DNA of 50,796 nt from contig JAJRRC010000050.1 in the NCBI GenBank assembly GCA_024279865.1, positions 1 through 50,796 on the forward strand. The letters are read 5' to 3'. Positions 1 through 50,796 of the stretch are shown piece after piece. Position numbers and translations under genes: made by a program. Within the stretch, counting starts at the first letter, position 1. Each line of letters opens with the position of its first letter. Source of the DNA: Planctomycetota bacterium (GTDB taxonomy: Bacteria > Planctomycetota > Phycisphaerae > Phycisphaerales > Phycisphaeraceae). The notes under the pieces were generated by a model that saw only the letters and a program-made list of their open reading frames with translations, was not told where the DNA came from and did no database searches.

Positions 1-429
1 ACCACGGGTATTATCTCCTCGGCCAATTTCTCCTATGCTTTGAGCAGAATACGGTCAGCTGGAACCGGTGAAACAGGACGAAGAACCGAGTGGCGCGATA
101 CTTCCAATAGTGAAGCTGTCGTCATCGCCGATCGCGCCAAGGACAATGATGGGACCGTTGCGGGTGCGGCTTGGGTCAATGTGGGAACAGGGACATTGAC
201 CATCAAGTCTGTTCATACCAATCCCACCTCGTCTGCCAATGAATGGCGTGGCAGCGTTGGATTTAATGACAATCATGTCTCTTTTGAATCCACACACGAT
301 CAGTTAAACACCCGGTTCGGCACGGTCAGAACGACCGGCGACAATCTGTTTGACGCCGGGGCCTCGGCGGCATCCGGGAATGCACTCTTGATTGCCCAAG
401 GTGCGAATAACGCAGTTGAGATCGATTGA
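1..429 (+). CDS. C-terminal part of a probable prepilin-like (type II secretion/pseudopilin) protein, 5' end outside window
   Basis: The frame is open from the first base, so the gene starts upstream; the TTG at 40 is only an internal codon. The visible 142 residues are extracellular in character, rich in Gly, Asn, Thr and Ser. A segment around residues 88-100 (WRGSVGFNDNHVSFE) resembles the conserved aromatic/DG-H motif near the C-terminus of the many planctomycete proteins that carry a prepilin cleavage leader. The leader itself cannot be seen. A strong terminator follows at 492-525, so the gene ends its transcript, and a second pilin-like gene lies at 1816. The family assignment rests on one motif and on context; any other secreted adhesin-like protein is possible. 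Confidence 0.55.
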   Translation, partial: TTGIISSANFSYALSRIRSAGTGETGRRTEWRDTSNSEAVVIADRAKDNDGTVAGAAWVNVGTGTLTIKSVHTNPTSSANEWRGSVGFNDNHVSFESTHDQLNTRFGTVRTTGDNLFDAGASAASGNALLIAQGANNAVEID

Positions 430-491
430 TGTTTGCCTGAGCAAGCGTAAAGACAAAAATGAAGCCTTTGGGCTTTAAGCATAGAAGCATT

Positions 492-525
492 GATGGCTGT
501 CCTGACCGGGGCAGCCATCTTTTTT
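492..525 (+). terminator. Rho-independent terminator after the pilin-like gene
   Basis: A perfect 8-bp stem GATGGCTG/CAGCCATC (492-499 and 512-519) with a 12-nt loop is followed by six T. It sits 63 nt after the stop codon. It also argues that the regulator downstream does not start at the TTG at 490, because that start would lie inside the terminator. Confidence 0.85.
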
Positions 526-639
526 AAGCTTTTCGCCCAAAAAAATGAAACTCTCAACATCAAATCCTTGACTTTTCACCACAAGTGTTATACTGTTCTT
601 TTGTTGAGCCGCCAAGGAATACAGGCAGAAACACAAAGC

Positions 640-1785
640 ATGGTCAATATTGGCAATAAAATCCCGCTCTCGCAACAGGTTGCCCATAGCCTCAAGCAAA
701 GAATGCGCCAGGGGGTTTACCCATCGGGAAGCACATTGCCCTCGGTCAGAAGGCTTTGCGAAGACTTCGATGTCAGTATCAATGTCATCTATCGTGCCTT
801 GCGGGAACTTGAAGAACATGGCATCGTCCAGACCCATCAAGGCAAAGGGACCATTGTTCAGGAAGATACCCACTCAGCGCGGACCGCGATTTTGTTTGCG
901 TTCATTCAGCCTTACCCCGCAGACATGATTTTTGAGCAGCAGGTTCTCCAATATGCCGAGCAGGGCTTTAGTGCTAGGGATAATTTCATGGTCGTCCGTT
1001 CGTCCAATTTAGACATCGCTCTCGAAAAGGAAATTGTTCAGCACGCGATCAACAATGGTGTGCAAGGCATTTTATTGTGGCCTGTGGAAAAAAATCCCAA
1101 CGGCCCCTTTCTGGAAAAGCTAGCCCAAAAAGTGCCCATTGTGCTTGTGGACCGGTTGCTTGAGAACGCTCAATTACCCGCGGTGATTTTCGATACCTAT
1201 GAAGTTGGCTGCGACATTTGTCGCAAGGTTTTTGAGACTCAAAAACGCAAACGGATGCTTTGTCTGATTGACGATCTCCATATTTCGCCGTACCAGAATT
1301 TAATACGAGGACTGCGTGATGAAGCCACCACTCTCGGACGGCTCGACGACTTAACCATTGTTCAAATCAGCATCTCCGAATTCATTGCGGACCTCAACAA
1401 ATGCGATTTTTCACGGGTGGATCATTTCAAGCATGACATTGAGAAACTGGTCCATGAAGGGGGCTACGACACCATTTTCTGCCCGCAAGAGGAATTTCTT
1501 GATTATGTGATTGTCCAGACAGGCTTGTATGACAATTTCGACGGCATGCAATTGGCCGCCATCACCGGCCCGGGTGCCAATGCCAGAACCCGTCAATACA
1601 ACGAGCTGGGCGTTTGGAAATGGGTCACCGATTTCCCGGAAATGATTTCAAGAGCTTCGGACATGCTTCAGCGAGCCGTCCTGACAAACAACGTGTCTGA
1701 TGAAATCGTCACCTTAAAAATCCGTCCCTCACCGTTGGGACGCATCAAGGCAAAGTCACTATCACCCTTAACCCCATCATCCTAA
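640..1785 (+). CDS. GntR-type transcriptional regulator with a LacI/periplasmic-binding-like sensor domain
   Basis: Start chosen at ATG 640 (381 aa); the longer frame from 490 runs through a terminator. Residues 1-75 form a GntR winged helix: PLSQQVAHSLKQRMRQG, then YPSGSTLPSVRRLCEDFDVS and a YRALRELEEHGIV recognition region ending in GKGT. The remaining 300 residues alternate strands and helices like a periplasmic-binding-protein fold (ILLWPVEKNPNGPFLEKL, IVLVDRLL), the architecture of AraR-type sugar-responsive regulators. It lies upstream of a prepilin, a beta-helix protein and a rhamnosidase, so a sugar derived from plant or algal polysaccharide is the plausible effector. That target is inferred. 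Confidence 0.85.
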   Translation: MVNIGNKIPLSQQVAHSLKQRMRQGVYPSGSTLPSVRRLCEDFDVSINVIYRALRELEEHGIVQTHQGKGTIVQEDTHSARTAILFAFIQPYPADMIFEQQVLQYAEQGFSARDNFMVVRSSNLDIALEKEIVQHAINNGVQGILLWPVEKNPNGPFLEKLAQKVPIVLVDRLLENAQLPAVIFDTYEVGCDICRKVFETQKRKRMLCLIDDLHISPYQNLIRGLRDEATTLGRLDDLTIVQISISEFIADLNKCDFSRVDHFKHDIEKLVHEGGYDTIFCPQEEFLDYVIVQTGLYDNFDGMQLAAITGPGANARTRQYNELGVWKWVTDFPEMISRASDMLQRAVLTNNVSDEIVTLKIRPSPLGRIKAKSLSPLTPSS

Positions 1786-1815
1786 ACGAGAGATCACCCA
1801 CCGAAAGGAATTCAA

Positions 1816-2520
1816 ATGAAACATGCCAAAACCCACAAACCAAACAACCCCCTCGGCTTCACACTCATTGAACTGCTTGTAGTAATAAGCATTATCAGCC
1901 TTTTGATCGCCCTTTTGTTGCCTGCCCTTGCGGGAGCTCGCAAATCTGCGGAGGCTATTCAGTGTGGTAACAACCTCCATCAAATCAGCCTCGGGGTCAC
2001 CATGTATCTCAATGATTACAACGATCTTATTTTTGGTGCCTATGCGGCCAACTTCGGAACCGTCTACACCAACCCGGCAGATCCCAATTATTCCATCAAT
2101 CCTGTACGGCAATGGTACCTCGGCAAACAGCTCGGACGCTATCTAACTTCAAACGGGAACGACAGTACCATGAACAGTGTTTCGGATCGAGCGGTCTACG
2201 ACTGTCCCACCAATCCCTTTTCCTCTCGCGTGGATTATGCCATGAATGCGAGCATGCAATTCCAACGAGGAGACCAAATAAAAGGAGAAAAGGCATTGTT
2301 TGCTGAAAATCGCTTCGTTTCTGTCGTTGGTGAAAACGTCATTCATTATGACACGGGTTGGCCCGCCTTCACTTTTGTGGGGTATTGGCATAACCCCCCA
2401 AGTGATTTAGCGATATACGACACCACCCTGTATCCAGATGGAGCCTGTAACGTATTGCATATGGATGGGCATGTTGCCCGCCTCAAGGCCAAAGAACTTG
2501 AAAGCGTGAGTACACCTTAA
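1816..2520 (+). CDS. Prepilin-type N-terminal cleavage/methylation protein
   Basis: The 234-residue protein has a positively charged leader, then the class III signal [19 protein letters not shown]: cleavage after Gly, Glu at mature position 5, and a hydrophobic alpha helix. Downstream is [22 protein letters not shown], typical of the planctomycete DUF1559-like/H-X9-DG group. The C-terminus has [12 protein letters not shown], matching the conserved DG-H motif. GAAAGGA sits 7-8 nt upstream of the ATG. Such proteins are exported by a type II/IV pilus-like machine and probably assemble on the cell surface. In this phylum they often lie beside secreted carbohydrate-active genes, as here. Confidence 0.9.
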
Positions 2521-2607
2521 GTTCGTTCATAAACCTCAAAGGATTTAGTAGACATCCGTGTTTGAAAATTTATCTCACCATCAATATTATAAAAAGACAA
2601 TATTCAA

Positions 2608-5010
2608 ATGAACAAAAACTGGCATTACGTTTATTATGGTTTTCTCGTTTGGGGGGTGCTCAGTACCGCAGTATTCGCGGGGGAATCTCCGGGGGAACAT
2701 ATGAAAAACCGAAGTTTTGAAAAAGGTTTTTCAAACTGGTCTCTCTTTGTTCATCCGAGTATGACATCGCAGGTCAAACATCAGGTAAGCCGGGGGATTC
2801 TCACCGTACAGGTGGAGAAACGCAACAAGTTAGCAGCGCATGTGCAATTGATTCAAGCGGTCACTTTGAAGGAAGGCCAACGATACAAAATTTCCTTTGA
2901 CGTCAAACGAGAAGGAAAAAGTGTCAATATGCCCGTTTTTTGTCAGCAAGAGCAGAAACCCTGGAAAAACCAGGGCTTGTCTAAAACGGTTCAGCAAGAT
3001 TCAACAGACTGGACGCATCACCAACTCTATTTTGCCGCCAAAAATCTGATTCAAAACAATTCGCCAACGATTCGGATTTATCTCGGGAACCAGGAAGGGA
3101 CGGTTCATTTTAAAAATTTTTCTTTGATCGCAGCAACCGAGAACAAAATCTCTTCTCCAGACTCTGATCACAGACAAAAAGACGTCGCGACGGCCTTTGC
3201 CTCTGAAGGAACTAACACCAGAACGATTAACCTGTTTCAACTTGGTGCCATCAATGACTTTGATGGCACAACAGGAACTGATATTGCGCCCTATCTGAAG
3301 AAAGCCAATGAGATGGATATTTCTGTGATTGAGATCACAGGTCCAGGCTGGTTTCTTGCCAGTTCCTACAGGCCGCGTTCGGGTATCACTCTGCGAAATG
3401 GTGGCGGTGGCATTATTAACAGAACCGCCAAAGGTATCATTGCCGGAGGCTCTCGGGTGGGAGCAACGACATTGCCACTCAAGGGGAAAATGGAGATCGG
3501 TGACAGAAAAATAGTGACCACCCCCTCTATCTTTGAGAAGTTAAAGATTGGCAGTTACATTCTTATCAAGAAAAAAACGACTCTTCACAATTTATCGAAT
3601 ATCGGTGATTTTACGGAAAAAGGAAAACAAAACGATATCAACTATTGGGGATGCCAGGAACAACTTCTGAAGATTATAGAGAAAACCCAATCAGATCATA
3701 CCATCACATTCGACGACCAGGCTAATTTTTTATACGACTTTGATGGCCCGGCAAAGGCGATTTTAGTACCCGATGTGGTGGAAGGTTTCAGATGTGAAGG
3801 GTTAACCTTTAACAACGTGGGCACCAAAGCCTTTCCCAACGAGTCGGTTGTTTTCAATATATCATTTATGCCAGGATGTGTATTCAAGGATAATATTTTT
3901 AATCTCAACGCTCTTTCCGGCGGAATCTTTGTCAACCACTCTAAAAAAGCTGTATTTACAGGAAATACTTTCAAGCAAGGCCTGACGCTGGACCTTTTCC
4001 TCCGCATGTCATCGCCGAACACAGCCATTACGAATAACTTCTTCACCGACCATCGTTCCGGAGATGGTTCCGTATTTATAGAGGTCGGCAACTACAACAT
4101 CACCATCACAGGAAATCGTTTTGACACTTCTGTTCCGAACAAGTTGATGAGCGCGATACAGATGGACGGGAAAGTGACCAATTGCACCGTAAGTAACAAT
4201 GTCATCAATGGCTATGGTGTTGGTATTCGCCTGGAATTAGGCTCAACAATGAATACCATTATTGGAAATACAATTTCGAACTGCGGAATATCAGGAATCC
4301 GGCTCATTGAGTCTCAGAAAAATGTGATCAGCAATAACATATTAAGAGATAATGGAAGATGGAAGAATATACCCAATAAAATTTTGTGGGAACACCGGGC
4401 ACAAATATTTATCGTCGATAGTAGCGATACTATTATAGAAAGCAATATTATCGCCAACATCCTTGACAGCAAAAATTACATGGATCAAGGGGATGGAATT
4501 TCGATTCACGGATCAAAAACATGTACCATCCGTAACAATATCATTTCAGGAATTGGGGGGGTACCCATATACCTTGATCGATCCTCGGAAAACAGTATTA
4601 CCAGAAATACGATCAAAGATTGCAGGGGGAGCAGAGGTATACTTCTAAGATTTGAATCTCTCTTAAATAGAATAGAAGGAAACGTTATTGATCTGAACGG
4701 GAATACCGGAACAATGGGCTTGCTGCTTCAGGAAAATTCAAACCTGAACATAATTCGAAACAATAGAATTAATTCTGAATACATGGTTTACTTAAACGGT
4801 GCTTCCCGAGCACAATGTATTACTGGAAACGATGGAGCATCTTCCCACCTATGCAACCAGCCTATTCTCACAGCCGTGACACCCGCAAATGTCGAGGTGC
4901 CAAATTATTTTAGAATATATCGTATTGGCGATAATTCGAACCATACGGAGCAGTTAAATGAGTACTGGGAGTATCAGCAAAAGACCGGTCAATGGCGACC
5001 TGTGAAGTAA
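2608..5010 (+). CDS. Secreted right-handed parallel beta-helix protein with N-terminal carbohydrate-binding-like domain
   Basis: 800 residues. An N-terminal signal peptide (hydrophobic YYGFLVWGVLSTAVFA) precedes a beta-sandwich-like region at residues 30-165 (NRSFEKGFSNWS, then VQLIQAVTLKEGQRYKISFDV), which resembles CBM4/9 (CenC) modules. From about residue 205 a pectate-lyase-3-like entry (GAINDFDGTTGTDIAPYLKKA) leads into many short Asn-rich repeats of the form ITGNRF, VSNNVI, IIGNTI. These are the rungs of a parallel beta-helix of the NosD/pectate lyase type. Such folds occur in polysaccharide lyases and glycosidases; no catalytic residues can be assigned by eye. The cluster with a rhamnosidase suggests a polysaccharide substrate such as pectin or an algal glycan. 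Confidence 0.8.
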   Translation: MNKNWHYVYYGFLVWGVLSTAVFAGESPGEHMKNRSFEKGFSNWSLFVHPSMTSQVKHQVSRGILTVQVEKRNKLAAHVQLIQAVTLKEGQRYKISFDVKREGKSVNMPVFCQQEQKPWKNQGLSKTVQQDSTDWTHHQLYFAAKNLIQNNSPTIRIYLGNQEGTVHFKNFSLIAATENKISSPDSDHRQKDVATAFASEGTNTRTINLFQLGAINDFDGTTGTDIAPYLKKANEMDISVIEITGPGWFLASSYRPRSGITLRNGGGGIINRTAKGIIAGGSRVGATTLPLKGKMEIGDRKIVTTPSIFEKLKIGSYILIKKKTTLHNLSNIGDFTEKGKQNDINYWGCQEQLLKIIEKTQSDHTITFDDQANFLYDFDGPAKAILVPDVVEGFRCEGLTFNNVGTKAFPNESVVFNISFMPGCVFKDNIFNLNALSGGIFVNHSKKAVFTGNTFKQGLTLDLFLRMSSPNTAITNNFFTDHRSGDGSVFIEVGNYNITITGNRFDTSVPNKLMSAIQMDGKVTNCTVSNNVINGYGVGIRLELGSTMNTIIGNTISNCGISGIRLIESQKNVISNNILRDNGRWKNIPNKILWEHRAQIFIVDSSDTIIESNIIANILDSKNYMDQGDGISIHGSKTCTIRNNIISGIGGVPIYLDRSSENSITRNTIKDCRGSRGILLRFESLLNRIEGNVIDLNGNTGTMGLLLQENSNLNIIRNNRINSEYMVYLNGASRAQCITGNDGASSHLCNQPILTAVTPANVEVPNYFRIYRIGDNSNHTEQLNEYWEYQQKTGQWRPVK

Positions 5011-5373
5011 CCCACATACTCACAAGAGTCCTCTGCCCAAAAATTGGAAGTTCTGAAATCATTCGACTGTTCGGAACCTCAAAGAACTGGGCATGTTAGC
5101 TTCCACAGCGGAAGCTGCTTGGAGTTTGTTGGAAGCCAAAGCCAACATTGAGCAGTATGGTAGCGTGAAATGGGAAAAACGCTGGTTGCCTCGAAATGAT
5201 TCGAAATGATTGCCGGCACGCAAGCTGTCAGTTTGCGGCTATTTTTGCATTTTCTCCTGCTGACCACGAATAATTAAAAAACACGCCAAAGAAAAATACC
5301 TGCTCCTTGCCATGACGTTTATCTTGTCTATGATGCTCACTTCGCTTTGTTTAAATACGAACAGGATTTTAAA
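5011..5373 (+). other. Gap of 363 bases with a possible degraded coding remnant
   Basis: No complete gene is visible. At about 5072-5209 the + strand has a coding-like stretch reading LGMLASTAEAAWSLLEAK, then IEQYGSVKWEKRWLP, closed by TGA. It has no good start or SD and I do not recognise it, so it may be the tail of a lost gene. A short direct repeat (CGAAATGATT twice, near 5191-5210) sits at its end. An AGGA 7 nt before ATG 5374 serves the next gene. Confidence 0.3.
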
Positions 5374-7773
5374 ATGCCGAAGCTGGCCACCCCCGATCAA
5401 ATTTTTGCTGAATCAAAATGGATTTGGCCTCAACGGTTTGCAAACATTCATAACAGCCATGCTCAGTTTCGACATGATTTTGATTTAGCCCGTGTGCCTC
5501 GCCAAGCGTTGCTTTATATCACTGCGGACCATTCGTACAAGCTCTACGTCAATGGGCAGTACATCACCCGTGGTCCGGCACGTGGTTTTCAACACCGCTG
5601 GCCTTATGACGAAGTTGATCTTGCGGGTGTGTTAAAGCCTGGGCACAACTGGATCAGTGTCGAAGCGTACAATCCGGGGATCAGCCATTTCAGCTATATT
5701 CATCATGCTGCTGCGGGTTTGCTGGTGGCAGCCAAGTGGGGAAAAACACGCATTGCAACGGACCCAAGTTGGCAGCAACGCATCTCTCTGGCCCAGGTGA
5801 GATACACCCCTCGCTTGTCGGTCCAAATGGGGTTTCAAGAACACATCGACGCACGTCAGGATGACCGACGTTGGATCACCGCCGCCAAGCCACCCCGCGA
5901 CTGGGTCCCCCAGCGAGGTGAATGTCGTCCCTTTGGAATCATGCCTTGGCATGGATTGGAATCGCGTGGGTTGCCGTTGTTAAGCAATGAAGTCTTGGAC
6001 TATCGGGGCCTTGTTTCTGTTGGCACGGTTTCGGTGACTGCCAAAACAATTGCTAAAAATGAACAGGACGACGAGAGCAATCCTTCAAATCTCTTTGCGG
6101 ATCTCTTGCCTCGATTCAAATGGGAATCTGCTGCATCTAAAAAGTGTGGGGGCACGGTAAAACTCCCGGCATCTGCTTCGGGCAAAGCCTTGGCCGTGGT
6201 TTTGGATCTTTTGAAACCGAGCGTGGGTTCATTGATTTTAGATATTGCAGGAGGTCGTGAAGGCGAACGTTTGGATGTTCTGTTTTCTGAAGTTTTGGAC
6301 GACAAGGGTGTGCCGTTTATTGCACATCAGGAGGCTTCACATAGCATGGTCGCCATGGCGGCACGTGTCACGCTTCGCGCCAAGCGAACCCAGACAGAAC
6401 TCACCCACTTAATGGGGCATCGCTATCTGATTTTGGTTTCTTATGGCTCGTCTGAGTTAAAAATCAAAGCCAATTTGCGTCAAACCATTTATCCCATGCA
6501 AATCACAGGCTCTTGTGAAAGTGGCAACGCAGAACTCAATGACATCCATCGCATCAGCGTACAAACCCAACAGGTCTGTTCATTGGATTCTTATGTGGAT
6601 ACCCCTTGGCGTGAACAGGCTCAATGGTGGGGTGACGCTCGGGTGCAGAGTCAAAACACGTTCCACCTTTGTGACGACACGCGGTTGCTCGAACGGGGCA
6701 TCGACCAGATCGCCACGCAGGAAGTCCCCAATGGTTTAACGTATGGCCACGCGCCAACGATTGCGCACGGCTGCGTGTTGCCTGACTTTTCACTGATCTG
6801 GCTAATCACCCTTTGGGATTTGTACAACCAGACCGGCGACGCCACGATCATCAAAGCCTACTGGCCAAGAGTCCAACGGGTGTTAAGTTATTTCCGGACC
6901 GAAGGCCGCCACGAATCAGGCTTGCTCCGTTACGATCCTCGCTATTGGTTGTTTATGGATTGGTGTGATTTACCCAAGGACGGCTGCCCGACATTGCTGA
7001 ACTTGTGGTACCTCTATGCACTGGACAAACTCATTGAGCTTACGGGTGTGGTCAAAATGGAGGCTGAGCAACGTGAGTTGATTAAGCTTCGTCGCGACAC
7101 AGGCCGCGTGGTGGACAAGTTATTGTGGGACGCCAAAAAAGGGATGTACCGAGATGGTTTGAATTTGCGTGACAAGCCGATTAAGACGCATGCGATTCAC
7201 AATCAAACGTTGGCTATTTTAATTGGTCTTCAACCCAAATCTCATCGGGGGATGATGGACCAACGCATCTTGCCTTACTTGGCGGACAAATCGATTGCCA
7301 GTCCGTTGCCTTCGAGTTATTGGGTGACGTATGTTTATGAAGCTGCCGCAGCGATGGGCCATGCGTCTGAAGCGATTGAACATTTGCATCGTCATTGGTC
7401 GCCGATGATTTCATGTGAAGGCACACAAGAAACCTTCAACGCGGATATTGGAAATGATTCATGCACGCATGCGTGGGCTGCGCATCCGATTTTCCACCTG
7501 GTTCGTTCCTTGGTGGGCGTGACGCAAACTTCGCCCGGCTGGAAAACGGTCACGTTCAATCCCCTGACCACCAGTTCACTGACCGATCAAGCTCAAGCAA
7601 CCGTCCCCACCCCTCTGGGTCTTATCGAGGCCCGTTGGAAACGCACCGGCCAAGAAGTCCAAGCAAGCCTGTCACTTCCCAAAGGCATCACCGCCATGGT
7701 GACGTTACCACAGATCCCTACAAAGAAAGTTCGGGGAAGTCGTACATGGCGTTGGAAGCTGTCATCTCCTTGA
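5374..7773 (+). CDS. GH78-like alpha-L-rhamnosidase
   Basis: ATG 5374 is chosen because AGGA lies 7 nt upstream; the alternative TTG 5347 has no SD (799 aa from 5374). Residues 15-110 match the N-terminal beta-sandwich of bacterial rhamnosidases (ESKWIWPQ, LYITADHSYKLYVNGQYI, GPARG). The (alpha/alpha)6 catalytic domain starts near residue 390. It contains DTPWREQAQWWGDARVQ, the counterpart of the GH78 DxPxRE..W.GD motif that carries the general acid Glu, followed by FSLIWLITLWDLYNQTGD and a C-terminal beta-sandwich. No signal peptide is visible, so the enzyme probably acts in the cytoplasm or periplasm on rhamnosyl oligosaccharides. The spacing of the acidic motif is one residue shorter than in textbook GH78 members, so the exact linkage is uncertain. 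Confidence 0.85.
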   Translation: MPKLATPDQIFAESKWIWPQRFANIHNSHAQFRHDFDLARVPRQALLYITADHSYKLYVNGQYITRGPARGFQHRWPYDEVDLAGVLKPGHNWISVEAYNPGISHFSYIHHAAAGLLVAAKWGKTRIATDPSWQQRISLAQVRYTPRLSVQMGFQEHIDARQDDRRWITAAKPPRDWVPQRGECRPFGIMPWHGLESRGLPLLSNEVLDYRGLVSVGTVSVTAKTIAKNEQDDESNPSNLFADLLPRFKWESAASKKCGGTVKLPASASGKALAVVLDLLKPSVGSLILDIAGGREGERLDVLFSEVLDDKGVPFIAHQEASHSMVAMAARVTLRAKRTQTELTHLMGHRYLILVSYGSSELKIKANLRQTIYPMQITGSCESGNAELNDIHRISVQTQQVCSLDSYVDTPWREQAQWWGDARVQSQNTFHLCDDTRLLERGIDQIATQEVPNGLTYGHAPTIAHGCVLPDFSLIWLITLWDLYNQTGDATIIKAYWPRVQRVLSYFRTEGRHESGLLRYDPRYWLFMDWCDLPKDGCPTLLNLWYLYALDKLIELTGVVKMEAEQRELIKLRRDTGRVVDKLLWDAKKGMYRDGLNLRDKPIKTHAIHNQTLAILIGLQPKSHRGMMDQRILPYLADKSIASPLPSSYWVTYVYEAAAAMGHASEAIEHLHRHWSPMISCEGTQETFNADIGNDSCTHAWAAHPIFHLVRSLVGVTQTSPGWKTVTFNPLTTSSLTDQAQATVPTPLGLIEARWKRTGQEVQASLSLPKGITAMVTLPQIPTKKVRGSRTWRWKLSSP

Positions 7774-7817
7774 GATCGCCAATTAAAAAAACCAAGCAAG
7801 GTTCAGTTACAACATGA

Positions 7818-10800
7818 TTGAGCCTACAATCTAGAGTTGTGAGATTGCATTTTCTTCAATTTGCGTGGTTGGCTCTTGGGTTTTTCACCCTGGGTGCTGC
7901 TGCGCCTTTGGCTCGGCCGATTTATTTGGATGATTCACCTGCGGTGGTGGACCTGGTGACCAAGGCCAAGCGTCTGGGTCGTCAACAGCGTTTCACCGAA
8001 GCAGTGACTGAATACCAAGCAATCATTGAGAAGCACGGGCACAAACTTATGCCACGGGAAGTGCGATCCTTCGGAGGAACTTCTGGGAAAAGCGTGAGCA
8101 ACTTTTCCGAAAGTCCCCCCGGAAGTACCGGGGGAAGTACCGGGGAAAGTACCGGGGGAAACTTCCGGGGGGACTTCCGGGGGGACTTCCGGGGGGACTT
8201 CCGGGGGGACTTCCGGGGGCGGGGGAGGAAGGCCAGTGTTTATACCGATGCGGCTTGCTGGGTCACCCGTCTAATTCGCGAGGATTCAACGCTCTTAAAC
8301 GCTTACCTCAATCGCTTTGAATCCCAGGCCAAACGCGAGTTGCAAGAAGCCTTGGCCAGCTCTGACCCACTGTCTGCCCTGCAACGCATGCAGCACCGAT
8401 TTGGACTCTGCGAAGCTGGCCTTGAAGCAGGTTTAATTCGCGTAGCTCTCTTACTTGAACGTGGCGAACCCGCAACAGCCAACAACGTGCTTTATTCTTT
8501 AAAAAACCACCCACGACTCCCATTGCATCAAGCCCAATACAACGAGTCCTTGGCAGCCTGTCGTGTCCTGCTCGGCCGCAGCGTCGAGACCCTCAATCAA
8601 ATGCTGGATGTCAACGCACAAACCCGAATTCGCCAACTAGAACAATCATTCACCCAACCACAAACAGAACCCATCTTCACCCTCACCCCCCCCGGAAGTT
8701 CCGGAAGCACCCCCGGTCCCCCCAAAAACACGTTAGGCAATCAAGCTCCCGTGTTGTGGCAATGGGAGAACAAGAACAAACGCACATTGCCACCCACTGG
8801 ACGCATCCGGCGATCACGCAACCTTCAACCTGTTAAAAAGTCTTCATCCTTACAGCCGACGGTACGGGGCGATTGGATTTTCGTGAACGACGGCCAAACG
8901 ATCTGGTCCATTGACCGCCTGGCGGGTCGGGTCTTGTGGCAAAGCCGAGCAGGCCGCCCTTTAACCTCAGTGACTCAACTAGGCAGACAGGAAATAGACG
9001 AACCACGTGGCGTTGCTGTCGACGATGAGGTCTTGGTAGGCATCCTTGGCCAAACGACTCAATGGTCCCTCCAACGTCAACTAAAACAGCCCCCCACCGA
9101 ACTGGTCTGCCTCTCACAAACCACGGGCCAATTGATCTGGAAAAAACAGCCCACGGATATTGACCCCACACTGACCGATGTGTTTTTCCATGGCACGCCT
9201 ATCATCGACTCGCAACGAATCTATGTCCTGATGAGACGCAATCAACGGTCAGGATTTCACAGCGCCTTTGTCGCAGCAGTCAAACGATCCAATGGCCAAC
9301 TGTTGTGGAAACGGCATCTCGCCAGTTCAGCCATCGAACGCATGCGCCGACAAGTGGTCCTTGGACGCATGACCGTGGTCGATGGACAAATTTATATCGC
9401 TGACAACCTAGGCGCTCTGACATCCATCAACGGCCAATCAGGTGATATCCATTGGCTCCATATCCTTCAAGCCAGTGACCCCGCCAACGCCTCAACAAGA
9501 CAACAAGTCAACCTCTTGCCAAGACCCGCCCCACTGGTCACAAACGCTGGCGTACTGGTCCTGCCTGCCATGGACGGCGAACCCACGCGACTGCTAGATC
9601 GACAGACAGGCAAACAAATTCAACAACTTACCACCAAAGGTTGGACCCGGACCGATCGCCTCACACTCACCAGCCAAGGCATCCTCAGCACCAGCCATGT
9701 CATCCGCATGTTCAATGCCACGGACCTCACGCTCAAATGGGAACACCCACTCCCCCAAATCCAGGCAAGCCAACCCGTCATCCTCGGCAACCGTGGCTGG
9801 TGGCGTACGACCTATGGCCTACAGTGTTTGTCTCTTGAAGATGGGCATCGCATGACCTCATCGCCCCGATTGCCCGCGGGGGCTATCTTGGCCTTGAAAG
9901 ATCAGATAATCATGGTTTTAGAAAACCAATTGCAATGTCTCATGCTCCCAACCCAAGCCTATCAACAACTCCTTCGCCGCATCGAACAACGCCCGGCCGA
10001 CCCACAAGCAGGATTGACACTTTCGCATTTGGCCTCGCAACAACAGCAATGGGACATCACCCTCAAAGGCATTGATGCTTCGATCCAAGCACTTGAATAT
10101 TCAAACGAACAAAGACCCCCGGAAGCTAAGAGAACCGAAGGGGTATTCGGGGAAACCGGGGAAACTTCCGGGGAAACTTCCGGGGGGACTTCCGGGGGCG
10201 GGGGCGGGGGAATGCTGGCTCATACTGCTGTGTTTGACCATATCCGTTCACTGGTGGAATCCAACACCGCGTCGATCGACAGGCAAACACGCATGGCCTT
10301 GTTCGAACGACTCGCCATTGCCACAACCACCCCGGCAAACGAAGTGGCCTATCAATTTGCACGCGGTGCCTTTTTACAAAAAGAAGGCGACCACCCAGCG
10401 GCCGTCCAGCACTACCAGAATGTATTGGCAGACCCGACACTGGCCTTGGAACTCTATCACCATCCCCATGGCTCACGCCAAGCGAGGGTGGAAGCGATGT
10501 TGCGACTCAAAGCGATTCTCGAAAAACACCCCCAAGCCTATCGTCCCTACGAACAACAAGCAGCCCAACAATTACAAGCACTCCAAACAACTTCTCAAAC
10601 AAACACCCAAGCATTGCTAACTTTGGCGTGGACGTATCCACTGGCTCCTGAGAGTATTCACGCTCGACTGATCGTCGCGAAGCGTTGGATCGCTCAAAAA
10701 AAAGGGGGGCAAGCCATCGACCAGCTTCGTGAAACTTGCCGCCTGGCACAAATGCCCAATATGTTCAATCAAGCCAAACAGGCAACAGGCTTACTCACCT

Positions 10801-12224
10801 CTCTCTACCAACAACAAAACAAAACCCGTCAAGCCATCCGCCAACTAATTTTGTTTAAACGAAACTTCCCAGGCCAACCCATCTTGCTCAACGGACAAAC
10901 CACGTCAGTCGACATCTGGATGACACAACTCAAAAGCCAGCAAGTCCACCCTCAACCTCAAATCAAACTCACATGGCCCCTCACAACCACAACCATCCTC
11001 CAAGGCCAACGACTGGCCAGTCCCCAGACAACGCCTTCGCCGTTGCTCTTACTGCACGACCAACAGCTCACGCTGCATCAGAGCCAAACCCTCAAGCCTC
11101 TTTGGCATCGCTCCATCGCCAAAGGCACCGTCACTTTGCCTGCATCGAACAAGCAGCAAATACTCCTTTGGCTACAAGATCAAGGGCAGTTGGCTTGTCT
11201 GGATACGGAGACTGGACGGGATCTGTGGCCGACGTTGGACTTGGCGGGCCTGATTCAAAGCATTGCCAATGAACAACAGCAACAAGCTGCCAAGCCGTTG
11301 CAACAGCAGCAGTGGATGCACATGATGAATCCCAACGGTTTGGCAGTGGTGAAGGGGAAGATTCGTCCTGCACGTCATGAGCATGAAGGCAAGATCAAAT
11401 TGGCGGTGGGCAGTCGGATCATTTGTGGTGCGGACCGAGCTGGCCGGGTGGGGGCGATTGACCGCCAAACGGGAACGGTTTTATGGACCCGGCTGTTTCC
11501 AGTGGATCAATTACAAACTCTCAAAATTGAAGAAGATGTGCTTCTGATTGGCGGACGGGTGGGGTTGCCTTATGACTCGCAAAGCCTTTGGATCGTTGCA
11601 GTGGATCTGATCACAGGCCAACCGCTCATGAACCCCTTAGAAGACAAAGGCGAACTACTCTGGCTGGGCTTTGCTGATGAACAAACCCTGGTGTACGCCA
11701 CCAGTCAAGGCGTGCAAGCTCATGGTATTTATACCGGTGAAGTGCGGTGGCGTTTACGGACCCAATCACAACCGCTGATGGCCTCTGACCAACGGCTCGT
11801 CTTGCGTAATAGACAACACCAATATGACGTCATTGATCTCACGACAGGCAAACGGATTCAATGGCGTGATGGGCAATCTCGCCCCATGTCCACCCCAAGC
11901 CTCTCCATCGAAGCAGGTCAATGGTTCATGCTTGATACCGGAAATTTAACTGCCAGAAGCCCCCAGGGCCAAGTGCTCTGGCGTGATGCGATCTCTCTGG
12001 CGGACAAACAACTCCTCGCTCAACAATTCAGCGAACGCTATGTGGTGGTCTTGGCAAAATCACAGAAGACTCACCATCTCTTTTTGCTTCAACGCCAAAC
12101 CGGACGGCTGATATGGGAAAAGCAACTGAACCTTGAGCCTCAACTCACAGAACCCCAGCTAAGCCTCCGAGACAATCAAATCATCCTCAGTACGCAGACC
12201 CAAACTTGGGTTTTTACAAAATAA
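7818..12224 (+). CDS. Very large secreted PQQ-type beta-propeller and TPR protein
   Basis: 1468 residues from TTG 7818; GTG 7839 is also possible and the start is unsure. A signal peptide-like segment (FLQFAWLALGFFTLGAAA) is followed by TPR-like helices (residues 40-260). A first PQQ-like propeller covers about 320-700 (repeated WSIDRLAGRVLWQ, LSQTTGQLIWKKQP, IDRQTGTVLW-type blades), then a second helical TPR region at about 720-1010 and a second propeller at about 1050-1468. Such proteins are common in planctomycetes; the fold serves as a scaffold, and no PQQ-dependent enzyme activity is implied. Three G/C-rich tandem arrays interrupt it in frame at 8113-8227, 8684-8723 and 10115-10210, adding low-complexity Gly/Ser/Arg stretches between folded parts. 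Confidence 0.85.
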   Translation: MSLQSRVVRLHFLQFAWLALGFFTLGAAAPLARPIYLDDSPAVVDLVTKAKRLGRQQRFTEAVTEYQAIIEKHGHKLMPREVRSFGGTSGKSVSNFSESPPGSTGGSTGESTGGNFRGDFRGDFRGDFRGDFRGRGRKASVYTDAACWVTRLIREDSTLLNAYLNRFESQAKRELQEALASSDPLSALQRMQHRFGLCEAGLEAGLIRVALLLERGEPATANNVLYSLKNHPRLPLHQAQYNESLAACRVLLGRSVETLNQMLDVNAQTRIRQLEQSFTQPQTEPIFTLTPPGSSGSTPGPPKNTLGNQAPVLWQWENKNKRTLPPTGRIRRSRNLQPVKKSSSLQPTVRGDWIFVNDGQTIWSIDRLAGRVLWQSRAGRPLTSVTQLGRQEIDEPRGVAVDDEVLVGILGQTTQWSLQRQLKQPPTELVCLSQTTGQLIWKKQPTDIDPTLTDVFFHGTPIIDSQRIYVLMRRNQRSGFHSAFVAAVKRSNGQLLWKRHLASSAIERMRRQVVLGRMTVVDGQIYIADNLGALTSINGQSGDIHWLHILQASDPANASTRQQVNLLPRPAPLVTNAGVLVLPAMDGEPTRLLDRQTGKQIQQLTTKGWTRTDRLTLTSQGILSTSHVIRMFNATDLTLKWEHPLPQIQASQPVILGNRGWWRTTYGLQCLSLEDGHRMTSSPRLPAGAILALKDQIIMVLENQLQCLMLPTQAYQQLLRRIEQRPADPQAGLTLSHLASQQQQWDITLKGIDASIQALEYSNEQRPPEAKRTEGVFGETGETSGETSGGTSGGGGGGMLAHTAVFDHIRSLVESNTASIDRQTRMALFERLAIATTTPANEVAYQFARGAFLQKEGDHPAAVQHYQNVLADPTLALELYHHPHGSRQARVEAMLRLKAILEKHPQAYRPYEQQAAQQLQALQTTSQTNTQALLTLAWTYPLAPESIHARLIVAKRWIAQKKGGQAIDQLRETCRLAQMPNMFNQAKQATGLLTSLYQQQNKTRQAIRQLILFKRNFPGQPILLNGQTTSVDIWMTQLKSQQVHPQPQIKLTWPLTTTTILQGQRLASPQTTPSPLLLLHDQQLTLHQSQTLKPLWHRSIAKGTVTLPASNKQQILLWLQDQGQLACLDTETGRDLWPTLDLAGLIQSIANEQQQQAAKPLQQQQWMHMMNPNGLAVVKGKIRPARHEHEGKIKLAVGSRIICGADRAGRVGAIDRQTGTVLWTRLFPVDQLQTLKIEEDVLLIGGRVGLPYDSQSLWIVAVDLITGQPLMNPLEDKGELLWLGFADEQTLVYATSQGVQAHGIYTGEVRWRLRTQSQPLMASDQRLVLRNRQHQYDVIDLTTGKRIQWRDGQSRPMSTPSLSIEAGQWFMLDTGNLTARSPQGQVLWRDAISLADKQLLAQQFSERYVVVLAKSQKTHHLFLLQRQTGRLIWEKQLNLEPQLTEPQLSLRDNQIILSTQTQTWVFTK
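8113..8227 (+). repeat. ACTTCCGGGGG tandem array inside the PQQ/TPR gene
   Basis: The array opens with CCCCCCGGAAGTACC, continues with GGGGGAAGTACC units, and then has at least four perfect copies of the 12-mer ACTTCCGGGGGG at 8161-8220. The 12-nt period keeps the frame and encodes repeated NFRG/DFRG. It belongs to the family of arrays found throughout this window. It lies in the N-terminal TPR region, just after residue 90. Confidence 0.9.
8684..8723 (+). repeat. CCCCCGGAAGT array, second copy inside the PQQ/TPR gene
   Basis: CCCCCCCCGGAAGTTCCGGAAG followed by CCCCCGG. It is in inverted orientation to the array at 8113-8227, so the two could pair across about 460 bases. It encodes PPGSSGSTPGPP in the linker before the first propeller. 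Confidence 0.85.
10115..10210 (+). repeat. ACTTCCGGGG array, third copy inside the PQQ/TPR gene
   Basis: One CCCCCGGAAG unit, then GGGGAAACCGGGGAAACTTCC repeats of the GGGGAAACTTCC type, closing with GGGGGCGGGGGCGGGGG. It encodes GETGETSGETSGGTSGGGGGG in a linker between helical repeats. Confidence 0.88.
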
Positions 12225-12226
12225 GT

Positions 12227-12292
12227 CGCATTGCGTATTTTTGTTGCACGTTGAGAGTTTGATCAAGTCTTGTCAATTCAGTCTCTGCGAAT
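12227..12292 (+). repeat. Dispersed 66-nt repeat, copy 1
   Basis: Starts 3 nt after the stop codon of the PQQ/TPR gene. It matches 36475-36540 at 59 of 66 positions by eye, in the same orientation. The shared core includes GTATTTTTGTTGC and AAGTCTTGTCAATTCAGTCT. It has no visible open frame shared with the other copy. I do not recognise the family. Confidence 0.8.
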
Positions 12293-12388
12293 AACCATTC
12301 GTACGCGTTTTTTGGGAGTTGATATCAATCGCAAACGAATCGCCTGTAGGGGAGATCGCTGATGCGGTTTATTTGATAGCGCGTTATG

Positions 12389-12462
12389 AATTCATCTGTC
12401 GCGTTTTAAAGAATCCGACTCTTCGGCCCCCGGGGGACCTCAGAATTCGGCTTTGTCAAAGC
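12389..12462 (+). repeat. Dispersed GAATCCGACxCTTC repeat, copy 1
   Basis: ATTCATCTGTCGCGTT, then AAAGAATCCGACTCTTCGG, and after a CCCCCGGGGG insertion ACCTCAGAATTCGGCTT. The left part matches 37910-37947; the right part matches 16553-16592 and 31599-31641. In the other copies only a few bases sit where the GC-rich decamer is here. With 12227-12292 it fills the 282-nt gap between the PQQ/TPR gene and greA. Confidence 0.65.
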
Positions 12463-12506
12463 AGCAAGCTCACAGCTCATGCATCTGCTAAAATACAGAA
12501 AATGCT

Positions 12507-12971
12507 TTATAACAGTTCGAGAATTTCGTACCGTTTGGTCCCTCGGGGCAGGTCTACTTTGACGATTTCTCCCACGCGGGCTTTCATCAAAGCTTCGCCC
12601 ATGGGACTGTTGGCGGAGACTTCGATTTCATCTGCATCAAAGTTGCCTGACATTTCTCCCACGAGTTTGTAAAGGTCTTCATCGTCATCCGCTAGATCAC
12701 GCAATTTGACCGTTGCTCCTACAAAAACCATGTCTTCGGGAATGTCATCGACATTGGCGACCTTGGCGTGTTTGAGACGTTCGGAAATGCGTCGAATTTC
12801 TGCTTCCTCTAAGCCCTGTTCATCACGGGCTGCGTGGTATTCTGCATTTTCCTTCAAGTCGCCCATGGCACGAGCCTCGGCAATGCGTTTGATCACCACA
12901 GGCCGATGGGCCTTGAGCTGTGCCACTTTATCTTCGAGCCGTTGTTTGTCGTCAGAGGTTAAAAAATCCAT
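12507..12971 (-). CDS. greA: Transcription elongation factor GreA
   Basis: 154 residues, the usual GreA length. The N-terminal coiled coil carries the catalytic acidic tip in MGDLKENAEYHAARDEQGL; Asp and Glu there coordinate Mg in the RNA polymerase secondary channel. A C-terminal FKBP-like globular domain ends with SPMGEALMKARVGEIVKVDLPRG. GreA stimulates transcript cleavage and rescues backtracked polymerase. GGAGG lies 7 nt before the ATG. A perfect hairpin at 13008-13029 lies in its likely leader. The neighbours are unrelated, so it is probably transcribed alone. Confidence 0.97.
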   Translation of the reverse strand: MDFLTSDDKQRLEDKVAQLKAHRPVVIKRIAEARAMGDLKENAEYHAARDEQGLEEAEIRRISERLKHAKVANVDDIPEDMVFVGATVKLRDLADDDEDLYKLVGEMSGNFDADEIEVSANSPMGEALMKARVGEIVKVDLPRGTKRYEILELL

Positions 12972-13007
12972 TTGACCAATCCTCCATCATGTCGATGCTA
13001 TCAATTG

Positions 13008-13029
13008 CAATAAGCCCACAGGCTTATTG
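13008..13029 (-). promoter_or_regulatory. Perfect 9-bp hairpin upstream of greA
   Basis: CAATAAGCC/GGCTTATTG with a 4-nt loop, 37 nt upstream of the greA start codon. No T tract follows on either strand, so it is not a standard terminator. It could be an operator or a leader hairpin; nothing more can be said. Confidence 0.4.
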
Positions 13030-13171
13030 GTGACTTACCAATCTTGAGTTGATCCATTTTATCACAAACTCAAAAACCCCAAAATAATATGCTTAGCATA
13101 TCAAATTTATTATTTATAAAAAAACCCAATCAAACGGTTGTTCACAGCAAACGCTTCATGGGCCAAGGCTT

Positions 13172-13900
13172 TTATTTTACAAGATTGACCGTTTCGCTCA
13201 GCGGATGGGCAAAACGATGCATCACGTCAAATGCAGTGGTGAGCAAACGCAAAGACCGAGGCAACGATTCATCGGCAGGCCAAGCCCATTGCCGAACTTC
13301 AGTACGACCATCAGCTTGCTGAAACACCACACGGTAATAAGTCTGAGTCATGTCAGGCTTCTTGGGAAACCCAAGCCGTTCCTGCAACATCCATTTGGGA
13401 TCAGACACCAATGTGCGAACGTGATGGATCAAACGATTGTCCACCTGTTCAGGGTAAATCTGGCCATCGAGATCAATCAACGCCGCCTGCCCGGTGGTCA
13501 GGTCCAACACCATTTTCTGATGATCTACCAGTTGCGTCTCTTTGGCAACAACCCCGTCGCCTAAAACGTCTGCACGACGATAGACCACTGCCTGTACAGG
13601 CTCCAGAGTCTTGGGCCATGGCGGAGGCGATCCCAGCGTGCGCGTCATCACCACCAAGACGGGGTTGATCTGTGAGGGAGGCTTAATCACCCACCAGTTC
13701 CCGACTTTAAAGTGATATTTATCACGCAAGGTATAGCCTGCCCCGCGATAGTTCCACGCAAAGGGGTTGACTTGATTCCAGCCTGATTTTGTTTTCGGGC
13801 TTGCTGAAGTGGTTGTAGAAGGGGCTGCTTGTTGACCGGCACAACCAGTCAAAACAAGTGCCACGCATCCAATACCGATCCATTTACAGAATAATCGCAT
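13172..13900 (-). CDS. Lipoprotein of unknown function
   Basis: 242 residues. A lipoprotein signal (GIGCVALVLTGC) places acylated Cys at about residue 20. The mature part starts with a Ser/Thr-rich spacer, then a compact mixed domain containing NPFAWNYRGAGYTLRDKYHFKVGNWWVI and VLVVMTRTLGSPPPWPKT. I do not recognise the family. It lies 34 nt downstream of the SH3/Pro-Ala gene on the same strand and probably shares its transcript, which suggests a joint role at the cell envelope. Confidence 0.75.
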   Translation of the reverse strand: MRLFCKWIGIGCVALVLTGCAGQQAAPSTTTSASPKTKSGWNQVNPFAWNYRGAGYTLRDKYHFKVGNWWVIKPPSQINPVLVVMTRTLGSPPPWPKTLEPVQAVVYRRADVLGDGVVAKETQLVDHQKMVLDLTTGQAALIDLDGQIYPEQVDNRLIHHVRTLVSDPKWMLQERLGFPKKPDMTQTYYRVVFQQADGRTEVRQWAWPADESLPRSLRLLTTAFDVMHRFAHPLSETVNLVK

Positions 13901-13934
13901 CAATAGAGAAGCCTGCCTCTCTGGCTGTTCTTGT

Positions 13935-15542
13935 TTATTGATTCAGTACATCAATTTGCTGAGGTTCCATTACCTGCAGCTTCAAGGCACTATCATAGCG
14001 GGCTTCACCGACGATGCCCACCACTTGGCCAAGATGTTTCACCCACAAAACATCTTTTTTGCTAACTCGAACATAATACAGGGTCACCCTTGTATCTGCT
14101 GGATTCACCAAACGATAGAGCCTTGGCAAGCTCGTGCCATCATAGACAGAACTGGTTAACAACTGCCCCACCACATCGTAGTTCTGGTTGACTGGTGATG
14201 CCACGGGCGCAGAAGGCGCAGCTTGAATCTGGATCGATCCCTGAGCATCGGTGATGCTGTTCAGCGCTTGCGCCAAGCTGGCATCCCGTCGCAATTGCGC
14301 CAAACGTGCTGCGACGATTCGTTGATCGCCGATGGGCAATCCCTTGATGCCCACCAGTTTTTGATAGGCCTTGATCAAGGCATCAAACGGCCGTTTGTCT
14401 AAAGACATTTGATGGGCATCGATCATGCTTTGTTCGACATCCTTAAGAGCTTGGCTTTTGGCTTTGAACCGCATTCGGTCGCTGCCAGCAAGTGCCGGAG
14501 GCAAAACTTTGGGGGTTGTCGATACTTTGGGTGCAACCGGGGGAACCGGGGGAGCCGGGGGAGCCGGGGGAACCGGGGGTGTTGAAACCACCACGGGCAA
14601 TGTTGTGGGGACCGGTTTCACCACTGCTGTGACGGAAGGCTTTGTCGTCACCACGGGCAGACGTTTCACCGCAGGCTTCGCTGATGCAGTCACCCCTGGC
14701 AAAGGTCGGCTGATCCGAATGGGACGTGGTGTTGCAGATGGAACCGAAGTTTTAGGCGCTGGGGAGGCCACCGGGGGGACCGGGGGTGCCGGGGGTGCCG
14801 GGGGTGCCACTACAGGGAGCGTGGCCTTGGCGACGGGCAGAGGTTTGGTTACAGGGCGAACGGATGGAACGACTTTGCCTGTCACGGGCCGAGTTGTCGC
14901 AAGGGTCAAGGGCTGCGTGGTGGGCTTTGGAACAATCGCCTTGGTGACTTTCACTGCGGGAAACGTGGTTGGCAAAGCGGGTGTTTTTACAGCAACCGGG
15001 GCAACCGGGGGAGCCGGGGGAGCCGGGGGAACTGGGGTAAATTTCGCAGGTTTGATGGCACTGATCGGGATATACACATACGCGCCTTTGGGTGGAATAA
15101 TTTTGTAATACCAGCCCTCTTCGCCCACGATTTTGACGATGTCACCCTTAAGCAAATTAACCTGGCGTCGAAAGCTATCGCCGGGTCCGTTGAGGCTTGC
15201 GCTTTTCACAGCGGCCCGGGTTTTATTCACGATCCCGGTTTTGCCATCACCCTTGGCATCGACAAACGCGCGGGAGACGTAGCTGTAGACCCCCTTGGGT
15301 GGCAGGATTTTGTACCAGTCGAAAATCTTTTCATCGACATGGACCGTCGCCCCCTTAGGCAATTTCCCTACCACATAATAAGCGGTTCCCGCCCCAGCAC
15401 GCACTGCGACATGGTCTTCAATGACCATGCCTGGGAAGGGATAAGATGATTGAGCAAATGCTGGCGTTAACCAAAGCAAGCCCATTCCAAAAAAACATAA
15501 TTGCAGGATGCCTATCCTGCCTTTGCCGCCCGCTGATCGCAT
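13935..15542 (-). CDS. Secreted protein with two SH3-like domains and a long Pro/Ala/Val linker
   Basis: Start at ATG 15542 is supported by GGAGG 6 nt upstream (535 aa). A signal peptide (FFGMGLLWLTPAFA) is followed by two bacterial SH3-like domains: about residues 35-95 (VAVRAGAGTAYYVVGKLPKG) and 110-165 (LLKGDIVKIVGEEGWYYKI). Each ends with a PPKGxYxYV turn. From about 170 to 350 the chain is Pro/Ala/Val/Lys-rich, with three PPAPPAPPVPPV blocks that correspond to G-rich repeat arrays in the DNA. The C-terminus is globular, with a SH3-like strand set (TLYYVRVSKKDVLWVKHLGQVVGIVG). Probably a cell-wall-associated binding protein; the ligand is unknown. Confidence 0.82.
   Translation of the reverse strand: MRSAGGKGRIGILQLCFFGMGLLWLTPAFAQSSYPFPGMVIEDHVAVRAGAGTAYYVVGKLPKGATVHVDEKIFDWYKILPPKGVYSYVSRAFVDAKGDGKTGIVNKTRAAVKSASLNGPGDSFRRQVNLLKGDIVKIVGEEGWYYKIIPPKGAYVYIPISAIKPAKFTPVPPAPPAPPVAPVAVKTPALPTTFPAVKVTKAIVPKPTTQPLTLATTRPVTGKVVPSVRPVTKPLPVAKATLPVVAPPAPPAPPVPPVASPAPKTSVPSATPRPIRISRPLPGVTASAKPAVKRLPVVTTKPSVTAVVKPVPTTLPVVVSTPPVPPAPPAPPVPPVAPKVSTTPKVLPPALAGSDRMRFKAKSQALKDVEQSMIDAHQMSLDKRPFDALIKAYQKLVGIKGLPIGDQRIVAARLAQLRRDASLAQALNSITDAQGSIQIQAAPSAPVASPVNQNYDVVGQLLTSSVYDGTSLPRLYRLVNPADTRVTLYYVRVSKKDVLWVKHLGQVVGIVGEARYDSALKLQVMEPQQIDVLNQ
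14534..14580 (-). repeat. 9-nt ACCGGGGGA/GCCGGGGGA array in the SH3 gene, block 1
   Basis: Five or more tandem 9-mers on the + strand, encoding PPAPPAPPVPP on the coding strand. The unit has the same length and CCGGGGGA core as the array right of tRNA-Leu. It contains four runs of five G spaced by 4 nt, fitting a G-quadruplex motif on the + strand (the non-coding strand). Confidence 0.85.
14769..14808 (-). repeat. 9-nt CCGGGGGTG array in the SH3 gene, block 2
   Basis: Four tandem 9-mers (ACCGGGGGG, then GCCGGGGGT repeats) encoding APPAPPVPPV. Slightly diverged from block 1. Confidence 0.8.
14993..15038 (-). repeat. 9-nt GCCGGGGGA array in the SH3 gene, block 3
   Basis: CAACCGGGGCAACCGGGGG followed by AGCCGGGGG repeats, encoding VPPAPPAPPVAPVA directly after the second SH3-like domain. 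Confidence 0.82.
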
Positions 15543-15646
15543 GGTGTGCCTCCGTTGATCGTCCGGAAAATAATTAAAACTCAGATATATCATCACTGTC
15601 TTGATGCGTCAAAATAAGAACGCACAAGCCAGTATACTGGACAACC

Positions 15647-16405
15647 ATGATCCCAGCATCACCTTTGGTCACAGTGGCCCCTGACGGGGCAGAAAACATA
15701 GCCCTCCACACCCGTGCCAATGCGTTGGCGACACAATTAAATCTCCCGCTGGGATCTCATGGACAGTTCGTTTTGACGGTGACTGTGACTCATTTGGAAC
15801 TACGACTTGAAAATGACCGGGGGCTGCCTGTCTTTTGTGATTTAAGCAAAATTGACGTGAAATCTTCCGTCGGCCGATCGCTGAAACAGCCTCTGGCCAA
15901 AGCCCTTGGCATCAAGCGGCGATCCGATCCGCCGTTGCGTGTTCTTGATGCGTGTGCAGGGTGGGGCGAAGATGCTTGGCTGATGCTGGGACTAGGCTGC
16001 TGTGTCCAAGCCATCGAACGTCATCCCATCATGGCGGTGCTGCTTGAGGATACCCTGATGCGTGCAGTCGAGGGTGATCCCCAGCTCGCGTCACGCGTAA
16101 CGGTGACTTCAGCGGATGCCATTACGCAGATGCAAGCGGGGACCCTTGAGCGGCCGGACATTGTGTATCTGGACCCGATGTTCCCCACCGGCCGTAAAAC
16201 AGCGCCCAAGAAAAAACTTCGCGTCATTCGTGAGTTGGTCGGCGACGATCCGGACACGACCGATCTCTTCGAAGCTGCCAAGCAAATCGCTGGCCGTCGC
16301 GTGGTGGTCAAGCGCCCCCCCAAAGCACCCTTTCTCGCAGGTGCGACCCCCGTGGTCAGCCATCGGGGTAAGGGCGTTCGCTACGACGTCTACCCGCAAC
16401 TATAA
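15647..16405 (+). CDS. rsmJ: RsmJ-like 16S rRNA guanine-N2 methyltransferase
   Basis: 252 residues. The SAM-binding motif I is VLDACAGWGEDAWLMLGLGC (about 99-118), and the catalytic motif is VYLDPMFPTGRK. This is followed by KKKLRVIRELVGDDPDT and RRVVVKRPPKAPFL, all characteristic of RsmJ (YhiQ). The enzyme methylates the 2-amino group of G1516 (E. coli numbering) in 16S rRNA. It is monocistronic, divergent from the SH3 gene. A hairpin repeat (16420-16512) follows 15 nt after the stop. Confidence 0.9.
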   Translation: MIPASPLVTVAPDGAENIALHTRANALATQLNLPLGSHGQFVLTVTVTHLELRLENDRGLPVFCDLSKIDVKSSVGRSLKQPLAKALGIKRRSDPPLRVLDACAGWGEDAWLMLGLGCCVQAIERHPIMAVLLEDTLMRAVEGDPQLASRVTVTSADAITQMQAGTLERPDIVYLDPMFPTGRKTAPKKKLRVIRELVGDDPDTTDLFEAAKQIAGRRVVVKRPPKAPFLAGATPVVSHRGKGVRYDVYPQL

Positions 16406-16419
16406 AAAAAAACGATTCG

Positions 16420-16512
16420 AGCATTTTGCATTCATACTTACTGCTTTTGACTAGATGGGTCGTTTAAAAAGTAGCCACACGCTGTTAGCGTGCGCGTCTA
16501 GGGGGGGGCAAG
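16420..16512 (+). repeat. Hairpin repeat family H, long copy 1
   Basis: Begins AGCATTTTGCAT, includes TGACTAGATGGGTCGTTT and a hairpin CACGC-TGTTA-GCGTG, then GCGTCTAGGGGGG. The reverse complement of 22185-22272 aligns along almost its whole length; shorter core copies are at 37846-37890 and 38621-38665. It lies directly after rsmJ. The rest of the 397-nt gap to secDF holds a second repeat (16553-16592) and a terminator, and I see no gene in it. Confidence 0.8.
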
Positions 16513-16552
16513 AAATAAGGCAAAGTGCTCTAAATCCAATGGTCACATTTGG

Positions 16553-16592
16553 AAAGAATCCGACGCTTCGGAAGACCTCAGCGTTCGGCTTG
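16553..16592 (+). repeat. Dispersed GAATCCGACxCTTC repeat, copy 2
   Basis: AAAGAATCCGACGCTTCGG then AAGACCTCAGCGTTCGGCTT. The two halves form an imperfect hairpin (CCGACGCT with AGCGTTCGG). Related copies are at 12389-12462, 31599-31641, 37910-37960 and 41629-41672. Confidence 0.65.
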
Positions 16593-16734
16593 AAAAACTG
16601 TTGCATTTACTGCGTTTTGGCAAACGCGCCCCGGGCGCAAGTTAGCGTGCGGTTATTTCTTGCACAAAACATCCATTGAAAGATGGTTCAAATAAATATG
16701 AAACATAATAAAACCCTTCACCGATCCATGCCCT

Positions 16735-16789
16735 AAAAAAAAGCACGCCTACAACGCATTGAATACATGGTAGGCGTGCGACTTTTTTT
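16735..16789 (-). terminator. Bidirectional Rho-independent terminator after secDF
   Basis: Perfect 10-bp stem GCACGCCTAC (16743-16752) with GTAGGCGTGC (16770-16779). On the minus strand it is followed by eight T, closing the tgt-yajC-secDF transcript 24 nt after the secDF stop. On the + strand seven T follow after three bases, so it may also stop read-through from rsmJ. Confidence 0.9.
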
Positions 16790-16802
16790 AATTTGACGCG
16801 GA

Positions 16803-19800
16803 TTACTCAGCTTTGGCTGCGTTTTCGACAACCTTGCGTCCCATGAGCAAGATCGGCGACGCAATCGCAATCGAACTGTAGGTACCGACCACCACACCAA
16901 TCAAGAGGCAGAAGGCAAAGCCATGCACCCCGTCGCCGCCAAAGATGTAAAGGGCCCCCACCGCCAACAGCGTGGAAATGGAGGTCATCACGGTTCGGCT
17001 CAAAGTCTGATTAATCGAGTCATTGATAATCCCAGGTGTTGCCTCGGCAAGACGGCCACGGTTTTCACGAATACGGTCAAAAACCACAATCGTATCGTTG
17101 AGTGAATAACCCACAATGGTCAGCAAAGCTGCCACCACCGCCAAGTTGATCTTAAAGTCACTGAGCAACAAGGTCGTTCCAAAAGCAGTATCAAATACAT
17201 AATAACTCAAGGCCAACAAGCCCAAGGTAATCGTCACATCGTGGACCAACGCCACAATCGCCGCCAAACCATAAGACAACCGTCCAAATCGCAACCAGAT
17301 ATAAGCCACCACCGCCAGCAAACTCAAGACCATGGCCTGGATCGCTTGGGTTTTCATTGTGCTCGAAACCTGGCTTGAGAAACTCGACACGCTGCCGAGC
17401 GTGGTATCACGAACCAACGCATCTCGAATCAGATGCCATTCGGTGGTTGCAAGGCCCGCTACGTCTTCTGAAAAGGCGCCCGGATCATCCACATAGTTGG
17501 TAGCTTCGTCGCGGCTCACCACGACCACCGATTTGTACAATGAATCTTTGCTTGAGCCTCCTTTAGACTGAGCAAGTTCCAAACCGATGACTTCAATTTC
17601 ACGATAGTTGAGCTTCTCATAAGCAGGCTGCAATCGCATCCGTTTGATGCGGGCTTCTAAATCTTTTTCCGTGGCAGGTGGGTCCAGTTGATCCCAAACC
17701 ACCGCAATCCCGCCGATAAACGGACTCACATCGTCATCAACCGGCCGATTGATATTGTCCCCAAGACGAGCCTGATTCACGACAAATACAGGGGCTTCGC
17801 CAACTTGCTTGGCCTCCATTTTGTCAAAGGCAAGAGGACGTTCCTGATCCAACACATCCGAAAATGCTTCTTTAATGGCACGGCTCACCGCAGAACTATC
17901 CTGAATCAATGTCTGAACGGAAAAACCCGATGCCTCATGACCCCGGGCCTCACCCACCGTCACGACGCGAGCTTTGTCACCCGCCAATTCAGGCATTCCA
18001 ATCTTGACCGATTCAGTGGTCAAACGTTCGCGAACTTCCTTGAGTGATAGAATCTCACCTTTTTTCAATTCAAAGCTGACTTCCGTACCACTGCGGAATT
18101 CAATATCGAGCATGTTGCGACCACGCTGATAAACCGCAGACAAACCAACCACGATCAACAACAAACTAACGACCATAAAAGAATGTCGCTTCTGGATCCA
18201 GTCAATGTTTGGACGAAGTAATTTTCGAAGCGCAGGAACCACCGTCGGCAACATCGGCAAAGACTTGGGCTTGGCCACGCGAAGCCAAATTTCCATCACC
18301 ACCCGTGTGCAGAACAGCGATGTGAACAAGGTCGCCACAATACCAATACCCAACACCAAGGCGAAGCCTTTGATTTCGGTCGTTGCGGTATGGTAAAGCA
18401 CCATACAGGTAATCAGCGTGGTGATATTCGCATCGATAATGGTGGAAAACGCTTTGCTATAACCACGTCGAATGGCCACGAGCATTTGTTCGCCTGATTC
18501 CATTTCTTCACGAATACGTTCAAAGATCAGCACATTGGCATCGACCGCCATGCCAATGGTCAGCACAATGCCCGCAATACCAGACAGCGTAAAGGTCGCC
18601 CGGAGCATCGCCATGACCCCCAGGATAATGACCATATTCGCCATCAATGCGACGACGGTGATAATGCCACCAAAGAAGTAGTAAAGGACCATAAACACCG
18701 CCACGACTACCAATGATAAGATGGACGCTTTCATCCCCGAATGGAGATTGTCCTGTCCCAGTTGTGGGCCTGTGGTTTTGATACTGATGGGGTTTTCACT
18801 CACACGTGCTTGGAGAGCACCTGCGTTGAGGGTGCGGATGAGGTAGTTCATTTCTGAAGCGCCAAAGCCGCCAGACCCGCCGCTGATAATCCCGGACCCA
18901 TGAATTCGGTCTTGAATGTTCGGCGTAGAAATCACGTGGCCATCCAAACAGATCGCCATCGGCTCACCTTTGTGATTGCCTGTGAGTTCTGCCATAAGCG
19001 AACCGCCCACGGAGTTGAGCCGGAAGGAGACTGCGGGGAAGCCGTTGCCATCGCGATCTGGAAACGCGCGGGTCAATTCCCAGCCTGCTTGGGAAGGGGT
19101 CAGGCTTGTATCTTGTGTATTGCCTAGCAAAATATAATATTCGCCGTTGTATTCTTGGCCGATCAGACGCTGGCTGGCAAAGTAGGCCACAGGGTTTTCT
19201 TCAAGTTGGGCACGGGCACGACTCGTCTCGGCAAAGCTGATGTTGCCGTTATCATCACGGTCACACATCAACCAACGATAGGGTTTCTCTGAACCAGAAC
19301 GGGGACCTTTTTCAGAAAGTTGTGTGCGATAGCTTTGAGCGTCTGGCAGGTCCGGCCGCGGGGCGATCCGAAACTCCAACACACCCGAACCACGCAACAA
19401 TGCAATCAGGTCTGCCGGGTCATCCAGTGGCCCCTTCACCTCTTCATAGGCAGCATAAGCATCCGCCACCGCTTGAATTTGCGTGGCACGTGAAACAGAC
19501 TTGGCCTTAAGTGCTGACAAGGCTTTGGCGCGAGGTGAAATGGTTTCGTCTCGGCCGGGGACATTGGGCAACTCAAGGATTTCCCGGAATTCCGCAGGCT
19601 GAACCGATCCCCGCAGAGCCAATTCCATCGCTTGGGCATAAGCGTTTTGAGCATCACGAAGCGCGCGACCTGCGTCGAGCATCTGATTCACCAACGAGAG
19701 TTTGTGTTCCGTGCGTTCTTTGCGAATCGCGGCATCAGCGTCAGCAGGTAATTGACGCAACGCCAAATCCGCTTGCCTAAGCGACTGCTCCAAAGCAGCC

Positions 19801-20306
19801 ACGGGCGCTTTAATTCCAGCCAACAGGTCATAGGCCTGAGCCAGGGCTATCAAGGTTTCAATTTGGATCGTGTCGGAATTGCCTAGCTTGGCCAGTTCTG
19901 TTTGACGTATTTCTGTGGGCAATTGCAACAAACGGTTGAGGTGACGTTGGGTAAAATTTTCCTCAGTCAAAATATCCAGCTCAGCAAGATAGGCTTTGCG
20001 TCGTTTTTTGGTTTCTTCAGACGCAAGGGCCATTTGAATCTCAAAGCGATTGCCTGCAAGCCTTCGCCAGATGAGGTTTCGAATCCCTTGGGGATCGACT
20101 CTTTTTTTCAATGAAGCGATCACTTGGTCCACGGCCGTGCGTGCGTCCATTTTTTCAGGCACATCCACCTGATACACCAAAGTCGTACCACCAGCAAGGT
20201 CTAGGCCTGGCTTGAGCTTGCGTTGGGGTGGATAAAGCATCAAAGCGCAGAGAACCAGCACTACAACAATACTGATCGGCTTCCAGAGAGGGAGTTTGTC
20301 GTCCAT
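16803..20306 (-). CDS. secDF: Fused SecD-SecF protein translocase subunit
   Basis: 1167 residues, the sum of SecD and SecF plus insertions. A first membrane helix (about 10-25) is followed by the SecD start [18 protein letters not shown]. The large periplasmic region includes [20 protein letters not shown] and [15 protein letters not shown]. A five-helix block starts near 524 (ending [20 protein letters not shown], the SecD D4-type motif). SecF begins near 704 ([20 protein letters not shown], then [12 protein letters not shown]), with its own helices near 982-1150 and [13 protein letters not shown]. It uses the proton gradient to pull secreted proteins across the membrane with SecYEG. A helical coiled insertion (about 75-270) is longer than in Proteobacteria. 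It follows yajC in the classic order. Confidence 0.97.
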   Translation of the reverse strand: [1167 protein letters not shown]

Positions 20307-20389
20307 AAGAGAATTAGCTCAAACTAAATGTAAAATTGAAAGTTAAAAGACAAATGCAAAAGCAAGTCCCAAACAAAAAGCCAGTCTAT

Positions 20390-20818
20390 TTAGCTGTCTT
20401 TTTCTTCGACTTTGGCTTGAATTGCACTACGGGTGAATTTTATTTTTGTATTGGAGTTTTCGTCCACCTTCACGATAATTTCGTTATCGCGGATTTCGAC
20501 GATAGAGCCAAGGATGCCGCCGATGGTCTGAACTTTGTCGCCCTTGGAAAGCGTGTTGAGAAGTTCTTTACGCTTTTTCTTTTCCTTGGATTGACTGCGA
20601 AAGGTCATAAAGATCATCAGACCCATCAGAGCCAACAAGACCATAAAAAATTGGCCATCACCAAAAGGGCCTTTGTTCGGATTTGATGGCAACGGCTGAT
20701 CGGCACCACTGCCATCAGTGGTGGTCAGCGCGGTGGTCTGATCGACCGGTGTAGGAGCCAGCGATTCAGTCGCGGGTTTCTGATTTTCCTGGGCCAAAGT
20801 CAATGTAAAGTTCATCAT
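20390..20818 (-). CDS. yajC: Preprotein translocase subunit YajC
   Basis: 142 residues. An acidic, Thr/Pro-rich N-terminus of about 50 residues is longer than in most YajC proteins. It is followed by one membrane helix (FFMVLLALMGLMIFMTF) and the conserved cytoplasmic part SQSKEKKKRKELLNTLSKGDKVQTIGG (two consecutive motifs). It associates with SecDF at the translocon. Located between tgt and secDF on one strand, the standard operon order. Confidence 0.95.
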   Translation of the reverse strand: MMNFTLTLAQENQKPATESLAPTPVDQTTALTTTDGSGADQPLPSNPNKGPFGDGQFFMVLLALMGLMIFMTFRSQSKEKKKRKELLNTLSKGDKVQTIGGILGSIVEIRDNEIIVKVDENSNTKIKFTRSAIQAKVEEKDS

Positions 20819-20849
20819 GTTTCTAAATTCCTAAATTACTAATTTCAGT

Positions 20850-22024
20850 TCACTCACTTGCCACCGGCCAACGCTCAGTGACCAAAGACCAGCCATTGTC
20901 GGCAATAGCACGTCGAATGTCCAATAGGAACCGCTGGAAATGGCGCAAATTATGCAAACTCACCAAAATGGGACCTAGCATTTCCTTGGCCATGAACAAA
21001 TGACGTAAATAACTACGGCTAAACCCACCCCCACAGGCGGCACAATCACAAGCTGGATCAATCACCGAACCATCACGGGCAAAACCGGCATTTCGCAGCC
21101 TCATCTGGCCCGTCGGGGTAAAGGCATTGGCGTTGCGAGCGTTCCGCGTAGGCAGCACACAATCGAACATATCCACGCCTGCCTGGACGGCCACGAGAAT
21201 ATCCCGTTCATACCCGACCCCCATCAAATAACGGGGTTTATCGGCAGGTAACTGGGGAGCGGTGTGGCGAACCACTTTCTTTAACTGCTCAAACCCCTCC
21301 CCCACCGCCACGCCACCAATGGCATAACCAGGCAAATCATGGGCGCAAACCGATTCAACACACCACGTTCGCATCGCTGAATCAGTCCCCCCTGCACAAT
21401 GCCAAACAATGCTTGGTCAGACTTACGAGCATGGGCCCCAACACAACGGTCAAGCCAGCGGGCCGACCGTTCACAAGCGATCTTTACACGCTTTTCATAA
21501 GCTTCGACCCCGGCCACCGCATGACGGACTGGACCGTTGGAATATCCGGAACCTTCTACTTCCGGGGGAGGCGGGCAATCGTCGAAAGCCATGATGATGT
21601 CCGCGCCCAGTTCATTTTGAACCTGCATGGATCGCGCGGGAGTTAATTCGTGCATCGAGCCATCGAGATGACTTTTAAACGTGACTCCATCTTCATTTAT
21701 GCGGTTTGTGTCTGACAGGCTAAAAACCTGAAACCCGCCAGAATCGGTCAGGATCGGGCCATCCCATCGCCCCCAGGCGGGTAGTCCGCCCATCTCGGCG
21801 ACCAGGTCAGAGCCGGGCCGCAGCATCAGGTGATAGGTATTGCCAAGGATAATTTCAGCACCCGTCTGGGCCACGCTATCGGGAAGCAAGCCTTTGACTG
21901 TCCCCTGCGTTCCCACAGGCATAAACGCGGGCGTCGCGAACGAGCCATGGGGCGTGGTCACCCGCCCTAGGCGTGCGGCCGTGGTCGAATCCTGTTTTTG
22001 AAGTTCATAAGTTAAAGCTGTCAT
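20850..22024 (-). pseudogene. tgt: Queuine/preQ1 tRNA-guanine transglycosylase, interrupted by a one-base frameshift
   Basis: Two overlapping frames together make a full Tgt. The N-terminal frame (from ATG 22024) has PAFMPVGTQGTVKGL, GNTYHLMLRPG, DSGGFQVFSL (catalytic Asp) and FGIVQGG. The C-terminal frame has HDLPGYAIGGVAVGEG, the nucleophile motif MFDCVLPTRNARN and a zinc site CDCAACGGGFSRSYLRH. The break is at a run of six G on the coding strand (21387-21392); adding one G restores IVQGGTDSAMR and joins the halves. It may be a sequencing error in a homopolymer, a true inactivating mutation or a slippage site. Tgt inserts the queuosine precursor at position 34 of GUN tRNAs. The gene contains a short CCCCCGGAAGTA repeat unit. 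Confidence 0.85.
21546..21577 (-). repeat. Single CCCCCGGAAGTA unit within tgt
   Basis: The coding strand reads CCTCCCCCGGAAGTAGAAGG, encoding PPPPEVEG in a surface-loop position after MAFDDC. The 12-mer is identical to the unit repeated at 46072-46119. One copy could be chance, so it is only a possible seed of the array family. Confidence 0.4.
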
Positions 22025-22184
22025 GCGGCACATGATAACTGATCCGCATCAAAAGCGATGAAACACGCAAAACATCTTCAAAATCTCATCTGAAAAGGAC
22101 GCACGCCGGAAAATTGACTGGGTTTTACCTAAGTCTGTAGAGGTCTCTTGTTTGGGGACGCTGCGAACGCACTTTGCGTGGTTT

Positions 22185-22272
22185 GCCCCCCGGACGCGCA
22201 CGCAGTATGCGTGCGGCGATTGTTCAAACGACCCACCTAGTCAGAAACGGTAAGTATTGATGCAAAATGCTT
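22185..22272 (-). repeat. Hairpin repeat family H, long copy 2
   Basis: Reverse-complement match to 16420-16512: AGCATTTTGCAT, TGACTAGGTGGGTCGTTT, hairpin GCACGCATACTGCGTGC, then GCGTCCGGGGGGCAAA. It lies 93 nt after the frr stop, in the same orientation as frr. The 340-nt gap between tgt and frr contains only this repeat and its flanks; I see no gene there. Confidence 0.8.
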
Positions 22273-22364
22273 TGGCCTTGCGTTATCACAACGCCGAGTC
22301 CCAAACCGAAAGTAAAGGGCTGGATCTCTCCCCAATAGTTCGCTTGGAGAGCTTCCCCGAAGAA

Positions 22365-22931
22365 TTAAATCTCTTGAATTTCCGTGACCTTCGCGGAGAT
22401 CAACTTCTCGAGCTGGCCTTCATACTTTTTGAGCAAGGTCTGAATTTCATCCTTGGCATCAGCAGCTTGGTCTTCACTGACGTGCTGGGTTTTGTCTTTT
22501 TCAGCTTGGTCGATCTGCTTGTTGGCATCACGACGGGCATTGCGGACAGCCACTTTGGCTTGTTCACCCATCTGTTTGACCGAGGTGATGAGCTGATTGC
22601 GACGGTCGCCTGACAAAGAAGGAATGTTCACGCGAATGGCTTTGCCTTCGCCGACGGGGTTAAGACCCAAGCCTGCATTTTGAATCCCTTTGAGCATAAC
22701 CTGCACGGAGCTGGGATCAAACGGCTTAATCAACAATTGCGTGGGCTCTGGCACGGAAACGATGGCCAATTGGCGTAATTCTGTGGGTGAGCCGTAGTAG
22801 TCGATCTTGATAAACTCGATGAGGCCTGTCGAAGCGCGGCCGGTGCGCACGCCACGCAACTCATTTTTGAGGTAGTCGACAGATTTCTCCATCGCGTCTT
22901 CAGCTATTAAAAGTGATTCATCCAAATCCAT
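22365..22931 (-). CDS. frr: Ribosome recycling factor
   Basis: 188 residues, the normal length. Contains LRGVRTGRASTGLIEFIKIDYYGS, split here as LRGVRTGRAS and KIDYYGSPTELRQLA, then IRVNIPSLSGDRRNQL and a three-helix-bundle C-terminus (KYEGQLEKLISAK). With EF-G it splits post-termination ribosomes. GAGG lies 9 nt before the ATG. It follows pyrH after 12 nt, the usual pyrH-frr pairing. Confidence 0.97.
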   Translation of the reverse strand: MDLDESLLIAEDAMEKSVDYLKNELRGVRTGRASTGLIEFIKIDYYGSPTELRQLAIVSVPEPTQLLIKPFDPSSVQVMLKGIQNAGLGLNPVGEGKAIRVNIPSLSGDRRNQLITSVKQMGEQAKVAVRNARRDANKQIDQAEKDKTQHVSEDQAADAKDEIQTLLKKYEGQLEKLISAKVTEIQEI

Positions 22932-22943
22932 TGCTATACCTCA

Positions 22944-23684
22944 CTACTTTGACGTTACGTCGTGACTGACCCGAGTCCCATGCGCGATCCCACTGGCGAC
23001 CTCGGCAATATGCCCAGGCTTCTTCATATTGAACACAATAATAGGAATGTTGCGTTCCATGCACATGCTGAACGCGCTTAAATCCATAATTTTGAGCTGT
23101 TGATCGATGGCCTGCTTGAACGTGATTGTATCGTAACGGACCGCATCCTCATGCACATTGGGGTCTTTGTCGTAAATGCCATCCACCTTGGTGGCTTTGA
23201 GCAAAATATCTGCCCCAATTTCCGTTGCACGCAAAGCAGCAGCCGTATCGGTGGTGAAATAAGGATTTCCCGTCCCGGCGGCAAAAACCACAATGCGTCC
23301 TTTTTCCAGATGCCGAATCGCTCGACCACGGATAAAGGTCTCTGCCACGGAGCTTAAGTCTATCGCGCTGAGCACCCGGGCTGGATAGCCCATTTTGTCG
23401 AGGGTTTCTTTAAGAGCCAAGGCATTGAGAACGGTCCCCAACATGCCCATGTAGTCGGCGGTGGACTGATCAATATGTCCTTGCTGGGCCAACGTGGCGC
23501 CACGGATAATGTTGCCACCCCCCACCACCACTGCCAGCTCCACCCCTGTTTTAAGGGCGGCTGCAATTTCATTGGCAATCACTTGCAATTCATCGGAATC
23601 AATTCCAAAGCCTCCGGGCTTACAGAATGCTTCACCGCTGATTTTGAGTAAGACTCGTTTGTAATGTGGGGTATTCTCTGTCAC
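22944..23684 (-). CDS. pyrH: UMP kinase
   Basis: A GTG start at 23684 is chosen: AGGAAGG lies 7 nt upstream and the resulting N-terminus (MTENTPHYKRVLLKISGEAF) matches PyrH proteins. The frame is open further upstream but would add 32 atypical residues. 246 aa. Motifs: VVVGGGNIIRG (phosphate loop), DYMGMLGTVLNALALKE, FAAGTGNPYFTTDTAAALRA, and KATKVDGIYDKDP. It phosphorylates UMP to UDP. Operon with frr. Confidence 0.96.
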   Translation of the reverse strand: MTENTPHYKRVLLKISGEAFCKPGGFGIDSDELQVIANEIAAALKTGVELAVVVGGGNIIRGATLAQQGHIDQSTADYMGMLGTVLNALALKETLDKMGYPARVLSAIDLSSVAETFIRGRAIRHLEKGRIVVFAAGTGNPYFTTDTAAALRATEIGADILLKATKVDGIYDKDPNVHEDAVRYDTITFKQAIDQQLKIMDLSAFSMCMERNIPIIVFNMKKPGHIAEVASGIAHGTRVSHDVTSK

Positions 23685-23818
23685 CAATGCACCTTCCTGT
23701 GACAAAACGCCAAACAGTCGTTTCATTGAACGCCATTCTGATGATTTCGTCAAATAACCCAAAGGGCAAACAGAAAGCAAATGGAGCTTACATCAGGCCT
23801 CTTGAAAATATTGGAAGG

Positions 23819-24676
23819 TCAACCTTGGCGGCCTTGCACGTAGGCGGCTGTCAGTTTGTGGCGTGGCTGTTCAAAAATTTGCTCGCATGGCCCCGTCTCA
23901 ATGAGCTGCCCGCCACGCCCCTCGTCACTCGCCCAAAAAACGCCCACATGGTCGGCAATTCGCTGAGCTTGAGCCATGTTATGCGTCACCACCACCAAGG
24001 TGTAACACGAACGAAGCTTGCGGATCAATTCTTCCACCCGACCTGCTGCAATGGGGTCCAAAGCACTACAAGGCTCATCCATCAACAAAACTCGAGGCTT
24101 CAACGCCAACGCCCGAGCGATGCACAAACGCTGTTGCTGGCCTCCGGACAAAGTTAGTGCAGAGCGGTGCAGTCGATCTTTGACCTCGTCCCAGAGCCCG
24201 ACATCCCGGAGAACTTCTTCGACAATTTCATGTCGTCGATGGCGTTTGATCCCTTGACTGATCAGGGGTAATTCAATATTCCGGGAGATCGACAATGCAA
24301 AAGGGTTGGGCTTTTGAAAAATCATGCCCACTTGTCGCCGCAGTGAAATTATATCCGTCGTCGGCGACATCACATCGAATTCATCCATGAAACATTGGCC
24401 TGTCACCCGACTGGTCGGGACCATCTGCACCAATCGATTCAAACACGTCAACAAACTTGTTTTGCCACAGCCAGATGGACCGATCAAGGCAGTGACCAAG
24501 CCTGCTGAAAACTCCATGGAAACTTTGTCCAGAGCTTGATGGTCGCCATAAAAAACACTCAAATCGGTCACCGTCATCGACGCAGGCTGCAAGATACAAG
24601 CCGCTGGGTTTGACATACACGTCAACGGCAACGAGGGTGATGAAACAGAAGTTGTCTGAGAGGTAATTGGATTCAT
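23819..24676 (-). CDS. pstB: Phosphate ABC transporter ATP-binding protein
   Basis: 285 residues from ATG 24676, which overlaps the pstA stop by 4 nt. An internal ATG at 24577 would give 252 aa, closer to the usual PstB length, so the first 33 residues may be an extension. Walker A is GPSGCGKTSLL, the Q-loop GMIFQKPNPFALSI, the signature LSGGQQQR, Walker B VLLMDEPCSALDP, and the H-loop VVVTHNMAQA. QKPNPF is typical of PstB. It energises phosphate import. No phoU follows; the next gene (pyrH) is unrelated. Confidence 0.95.
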   Translation of the reverse strand: MNPITSQTTSVSSPSLPLTCMSNPAACILQPASMTVTDLSVFYGDHQALDKVSMEFSAGLVTALIGPSGCGKTSLLTCLNRLVQMVPTSRVTGQCFMDEFDVMSPTTDIISLRRQVGMIFQKPNPFALSISRNIELPLISQGIKRHRRHEIVEEVLRDVGLWDEVKDRLHRSALTLSGGQQQRLCIARALALKPRVLLMDEPCSALDPIAAGRVEELIRKLRSCYTLVVVTHNMAQAQRIADHVGVFWASDEGRGGQLIETGPCEQIFEQPRHKLTAAYVQGRQG

Positions 24677-25575
24677 GTGTAAATCAATCTCCTGCCGAGC
24701 CAGCGGCCGATGAGCCGATGGGTCAGGCTATTGAGTAGCCAAAGAATGATCAGCAACACCAAGGCAGTGGCACAGGCATTGGCTTCGCCGCCTGGCACGT
24801 TCATGGCCAAATCGTAAATATGGACGGACAAGGCTCTGCCTGAATCATGCACAGACTCAGGCATCCGGTCGACATAGCCACTGGTAAAAATCAACGCGGC
24901 CGTCTCCGCCAAGGCTCGCCCGATGCCCAGCACCAAGCCCGCCGCCAAGCCTCCGGACGCGGCAGGCAAGATCAATGTCACCCACGTTCGGATCGGCCCC
25001 ATCCCCAAAGCAGCACTGGCGTGATGAACCTCCTGAGGAACCGAACGAATCGCCATCTCCATCGTGCGAATCAGAATCGGCAACGCCATGCACGCCAACG
25101 TCAAGCCGCCGGACAAAATGGAAAATCCCATTTTTAAATAAACACAGAAAAACGCATTGCCAAACAAACCAAAAACAATCGAAGGCACACCCGCCAAGAC
25201 ATCCAAACTCCGCCTCACCAAAATGGCGAACAACGTTTGACGCTGCGTCTGCGCCAACAACACCGCCGAGGCCAAGCCCAACGGGACCGATGCTGCTAGA
25301 CAGACCCCTAAAATCATCAACGTCGAAATCAAAATCGAAAAAATCCCGCCCTCGCGGCCGGCGTTCTGTGGCAACTCCGTCAAAAAAGACCAACTCAATT
25401 GACCCGCCCCCAGACGAACCAATTGCCAAACCATCGCAAGAAAAACAAACGCCACCACCCCCGCAGCCGCATAGACAAAGACGCGCACCAATCGATCCCA
25501 AAAGAGACCCCGTTGATCCACCAACGCATCAAGGTTGAGGCCTTGGTCTAATATACTTGGCACATTTTCAGCCAT
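24673..25575 (-). CDS. pstA: Phosphate ABC transporter permease PstA
   Basis: 300 residues with about six membrane helices. The permease EAA-like loop reads VPQEVHHASAALGMGPIRTWVTLILP, visible as QEVHHASAALGM and TLILPAASGGLAAGLVLGIG. GREGGIFSILISTLMI near residue 75 is characteristic of PstA. It overlaps pstC by 8 nt and pstB by 4 nt, indicating translational coupling. It forms the membrane channel with PstC. Confidence 0.94.
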   Translation of the reverse strand: MAENVPSILDQGLNLDALVDQRGLFWDRLVRVFVYAAAGVVAFVFLAMVWQLVRLGAGQLSWSFLTELPQNAGREGGIFSILISTLMILGVCLAASVPLGLASAVLLAQTQRQTLFAILVRRSLDVLAGVPSIVFGLFGNAFFCVYLKMGFSILSGGLTLACMALPILIRTMEMAIRSVPQEVHHASAALGMGPIRTWVTLILPAASGGLAAGLVLGIGRALAETAALIFTSGYVDRMPESVHDSGRALSVHIYDLAMNVPGGEANACATALVLLIILWLLNSLTHRLIGRWLGRRLIYT

Positions 25576-26452
25576 GGGACCCCTCCTGTGCCGCTTGAAT
25601 ATGATGGCCTATCCAGACCAACACCACGACCAGAGACATCAGGATCAACCCACTGCCAAACAAGGCTGCTCGGTGTAAGTCCAACGCAAAGCCCATCTGC
25701 AATGCGATGTTGGCGGTCAACGTCCGCACCGGGTCAAACACGCTGCCTGGGAACTGCACCACATTGCCACAGACCATCAAGACGGCCATGGTTTCTCCAA
25801 TGGCTCGACCGGTTTGCAGAACCACCGCGGTCATCAAGCCCGGCATCGCATTGGGCAGCAGCACTTTTCCAATAATATGGGTGCGGGTCATCCCAAGTGC
25901 CACCGAAGCTCGAATATACTCCGCAGGTACGCTAGCGATTGCCGTCTCAGCCAGCAAGGCCACCGTCGGCAAAATCATCATGCCTAGAATTAAAATCCCA
26001 GCCAACAAACTCGCCCCCGGCGGTTGATACCGGCCAATCAAAGGAACCAACACCACCGCCCCCCACAACCCAAAAACCACCGAAGGAATCCCCGCCAACA
26101 ATTGAATCACATGACGGTAAGGAGATGCCAGCCAACGCGGGGCATAAAACCGCATGAACAACCCAATCGCCAAGCCCACCGGAGCTGCCAGCAGAATCGC
26201 GCCTCCGGCGACAAACACCGTCCCCAACAACATGGCCGTCATGCCAAAGGACGCACCGCCGACTTGTTCGGTTGGATTCCATGTCCCGTCAGAGAACAAT
26301 CGAAGCACACCCACTTCGCTCAAGGCAGGCCACGCTTGCTGGATCAAGAATCCCAAAATGAGTATCACGATCAAACCGCTCAGCAGAGCTGAGATTTGAA
26401 GGGGAAGTTTCCCAAGTTGGGATTTCCATCGTGATGCTTGCCGTTGTTTCAT
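25568..26452 (-). CDS. pstC: Phosphate ABC transporter permease PstC
   Basis: 294 residues with six predicted membrane helices. Conserved PstC segments are FGMTAMLLGTVFVAGGAIL, GIPSVVFGLWGAVVLVP, and the cytoplasmic loop VPAEYIRASVALGMTRTHII followed by LPNAMPGLMTAVVLQTGRAIGE. It pairs with PstA. It lies 180 nt downstream of pstS; all other spacings in the operon are overlaps. Confidence 0.94.
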   Translation of the reverse strand: MKQRQASRWKSQLGKLPLQISALLSGLIVILILGFLIQQAWPALSEVGVLRLFSDGTWNPTEQVGGASFGMTAMLLGTVFVAGGAILLAAPVGLAIGLFMRFYAPRWLASPYRHVIQLLAGIPSVVFGLWGAVVLVPLIGRYQPPGASLLAGILILGMMILPTVALLAETAIASVPAEYIRASVALGMTRTHIIGKVLLPNAMPGLMTAVVLQTGRAIGETMAVLMVCGNVVQFPGSVFDPVRTLTANIALQMGFALDLHRAALFGSGLILMSLVVVLVWIGHHIQAAQEGSHG

Positions 26453-26584
26453 TTGTACAGGGAGATTCTGGGTCTGAATATACCAATCGCGATTGCGTTT
26501 TCCCGTTTTCTTATGTACGCATCAGCTTGTTTTAAGCGTTCAAACGACTTTCATCGCGGGAAAATTTATACCCGATGGGTATCG

Positions 26585-26620
26585 TTCAAAAAAAACCATA
26601 AAGGATTTGCCTCTGGGCAA
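26585..26620 (-). terminator. Possible weak terminator or attenuator between pstS and pstC
   Basis: On the minus strand TTTGCC-CAGA-GGCAAA forms a 6-bp stem, and eight T follow about 10 nt later. An attenuator here would let the binding protein be made in excess over the permeases, as is common in pst operons. The T tract is too far away for a classic terminator, so this is a tentative call. Confidence 0.3.
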
Positions 26621-26632
26621 AAACCATTTCTT

Positions 26633-27496
26633 TCAGTGGATCGGCACATAGTGAAAATCTTTGACTAGGTCATCGACTTCGGTGGATTGGGTAAAAGCAA
26701 TAAAGCGGACTGCCCATTCTGAGGGCTGGTTCGTGGTGATCAGGTTCAAGGGACGACCAAACGGATAACGTTTTTGTTGCACCGCTGCCGTGGTCGCAGG
26801 CACGCCTTCTAAGGGCAATAGTTTTAAGGGCGTCCCGTGCTTTTCTGCATATTCTGCCGCCCCGATGGAGACGTAACCGAGGGCATCGGGATTCCCGGCC
26901 ACGAACTTAATTCCTTGTTCATTGTCTCCGATGATGACGGAGGGTTTGACTTGTGTATTTTTCAACTTGAAGTATTTGAGAAATAGTTCCAAGGTGGAAT
27001 GGCCTTCTGCTTTGTGGACGATGACAATGGAACGATCTTTGCCGTTGAAAGTTTTCCAGTTGGTGATTTTCCCTGTATAGATTTGAATGATTTGCTGGCG
27101 TGTCAACGCCGCCACTGAATTGCTTTTGTGAAGGATGATGCCGATGCCGTCATGGGCGATTAGAAAAGATTGCATATCTTGTTCGGAAGGTTTGAGGTCT
27201 CGTGAGGCCATGCCGATGTCCGCCAAGCCTTCTCGCGCATCACGCACCCCGCGTGAGGAGCCACCTGTTTGAACATTCACACGAACTTCTGGATGCAAAG
27301 ATTCAAAACGTTTGCCTATTTCTGCCACCAATGGCGCAACGGTACTCGACCCTGTCAAAACCAGCTTCACTTGGGTTGTTTGCTGACTTGAAGCCTCGCT
27401 GCACCCCGTGAGTAGGATCATCCCGGCAAACAACATCAATCCCAAAACCAACATCCCCGGTCGCAGTGAATTTTGCGTACTGAAAAAATTAAACAT
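26633..27496 (-). CDS. pstS: Phosphate-binding lipoprotein PstS
   Basis: Start at ATG 27496, with AAGGA upstream (287 aa). A lipoprotein signal (GLMLFAGMILLTGC) anchors it on the periplasmic side of the membrane. The mature protein starts with LVLTGSSTVAPLVAEIGKRF and has VQTGGSSRGVRDAREGLADIGMA split as GGSSRGVRDAREG and ADIGMASRDL, which bind the phosphate oxyanion. It is the short PstS type common in Gram-positives and planctomycetes. Its start overlaps the arsR stop by 8 nt, so translation is probably coupled to the regulator. Confidence 0.94.
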   Translation of the reverse strand: MFNFFSTQNSLRPGMLVLGLMLFAGMILLTGCSEASSQQTTQVKLVLTGSSTVAPLVAEIGKRFESLHPEVRVNVQTGGSSRGVRDAREGLADIGMASRDLKPSEQDMQSFLIAHDGIGIILHKSNSVAALTRQQIIQIYTGKITNWKTFNGKDRSIVIVHKAEGHSTLELFLKYFKLKNTQVKPSVIIGDNEQGIKFVAGNPDALGYVSIGAAEYAEKHGTPLKLLPLEGVPATTAAVQQKRYPFGRPLNLITTNQPSEWAVRFIAFTQSTEVDDLVKDFHYVPIH

Positions 27497-27872
27497 CACG
27501 ATTTCCTTTTGTATGGATTGTTTTTTTCGATAGATCAAATGACAATTCGCAGCACCCCAGATTCAATGAATTGCATCCCCCGCCCCCGCCCCCGGTGCTG
27601 GTGCTGGTGCTGGTGCTGGCCACCTCATGGCTCAAGCGATACACCACGGACTTGCCTTGACGGTCCGCGTCAACGAGCGTTGCCTCACGCAACGTTTTTA
27701 AATGGTGGGAAAGGAGGCTTTGCTCAACCTTAAGCTGTTCAGCCAACTCATGCACATGACAAGGCCCAAGCATCAACAACCGCAATACCGCCAAGCGGGT
27801 TGGGTCTGCCAACACTTTTAACTGTTGGCCACATCGTTCTATTTCAAGTGGATCAGACGTGTTTTCTACCAT
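27489..27872 (-). CDS. ArsR-family regulator heading the pst operon
   Basis: Start at ATG 27872, with GGAG 9 nt upstream (127 aa). The winged-helix core is LKVLADPTRLAVLRLLMLGP, then HVHELAEQLKVEQSLLSHHLKTL and DRQGKSVVYRL. After the core a repeat-derived linker (STSTSTSTGGGGGG) leads to a cysteine-rich tail CNSLNLGCCEL, a plausible As(III), Cd or redox-responsive site. It overlaps pstS, so it most likely controls the pst operon and itself. A pair of overlapping palindromes 86-107 nt upstream fits an ArsR operator. Whether the signal is arsenite (phosphate/arsenate competition) or something else is inferred. Confidence 0.88.
   Translation of the reverse strand: MVENTSDPLEIERCGQQLKVLADPTRLAVLRLLMLGPCHVHELAEQLKVEQSLLSHHLKTLREATLVDADRQGKSVVYRLSHEVASTSTSTSTGGGGGGCNSLNLGCCELSFDLSKKTIHTKGNRDV
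27576..27619 (-). repeat. GC-rich array in the ArsR linker
   Basis: On the + strand CCCCCGCCCCCGCCCCCGG is followed by TGCTGG repeated in a GTGCTG pattern. The coding strand gives (ST)4 then six Gly. The GGGGGCGGGGGCGGGGG part is identical to the end of the array at 10115-10210, placing it in the same family. It separates the DNA-binding core from the Cys-rich tail. Confidence 0.8.
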
Positions 27873-27957
27873 CTTTATATTCTCCAAAAAATTGACTTGC
27901 ACCGCCCCCAATCCAGCCACGCCCTTCACGCCACGCTGAGCCAATCTTAACTATAAC

Positions 27958-27979
27958 ATGAATACCTATTCATATGAAT
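27958..27979 (-). promoter_or_regulatory. Candidate ArsR operator upstream of arsR-pst
   Basis: Two overlapping palindromes: TGAATACCTATTCA (inner 14 nt of a perfect inverted repeat, 27958-27973) and ATTCATATGAAT (27968-27979). The TGAA-N-TTCA layout is like SmtB/CzrA/ArsR operators. It lies 86-107 nt upstream of the arsR start codon, within reach of its promoter. The divergent CoADR gene starts about 380 nt away on the other side. Confidence 0.6.
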
Positions 27980-28149
27980 GCTCGTTTATTCCTCGAATCT
28001 CAAAAAAAATCAAAAAGGGTTCCGCTTCGACACGGAGTTGGTTACCATGCCGCTGACAGGTCTCATCCCGATGCCTTGATGTCATAGACTGTGGACAAAG
28101 TAAATTCAGAAGTGTGATTTTGGTTTCCCCTTTTTTCAAAAGAAACAAT

Positions 28150-28266
28150 GCTATAAAAAAATTTATCATGACGGATATGGAAGGCTCCGCAGGCGTTTTG
28201 ACCCACGATGAGCACCCTTCGAGCCTTCTCGAACTGATACAGATGCCTTATACGCCGATCAAATAA
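28150..28266 (+). pseudogene. Possible remnant of an M55 D-aminopeptidase-like gene
   Basis: The frame reads KKFIMTDMEGSAGVL then THDEHPSSLLELIQ, ending at TAA 28264-28266; a short version from ATG 28168 is 32 codons. The start FIMTDMEG.AGV resembles the metal-binding N-terminus of M55 peptidases (DppA family). The rest of a roughly 270-residue family is absent. The surrounding 490 nt between arsR and CoADR contain no other gene that I can see. Confidence 0.35.
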
Positions 28267-28306
28267 CCTCGACAAACATTTTTTTTGACCTTGCCCAACA
28301 CCCAAG

Positions 28307-28354
28307 GCCCCTGATGAATATAATGAAGCCAAACACTTTCTTTTCATCAGGGGC
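28307..28354 (+). promoter_or_regulatory. 12-bp hairpin that covers the SD of the CoADR gene
   Basis: GCCCCTGATGAA (28307-28318) pairs perfectly with TTCATCAGGGGC (28343-28354), with a 24-nt loop. The 3' arm contains AGGGG, the only good SD for the ATG at 28363. In RNA the hairpin would hide the ribosome-binding site, so translation may be controlled by opening it. No T tract follows. An operator role in DNA is an alternative. Confidence 0.55.
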
Positions 28355-28362
28355 AATTTATC

Positions 28363-30039
28363 ATGGCAAACACTTCGGCCCAATCAGGTCCTAAAATCCT
28401 CATCGTCGGCGGCGTTGCAGGCGGAGCCTCCACCGCAGCACGAGCCCGCAGACTCAGTGAAAACGCACAGATCATCATGTTCGAACGAGGCCCACACGTC
28501 TCATTCGCCAACTGCGGGTTGCCCTATTTCCTTGGCGGCGAAATCACCCAGCAAAGCAAACTACTTGTCCAAACGCCCCAAGCACTCTACGACCGCTTTC
28601 GCATCGATGTTCGAACCCTCAGTGAAGTGACCGCCATCGACCGAGAAGCAAAAGAAGTCACCATCTGCAACCTTCAAGACAAGCAAACCTATACCGAGTC
28701 CTATGACCATCTGGTCCTTTCCACCGGCGCGTCCCCCCTGGTCCCGCCGATCCCGGGCATCGGTAAAGAAGGTCAATTCACCCTGCGAAATGTGGTCGAT
28801 ACCGAACTCATTGACCAATGGATCAAAAACAAAAAAGCACAACGGGCCATCGTTGTCGGCGGTGGATACATCGGCCTGGAAATGGCTGAACAACTCCGCC
28901 ATCGAGGCCTCGAAGTCGTCCTCGCCGAAGCACTCCCACAAGTTATGGCGCCCATGGATATGGAAATGGCCAACATCCTCCATCGCACCTTACGAGACCA
29001 TGGCATCGAACTCCACCTAGGCGACCCCGTTGCCTCCTTCGAATCCAACGGCAACGGAACCACCCTCGTTACCCTTAAAAGTGGAACCCGACTCGGAGCG
29101 GACCTAGTCATCTTGGGCCTAGGTGTCAGACCTGAAACCAAACTCGCACGCGAGGCAGACCTCACCCTCGGCGAACGCGGCGGCATCCGCGTCAACGACC
29201 ACATGCAAACCAATGACCCCGCCATCTTCGCCATCGGCGATGCCATCGAAGTACGCAACCGCGTCACCTCCCAATGGTCTCTGGTCCCACTGGCGGGACC
29301 CGCCAACCGACAAGGACGCATCGTCGCTGACAACATCTTCGGCCGCGACGCGACCTACAAAGGAACCCTCGGCACCGCAGTCCTGCGACTGTTCGAACTC
29401 TCCGCAGCCTGCACCGGTATCAACGAACGGACCTGCCAACAAGCAAACATCCCCTATGAAATTGTCCACCTGCATCCGAACCACCATGTGGGCTACTACC
29501 CCGGGGCCAAACCCATTGCCCTCAAACTGATCTTTGCCCCCGACACTGGCAAAATCCTCGGCGCCCAAGCCGTCGGTGAAAAAGGGGTCGACAAACGCAT
29601 CGACGTCATCGCCACGGCCATCCTCGGAGGCATGACCGTAAATGACCTTGCTGAACTGGAATTGGCCTACGCGCCACCTTTCGGTGCAGCCAAGGACCCG
29701 GTCAACCTCGCAGGCATGGCCGCTCAAAATATTCTGGCGGGCGATGTCGCTGTCATGCAGTGGCATCAAGTCCAATCACTGGACCTTGAAAAAACATTGA
29801 TCCTCGATGTGCGTGATGACCCTGAGCGTGCTGCGGGACATATCCCCAACACCATTCATATTCCCTTAAATAATTTGCGGGACCGACTCACGGAATTGCC
29901 CAAAAACAAACAAATTCTAGTTCATTGTCAGTCTGGTCAACGGTCGTATTATGCGTGTCGTATTTTGAGCCTTCATGGCTTTCAGTGCGCTAATCTCACC
30001 GGTTCATACAAAACATGGAAAATGGCACAGACAAACTGA
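28363..30039 (+). CDS. FAD-dependent CoA-disulfide reductase fused to a rhodanese domain
   Basis: 558 residues. FAD motif ILIVGGVAGGASTAARARR (12-30); redox Cys51 in SFANCGLPYF, the single-cysteine active site of CoA-disulfide reductases and related persulfide reductases. A second Rossmann motif RAIVVGGGYIGLEMAEQL binds NAD(P)H, and FAIGDAIE closes the FAD site. The dimerisation domain has MTVNDLAELELAYAPPFGAAKDP. Residues 470-555 are a rhodanese domain with catalytic Cys522 in VHCQSGQRS. This is the CoADR-RHD architecture, linked to disulfide/persulfide/polysulfide reduction in the cytoplasm. An SD-sequestering hairpin precedes it. Confidence 0.93.
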   Translation: MANTSAQSGPKILIVGGVAGGASTAARARRLSENAQIIMFERGPHVSFANCGLPYFLGGEITQQSKLLVQTPQALYDRFRIDVRTLSEVTAIDREAKEVTICNLQDKQTYTESYDHLVLSTGASPLVPPIPGIGKEGQFTLRNVVDTELIDQWIKNKKAQRAIVVGGGYIGLEMAEQLRHRGLEVVLAEALPQVMAPMDMEMANILHRTLRDHGIELHLGDPVASFESNGNGTTLVTLKSGTRLGADLVILGLGVRPETKLAREADLTLGERGGIRVNDHMQTNDPAIFAIGDAIEVRNRVTSQWSLVPLAGPANRQGRIVADNIFGRDATYKGTLGTAVLRLFELSAACTGINERTCQQANIPYEIVHLHPNHHVGYYPGAKPIALKLIFAPDTGKILGAQAVGEKGVDKRIDVIATAILGGMTVNDLAELELAYAPPFGAAKDPVNLAGMAAQNILAGDVAVMQWHQVQSLDLEKTLILDVRDDPERAAGHIPNTIHIPLNNLRDRLTELPKNKQILVHCQSGQRSYYACRILSLHGFQCANLTGSYKTWKMAQTN

Positions 30040-30098
30040 ACAATCAAATCCTTTGCCTCACGATGCAATGATTTTTCTTGTGAAGCGTTATATCTGCC

Positions 30099-31019
30099 AT
30101 GAATAACAACCTCTCCTTAGGACGAATGGTGTGCGTGGTGGCTTTACTTGGCATGGTGCTGGTGTGCCCCGCCTTTGGCCAACGAGCTTCAGCACGCAAC
30201 CGTTTTCTCAACATGGTCAAAGTCCACAAAAATCTTGAATATGCAAAAATCGATGGCCAATCGCTCAAACTCGACCTCTATTTGCCGAAAGAAATGAATA
30301 ACCCACCACCACTGCTCGTCTGGATTCACGGCGGCGGCTGGATCAGCGGAACCAAAAAACATGTCAAGCGACCCGTCCTCAAACTCGTCTTAGAAGGATA
30401 CGCCATCGCCAGCATCGACTATCGGCTCACGAACATCTCTTCACATCCTGACCAAATCCACGATTGCAAAGGAGCCATCCGCTGGCTCCGAGCCAATGCA
30501 AAAACCTACGGCTACGATGCCACACGCATCGGCGCAGGCGGGGGATCTGCCGGCGGGCATCTTGTCTTGCTACTGGGGCTCAGCCACGGCAACAAAACCC
30601 TCGAAGGAACCATCGGCGGCAATCTGGACCAATCCTCAACCATCCAAGCCATGGTCGATTTCTATGGACCCAGTGATCTCACCGCCCTTTGGGACCAAAA
30701 ACAAAAACTAAGAGAACGGTTTGAAAATCACCCAAACCCACACCCATTACTCCAATCTGCCAGCCCGCTCACCCACCTCTCAAATGATGACCCACCCCTG
30801 TTAATCTTCCACGGCGACCAAGACCCCGTCGTCCCCGTCGAACAAAGTAAAGACCTTCATAAGCAATACCAACAAGCACACCTCCAATCCACCCTTCACA
30901 TCTTCAAAGGTGCAGGCCATGGTGGAAAAGTCTTCCAAAGCGCAATCCCTTCGCGCATGGTCAAAGCATTCTTTGACCGCTACATTAAACAAATCAAAAC
31001 GAATGAGCCTGCAAACTGA
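30099..31019 (+). CDS. Secreted alpha/beta-hydrolase, acetylesterase-like
   Basis: 306 residues with a signal peptide (MVCVVALLGMVLVCPAFG). The oxyanion motif is LLVWIHGGGWISG, the nucleophile elbow GGGSAGGHLVLLLG, the catalytic Asp in GDQDPVVPVEQS and the His in GAGHGGK. This is the BD-FAE/acetyl-xylan esterase-like branch of planctomycete hydrolases. Likely removes acyl groups from glycans or small esters outside the cell. The 59-nt gap from CoADR has no terminator, so co-transcription is possible. Confidence 0.88.
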   Translation: MNNNLSLGRMVCVVALLGMVLVCPAFGQRASARNRFLNMVKVHKNLEYAKIDGQSLKLDLYLPKEMNNPPPLLVWIHGGGWISGTKKHVKRPVLKLVLEGYAIASIDYRLTNISSHPDQIHDCKGAIRWLRANAKTYGYDATRIGAGGGSAGGHLVLLLGLSHGNKTLEGTIGGNLDQSSTIQAMVDFYGPSDLTALWDQKQKLRERFENHPNPHPLLQSASPLTHLSNDDPPLLIFHGDQDPVVPVEQSKDLHKQYQQAHLQSTLHIFKGAGHGGKVFQSAIPSRMVKAFFDRYIKQIKTNEPAN

Positions 31020-31217
31020 TTGCAAAGATCATTGCGATCACCAAAAGCTCAGGGGCCGGGGGGGCTTAGGACTCGGCGTTGTGATCATCGCAGGTTAACT
31101 GTAATTCCTCACAACACCCCAACCCTGAACAAAGTAAAGAGGCCTATTCTAAAAAAACCACAAACACCAAAATTCACCAAAGAAAAACACACTAGGAATT
31201 GTGGAAGGATTTTAGGA
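31020..31217 (+). other. Gap before tRNA-Leu without a recognisable gene
   Basis: Contains GGCCGGGGGGGCTTAGG near 31057 and an A-rich stretch, then the repeat array at 31218-31257. I see no start codon with SD and no coding-like frame of useful length. It presumably holds the tRNA-Leu promoter nearer 31260-31320, which I could not assign with confidence. Confidence 0.4.
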
Positions 31218-31257
31218 GGAACTTCCGGGAAAACTTCCGGGGGAACTTCCGGGGGGG
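31218..31257 (+). repeat. Left array flanking tRNA-Leu
   Basis: GGAACTTCC units separated by GGGAAA and GGGGG, ending in seven G. Bases 31237-31257 are the exact reverse complement of 31419-31439, so tRNA-Leu sits between two arms of a perfect 21-bp inverted repeat. Confidence 0.9.
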
Positions 31258-31326
31258 ATGATTTTACGAGGTGTTTCGTGTAAAGTGTGCACGTTCTGTT
31301 AAAGAACTTAGCGGTCAAAGTGGTCT

Positions 31327-31411
31327 GGCCCGGTGGCGGAATCGGCAGACGCGACGGACTTAAAATCCGTTGACCATTATGGTCATGTGGGTTCGAGTCC
31401 CACCCGGGCCA
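31327..31411 (+). tRNA. tRNA-Leu (anticodon UAA)
   Basis: Acceptor GGCCCGG (31327-31333) pairs fully with CCGGGCC before discriminator A at 31411. The anticodon arm is ACGGA-CTTAAAA-TCCGT with UAA at the centre. A class II variable arm (TGACCATTATGGTCA) and T arm GTGGG-TTCGAGT-CCCAC are present. CCA is not encoded. Confidence 0.97.
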
Positions 31412-31417
31412 TTTTGA

Positions 31418-31490
31418 CCCCCCCCGGAAGTTCCCCCGGTTCCCCCGGTTCCCCCGGTTCCCCCGGTTCCCCCGGGGAAGTGACCCACAC
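31418..31490 (+). repeat. Right array flanking tRNA-Leu
   Basis: Eight C, GGAAGTT, then five TTCCCCCGG units of 9 nt, ending GGGGAAGTG. It begins 7 nt after the tRNA. The minus strand carries repeated GGGGG spaced by AACC, a clear G-quadruplex pattern. It may act as, or replace, the terminator, as no other terminator is visible. Confidence 0.92.
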
Positions 31491-31598
31491 AAAAGAAAAT
31501 GAGACCTGCCAAATGCAAGAACTCTTAACGCAAGCGGTTTGTCTCACGCAATTGATTTTGCACGCAATGGCCCCGAGCATATCGCCCCGAACGTTCGC

Positions 31599-31641
31599 AA
31601 AGAAAATCCAACGCTTCAGAAGACTTCAGCGTGCGGCTTGG
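31599..31641 (+). repeat. Dispersed GAATCCGACxCTTC repeat, copy 3
   Basis: CGCAAAGAAAATCCAACGCTTC followed by AGAAGACTTCAGCGTGCGGCTTGG. It matches 16553-16592 in the second half and 37921-37947 in the CGTTCGCAAAGAA start. The rest of the gap to yidD has a GCCCCCCGGGGGCGCC palindrome near 31669 and a short CTGATTG/CTGATAG tandem at 31698-31727, but no gene. Confidence 0.6.
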
Positions 31642-31753
31642 CCATTGCAGAATGATACCTCTGCCCCCCGGGGGCGCCTCTTCTGAGAGCCTTCTCTTAC
31701 TGATCGCTGATTGCTGATAGCTGATTGCTTGAAAAACTGATACGATTTTCAAG

Positions 31754-31984
31754 ATGAAACGGTTTCTTGATCGAGCGATGGCAGGCTGTCTGGTGATGGT
31801 CGTGGTCATCTATCGGTACACCTTGGGACTGTGGATGGGGGGGCATTGTCGGTTTACGCCTTCGTGTAGCCAATACATGCTCGACGCGGTGGCCAAGCAT
31901 GGCCCTTGGCGTGGCGGATGGCGTGGGATCAAACGAATTTGCCGCTGCCATCCCTGGGGTGGCTGTGGTCACGATCCTGCCTGA
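31754..31984 (+). CDS. yidD: Membrane protein insertion efficiency factor YidD
   Basis: 76 residues, the usual size. An N-terminal amphipathic/hydrophobic helix (AMAGCLVMVVVIYRYTLGLW) is followed by the family hallmark CRFTPSCSQYMLDAVAKHG and RCHPWGGCGHDP. It helps YidC-dependent insertion of membrane proteins. Normally next to yidC or rnpA, it stands here just ahead of oleC. Confidence 0.93.
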   Translation: MKRFLDRAMAGCLVMVVVIYRYTLGLWMGGHCRFTPSCSQYMLDAVAKHGPWRGGWRGIKRICRCHPWGGCGHDPA

Positions 31985-32017
31985 TTGTTTTGAACTTATC
32001 GCATGAAAGATTGATTG

Positions 32018-33661
32018 ATGTCCTGGGTTAATATCGCATCTCATTTACCTGCCATGGCAGCGCAACAACCGGACATGATCGCGGTCCGATGCCCAAGTGG
32101 ACGAGGCTACGCCAGCTATACCTACGCAGAACTCGAACAACGCAGCAATCGCGTGGCCTCAGGGCTAGCCGCCATCGGCATCGGCCGTGGCGTGCGGACA
32201 GTCCTGATGGTCAAGCCCAGTTTGGACTTCTTTGCTTTGGTGTTCGGCCTATTCAAAGTCGGCGCGGTGATGGTCTGCATCGACCCGGGCATGGGAACCA
32301 AAAACCTCGGCAAATGCCTCGCTCAAGCACAACCCCAAGCCTTCCTAGGCATTCCCAAAGCACAAATCGCCCGAAAAATGCTCGGTTGGGCTCGCAACTC
32401 CATCACCCAATCCGTCACCGTCGGCGGATGTGTGGGACAAACACTTGCCAAAGTCCAAGCCCTTGGCAATGATGCCCCCTACCTCACTCAAACCCAACCT
32501 CAGGAAACCGCAGCCATCCTCTTTACCAGCGGTTCCACAGGCATCCCCAAAGGTGTCGTCTATACCCATGAAAACTTCGATGCCCAGGTCCGAGCCTTGA
32601 TCGATGCCTTTGACATTCAACGGGGCGAAGTGGACCTCTGCACCTTTCCTTTGTTTGCACTCTATGCCCCGGCCATGGGAATGAGCGCGGTCGTCCCCAA
32701 AATGGACTTCACAAAGCCAGGCTCCGTCACCCCCTCAAACATCATCAATCCCATCAAGCAATTCAACGTCACCAACATGTTCGGCTCACCTGCCCTGCTC
32801 AAGCGCGTGGGCCAATGGGGGCAAGCCCAAAACATCACCTTGCCCACACTCAAGCGGGTCATTTCCGCGGGCGCACCGGTTCCCAGTCGCGTCATTGAGC
32901 AATTTTCAACCATGCTCAACAAAAACGTTCAAATCTGGACCCCGTACGGAGCAACCGAATCCTTGCCTGTCTCGGTCATGGGCAGCCATCAAATTCTCCA
33001 GCAAACCGCAGCCCTCACCGACCAAGGACACGGCATCTGCATCGGCAAACCCGTTGCCAGCATCCAAGTCAAAATCATTGCCATTGACGACAACCCCATC
33101 ACCACCTTGGATGAAGCTCAAGAACTATCACAAGAAAGCAATGCCCATAACATAACCTCTAAAACAGGGGAAATTTGTGTGAAGGGGCCGCAGGTAACAG
33201 CCTCTTACTTTAACCATCCCGTACCGACATCGCTGGCTAAGATCAATGATGCCGACGGCAGTTTCTGGCATCGCATGGGTGACCTCGGTTACCAAGACGA
33301 GCAAGGACTTCTCTGGTTTTGCGGTCGCAAGAGCCAGCGGGTCATCACCACAGATAAAACGTTTCACACCATCCCTTGCGAAGCCGTGTTCAACACCCAC
33401 GACAAAGTTTTTCGCACCGCCTTGGTCGCTGTGGACCAACGCCCCGTCTTGTGCGTTGAATTAGAACCAGACCATCGCAAAGCATCTTCTGCCACACGTC
33501 AAAAAATTTCCCAAGAGCTACTGGCCATCGGCCAGCAGTTTGAACATACCCGTGGGATTAAAGACCTTTTATTTTGCAAAGCGTTTCCGGTGGACATTCG
33601 CCATAACGCCAAAATCGGCCGCGAACAGCTTTCAAGCTGGGCCAAAAGGCGGTTGCGATGA
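32018..33661 (+). CDS. oleC: OleC-like beta-lactone synthetase (fatty acid CoA ligase family)
   Basis: Start at ATG 32018 (547 aa). AMP-binding superfamily motifs: ILFTSGSTGIPKGVVYTHE, TPYGATES, MGDLGYQDEQGLLWFCGRKSQR. The segment FGLFKVGAVMVCIDPGMGTKNL followed by GIPKAQIARKM is particular to OleC rather than to acyl-CoA synthetases (FGLFKVGAVM and DPGMGTKNLGKCL are the two halves). OleC activates the hydroxyl acid made by OleA/OleD and closes a beta-lactone on the way to long-chain olefins. oleD overlaps its stop by 4 nt. No oleA or oleB is in the window. Confidence 0.88.
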   Translation: MSWVNIASHLPAMAAQQPDMIAVRCPSGRGYASYTYAELEQRSNRVASGLAAIGIGRGVRTVLMVKPSLDFFALVFGLFKVGAVMVCIDPGMGTKNLGKCLAQAQPQAFLGIPKAQIARKMLGWARNSITQSVTVGGCVGQTLAKVQALGNDAPYLTQTQPQETAAILFTSGSTGIPKGVVYTHENFDAQVRALIDAFDIQRGEVDLCTFPLFALYAPAMGMSAVVPKMDFTKPGSVTPSNIINPIKQFNVTNMFGSPALLKRVGQWGQAQNITLPTLKRVISAGAPVPSRVIEQFSTMLNKNVQIWTPYGATESLPVSVMGSHQILQQTAALTDQGHGICIGKPVASIQVKIIAIDDNPITTLDEAQELSQESNAHNITSKTGEICVKGPQVTASYFNHPVPTSLAKINDADGSFWHRMGDLGYQDEQGLLWFCGRKSQRVITTDKTFHTIPCEAVFNTHDKVFRTALVAVDQRPVLCVELEPDHRKASSATRQKISQELLAIGQQFEHTRGIKDLLFCKAFPVDIRHNAKIGREQLSSWAKRRLR

Positions 33662-34653
33662 AAGTCTTGGTCACCGGCGGCGGCGGATTCCTCGGCAGCG
33701 CCCTCATCACAAAACTAATCGAGCAGGGACATGCCGTCCATGCCATCCAACGCGGACAATACCCCCACCTCCAAGATCAAGGCGTTCAATGTTTTGCAGC
33801 AGACTTGGCGAAAAACCAAGCTCTCATCGCCCAGGCAGTCCAAGGATGCGACACGGTTTTTCATGTCGCAGCCAAGGCAGGAGTCTGGGGTTCGTATGAT
33901 GACTATTACAAATCCAATGTGCAGGCCACACGCCATTTGCTTGAAGCATCCCGTAACGCAGGCGTGAAATATTTTGTGTACACCAGTTCACCCAGCGTGG
34001 TCTTTGGGGGGACCGATGAATCAGGCATCACCGAAGCCACTGCCTATCCCAATAAATACCTCGCGTTCTATCCGCAGACCAAAGCAATCGCAGAACGAGA
34101 CGTCTTGGCAGCCAACAAGCCCGGATTCGCCACGGTGGCCTTGCGGCCACATCTGATCTGGGGACCAGGCGACCGCCACCTTGTCCCACGTGTGATCAAT
34201 CGCGCTCGGGCGGGCAAGCTCAAACTCGTCGGGCCAGGGGACAACCTCGTCGACTCAACCTATATCGACAATGCGGTTCACGCCCAATTACTCGCAGCAG
34301 AATACCTCTTGACCCGTGGCCACGAAGGCGGCGGAAAAGCCTACTTCATCAGCAATGACCAACCGATCCCCATGAAGGATCTGCTCAACGGGATTCTCAA
34401 AGCAGCAAACTTGCCCCCGGTTCAAAAACATATCTCCGTCAAAATGGCGTATGTGGTGGGCTGTGTGATGGAGGGTCTTTGGAAGTTATGCCGAATTCAA
34501 CGTGAACCGTTGATGACCCGGTTTGTGGCTCGTCAATTGAGCTGCGCCCATTGGTTTGATCTTTCCGCTGCCAAGAACGATCTAGGCTACACCCCACTGG
34601 TGACAATTGAACAAGGCATGGCCCGTCTGGCGGAATCTCTTGAGTCCAAATGA
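33658..34653 (+). CDS. oleD: OleD-like NADPH-dependent 2-alkyl-3-oxoalkanoate reductase
   Basis: 331 residues. Extended short-chain dehydrogenase: nucleotide motif VLVTGGGGFLGSAL at the N-terminus, catalytic YPQTKAIAE (YxxxK) with an upstream Ser in YTSSPSVVFGG. VFHVAAKAGVWGSYDDYYKSN matches OleD (FHVAAKAGVWGSYDDY). It reduces the beta-keto acid from OleA. The ATG overlaps the oleC stop (ATGA), so the two are co-translated. Generic 3beta-HSD-like epimerase is the alternative, but the neighbour makes OleD likely. Confidence 0.88.
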   Translation: MKVLVTGGGGFLGSALITKLIEQGHAVHAIQRGQYPHLQDQGVQCFAADLAKNQALIAQAVQGCDTVFHVAAKAGVWGSYDDYYKSNVQATRHLLEASRNAGVKYFVYTSSPSVVFGGTDESGITEATAYPNKYLAFYPQTKAIAERDVLAANKPGFATVALRPHLIWGPGDRHLVPRVINRARAGKLKLVGPGDNLVDSTYIDNAVHAQLLAAEYLLTRGHEGGGKAYFISNDQPIPMKDLLNGILKAANLPPVQKHISVKMAYVVGCVMEGLWKLCRIQREPLMTRFVARQLSCAHWFDLSAAKNDLGYTPLVTIEQGMARLAESLESK

Positions 34654-34738
34654 CAGCAAGCCCTTGAACAATGCTTAAAAAATGCTCCGGGCTTGAAGCC
34701 TATTCATATTCAATTCAATACAACCAAGAGAAAGAGGC

Positions 34739-35224
34739 TTAGCCTTTGATGGCGGTTGCTTTGTTGATGGTGGGTGCGTTCTTGGGTGAACCAGACTGGG
34801 GGTTGGCCAGAGGTGTTGCCGCGATTTTGTCCACGACATCAAGACCTTCGACAACTTTACCGAAAGCGGTGTACTGGCCATCGAGATGCTGACAGCCTTG
34901 ACGGGTCAGGCAGATAAAGAACTGCGAGCCAGCGGAGTCGGGATCTGCTGAGCGGGCCATGGACAGAACACCCTTGTCGTGGGGACGGTCGTTGAATTCA
35001 GCTTTGACGTTCCAGCCTGGGCCGCCCATGCCGTTGCCGTCGGGACAACCGCCTTGAATCATAAAATCTTTGAGGATTCGATGAAAGGCCAGACCATCGT
35101 AAAAACCAGATCGTGAGAGCTTCAGAAAGTTTTCCGTGTGACCTGGCGCCACGTCAGGCCAGAGTTCGACGATGAGATCGCCTTCGGAAGTTTCGAGTTT
35201 GATTTGTGGATTGCTATCGCTCAT
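34739..35224 (-). CDS. Cyclophilin-type peptidyl-prolyl cis-trans isomerase
   Basis: 161 residues, cytoplasmic (no signal). Conserved core: FYDGLAFHRILKDFMIQGGCP (FHR catalytic Arg), MARSADPDSAGSQFFICL and LDGQYTAFGKVVEGLDVVD. It catalyses proline isomerisation during folding. It stands alone, convergent with oleD. Confidence 0.95.
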   Translation of the reverse strand: MSDSNPQIKLETSEGDLIVELWPDVAPGHTENFLKLSRSGFYDGLAFHRILKDFMIQGGCPDGNGMGGPGWNVKAEFNDRPHDKGVLSMARSADPDSAGSQFFICLTRQGCQHLDGQYTAFGKVVEGLDVVDKIAATPLANPQSGSPKNAPTINKATAIKG

Positions 35225-35249
35225 ATGGATTTCCCATTACATTAAGTTC

Positions 35250-35891
35250 ATGAAAACAAGTTCCGTATCCTATCGTACCCACCTCAATGTGCCAACCCCC
35301 CCCGCCCCCGGAAGTTCCCCCGGTAACACCCTTGGCAAATCCACGGGCCTTTTTGGATTGCAGACGCATCACCCCGTTTGCCTACGACTACTGAGCGTGC
35401 TTCTTTTAGGAGCCACATTGATGGGCTGCCAAAGCACCTCCTCTTCAAGACAAACACCCCAACTTAAGAAAGCCCCGGATTTTTCCTTATTGGATCAAGC
35501 CGGACGCCAGGTGACCTTGAGCCAACTTCGAGGTCAATGGGTGGTTCTTTATTTCCATCCTGTTGACGATGCTCCGCCCTGTGCGTGCAAAGCCTCTGCT
35601 TTTACAGGCCTACTACGGCGCATCGGAGAACTTAAAGCCCACGCATTTGCCATTAGTACCGATATCCCCGAAATGAGCAGCGGTTGGCATACCAAATATC
35701 AACTGACCAGCCCTGCGTTAAGCGACCCGGAACATCACGTCGCCAGCCAATACGGTGCATGGGCAGGGAAGATGCAACGTGTCGTTGTGATCATTAACCC
35801 ACAAGGGCGCATGGTTTATCATCAGAAAATTCGTCGAGCCCAAGGTACATTTAAAAAACTACAAAAAACACTCTCTTATCTTTATAAATAG
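35250..35891 (+). CDS. Peroxiredoxin-like (AhpC/TSA, Bcp type) lipoprotein with a repeat-bearing N-terminus
   Basis: ATG 35250 gives 213 aa; the frame is open from 35172 and the start is uncertain because a CCCCCGGAAGTT array (35296-35325) lies in the first 30 codons. A lipobox LLLGATLMGC puts the acylated Cys at residue 60, unusually far in, so the repeat may have displaced the original start. The thioredoxin-fold part has KAPDFSLLDQAGRQVTLSQLRGQWVVLYFHP, split as APDFSLLDQAGR and WVVLYFHP, and the peroxidatic Cys in PPCACKASAF. Probably reduces hydroperoxides at the membrane. Confidence 0.8.
   Translation: MKTSSVSYRTHLNVPTPPAPGSSPGNTLGKSTGLFGLQTHHPVCLRLLSVLLLGATLMGCQSTSSSRQTPQLKKAPDFSLLDQAGRQVTLSQLRGQWVVLYFHPVDDAPPCACKASAFTGLLRRIGELKAHAFAISTDIPEMSSGWHTKYQLTSPALSDPEHHVASQYGAWAGKMQRVVVIINPQGRMVYHQKIRRAQGTFKKLQKTLSYLYK
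35296..35325 (+). repeat. CCCCCGGAAGTT array near the start of the peroxiredoxin gene
   Basis: CCCCCCCCGCCCCCGGAAG followed by TTCCCCCGGT. It encodes PTPPAPGSSPGN between the chosen start codon and the hydrophobic signal segment. Confidence 0.85.
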
Positions 35892-35971
35892 CTTTTGCAA
35901 CTAGACTCATACCCGGTTAAAGTAGGAGGCTAGTTTATAAATAAATCAATTTCAGAGAAAAGGGTCCTGTT

Positions 35972-36322
35972 ATGGGGGACAACCAAATTCCCGCAGAAGA
36001 TCACGACGGCATCACAGTCGTACGGCTAGCCGATTGCATTCTCAATCAAATGTCGCCTGAACAAATTGGGCCTCACATTGTGCAATTGATCGATCATCAA
36101 CGAGATCCCAAACTGGTCATCAGCTTTGAAGATGTCGAGCATTTGTCTTCTGCGTCCCTAGGTATGTTGCTGCTGGTTAAAAACAGCATTGATCAACACG
36201 GCGGACAGATGAATCTGTGCCACTTGAATCAGCGAATCCAAGACTTGTTTGATCTGACCATGCTCACGAGGCGATTTAATCTTTGTAATCAAATTCAAGA
36301 TGCCTTGACAAGCTTTGAGTAA
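35972..36322 (+). CDS. STAS-domain anti-anti-sigma-factor-like protein
   Basis: 116 residues, a single STAS domain. Core: DGITVVRLADCIL, KLVISFEDVEHLSSASLGMLLLV (the Ser pair in LSSASLG is at the SpoIIAA-type phosphorylation site), and a C-terminal helix TRRFNLCNQIQDAL. AAGGG lies 10 nt upstream of the ATG. No kinase or sigma factor is next to it, so its partner is elsewhere. Confidence 0.85.
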   Translation: MGDNQIPAEDHDGITVVRLADCILNQMSPEQIGPHIVQLIDHQRDPKLVISFEDVEHLSSASLGMLLLVKNSIDQHGGQMNLCHLNQRIQDLFDLTMLTRRFNLCNQIQDALTSFE

Positions 36323-36474
36323 GCAAAACCCGCTGATTCATGATCCAAATAGAACATTCCTTCTACTGAAAAACGTTCCCACAAGCTTCAAAAAAGACGA
36401 ATGGTTTTGCATCGTTGCCAAAGCGAAGCTCCCTTTTCATTTCTACAACGTCTTGATCCATCGCCCCAGTGATA

Positions 36475-36540
36475 CGCATTATGTATTTTTGTTGCGCGGT
36501 GAGAGTTTTATAAAGTCTTGTCAATTCAGTCTCCGCGAAT
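36475..36540 (+). repeat. Dispersed 66-nt repeat, copy 2
   Basis: Matches 12227-12292 (7 differences by eye). It lies in the 288-nt gap between the STAS gene and rdgC, in the same orientation. Because the other copy is in a plainly non-coding place, the open frame running through this copy (36315-36635) is probably not a gene. Confidence 0.8.
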
Positions 36541-36610
36541 CACAAAACGCACGAGTTCTAAGCATGATTGGTATGATGGTCGTTTTGAATCTAACAAGTG
36601 AGTTTTCTAT

Positions 36611-37864
36611 ATGTCTTTTCATAGCGGTCGTGTAACCTTTTGCCGTTTTGCTGTCCAAGGCGATGCTCCTGCCACTGCCGATGAAGCTGCGCTTTCGGTC
36701 TTGTCAGAGTTTGCTTTTAAAGAACAATCCCTAGGCGTTCCTCAGGAAGTCGAAGTGGGTTGGGTCACAGGCGAACATATTTTTGATGCCCAGTTCACCT
36801 ACGCCAAGAACGGCTTTGGCAATGCCCTGCTTTTTGCATTGAGGCTCGACACGCACAAAGTCCCTTCGGACATCAAGCAAGCCTATCGCCGCATGCACGA
36901 ACAAGCCATGGCAGCCCAAAAGGAAAACCCCACAGGGTTTTTATCCAAAGCGGAGAAACGGGACGTCAAAGACGAAACGGATCGACAACTGCACGATGAA
37001 CTAGCGGCTGGCAAATACCGTAAATCAAAAATGATTCCTGTGCTGTGGGACCTTGGCCGCAAGGAAGTTTACTTCGGCGCTGCAGGGACCGTTCCCGTCG
37101 AGCATCTGCACAAATTGTTTAACAAAAGCTTTAACGTCGACCTAGAATCACTCACCAGTGGCAGCATGGCCCGAAGGCTCATGGCCGCCAAAGGTGAACA
37201 TCGAAATTTTGAAGACCTCAGGCCAAGCGCCTTCACGCCCCCACCGCCAGAAGCAACCGACGCTTCGCCTGATGAGATGGGCAGCATCGACGACCCTTCA
37301 ATTCCGTTTGTGCCTTGGACGGCCAATAGTTTGGACGCAAAAGACTTCTTGGGCAACGAAATGTTAATTTGGCTTTGGTGGATTTCTGAAGAGCATGATG
37401 GCATGATTAAAATCCCCCGGCCAGGGCAAACTGCCTCGGACGAAATCGCATTGGTACTCAATAAAACATTGGACATGGATTGTGCCTGGGGCGCCAGCGG
37501 CAAACAGACCTTGCGAGCCGACGGGCCGACCCGATTGGCTGAGGCTGCTGAAGCTTTGGCACGAGGAAAATGGCCTCGCAAAGCAGGCATGACACTCGCG
37601 GACGTTAATAGCAGTGAGCAGTGGGAGTTAACTTGGCAAGCCGACCAGTTGATTATTTCGAGTGCTCAGTTGCCGCCGATTGAGGATGCATCTTCGCCAC
37701 GAGAAGTGGTGGATGCAAGGCTACTTGGGATTCGCCGTTTGGGTGAGATTCAAGCAGGGCTGGTTCAAACGTTTATTGAAAGTCGCACCAGTTCTGCCTG
37801 GGGTACTCGCCGCGATGCGATCATTCAGTGGATCAACAAACGCCGCAAGACGCGCACGTTGTAA
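36611..37864 (+). CDS. rdgC: RdgC-like recombination-associated protein
   Basis: 417 residues. The N-terminal half resembles RdgC: VPSDIKQAYRRMHEQAMAAQ, KAEKRDVKDETDRQL (RdgC KKEKDSLKDEV-like), then KMIPVLWDLGRKEVYFGAAG and LHKLFNKSFNVDLESLT. RdgC forms a ring around DNA and modulates RecA loading. The C-terminal half is longer than in E. coli (303 aa), with a Pro/Asp-rich insert near 210-235. The last codons (KTRTL stop) lie inside a family H hairpin repeat. Confidence 0.75.
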   Translation: MSFHSGRVTFCRFAVQGDAPATADEAALSVLSEFAFKEQSLGVPQEVEVGWVTGEHIFDAQFTYAKNGFGNALLFALRLDTHKVPSDIKQAYRRMHEQAMAAQKENPTGFLSKAEKRDVKDETDRQLHDELAAGKYRKSKMIPVLWDLGRKEVYFGAAGTVPVEHLHKLFNKSFNVDLESLTSGSMARRLMAAKGEHRNFEDLRPSAFTPPPPEATDASPDEMGSIDDPSIPFVPWTANSLDAKDFLGNEMLIWLWWISEEHDGMIKIPRPGQTASDEIALVLNKTLDMDCAWGASGKQTLRADGPTRLAEAAEALARGKWPRKAGMTLADVNSSEQWELTWQADQLIISSAQLPPIEDASSPREVVDARLLGIRRLGEIQAGLVQTFIESRTSSAWGTRRDAIIQWINKRRKTRTL

Positions 37865-37890
37865 GCGTGCGGCTTCTATGAACGTTCAAA
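37846..37890 (-). repeat. Hairpin repeat family H, short copy 3, overlapping the rdgC stop
   Basis: Minus strand: GAACGTTCATAGAAGC, then CGCACGCTTACAACGTGCGCG, a hairpin equivalent to those at 16420 and 22185. It supplies the last five codons and the stop codon of rdgC, in opposite orientation to the gene. Confidence 0.65.
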
Positions 37891-37909
37891 ATAAGCGAAA
37901 GCCTTTAAC

Positions 37910-37960
37910 ATTCATCTGTCGCGTTCGCAAAGAATTCGACTCTTCAGAGTTTGGCGTTGT
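37910..37960 (+). repeat. Dispersed GAATCCGACxCTTC repeat, copy 4
   Basis: ATTCATCTGTCGCGTTCGC then AAAGAATTCGACTCTTCAG. The left 17 bases are identical to 12389-12405. Like the other copies it lies in a gene gap, here between rdgC and rnpB. Confidence 0.65.
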
Positions 37961-38017
37961 TTTAGCCGCAAACATCCTTGCGCCTAGGGGCGCGTCTGCA
38001 AAAGAACCAGGGGTTTG

Positions 38018-38120
38018 CCCCCCCCGGAACTTCCGGAAAGAAACACCAGAGAAAACTTTGGGGATAAATTTCCGAGGTAACTTCCGGGGGTACTTCCGGG
38101 GGTAACTTCCGGGGGGGGAA
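38018..38120 (+). repeat. Array on the 3' side of rnpB
   Basis: CCCCCCCGGAACTTCCGG, a spacer, then TAACTTCCGGGGG and TACTTCCGGGGG units ending in eight G and AA. Bases 38103-38120 are the exact reverse complement of 38487-38504 on the other side of rnpB. Confidence 0.9.
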
Positions 38121-38488
38121 TGTAAGCCGAATTCTGTTCTTGTCCTGAAGGACAAGGGCGACCATTTCTCTAGGCCTCACGTTGCCATGAGGCTCAAGCA
38201 ACCTACCCGTCCCATAAGCCGGACCGACTCTGAGGCAAGCCTCGGGACTGCTTGGTCTTGCACGCGGTGGGGTTTACCGTGCCCACGCTGTCACCAGACG
38301 TGGCGGTGCGCTCTTACCGCACCATTTCAACCTTACCTGTGCTGCACGAGGCAGCCATCGGCGGTATCTTTTCTGTGGCACTGTCCCTAACTCGAATCAA
38401 CGAGCCGGTGGGTGTTACCCACCACCGTGTCCTGCCGTGTTCGGACTTTCCTCCTGACCCAAAAAATTGAATCAGGCGGCCGCCGCTT
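38119..38488 (-). ncRNA. rnpB: RNase P RNA (bacterial type A)
   Basis: On the minus strand: a hairpin CTGATTC...GGGTCAG (P3-like), the universal GAGGAAAGTCCG followed by AACACGGCAGG (CR-I), GGGACAGTGCCACAGAAA (CR-II/III region), a CGGTAAGAGCGCACC stretch, GTAAACCCC, and the 3' region GGGTAGGTTGCTTGAG with ACAGAATTCGGCTTA. Ends are approximate. The outermost helix (P1) would be formed by GGGGGGGGAA and TTCCCCCCCC of the flanking repeat arrays. It is the catalytic RNA that matures tRNA 5' ends. Confidence 0.96.
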
Positions 38489-38563
38489 CCCCCCCCGGAA
38501 GTTAACCCCCGGAAGTTAACCCCCGGAAGTACCCCCGGAAGTTACCCCAAAAATTTGCCCCCG
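38487..38563 (+). repeat. Array on the 5' side of rnpB
   Basis: TTCCCCCCCCGGAAGTTAA then CCCCCGGAAGTTAA, CCCCCGGAAGTA and CCCCCGGAAGTTA units. It occupies the place where an rnpB promoter should be, so the promoter either lies beyond about 38565 or within the array. Confidence 0.9.
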
Positions 38564-38620
38564 GCTCCCAGAACCCGGGATTTTTCTCTGGGTTATTTTA
38601 CATCTGTGACTGTTTTTTTT

Positions 38621-38665
38621 CAGACGCGCAAGCAAGTTTGCTTGCAGCTACTTTTAAACGATCTG
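38621..38665 (-). repeat. Hairpin repeat family H, short copy 4
   Basis: Minus strand GATCGTTTAAAAGTAGC, then hairpin GCAAGCAAACTTGCTTGC and GCGTCTG. Against 16455-16500 the stem changes CACGC/GCGTG to CAAGC/GCTTG, keeping pairing. It is 38 nt downstream of the HEAT gene, in its orientation. Confidence 0.75.
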
Positions 38666-38702
38666 TTTTTTGCTATCTGCCAAGAGCCCATTGTTCCCCT
38701 GA

Positions 38703-40859
38703 TTAGCGAGCGATCATCTGCACCACATGTGATGCAGGCAAGGTCAATCCGCCGTGGGCTCGAGCGGCAGCGTGAGCGAGGTCGCCTTTACTTTGACGAA
38801 CAATTTTCAGGAGGTTTTCAATTTGCAACTCATTGAGTTTGTTACCAAATCCGGTGGCTGATTTGGCCAAAGAGTTCAGCAATGCCACACGGATTTTTTT
38901 ATCTCGCGTTGAGTCCATTGCCGCATCGGCAATGGCTCGCTGGGCTCGGGTTGAATCAAAGAGAGCTAAAACCTTGGCGGACTTCACCACCACACTGGGA
39001 CGTGCATCGTTGAGGGTGCTAATCAGGGCAGGCTCTGCTTCGACTGCTTTGAATACGTGGCCATGCCCGATGGCGATTTCCCAAAGCATGTCCAGCGCAT
39101 CATTGGCAAACTTGGCTGCTTCTTTGGCATTGATTGGGTCGCCGGCATAAGCTTTGATCGCTTTGCCTAGAACACCTTTTAGTTCACTGGCTTTTTGGCC
39201 TGAAAGCAAAGGGAAGATAGTGGGTTGATTTTCGAAGAGGGCATTGATTTGTGCCAAGTCCGCAGAGTTGGCAGTCAAGGCAAGCATCGGAGAAGCGACG
39301 AGTTTGTAGTTGTTGCGTCGAGCACGATTGGCTTCAACGATGCCATCGACGGTACTAGCGACGACGATCAGGTCCACGCCGGGGCCTGCACTGATGGCAT
39401 CGGTCACATCATCAATCATTTCGCCCGCAGCAGTTTTGTAGCCGAGCTTGGCTCGCAGGACACCTGCAAGGCGATTGGCGGTTGTCATATCATCTGCCAA
39501 AACGACGGCAAAAGGTTTGTCCGTCTGGCGAATCGCTTCGGTCAGCACAGGAACCACACGGTAACTACCCACGAACGGTTCTGAGGGGCGAGCTTGTCCC
39601 ATGGTCAATGCTGCATTGAATCGCACCCGTCGATCTGGATAGCTCAGTGCAGCGATCAAAGGTTGGATCGTGCCATATTGATTGACCAGCGCATCGGTTC
39701 CTGCCGTGGCCTGCAAGGCGTTAATCGCATCGAGAGCTAGGACGTGGTCGTGATCATCCAATGCTCTTTGAAGCACGTCATGCTGTCGCAACGGCCCTGC
39801 TGTTTTGAGATAGTACGCGGCATCGAGCCACTTGCGAGGATAGCTGGGGTCCTTGGCACCTTTGGGCATTTTGTTTTCGCGTGAAAGGTTTGCCGCCAGC
39901 CACAGACTTAAAGCTGGGGACATGTGCGGATTCAGCAGCATGGCCTGCCGGGAAGCTCGCATCGCCAGGATATAGCCAAACACCCGGCCGGGGACCTGCG
40001 TGGAGAGAAGCCCTTGGTGGCGACCGAATTTCCACACAAGACCCTTTTGGTCTGAAGGATCAAAGCCAGGCAACGGTTCATTGCCGACGGCAGCATCATA
40101 ATGATTCTGCGCCAGGGTCATGAACAGCTCGGCTGCTTCAATGTGCGGAGGCACGCCTGCGATATTAGAAAGATGGCTATAAGCGGACTGCACCGTCTGC
40201 TTGGCGGTGGGATCGGTTTTGGGATTTTCAATCACTTCCTTGAGATAAGGCAGCGAACGGGGGTAGCCGATTTCCGCCAAAACACGAGCGACCTGGCCTT
40301 GGGCGATAGGTTCAAGGTCATTGATCGCTGAAGCGAGGGGATAGACCATCGGACGACCCACTGCGACCATGGCGGCCATGACGTAAGGATGCAAATGTTG
40401 TTTGGCATCGTCGCGTAAGATTGCCAGTAAGGCTGGGGCAGCAAACTGGCCTGCTGCCTGGAGGCGTTGGGTGGCATTGTGATTGGCGCGCATGCCTTGG
40501 GACAGTTTTTTGATATCAGAAGCAATTCGCTGTGGGTTGCGACTGCGTTTGATCTGGGCGAATTGAATCTTTTTGGACAGGGCCTTGGCGACCTTGGTGA
40601 GTGATTCAATTTTTTGAGCGCGGAACAGCGTCTTGTCGTACTCGGTGTAAGTACTGGACTCGACAATGTCCAACAATTTTTGGTCATTAAGTTTGAGTAG
40701 CTGCTGACCTAGCTTTTTAGCGAGGTCCGGTCGGGCAATCAACACATGATGGTTGAAGTCCTCCCACATCGCTTTTTGGGCTGGGGTTTGAGCGTACACT
40801 GCCTGAGATAAACTCAGGCCGGCAATTAGAATCAACGCAACGCGCATCGCTTTGCTCAT
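38703..40859 (-). CDS. Secreted HEAT-repeat protein with a receiver-like insert
   Basis: ATG 40859 has AGGAGG 8 nt upstream (718 aa). Signal peptide (VALILIAGLSLSQAVYAQ). Helical HEAT pairs run through most of the protein (AAPALLAILRDDAKQHLHP, RVRFNAALTMGQARPSEPF, RPSVVVKSAKVLALFDSTRAQRA). At about residues 430-520 there is a Rossmann-like segment (FAVVLADDMTTANRLAGVL, then GVDLIVVASTVDGI) resembling a response-regulator receiver domain with acidic DD, but outside the cytoplasm, so phosphotransfer is unlikely. HEAT scaffolds of this kind are typical of planctomycetes; the partner is unknown. Confidence 0.8.
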   Translation of the reverse strand: MSKAMRVALILIAGLSLSQAVYAQTPAQKAMWEDFNHHVLIARPDLAKKLGQQLLKLNDQKLLDIVESSTYTEYDKTLFRAQKIESLTKVAKALSKKIQFAQIKRSRNPQRIASDIKKLSQGMRANHNATQRLQAAGQFAAPALLAILRDDAKQHLHPYVMAAMVAVGRPMVYPLASAINDLEPIAQGQVARVLAEIGYPRSLPYLKEVIENPKTDPTAKQTVQSAYSHLSNIAGVPPHIEAAELFMTLAQNHYDAAVGNEPLPGFDPSDQKGLVWKFGRHQGLLSTQVPGRVFGYILAMRASRQAMLLNPHMSPALSLWLAANLSRENKMPKGAKDPSYPRKWLDAAYYLKTAGPLRQHDVLQRALDDHDHVLALDAINALQATAGTDALVNQYGTIQPLIAALSYPDRRVRFNAALTMGQARPSEPFVGSYRVVPVLTEAIRQTDKPFAVVLADDMTTANRLAGVLRAKLGYKTAAGEMIDDVTDAISAGPGVDLIVVASTVDGIVEANRARRNNYKLVASPMLALTANSADLAQINALFENQPTIFPLLSGQKASELKGVLGKAIKAYAGDPINAKEAAKFANDALDMLWEIAIGHGHVFKAVEAEPALISTLNDARPSVVVKSAKVLALFDSTRAQRAIADAAMDSTRDKKIRVALLNSLAKSATGFGNKLNELQIENLLKIVRQSKGDLAHAAARAHGGLTLPASHVVQMIAR

Positions 40860-40994
40860 CAAAACGACCTCCTGTAACGGACTTAAATCTTTTCAATCAC
40901 GAAGCCTTCAACTTCTTTATCGGATCAGTCTGTGATTGTCGTGCAGCTAATTGGAAATAAAATCCCAATGGGCAGCCGCGTGACAACACACCTG

Positions 40995-41555
40995 ATGATC
41001 CCCAGTATGATACCGCAAATGACGTGGTTCGACCTTCCCAACTTATGGATTTATGTTTTGGGGGCCTGCTTGATCGTGGGCAACCTTGGTTGCGTGGCTA
41101 TGATCGTGTGTCAATTGCCGGGCACATGGCTGATGTTGGTCTTGACTGCGGGGGCTGCTTGGTGGGGGTGGGAGACGCAATGGATCGGCCCGATGGTCCT
41201 GTTAAGCCTGCTTTTATTAGCGATTTTGGGGGAAATTGCAGAAATAGCGCCCAGCGTTCGAGCCTCTCGAAAAATCGGAGGCAGCAAGCGTAGCGTGGCG
41301 CTGATTCTCATTGGCAGTGTGACTGGCGCGATTCTTGGCACGCCTTGGGTTCCTGTTTTGGGGACCATTTTGGGGGCCTGTCTTGGAGCGGGCGTGGGGG
41401 CGTTATTGGGGGACCGCTGGGCGGGTCGCAGTTGGCGCAATGCCATTTCAGCCAGCAAAGCTGCTGCCAAGGGGCGGTTCTGGGGAACTCTCGCCAAGAG
41501 CATCATCGGGATGGTCATGTGGTTGATCGCCACTTTGGCGGTGTTGGTCGGGTAA
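40995..41555 (+). CDS. DUF456 family membrane protein
   Basis: About 186 residues from ATG 40995 (ATG 41007 is equally possible; the GTG at 40932 gives a poor N-terminus). Five or so membrane helices: LGACLIVGNLGCVAMIV, WLMLVLTAGAAWWGW, VLLSLLLLAILGEI, VALILIGSVTGAILG, GMVMWLIATLAVLVG. The Gly-rich central part (GTILGACLGAGVGALLGDRWAG) is the DUF456 hallmark. Function unknown. Confidence 0.8.
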   Translation: MIPSMIPQMTWFDLPNLWIYVLGACLIVGNLGCVAMIVCQLPGTWLMLVLTAGAAWWGWETQWIGPMVLLSLLLLAILGEIAEIAPSVRASRKIGGSKRSVALILIGSVTGAILGTPWVPVLGTILGACLGAGVGALLGDRWAGRSWRNAISASKAAAKGRFWGTLAKSIIGMVMWLIATLAVLVG

Positions 41556-41628
41556 CAAATCTGATCGAAATCTTTTGCCGTCGTTTGTAAAAAGGTGGTT
41601 TCAATTTCGAAGCACCACAATCAAGAAG

Positions 41629-41672
41629 GGAATCCGACCCTTCACGCCGAGGGCTCACGCCCTGCGTTGTGA
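41629..41672 (+). repeat. Possible GAATCCGACxCTTC repeat, copy 5
   Basis: AAGGGAATCCGACCCTTCACG then a hairpin GAGGGCTCACGCCCTGCG-like stretch. Only the first 16 bases match the family, so membership is weak. It lies in the gap between the convergent DUF456 and SpoIID-like genes. Confidence 0.4.
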
Positions 41673-41760
41673 TGGCCGTACGATCATGATCAACGCCTCA
41701 AGGCAAGGCTTGGCCGTGGGTTTGAAATGCGAGTTTGAACAATTCGAACGCAGCGTGCTT

Positions 41761-43137
41761 TTAATACGCCCGACGCAAGATTGATTGGGGATAGTAGTAA
41801 CTCAGAATTTGAGCTGGATCAATCCCATTTTGTGCCATGGCCTCAGCGCCAAATTGACACATCCCCACGCCATGCCCAAAACCTCGGCCATCGGTGAACT
41901 GCACCTTGTCCCCCACCACCTGAACCTGGACATGACTGCTATAAAGTTTGGCATGGGATTTGAGCTTGCCCAAGCCTGGTGCATTGGCATTACAAGCAAA
42001 GCGAAAAGACTCCGCAGTCAATGAATAACGCTTGCCTGTGGTATCCAAAACGATGAACAATGCAGGCCTGCCTGACCGATTAAACTTCGTCACTTGAATT
42101 TGAACAATCCGTTTGAGCTGAGCCAAGGGATGTTTGTTCTTCACAGCCCATGCGACCATCCGACGCCCCAACGCATCAATCTCACGAGACAACGGCCCCC
42201 AACGGTAACGCTTGCTCTGATGACACCAACCCGCACGACGCAAACCCCGCAAAGGCGCAATGTCCGGGCCATGCGGGAAAGCAATCGCAGCGTCCTGACT
42301 ACTCCCCCCGCAACAACTCGAATAATAGCCCGGCACAATCCGACCCTTATAAGACAACACCAAACCCCGCGTCTGAGCCACCGCCTCTCTGGCTCGAGAA
42401 CTGGCGTTTAACCCCACATAAGCCTGACTGGCAGTGGTCGATTCAAGATCAAAAAAACGCTTGGCCAACTTGGAATGCTTATAATGTTCTGTAATAGCGT
42501 ACGACCGAGCAGCCACCGCCTGGGCCACGAATGTGCCCGGTTCCCACGATGAATACAGCTCTTTTTCAAGCACGCCTGGCAAATAACTCTCCATCGATAC
42601 ATGATTCACCACGTCGACCTTGCCTAGAACACTTGAAGGATGAATCACCAGCATTTGCGGATACACCACCGAACCCACCGTGATCGGCGAGGCTGATTCA
42701 ACCCGCAACGCATCGAGCGCCCAACGAACGCCCTGATGGCCACGAATCACAAACCCCCGCGAATCATGCGAAATCACCACAGGCGAAGCAAACCTCTGGG
42801 CCGAGGCCAAATCTTGCTGAGATGCCACAGGCCCAATCACCAAATCAGACCCACTGCCAAGCGTCACCTCCAAAGCCCGACGCACAATCCGAACCCGCAC
42901 CGTCGGCTCGGCCCCCAAAGAAACCCGAGGCAACGGCGACGGCAAAATCTTAGGCCAAACCGCCACCGGACCGCCCCCATTTTGCTGACAACCCACCAAA
43001 CTCACCGTCAAACTTGCCGTCAACGCCACCAACGAACAAAACAACAGCCCCATCGCACGGCGGGACCGACGGCTAGGCACCGACCACGTCGGGCCTTCCA
43101 CTTCATTTTGAACCTGAATCGGCGGACGAAGCACCAT
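41761..43137 (-). CDS. SpoIID/LytB-domain lipoprotein
   Basis: ATG 43137 chosen (458 aa): it is preceded by AAGGG and leads into a lipoprotein signal (VALTASLTVSLVGC). The SpoIID domain starts near residue 160: VNHVSMESYLPGVLEKEL, WEPGTFVAQAVAARSYAIT, QAYVGLN, GLVLSYKGRIVPGYYSSCCGG and the C-terminal GRGFGHGVGMCQFGAEAMA. SpoIID cleaves glycan strands of peptidoglycan (lytic transglycosylase) or stimulates amidases. In a non-sporulating planctomycete it is probably a cell-wall remodelling factor. Confidence 0.92.
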   Translation of the reverse strand: MVLRPPIQVQNEVEGPTWSVPSRRSRRAMGLLFCSLVALTASLTVSLVGCQQNGGGPVAVWPKILPSPLPRVSLGAEPTVRVRIVRRALEVTLGSGSDLVIGPVASQQDLASAQRFASPVVISHDSRGFVIRGHQGVRWALDALRVESASPITVGSVVYPQMLVIHPSSVLGKVDVVNHVSMESYLPGVLEKELYSSWEPGTFVAQAVAARSYAITEHYKHSKLAKRFFDLESTTASQAYVGLNASSRAREAVAQTRGLVLSYKGRIVPGYYSSCCGGSSQDAAIAFPHGPDIAPLRGLRRAGWCHQSKRYRWGPLSREIDALGRRMVAWAVKNKHPLAQLKRIVQIQVTKFNRSGRPALFIVLDTTGKRYSLTAESFRFACNANAPGLGKLKSHAKLYSSHVQVQVVGDKVQFTDGRGFGHGVGMCQFGAEAMAQNGIDPAQILSYYYPQSILRRAY

Positions 43138-43307
43138 AATCAAACAACCCTTTTTATCTTTCACGCCACAAAGCCATCTTATCGGCACTGTATCATATCC
43201 ATCGCATTTGAAAGGCAACCCTTGCAAAAATCACAACGATCAATCCCAAAATCTGTTTGAATCACCAACAACGCGCACAAAATAGACGCAAGACGTATCA
43301 TGCACAC

Positions 43308-45050
43308 ATGCCACATGCCTTGCAAAATATCGAATCCGGAATGCGAAAGCGATGGCAATTTGACCATCAAGACCCAAACACACAATCCATGTCTCTGATG
43401 GATCGACTGCTGCACAATCGCGGACTTGATGATCCCCAGACCGCCTCGCTGTTCCTCAACCCCAAACTTTCACAACTACACGACCCCGTCGATATCCCCA
43501 ACCTCGACCGCGCAGCCAAACGAATCAAACAAGCTATCCACGATCAACAACCCATCGTCATCTACGGTGACTATGACGTCGACGGAATCACCGCCAGCGC
43601 CATCCTCTGGCATATGCTCACGCTAGCCGGGGCATGCGTTCGAACCTACACCCCCCACCGCATCGAAGAAGGTTACGGCCTCAACAACGAGGCCATCGAA
43701 ACACTCTGCCAAGCAAACCCCCTCATCATCAGCGTCGACTGCGGAATCACCGCCATCGAACCGGCCGCCATCGCCAAAGCCCAAGGTGTCGACCTCATCA
43801 TCACCGATCACCATGAAATGGACCCCGATGATTTACCCGATGCCTATGCACTGGTCCACCCCCGCTTACCCGGCAGCACCTATCCCTTTGGCGACCTTTG
43901 CGGCGCAGGCGTGGCATTCAAATTAGCCTGGCAATTCGCCAAGGTTCATTGTGGTTCTGAACGCCTCCCCAATGTATACAAAGATTTGATGGTCCAACTG
44001 GTGAGCCTCGCGGCATTGGGCACAGTGGCGGACATGGTTCCGTTGGTCGATGAAAATCGCATCATCACCACATTTGGTCTGCATGGGATTAAGCACACAA
44101 AAATGCTTGGGCTCAATGCGTTGATTGATGCGTCGAAGTTGCGTGACGAAAAAATTGATGCCATGCACGTGGGATTTTGCCTCGGGCCACGTCTTAATGC
44201 CGCGGGGCGAATGGGACACGCCAAGGATGCTGTCCGTCTGCTCACCGAAGCTGACAGAGATCAAGCAATCGACATCGCCCAATTTCTAACCCGTGAAAAC
44301 GAAGCCCGTCGCCGAACCGAACGTGAAATCACCCAATTGGCGACCGAGCAGGTCACCGAAAACGGATACGACCACCCCGATTCCCGCATGATTGTGGTGG
44401 CGGGAGAAGACTGGCATCCGGGCGTGGTGGGGATCGTGGCTTCACGACTCGTCGAAGCGTTTAGTCGGCCGGCCATTGTCATGAATATCGACGGCGACGA
44501 AGTGCACGGATCCGCCCGCAGTGTCGAAGGCATTAACATCCATGAAGCACTCACCCATTGCAAAGACCACCTGCTTACCTTCGGTGGTCATGCCATGGCT
44601 GCGGGCCTGCGATTACGCATCGACCAACTTGATGCCTTTCGCCAAACACTCTGCGAATTTATCAATGAACGGCTCGCTGAAGAAGACCTTTCGCCCATGG
44701 TCAAAATCGAAGCAACGTGTTCCATGGCAGAATTATCACTGGACCAAGTACGCCAAATCGAACGCATGGCCCCCTTTGGCCAAAACAATCCCACCCCTGT
44801 CTTGTGTATCCGACAAGTCACCATCGCCCGCCCACCGATGCGAATGGGACAAGCCGGCAAACACCTGCGAATCCCTCTGCAACAAGGGGCCTGTCAACGC
44901 ACGGCCGTGGCTTTTAGCATGGGAGACTTGGCGGACCAACTCCCCGCAGGCGCGGTAGTCGACATTGCTTTCAAACCCAAAACCAATACTTGGCAAGGAC
45001 GCACGAGCGTGGACCTCATGATCGAAGATATTAAAATCTCAAGCTCATAG
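43308..45050 (+). CDS. recJ: Single-stranded-DNA-specific exonuclease RecJ
   Basis: ATG 43308 chosen (580 aa); the frame is open upstream. DHH-family motifs: IVIYGDYDVDGITASAI (motif I), SVDCGI (II), IITDHHEMD (III, the DHH), VHPRLP, GAGVAFKLAW, LAALGTVADMVPLVDENR, and the DHHA1 part SARSVEGINIHEAL and FGGHAMAAGLRL. It degrades single-stranded DNA 5'-3' in recombination and mismatch repair. Confidence 0.95.
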   Translation: MPHALQNIESGMRKRWQFDHQDPNTQSMSLMDRLLHNRGLDDPQTASLFLNPKLSQLHDPVDIPNLDRAAKRIKQAIHDQQPIVIYGDYDVDGITASAILWHMLTLAGACVRTYTPHRIEEGYGLNNEAIETLCQANPLIISVDCGITAIEPAAIAKAQGVDLIITDHHEMDPDDLPDAYALVHPRLPGSTYPFGDLCGAGVAFKLAWQFAKVHCGSERLPNVYKDLMVQLVSLAALGTVADMVPLVDENRIITTFGLHGIKHTKMLGLNALIDASKLRDEKIDAMHVGFCLGPRLNAAGRMGHAKDAVRLLTEADRDQAIDIAQFLTRENEARRRTEREITQLATEQVTENGYDHPDSRMIVVAGEDWHPGVVGIVASRLVEAFSRPAIVMNIDGDEVHGSARSVEGINIHEALTHCKDHLLTFGGHAMAAGLRLRIDQLDAFRQTLCEFINERLAEEDLSPMVKIEATCSMAELSLDQVRQIERMAPFGQNNPTPVLCIRQVTIARPPMRMGQAGKHLRIPLQQGACQRTAVAFSMGDLADQLPAGAVVDIAFKPKTNTWQGRTSVDLMIEDIKISSS

Positions 45051-45151
45051 ACCTCACCCCACAGCGACCCCGTAAGACCTGAAAATTAAAATCAAACCAG
45101 CCTTACAAGACCCCTCCGTTTTCTCTTACTCATCACTGATCAATTTTCAAA

Positions 45152-46486
45152 ATGACTGACATCCTTCAAAACGTCAAAAACCTTTACGAGCAGCAACCCT
45201 ATCCGCTGCCTCCAGCCCATCTCAATGAATTCGTAGAGGGCAAACTTTTCCCTGCCGGCTCGCCAACCGATTATTTTCATCTGTATTGGCCTGATCAACC
45301 TTACCGTGAAAACCTCGACATCCTCCTCGCTGGATGCGGAACAACCCAGCCCGCGGAATTTGCCATCAGCAATCCCAACGCCAAAATCGTCGGCATTGAT
45401 CTCAGTCAAAACAGTTTAGACCACGCCAAACGCCTGCTTGACCAACACGGCTGCACCAATGTGACCCTCCACTGCCTGCCCATCGAACAACTCGACCAAC
45501 TTGATCAAACCTTTGACCTCATCGCAACCTCAGGCGTTTTGCATCACATGGAAAACCCCGCAGCAGGCCTCGCTTCACTAAACAATGGCCTCAAGCCCAA
45601 CGGCCGCCTGTTCTGCATGGTCTATGCGACCTATGGCAGACTCGGCGTTTATATGTGGCAAGACTACTGCAAAAAACTAGGCATCGGACTTGAAAATCAA
45701 GATTTTGATGACCTGCGAGCCGTCCTCAACCATTGCCCCATAGACCACCCGTTTGTCCCACTGGCCAAACGGTCAACCGATCTGCAATCCAATTCGGGCA
45801 TTGCTGACCTATTGCTACATCCGCAAGACCGATCCTACACCGTGCCTGAATTGTTCGACTGGATCGAAGGGGCAGGCATGACCTTTGACCGATGGTTCTT
45901 GCAAGCCACCTATTTGCCACAATGTTCGATCCTGTCCCAAACACCCCATGCAGACAAACTCGCAGCCTTGCCGTTGCGTGAACAATACGAAGCTGTCGAA
46001 CTATTCCGAGGCAACCTACACAAACACACCTTCATCGCTTCCCCCCCCGGAAGCGCCCCCGGAAGCGCCCCCGGAAGTACCCCCGGAAGTACCCCCGGAA
46101 GTACCCCCGGAAGTACCCCCGGTCGCTCCCTTGAAAACGCCTCCAGCAATCTCCCCCCTAAAACCTCTCGCGGTCAAACAACACCTCGAATCCATTTCCG
46201 GGGGGAAAACTGGAAACAATACAAACCCATTCGCTTTCGAGGCATTGGAGCAAACACCGACAACCTCCCTGCTGGCAAACTCGTCAGGCTCCAACAGGCA
46301 GCCCACGAATTTCCCATGCTCACCCCTTATCTAGATGATCAGACCATCGGCATGTATCAGGCCATCGACCAGAACAAAACCCTAGGCCAAATTGCCAAGG
46401 ACCACCCGCAAACCAAAGCCTTCTTCAAAATGCTCTGGGATTTTGACCAAGTATTCTTCAAAGTAGAGACAACCCATGCCAAATAA
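45152..46486 (+). CDS. Class I SAM-dependent methyltransferase interrupted by a repeat array
   Basis: 444 residues. SAM-binding motif LDILLAGCGTTQPAEFA (about 52-68), IVGIDLSQNSLDHAKRLL, and FDLIATSGVLHHMENPAAGL (motif IV/post). The catalytic domain ends near residue 290. A Pro-Gly-Ser tract from the DNA array 46039-46124 follows, then a second GC unit at 46195-46209. The C-terminal 75 residues (FPMLTPYLDDQTIGMYQAID) appear to be a separate helical piece that normally continues the protein. The first residues (QQPYPLPP) are like those of methyltransferases acting on peptides or lipids. The substrate is unknown. It overlaps the next gene by 11 nt. Confidence 0.82.
   Translation: MTDILQNVKNLYEQQPYPLPPAHLNEFVEGKLFPAGSPTDYFHLYWPDQPYRENLDILLAGCGTTQPAEFAISNPNAKIVGIDLSQNSLDHAKRLLDQHGCTNVTLHCLPIEQLDQLDQTFDLIATSGVLHHMENPAAGLASLNNGLKPNGRLFCMVYATYGRLGVYMWQDYCKKLGIGLENQDFDDLRAVLNHCPIDHPFVPLAKRSTDLQSNSGIADLLLHPQDRSYTVPELFDWIEGAGMTFDRWFLQATYLPQCSILSQTPHADKLAALPLREQYEAVELFRGNLHKHTFIASPPGSAPGSAPGSTPGSTPGSTPGSTPGRSLENASSNLPPKTSRGQTTPRIHFRGENWKQYKPIRFRGIGANTDNLPAGKLVRLQQAAHEFPMLTPYLDDQTIGMYQAIDQNKTLGQIAKDHPQTKAFFKMLWDFDQVFFKVETTHAK
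46039..46124 (+). repeat. 12-nt CCCCCGGAAGTA array in the methyltransferase gene
   Basis: Eight C, GGAAGCG, CCCCCGGAAGCG, then four or more CCCCCGGAAGTA units. It encodes (APGS/TPGS) repeats. The unit differs at only two positions between halves (GCG or GTA), suggesting recent tandem duplication. Confidence 0.92.
46195..46209 (+). repeat. Single inverted unit in the methyltransferase gene
   Basis: TTTCCGGGGGGAAAA, the inverted form of the array 70 nt upstream. It encodes HFRGENW. With a single unit, chance is possible. Confidence 0.5.
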
Positions 46487-48308
46487 AAACCCACACGCCA
46501 AAACAACCTACTGCTGGCTACTGGCAACCTTGCTCCTACTGCTCACACCACTGACCCACGCACACACCCTCCAGTCAGGCGACCTCACCGCCACCTGCGA
46601 TCCCCAACAAGGTATCACCCAACTCAAACGCAACGGCCAAATCCTTCTCACCGGATCAACCACCGCCGTCTTCGGCCACCAATTTACACTCACCCGAAAT
46701 GTCCCAGACCGAGACTGGAACTGGCCTGCCAATAAAGATACCTGCCACTTCGCGCCCTCCGTCGGACGACTCATCGCACGGCTAGGCAATCGCTCCAAAC
46801 ACACCACCGAAGTTTTAACCGCACAAACAGACCGCTACACCATCCGCCATACCTACCACAACGGCATCACCCTGATTTTTGACCACCAACTACAAAACGC
46901 AGACATGACACTCAAAATCACCCTCGAAAATAACACCCAAGACCTCTTCCAACTTCACGATTGGCTCGCTCTGGATCTGCACTTTGACAACAAACCCAAA
47001 ATTACCCAGAAAATGTCCAGCTACTACCCCGCGGCCGAAGTCTATAGCCCCGTCACCGCCCTCTGGGACAACCAACAAGGCATCGGAATCAACTGGATCA
47101 AACACGACTTCCGACCCGTCGAAATCCGACTCCACCCCCGCCCCCGGAATAACCCCCGGAAGCTTTCCCCACAGAATACCTCCAGCAAACAAAACCCCTC
47201 AAAGTACCAATACCACCTTAAAACATGGATGAAAAATGCCCCCGTCGAAGCAGGCGGACGGGCCAGCCATACCATGGTCCTACGCACCGGCTCCACCGAC
47301 TGGAAAAAACTCCTGCTCCCTTATAAAAAATGGTTCAACCAATACCTCGGCCCCGTCCAATACAACCCCGACTTCCGAGTTAAAGTCGCAACCTTCTGCT
47401 CCAACTCCTCACTCATCACCCCCACCAATTCCCAAGGCATGCGCCAAGGACTCGACCGCCAAGGCTGGCAAGCCTTCCTCAATAAACGCCTCGGTCACCT
47501 ACAGACATACAACGTCGGACACACCCTCATCTGGGGCGCTACCGGAGCCAGCTCCCGAGGCGTCAACTATCGGCCCGAATTCGATGTCTTCCCACCCGTC
47601 ATGACCCAAGGCATGCCCCAACTCCGTGACTTCTTCACACAACTGGGCCATAAAAAATTCGGATTCTTCGCCCGGCCCAACACACTGGCCTACCGAAAAT
47701 CATGGAGCAAAGACGCAGATGTCGAATTCCACGCAGTCGACCCCCAGCACGCCCGCATGGCAGACACACGATTCAAAAAACTCATCGACCAAGGAGCCAC
47801 CGCCTTCTATCTAGACACCTATGGCTCCGCCACCGGATGCACCCCAGGCAGCGCACGAGCAACCGTCTTCTACCTCAAACGATTGAGAGAATTGGCCGGC
47901 CCTGAAAAATTGATCGTCACAGAGCATGGCTTTGATGGCTACCACATTTTCGCGGCCATCTGGCCTGTGGGAAAAGATAAGTTAGGCAAAAAACCTTTGG
48001 GAGCATTCGCACGTTGGCTCACCCTAGGCAGCGTCGAAATTTGTCGAGTCCACAACATTCAGGGTGCCCAGCGTACTTGGGTCCAAGGCGGAATCCCCAT
48101 TCTCAACGACGTTTCGATTAATGCCGCTTTGATGCAAATGCAGAAGCAATACGTCAATCCCGACGGCTCGAGCCGTGTGCGAAAAGATTGCCTCCCTCCG
48201 CTCAATGTGGCAACTTCACCGCTCGCACCCGCACACCCCACCCCCCAAGCACCTCAGCCTCCCCTCCCAACGCCCCCTTCTTCCCCTTCCACCTTGTTTC
48301 GCCGTTAG
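46476..48308 (+). CDS. Secreted glycosidase-like protein (predicted beta-sandwich plus TIM barrel)
   Basis: 610 residues with a signal peptide (WLLATLLLLLTPLTHA). The N-terminal 250 residues are beta-rich (GDLTATCDPQQGITQLKRNG). From about residue 290 a barrel-like domain includes YNVGHTLIWGATGASSRG, FGFFARPNTLAYRKSW, FYLDTYGSATGC and LIVTEHGFDGYHIFA. The Asp of YLDTYG and Glu of TEHG sit where retaining glycosidases of clan GH-D or related families have catalytic acids, but I cannot assign a family. The C-terminus is a Pro/Ser tail (APAHPTPQAPQPPLPTPPSS). A repeat array (47132-47170) interrupts the beta-rich part. Confidence 0.65.
   Translation: MPNKNPHAKTTYCWLLATLLLLLTPLTHAHTLQSGDLTATCDPQQGITQLKRNGQILLTGSTTAVFGHQFTLTRNVPDRDWNWPANKDTCHFAPSVGRLIARLGNRSKHTTEVLTAQTDRYTIRHTYHNGITLIFDHQLQNADMTLKITLENNTQDLFQLHDWLALDLHFDNKPKITQKMSSYYPAAEVYSPVTALWDNQQGIGINWIKHDFRPVEIRLHPRPRNNPRKLSPQNTSSKQNPSKYQYHLKTWMKNAPVEAGGRASHTMVLRTGSTDWKKLLLPYKKWFNQYLGPVQYNPDFRVKVATFCSNSSLITPTNSQGMRQGLDRQGWQAFLNKRLGHLQTYNVGHTLIWGATGASSRGVNYRPEFDVFPPVMTQGMPQLRDFFTQLGHKKFGFFARPNTLAYRKSWSKDADVEFHAVDPQHARMADTRFKKLIDQGATAFYLDTYGSATGCTPGSARATVFYLKRLRELAGPEKLIVTEHGFDGYHIFAAIWPVGKDKLGKKPLGAFARWLTLGSVEICRVHNIQGAQRTWVQGGIPILNDVSINAALMQMQKQYVNPDGSSRVRKDCLPPLNVATSPLAPAHPTPQAPQPPLPTPPSSPSTLFRR
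47132..47170 (+). repeat. CCCCCGGAA array in the glycosidase-like gene
   Basis: CCACCCCCGCCCCCGGAATAA then CCCCCGGAAGCTTTCCCC, encoding HPRPRNNPRKLSP. Two full units only. Confidence 0.75.
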
Positions 48309-48415
48309 TCTCAGGGCTGGCAGCCGCCTTTTTGGGTTCTTTTATTTTTGAAACGGGGAACTTGCCAAACGAAAAAGAGCCAGTACAATATTTCGTCTGG
48401 TGAAAACCGATGATT

Positions 48416-48490
48416 GGTCCCTTCGTCTAGCCTGGTCTAGGACATCAGGTTTTCATCCTGAAAACACGGGTTCAAATCCCGTAGGGATCA
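48416..48490 (+). tRNA. tRNA-Glu (anticodon UUC)
   Basis: Acceptor GGTCCCT pairs with AGGGATC (one G-T) before discriminator A. Anticodon arm TCAGG-TTTTCAT-CCTGA gives UUC. T arm ACGGG-TTCAAAT-CCCGT. CCA is not encoded. Its 3' half is overlapped by the integrase gene on the other strand and is the probable attachment site of the island. Confidence 0.97.
48453..48490. other. Probable attachment site (att) in the 3' half of tRNA-Glu
   Basis: The integrase frame on the minus strand runs into the tRNA and stops at 48453, its last residues (IPTGFEPVF) being the antisense of the tRNA T arm. This is the usual junction left by tyrosine-recombinase elements that integrate in a tRNA 3' end and rebuild it. 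The matching direct repeat should lie beyond the right end of the window. Confidence 0.6.
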
Positions 48491-49754
48491 TTCTATTAAA
48501 ACCGCTCTGGCAGCTTGTCAGAGCGGTTTTTTTGTGCACTTCAAGGGGTTTAACAGCGTTTCCCCCATTTTCGCATAGGCCAGTTTGGGACACGTCAGCC
48601 CCCTTTTTGACTATTGGTTCAGTCCCTATACCGGTCCCACTTTCAGTCCCATACGGTCCCGCTAAAATCTGATCAGCAAATCTCGGCAAGAGGCCAATCA
48701 CTTTTTCAGACACCAAGGCTTTCGTGTGGTCGTAATGCTCGGTCTGTGTGGGCGTTTTATGATTCATGAAATGCTGAACTTCTTTGTGCGACACCCCCGT
48801 CTCAAATGCCCATGTGCAGGCTGTATGTCGCAATGAATGAAAGACCAGCACCTTGCCATTAGCACGAACCTCTGGGATACCAGCCTTGGCCATATCGCTT
48901 CGCAAAAAGTCGATATTCCATCGGGGTAATAGATTCTCAAAAATCCGAGCCTTGGGATCGTAATCCTTTCCACGTAGCTTCTGCAAAACGCCAAGTAAAT
49001 CTTTGTGAATGAGCTTGTGGTTCTCAGAAGCATTTTTCTCAATGCTCGCTGGAACGACAAAGATCGGCTTGGATGCGTCCATATGAGCATGACACCATTG
49101 AAGCTTGTAGAGTACCCCACGCCGGAAACTGGTCAATGCAGCAGCGAGGTAAAGAACCTGTCGCTCACCTGCAACGGCCAACAATCTCCCGAACTCCTCA
49201 ACCGTGAAGCAATCCCGCTCCACCTGCTTGCCACGCTTGGACACCTTCTTGACCTTCTCAAATGGCAGACTGGCCAAATAGTCGCCTTGATATAGCCACT
49301 TGGTGAAACCGACCACAGCATCCAGATAATCATTGCGCGTCTTGGGCCTGAGATCTTCTTCATTCTCCGCACGCCACGCAGTAAAATCTCCGGGCTTGAT
49401 GTCCTCGGTGTAGACCCACGCACATTCACAGATCAGCCGTTTATTGCGGTTCTTCAGGTCGCTCAGATATTGAGCATTGATGTTTTCTGATTCTTTTTCT
49501 TTGATGTACTGGCCCAAGAGATCGGCCAGCTTGAGAGGCGTAGCAGCTTCTTCAACTTCGAGCCCCGCAGCAATGCGTTCGAGACGCTCATAAATCCCAC
49601 GCCCTTTCTTCTCCGCCACCTGCTTATCAGAAACGCCCAGGGCAATCGGCTTCTCAGCCAGCATCTCAGGCAGCTTGTAGTAAAGTGTATAGTGCTTGTC
49701 CTGCCTGGACTTACCACTTCGCGTACGTCTGCGTTTTTTGATTCGCCACGCCAT
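48453..49754 (-). CDS. Tyrosine recombinase/integrase of a tRNA-Glu island
   Basis: 433 residues; AGGGG 6 nt before the ATG. N-terminal arm- and core-binding helices (KEKESENINAQYLSDLKNRN). The catalytic Arg I is in LTSFRRGVLYKLQW, the HxxR box in HSLRHTACTWAF, and the nucleophile Tyr in HKTPTQTEHYDHT. The last 15-20 residues overlap the tRNA and its terminator and are probably not part of the fold. It begins a strand-minus cluster with an excisionase-like HTH gene and a ribbon-helix-helix gene. Confidence 0.94.
   Translation of the reverse strand: MAWRIKKRRRTRSGKSRQDKHYTLYYKLPEMLAEKPIALGVSDKQVAEKKGRGIYERLERIAAGLEVEEAATPLKLADLLGQYIKEKESENINAQYLSDLKNRNKRLICECAWVYTEDIKPGDFTAWRAENEEDLRPKTRNDYLDAVVGFTKWLYQGDYLASLPFEKVKKVSKRGKQVERDCFTVEEFGRLLAVAGERQVLYLAAALTSFRRGVLYKLQWCHAHMDASKPIFVVPASIEKNASENHKLIHKDLLGVLQKLRGKDYDPKARIFENLLPRWNIDFLRSDMAKAGIPEVRANGKVLVFHSLRHTACTWAFETGVSHKEVQHFMNHKTPTQTEHYDHTKALVSEKVIGLLPRFADQILAGPYGTESGTGIGTEPIVKKGADVSQTGLCENGGNAVKPLEVHKKTALTSCQSGFNRMIPTGFEPVFSG
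48498..48533 (+). terminator. Rho-independent terminator of tRNA-Glu
   Basis: AAACCGCTCTG (48498-48508) pairs with CAGAGCGGTTT (48519-48529) around a 10-nt loop, with a run of seven T. The stem reads as a terminator on both strands. It lies within the last codons of the integrase frame. Confidence 0.9.
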
Positions 49755-49757
49755 TGC

Positions 49758-49958
49758 TTACCCCTGCCATTTCCGCATATAGAGCAGAACTTGCTCAGCA
49801 TCAAAACGCACCGTGCGAGCCGTGATGCGCATGGGCTGAGGCAGCCGCCCCATTTGAATCCAACGATAAATCGTTTTTCGAGTGACACCAAAAATTTCAG
49901 ACAAATTTTTGTATGTGAGTAACTTAAGATTTTTAAGCGTATCGCTTATCTGTGTCAT
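49758..49958 (-). CDS. AlpA/excisionase-like helix-turn-helix protein
   Basis: The frame is longer, but ATG 49958 has AGGG 7 nt upstream and follows the previous stop by 4 nt (66 aa). MerR/AlpA-type helix: LTYKNLSEIFGVTRKTIYRWIQMGRLPQPMRI, visible as LSEIFGVTRKTIYRWIQ. It ends 3 nt before the integrase start, so it is the likely directionality factor of the element. Confidence 0.85.
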   Translation of the reverse strand: MTQISDTLKNLKLLTYKNLSEIFGVTRKTIYRWIQMGRLPQPMRITARTVRFDAEQVLLYMRKWQG

Positions 49959-49962
49959 TTTT

Positions 49963-50268
49963 TTACCCTGTTTGAGGCACAGAATCATCTGTAATGGATT
50001 TTTTCGCTTCTTCGATATGCGTAACCATTCGATCAAGCTCTGCTTGATCTTTGGGAGTTTCACCATAAATAGCCATTGCAGCCCGCATCAGATGACGTAA
50101 CCAAGGCGTTTCAAGTCGCTTGGCAAACTTTTCACCTTCTGCCAAGCCATAGATCAAGGAGTTCTCAATCACTTCACTCCGAGTCATTCCAAGGCGTTTG
50201 CTCAGTTCATCCAGTCGCTCCACGATGACAGCATCGACCTTCGCAGTAATGTTTGCTTTTTGAACCAT
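49963..50268 (-). CDS. Ribbon-helix-helix DNA-binding protein
   Basis: 101 residues. The N-terminus (ITAKVDAVIVERLDELSKRLGMTRSEVIENSLIYGL) is a CopG/MetJ-type RHH fold, seen as VDAVIVERLDELSKRL and TRSEVIENSL. The C-terminal half is helical and unassigned. First gene of the three-gene operon; it may repress the operon or act as an antitoxin-like protein, although no toxin is adjacent. Confidence 0.82.
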   Translation of the reverse strand: MVQKANITAKVDAVIVERLDELSKRLGMTRSEVIENSLIYGLAEGEKFAKRLETPWLRHLMRAAMAIYGETPKDQAELDRMVTHIEEAKKSITDDSVPQTG

Positions 50269-50419
50269 AAACAAATAGTATTCAAATCGTACCGATACGT
50301 CAATGCAAAATGATGTCTTTTGAAAAAATTAGTTACAGCCATTGACTATGGCAAGCATGGCCGAACAAGGCTTAATCACAAAATACCTGTCCCGCACTCT
50401 CTCAAACAACAAAACAGGA

Positions 50420-50699
50420 TCATGTCGATACAGGTTTCACCTTTGCTACATTCTCAAATGCTGCATGATAATCCGTTGGACTTAATGTTGTGTCGTAAAG
50501 GCCAACACCTTCGCCTTCACGTTTATTAATACCGACATACACCAAGCTAGCATCTTCGTACCTTTTGAACTTATAGACCGCATCATTCATCAACGCACTG
50601 TTGAAAACTCCTAGACTGACAAGCAACTCAAAATCTTTCACGGTCAAGCCTGTGACTTTGCGGTAGCCCACGAATAGTGGATTCCAAACCGGGTTGATT
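50420..50699 (-). pseudogene. C-terminal fragment of an unidentified gene, cut by an IS3-type element
   Basis: The minus-strand frame reads NPLFVGYRKVTGL, then DFELLVSLGVFNSALMNDAV, YKFKRYEDASLVYVGI and GLYDTTLSPTDYHAAF, closing at 50420. It looks like genuine coding sequence of a larger protein. Upstream it continues in frame only through the 3' end of the transposase, so its original 5' part has been displaced. I do not recognise the family. Confidence 0.45.
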
Positions 50700-50796
50700 T
50701 TACGCCACTTGTTTTTCTTTGCAAGCCTGGGCGTGGTCGGCTGCATAATACGCTGCTTCATACTGATCTGGCGTCTTGTAACCCAATGTCTGATGA
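50700..50796 (-). CDS. C-terminus of an IS3-family transposase (partial)
   Basis: Reading the minus strand from 50795: HQTLGYKTPDQYEAAYYAAD then HAQACKEKQVA and TAA at 50702-50700. The H-x-x-L-G-Y-x-T-P motif is the C-terminal signature of IS3-family OrfB (DDE) transposases. The rest lies outside the window, and I could not place the terminal inverted repeat. Confidence 0.7.
   Translation of the reverse strand, partial: HQTLGYKTPDQYEAAYYAADHAQACKEKQVA

Follow-up and report, generated by a model that had tools for sequence, protein, structure and literature searches.

STRRs are tandem heptamer repeats. They have been reported within rnpB, the RNase P RNA gene, of heterocyst-forming cyanobacteria (Vioque 1997, by title), while palindromic elements (RPE) have been reported in the tmRNA and the M1 (RNase P) RNA of Rickettsia (PMC2229807, in excerpt, citing Ogata 2002). 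REPs are found at gene ends, and some supply the stop codon of neighbouring ORFs (PMC3733652, in excerpt).

We analysed a 50,796-nt stretch of Planctomycetota DNA (the window), which is contig C68 of a draft genome of 3.42 Mb (122 contigs, 95.7% complete). Its rnpB is bordered on both sides by arrays of a dispersed repeat with the consensus C5-9 GGAAGTT, often in tandem arms of 12-14 nt. RPE are dispersed palindromic repeats tolerated intergenically, in frame in proteins and in RNA genes including that of RNase P RNA (PMC2229807, in excerpt). The present repeat is like them in its distribution: copies lie between genes, within ORFs and in RNA genes, among them rnpB, both here and in 8 of 52 relatives. 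RPE, however, are single elements of 105-146 bp within a gene, whereas the tandem arms of 12-14 nt described here lie at both gene ends and, by model alignment, pair as the helix P1. The family also resembles REP/BIME, which are high-copy, short palindromic repeats, in its copy number and its place at gene ends, but REP/BIME are GTAG- or CGTC-tagged and the unit CCCCCGGAAGTT carries neither tag (unit and ends read C5-9 GGAAGTT), is abundant inside ORFs and has C/G homopolymer ends. STRRs lie inside the gene, whereas in the present rnpB both P1 strands come from the repeat, and the array periods found in the window (9, 12, 13, 14 and 26; TRF) do not include a heptamer. We know of no STRR that replaces P1. 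Titles and abstract openings in the open-licence literature gave no account of a P1 made of repeats or of this repeat family. Repeats inside rnpB are already known from Rickettsia and cyanobacteria; a P1 built from two repeats is a new variant.

Outermost helix of rnpB

The features at and around the gene are listed below.

38107-38496, minus strand: rnpB, RNase P RNA class A (full-length RF00010 match, 286.5 bits, E 1.1e-92)
38486-38496, minus strand: P1 5' arm GGGGGGGGAAG, RF00010 model positions 1-11
38111-38122, minus strand: P1 3' arm, C, a bulged A, then UUCCCCCCCC (RF00010 alignment)
38103-38120, partner 38487-38504: perfect 18-bp inverted repeat, exact match
38076-38103, partner 38519-38546: 28-bp exact inverted repeat further out; no other exact inverted match of the two flanks is longer
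38018-38118: repeat element on the rnpB 3' side, with a C8GGAA arm at 38018 and then a G-oriented array at 38076-38118, whose last G8 is one half of P1
38489-38548: C-oriented array on the 5' side of rnpB, in which the first C8, G8 on the minus strand, makes up the other half of P1
37990-38007, partner 38612-38629: weak outer inverted repeat, 16/18 complementary, possibly by chance
38595-38623, minus strand: weak promoter-like CTGAAA-17-TAAAAT, the sole one in 37880-38720 (shuffles: mean 0.3, sd 0.7)
38007-38027, minus strand: weak terminator-like hairpin, partly from the G8 run of the element

The rnpB match covers positions 1-367 of the 367 in RF00010 and scores 286.5 bits against a gathering score of 100, as for a class A RNA. 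It is the only copy found across all contigs, and its core is intact in the model fit. P1 has standard pairs at 11 of 11 positions, a closing helix that is present and built of repeat sequence. In the RF00010 alignment, pairs 1-8 are the G8 and C8 runs that end the two arrays, and these runs continue into the array units CTTCCGGGGGGGG and CCCCCCCCGGAAG. The model alignment thereby shows the outermost helix of rnpB to be formed by two copies of a dispersed repeat, one at each end of the gene.

The sequence-only reading had proposed a perfect 18-bp inverted repeat at the rnpB ends, with G8/C8 where P1 belongs, and arrays that either inserted exactly at the ends of the RNA or were recruited as P1. 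The complementarity of 38103-38120 and 38487-38504 is indeed exact, and the covariance fit sets all 11 P1 pairs flush with the inverted repeat. The arrays likewise directly adjoin the RNA, and P1 is made by the first units of each, an arrangement seen in 0 of 50 relatives. An ordinary P1 further inside, within 38125-38480, was not found; the model P1 consists of 38486-38496 and 38111-38122.

Array periods at rnpB are 13, 14 and 26 (TRF), and the arms 38060-38116 and 38506-38562 are 82% complementary across 57 nt. The outer inverted repeat (37990-38007/38612-38629) was rejected as a firm feature and kept as a weak one, its alignment score being matched by 2 of 300 shuffles. A shared order of units hinted that the two arms were mutual copies; this was also rejected, as their similarity is no higher than that of unrelated arrays (left-right score 82; right arm against the array at 46103, 85; best other score of the left arm, 75).

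In the predicted fold of 38005-38590 (586 nt) P1 extends outward with a z-score of -8.8 relative to shuffles, part of the low folding energy being guaranteed by the inverted repeats themselves. With equal flanks, folding predicts 71 leader-trailer pairs outside the rnpB match here and 38 or fewer in each of 50 relatives. P1 is also lengthened by leader and trailer at loci L113 and L115 (rnpB of G064 and G066), in both without the repeat; G066 has 38 outer pairs.

We consider it probable that a high-copy repeat ended by a C run took over rnpB at either end, reaching as far as the last few base pairs of P1, a history that would include a longer transcript, trimming and an array-mediated flip of the gene. 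As the repeats spread in the genome, stopping where functional sequence begins, they would have reached both ends of rnpB. With the C run facing the gene and the repeat reading outward, two copies would meet as G8...C8 and pair. The complementary repeat ends would act as a self-compensating substitute for the outer part of P1, restoring at once what was lost, and the ribozyme may tolerate the change because such ends compensate themselves. Transcription would start from a promoter outside the arrays and give a longer primary transcript in which P1 continues as a long double helix, to be trimmed by an RNase III-type or other nuclease. It counts against this reading that the arrays could be cut back to leave an ordinary P1 of 8-11 bp. 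How the events were ordered, how the RNA is processed and how the gene was flipped are inferred. Such a history would show how selfish-looking repeats can turn into structural elements of an essential ribozyme, since outward-facing repeats give complementary ends and invasion of a structured RNA at both ends would thus compensate itself. The locus may also serve as a natural experiment on how far RNase P RNA tolerates loss or gain in P1 identity, leader and trailer.

Repeat family and its orientation at gene edges

With at most one mismatch, CCCCCGGAAGT occurs 32 times in the window, compared to a mean of 1.06 and a maximum of 4 in 100 shuffles, and the exact repeat unit occurs 440 times in the genome, compared to 0 for the reversed control. 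An 11-mer of the repeat is present in 46 of 51 family genomes. The 14-mer version is present in 23 of 45 family genomes and in 6 of 106 others of the order. All 16 named stretches carrying three tandem units come from Phycisphaeraceae MAGs, from which we take the present genome to resemble that family. Inside long ORFs of the window, arrays of the repeat or close variants (9-nt AACCGGGGG) were noted at 8116-8219, 10116-10198, 14535-15037 and 46044-46122, with periods of mostly 9 or 12 and one overlapping row of 13 (TRF). Periods of 9 and 12 in ORFs, as against 13, 14 and 26 at rnpB, are as expected if the reading frame limits array growth.

Cluster and orientation statistics were taken from an 845-kb sample, about one quarter of the genome, and the ORFs used for orientation counts are crude in-house calls, both here and in the relatives G015 and G061. 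The sample holds 264 units in 167 clusters, of which 80 are intergenic, where the genic fraction would lead one to expect 31, and 87 lie in predicted genes. Every cluster within 20 nt of a gene edge reads CCCCCGGAAG outward (33/33, p 2.3e-10); these comprise clusters at 29 predicted ORFs, tRNA-Leu, tmRNA and the two ends of rnpB. The same rule within 20 nt recurs in G015 (7/7) and G061 (16/16), which reveals strict orientation in a repeat family of Phycisphaeraceae-like bacteria. Beyond 20 nt from gene edges no orientation preference was seen in this genome (23 outward, 24 inward). Of 20 opposite-facing neighbour pairs within 200 nt, 18 have the order C then G that a hairpin element would give, and many copies are single-armed; the 18/20 skew was not reproduced in G015 (3/6) or G061 (2/3).

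Near-gene clusters lie mostly at 3' ends (25/33 here, 6/7 and 14/16 in two relatives). A C run of 7-9 directly adjoins stop codons and tRNA flanks elsewhere in the genome; 28 genes have a C5+GG run within 4 nt past the stop, with zero gap in 18. The stop is TAA in 25 of the 28 array-adjoining genes, compared to 338 of 625 overall, and apart from TAA at stops no target-site consensus of the element was found.

The strict outward orientation within 20 nt, the preponderance of 3' ends and the direct contact with stop codons all suit arrays that are regulatory or insulating elements (3' end protection, termination or a promoter boundary), of which rnpB happens to have one at each end, with pairing as P1 a by-product. 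Since 87 of the 167 sample clusters lie within predicted genes and orientation preference ends beyond 20 nt, we regard a regulatory role as possible but doubtful. It is compatible with the takeover of P1 by repeats, which we prefer.

Bracketing of tRNA-Leu and other RNA genes

31218-31475, plus strand: tRNA-Leu (taa) and flanking arrays, G-oriented upstream and C-oriented downstream

The arrays at tRNA-Leu occupy 31218-31255 and 31430-31475, and a C8 run begins at 31418. The sequence-only reading had spoken of two essential RNA genes with the same bracket in one window. The bracket at tRNA-Leu is real in sequence, but it is not a terminal tRNA helix, because the upstream arm stops about 70 nt before the tRNA. 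The claim that two such brackets in one window are unlikely by chance is not supported, in view of the outward rule (33/33) and of rates that fit independence. Because near-gene arrays read outward, a G...C bracket is automatic wherever arrays lie on both sides, and the bracket of tRNA-Leu, which follows from that rule, is not special. In the 845-kb sample, 1 of 620 ORFs and 2 of 18 RNA genes are bracketed within 100 nt, while about 2.0 and 0.7, respectively, are expected by hand calculation from one-sided rates. Bracketed RNA genes as a special class were rejected on these numbers, which are near the one-sided expectation, and two brackets in one window are a mild coincidence.

Genome-wide, 1 of 43 tRNAs is bracketed; 5 of 43 have an array upstream (31218-31255, L078, L145, L147 and L148), all G-oriented and 45-71 nt away, and 1 of 43 has one downstream. 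By eye, several of the upstream arrays end near -35-like sequence. At the tmRNA locus (L149) a single CCCCCGGAAGT unit, facing outward, is found at a distance of 19 nt from the gene's 5' end. SRP RNA was considered as a third bracketed RNA and rejected, as no exact CCCCCGGAA unit lies within 1.3 kb. An Rfam match to V_AS7, a Vibrio antisense RNA, was found at 28409-28577 (109.1 bits). It runs antisense to a gene for a pyridine nucleotide-disulphide oxidoreductase/rhodanese and is probably conserved protein-coding sequence rather than RNA.

rnpB termini in relatives

The comparison covered 52 rnpB loci of relatives, 50 of them full length (40 from the same family and 10 from the same order, none from the same genus). 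The partial genes of G004 and G045 were excluded from the P1, -10 and leader-trailer counts, the fragmentary matches of G023, G052 and G063 were left out, and the rnpB matches of the order-level genomes G025, G028, G032, G036 and G038 lie outside the comparison. The model search gave no rnpB match in G013, G017, G024, G048 or G065.

P1 is well paired in the relatives (pairs 3 and 4 are standard in 50/50) and its 5' arm is already G-rich, pairs 2, 3, 5, 7 and 8 being most often G-C. Seven of the 11 pairs here are the relatives' commonest pair, while pairs 1, 4, 6 and 10 differ on both sides. As just 4 of 11 pairs depart from the commonest pair, G8/C8 is close to a normal P1. A run of six or more G in the P1 5' arm was found in 0 of the 50 full-length relatives, and none has a P1 built of repeats.

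A -10-like box whose end lies 2-12 nt upstream of the rnpB match is present in 44 of 50 relatives, compared to 19 of 849 background windows, suggesting that the match start is near the transcription start. In this genome the ancestral -10 position is overwritten by the array: the -10-like TAACTT 2 nt upstream of the match, scored as this genome's hit, is array sequence. The nearest promoter-like site lies about 100 nt upstream of the match and is weak. Terminator-like hairpins lie within about 100 nt of rnpB in 32 of 50 relatives. A displaced terminator was sought here and rejected, as the criterion used on the relatives finds none and another criterion gives 38027-38007; terminator-like sites in 37880-38720 number 6, compared to a shuffle mean of 1.5. 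The arrays stand in place of the relatives' promoter and terminator.

The G-rich P1 arms of the relatives would suit a P1 that drifted to G8/C8 by ordinary compensatory change, with the arrays outside the mature RNA and processed off, so that nothing was taken over. This is unlikely, as G8/C8 is continuous with array units, C runs of this kind (7-9 nt) also border stop codons and tRNA flanks at other loci, none of the 50 relatives has such a G run in P1, and the array overwrites the ancestral -10 position.

Orientation of rnpB beside the HEAT-repeat gene

38703-40862, minus strand: HEAT-repeat protein gene (Pfam PF13646; tblastn), single copy in the genome

The HEAT-repeat gene was found by tblastn at 27 of the relatives' 52 rnpB loci, always downstream of rnpB and convergent with it (27/27); its absence at the remaining loci says little because the flanks are 1.5 kb or shorter. 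Here it lies upstream, on the 5' side of rnpB, and on the same strand. The orientation of rnpB relative to this neighbour is reversed compared to the relatives. At 30 relatives' loci the longest ORF upstream of rnpB falls into a single protein cluster, and in 29 it is divergent from rnpB. A homologue of this upstream neighbour lies on contig C95 here, and since it has moved as well, there was more than one rearrangement.

Most simply read, the inversion affected rnpB alone, next to the HEAT-repeat gene, with arrays at both ends of the segment, and recombination between the inverted arms may have turned it. The similarity of the two arms does not exceed that among other arrays, and the flip is known from one genome, the 50 other family genomes compared including none of its genus. 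A flip of the core alone would leave the ancestral promoter to the left of rnpB, reading along the plus strand; this was rejected, as the scan found no plus-strand promoter there. That rnpB is an invertible cassette, flipped by recombination between the facing repeats, with its own P1 arms as inversion sites and, since P1 is made of those repeats, an intact ribozyme in either orientation, we think quite improbable; if true, inversion of an essential gene would cost it no function. An assembly artefact, in which the assembler joined the rnpB core to repeats or flipped it between them, is very improbable: the draft is fragmented (122 contigs) and rich in repeats, and the arrays are found just where the gene is flipped and its termini are odd, but the flanks share no exact inverted match longer than 28 bp, below the k-mers usual in assembly, the repeat is also found inside rnpB of other genomes, and the core pairs perfectly with the arms.

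Repeats inside rnpB of relatives

Among the 52 relatives' loci compared, takeover of P1 is seen in none and is confined to this genome. The repeat unit nevertheless lies within the rnpB match in eight of them (G006, G011, G045, G047, G049, G061, G064 and G066). In the model alignments the inserts fall in helices, which we take to be P3, P9, P12, P16/17 and P19 in class A nomenclature, and are mostly complementary arms or hairpins. In rnpB of G061 (L117) the unit occurs at four to five internal places, once as the hairpin CCCCGGAAG-UUCG-CUUUCGGGGG.
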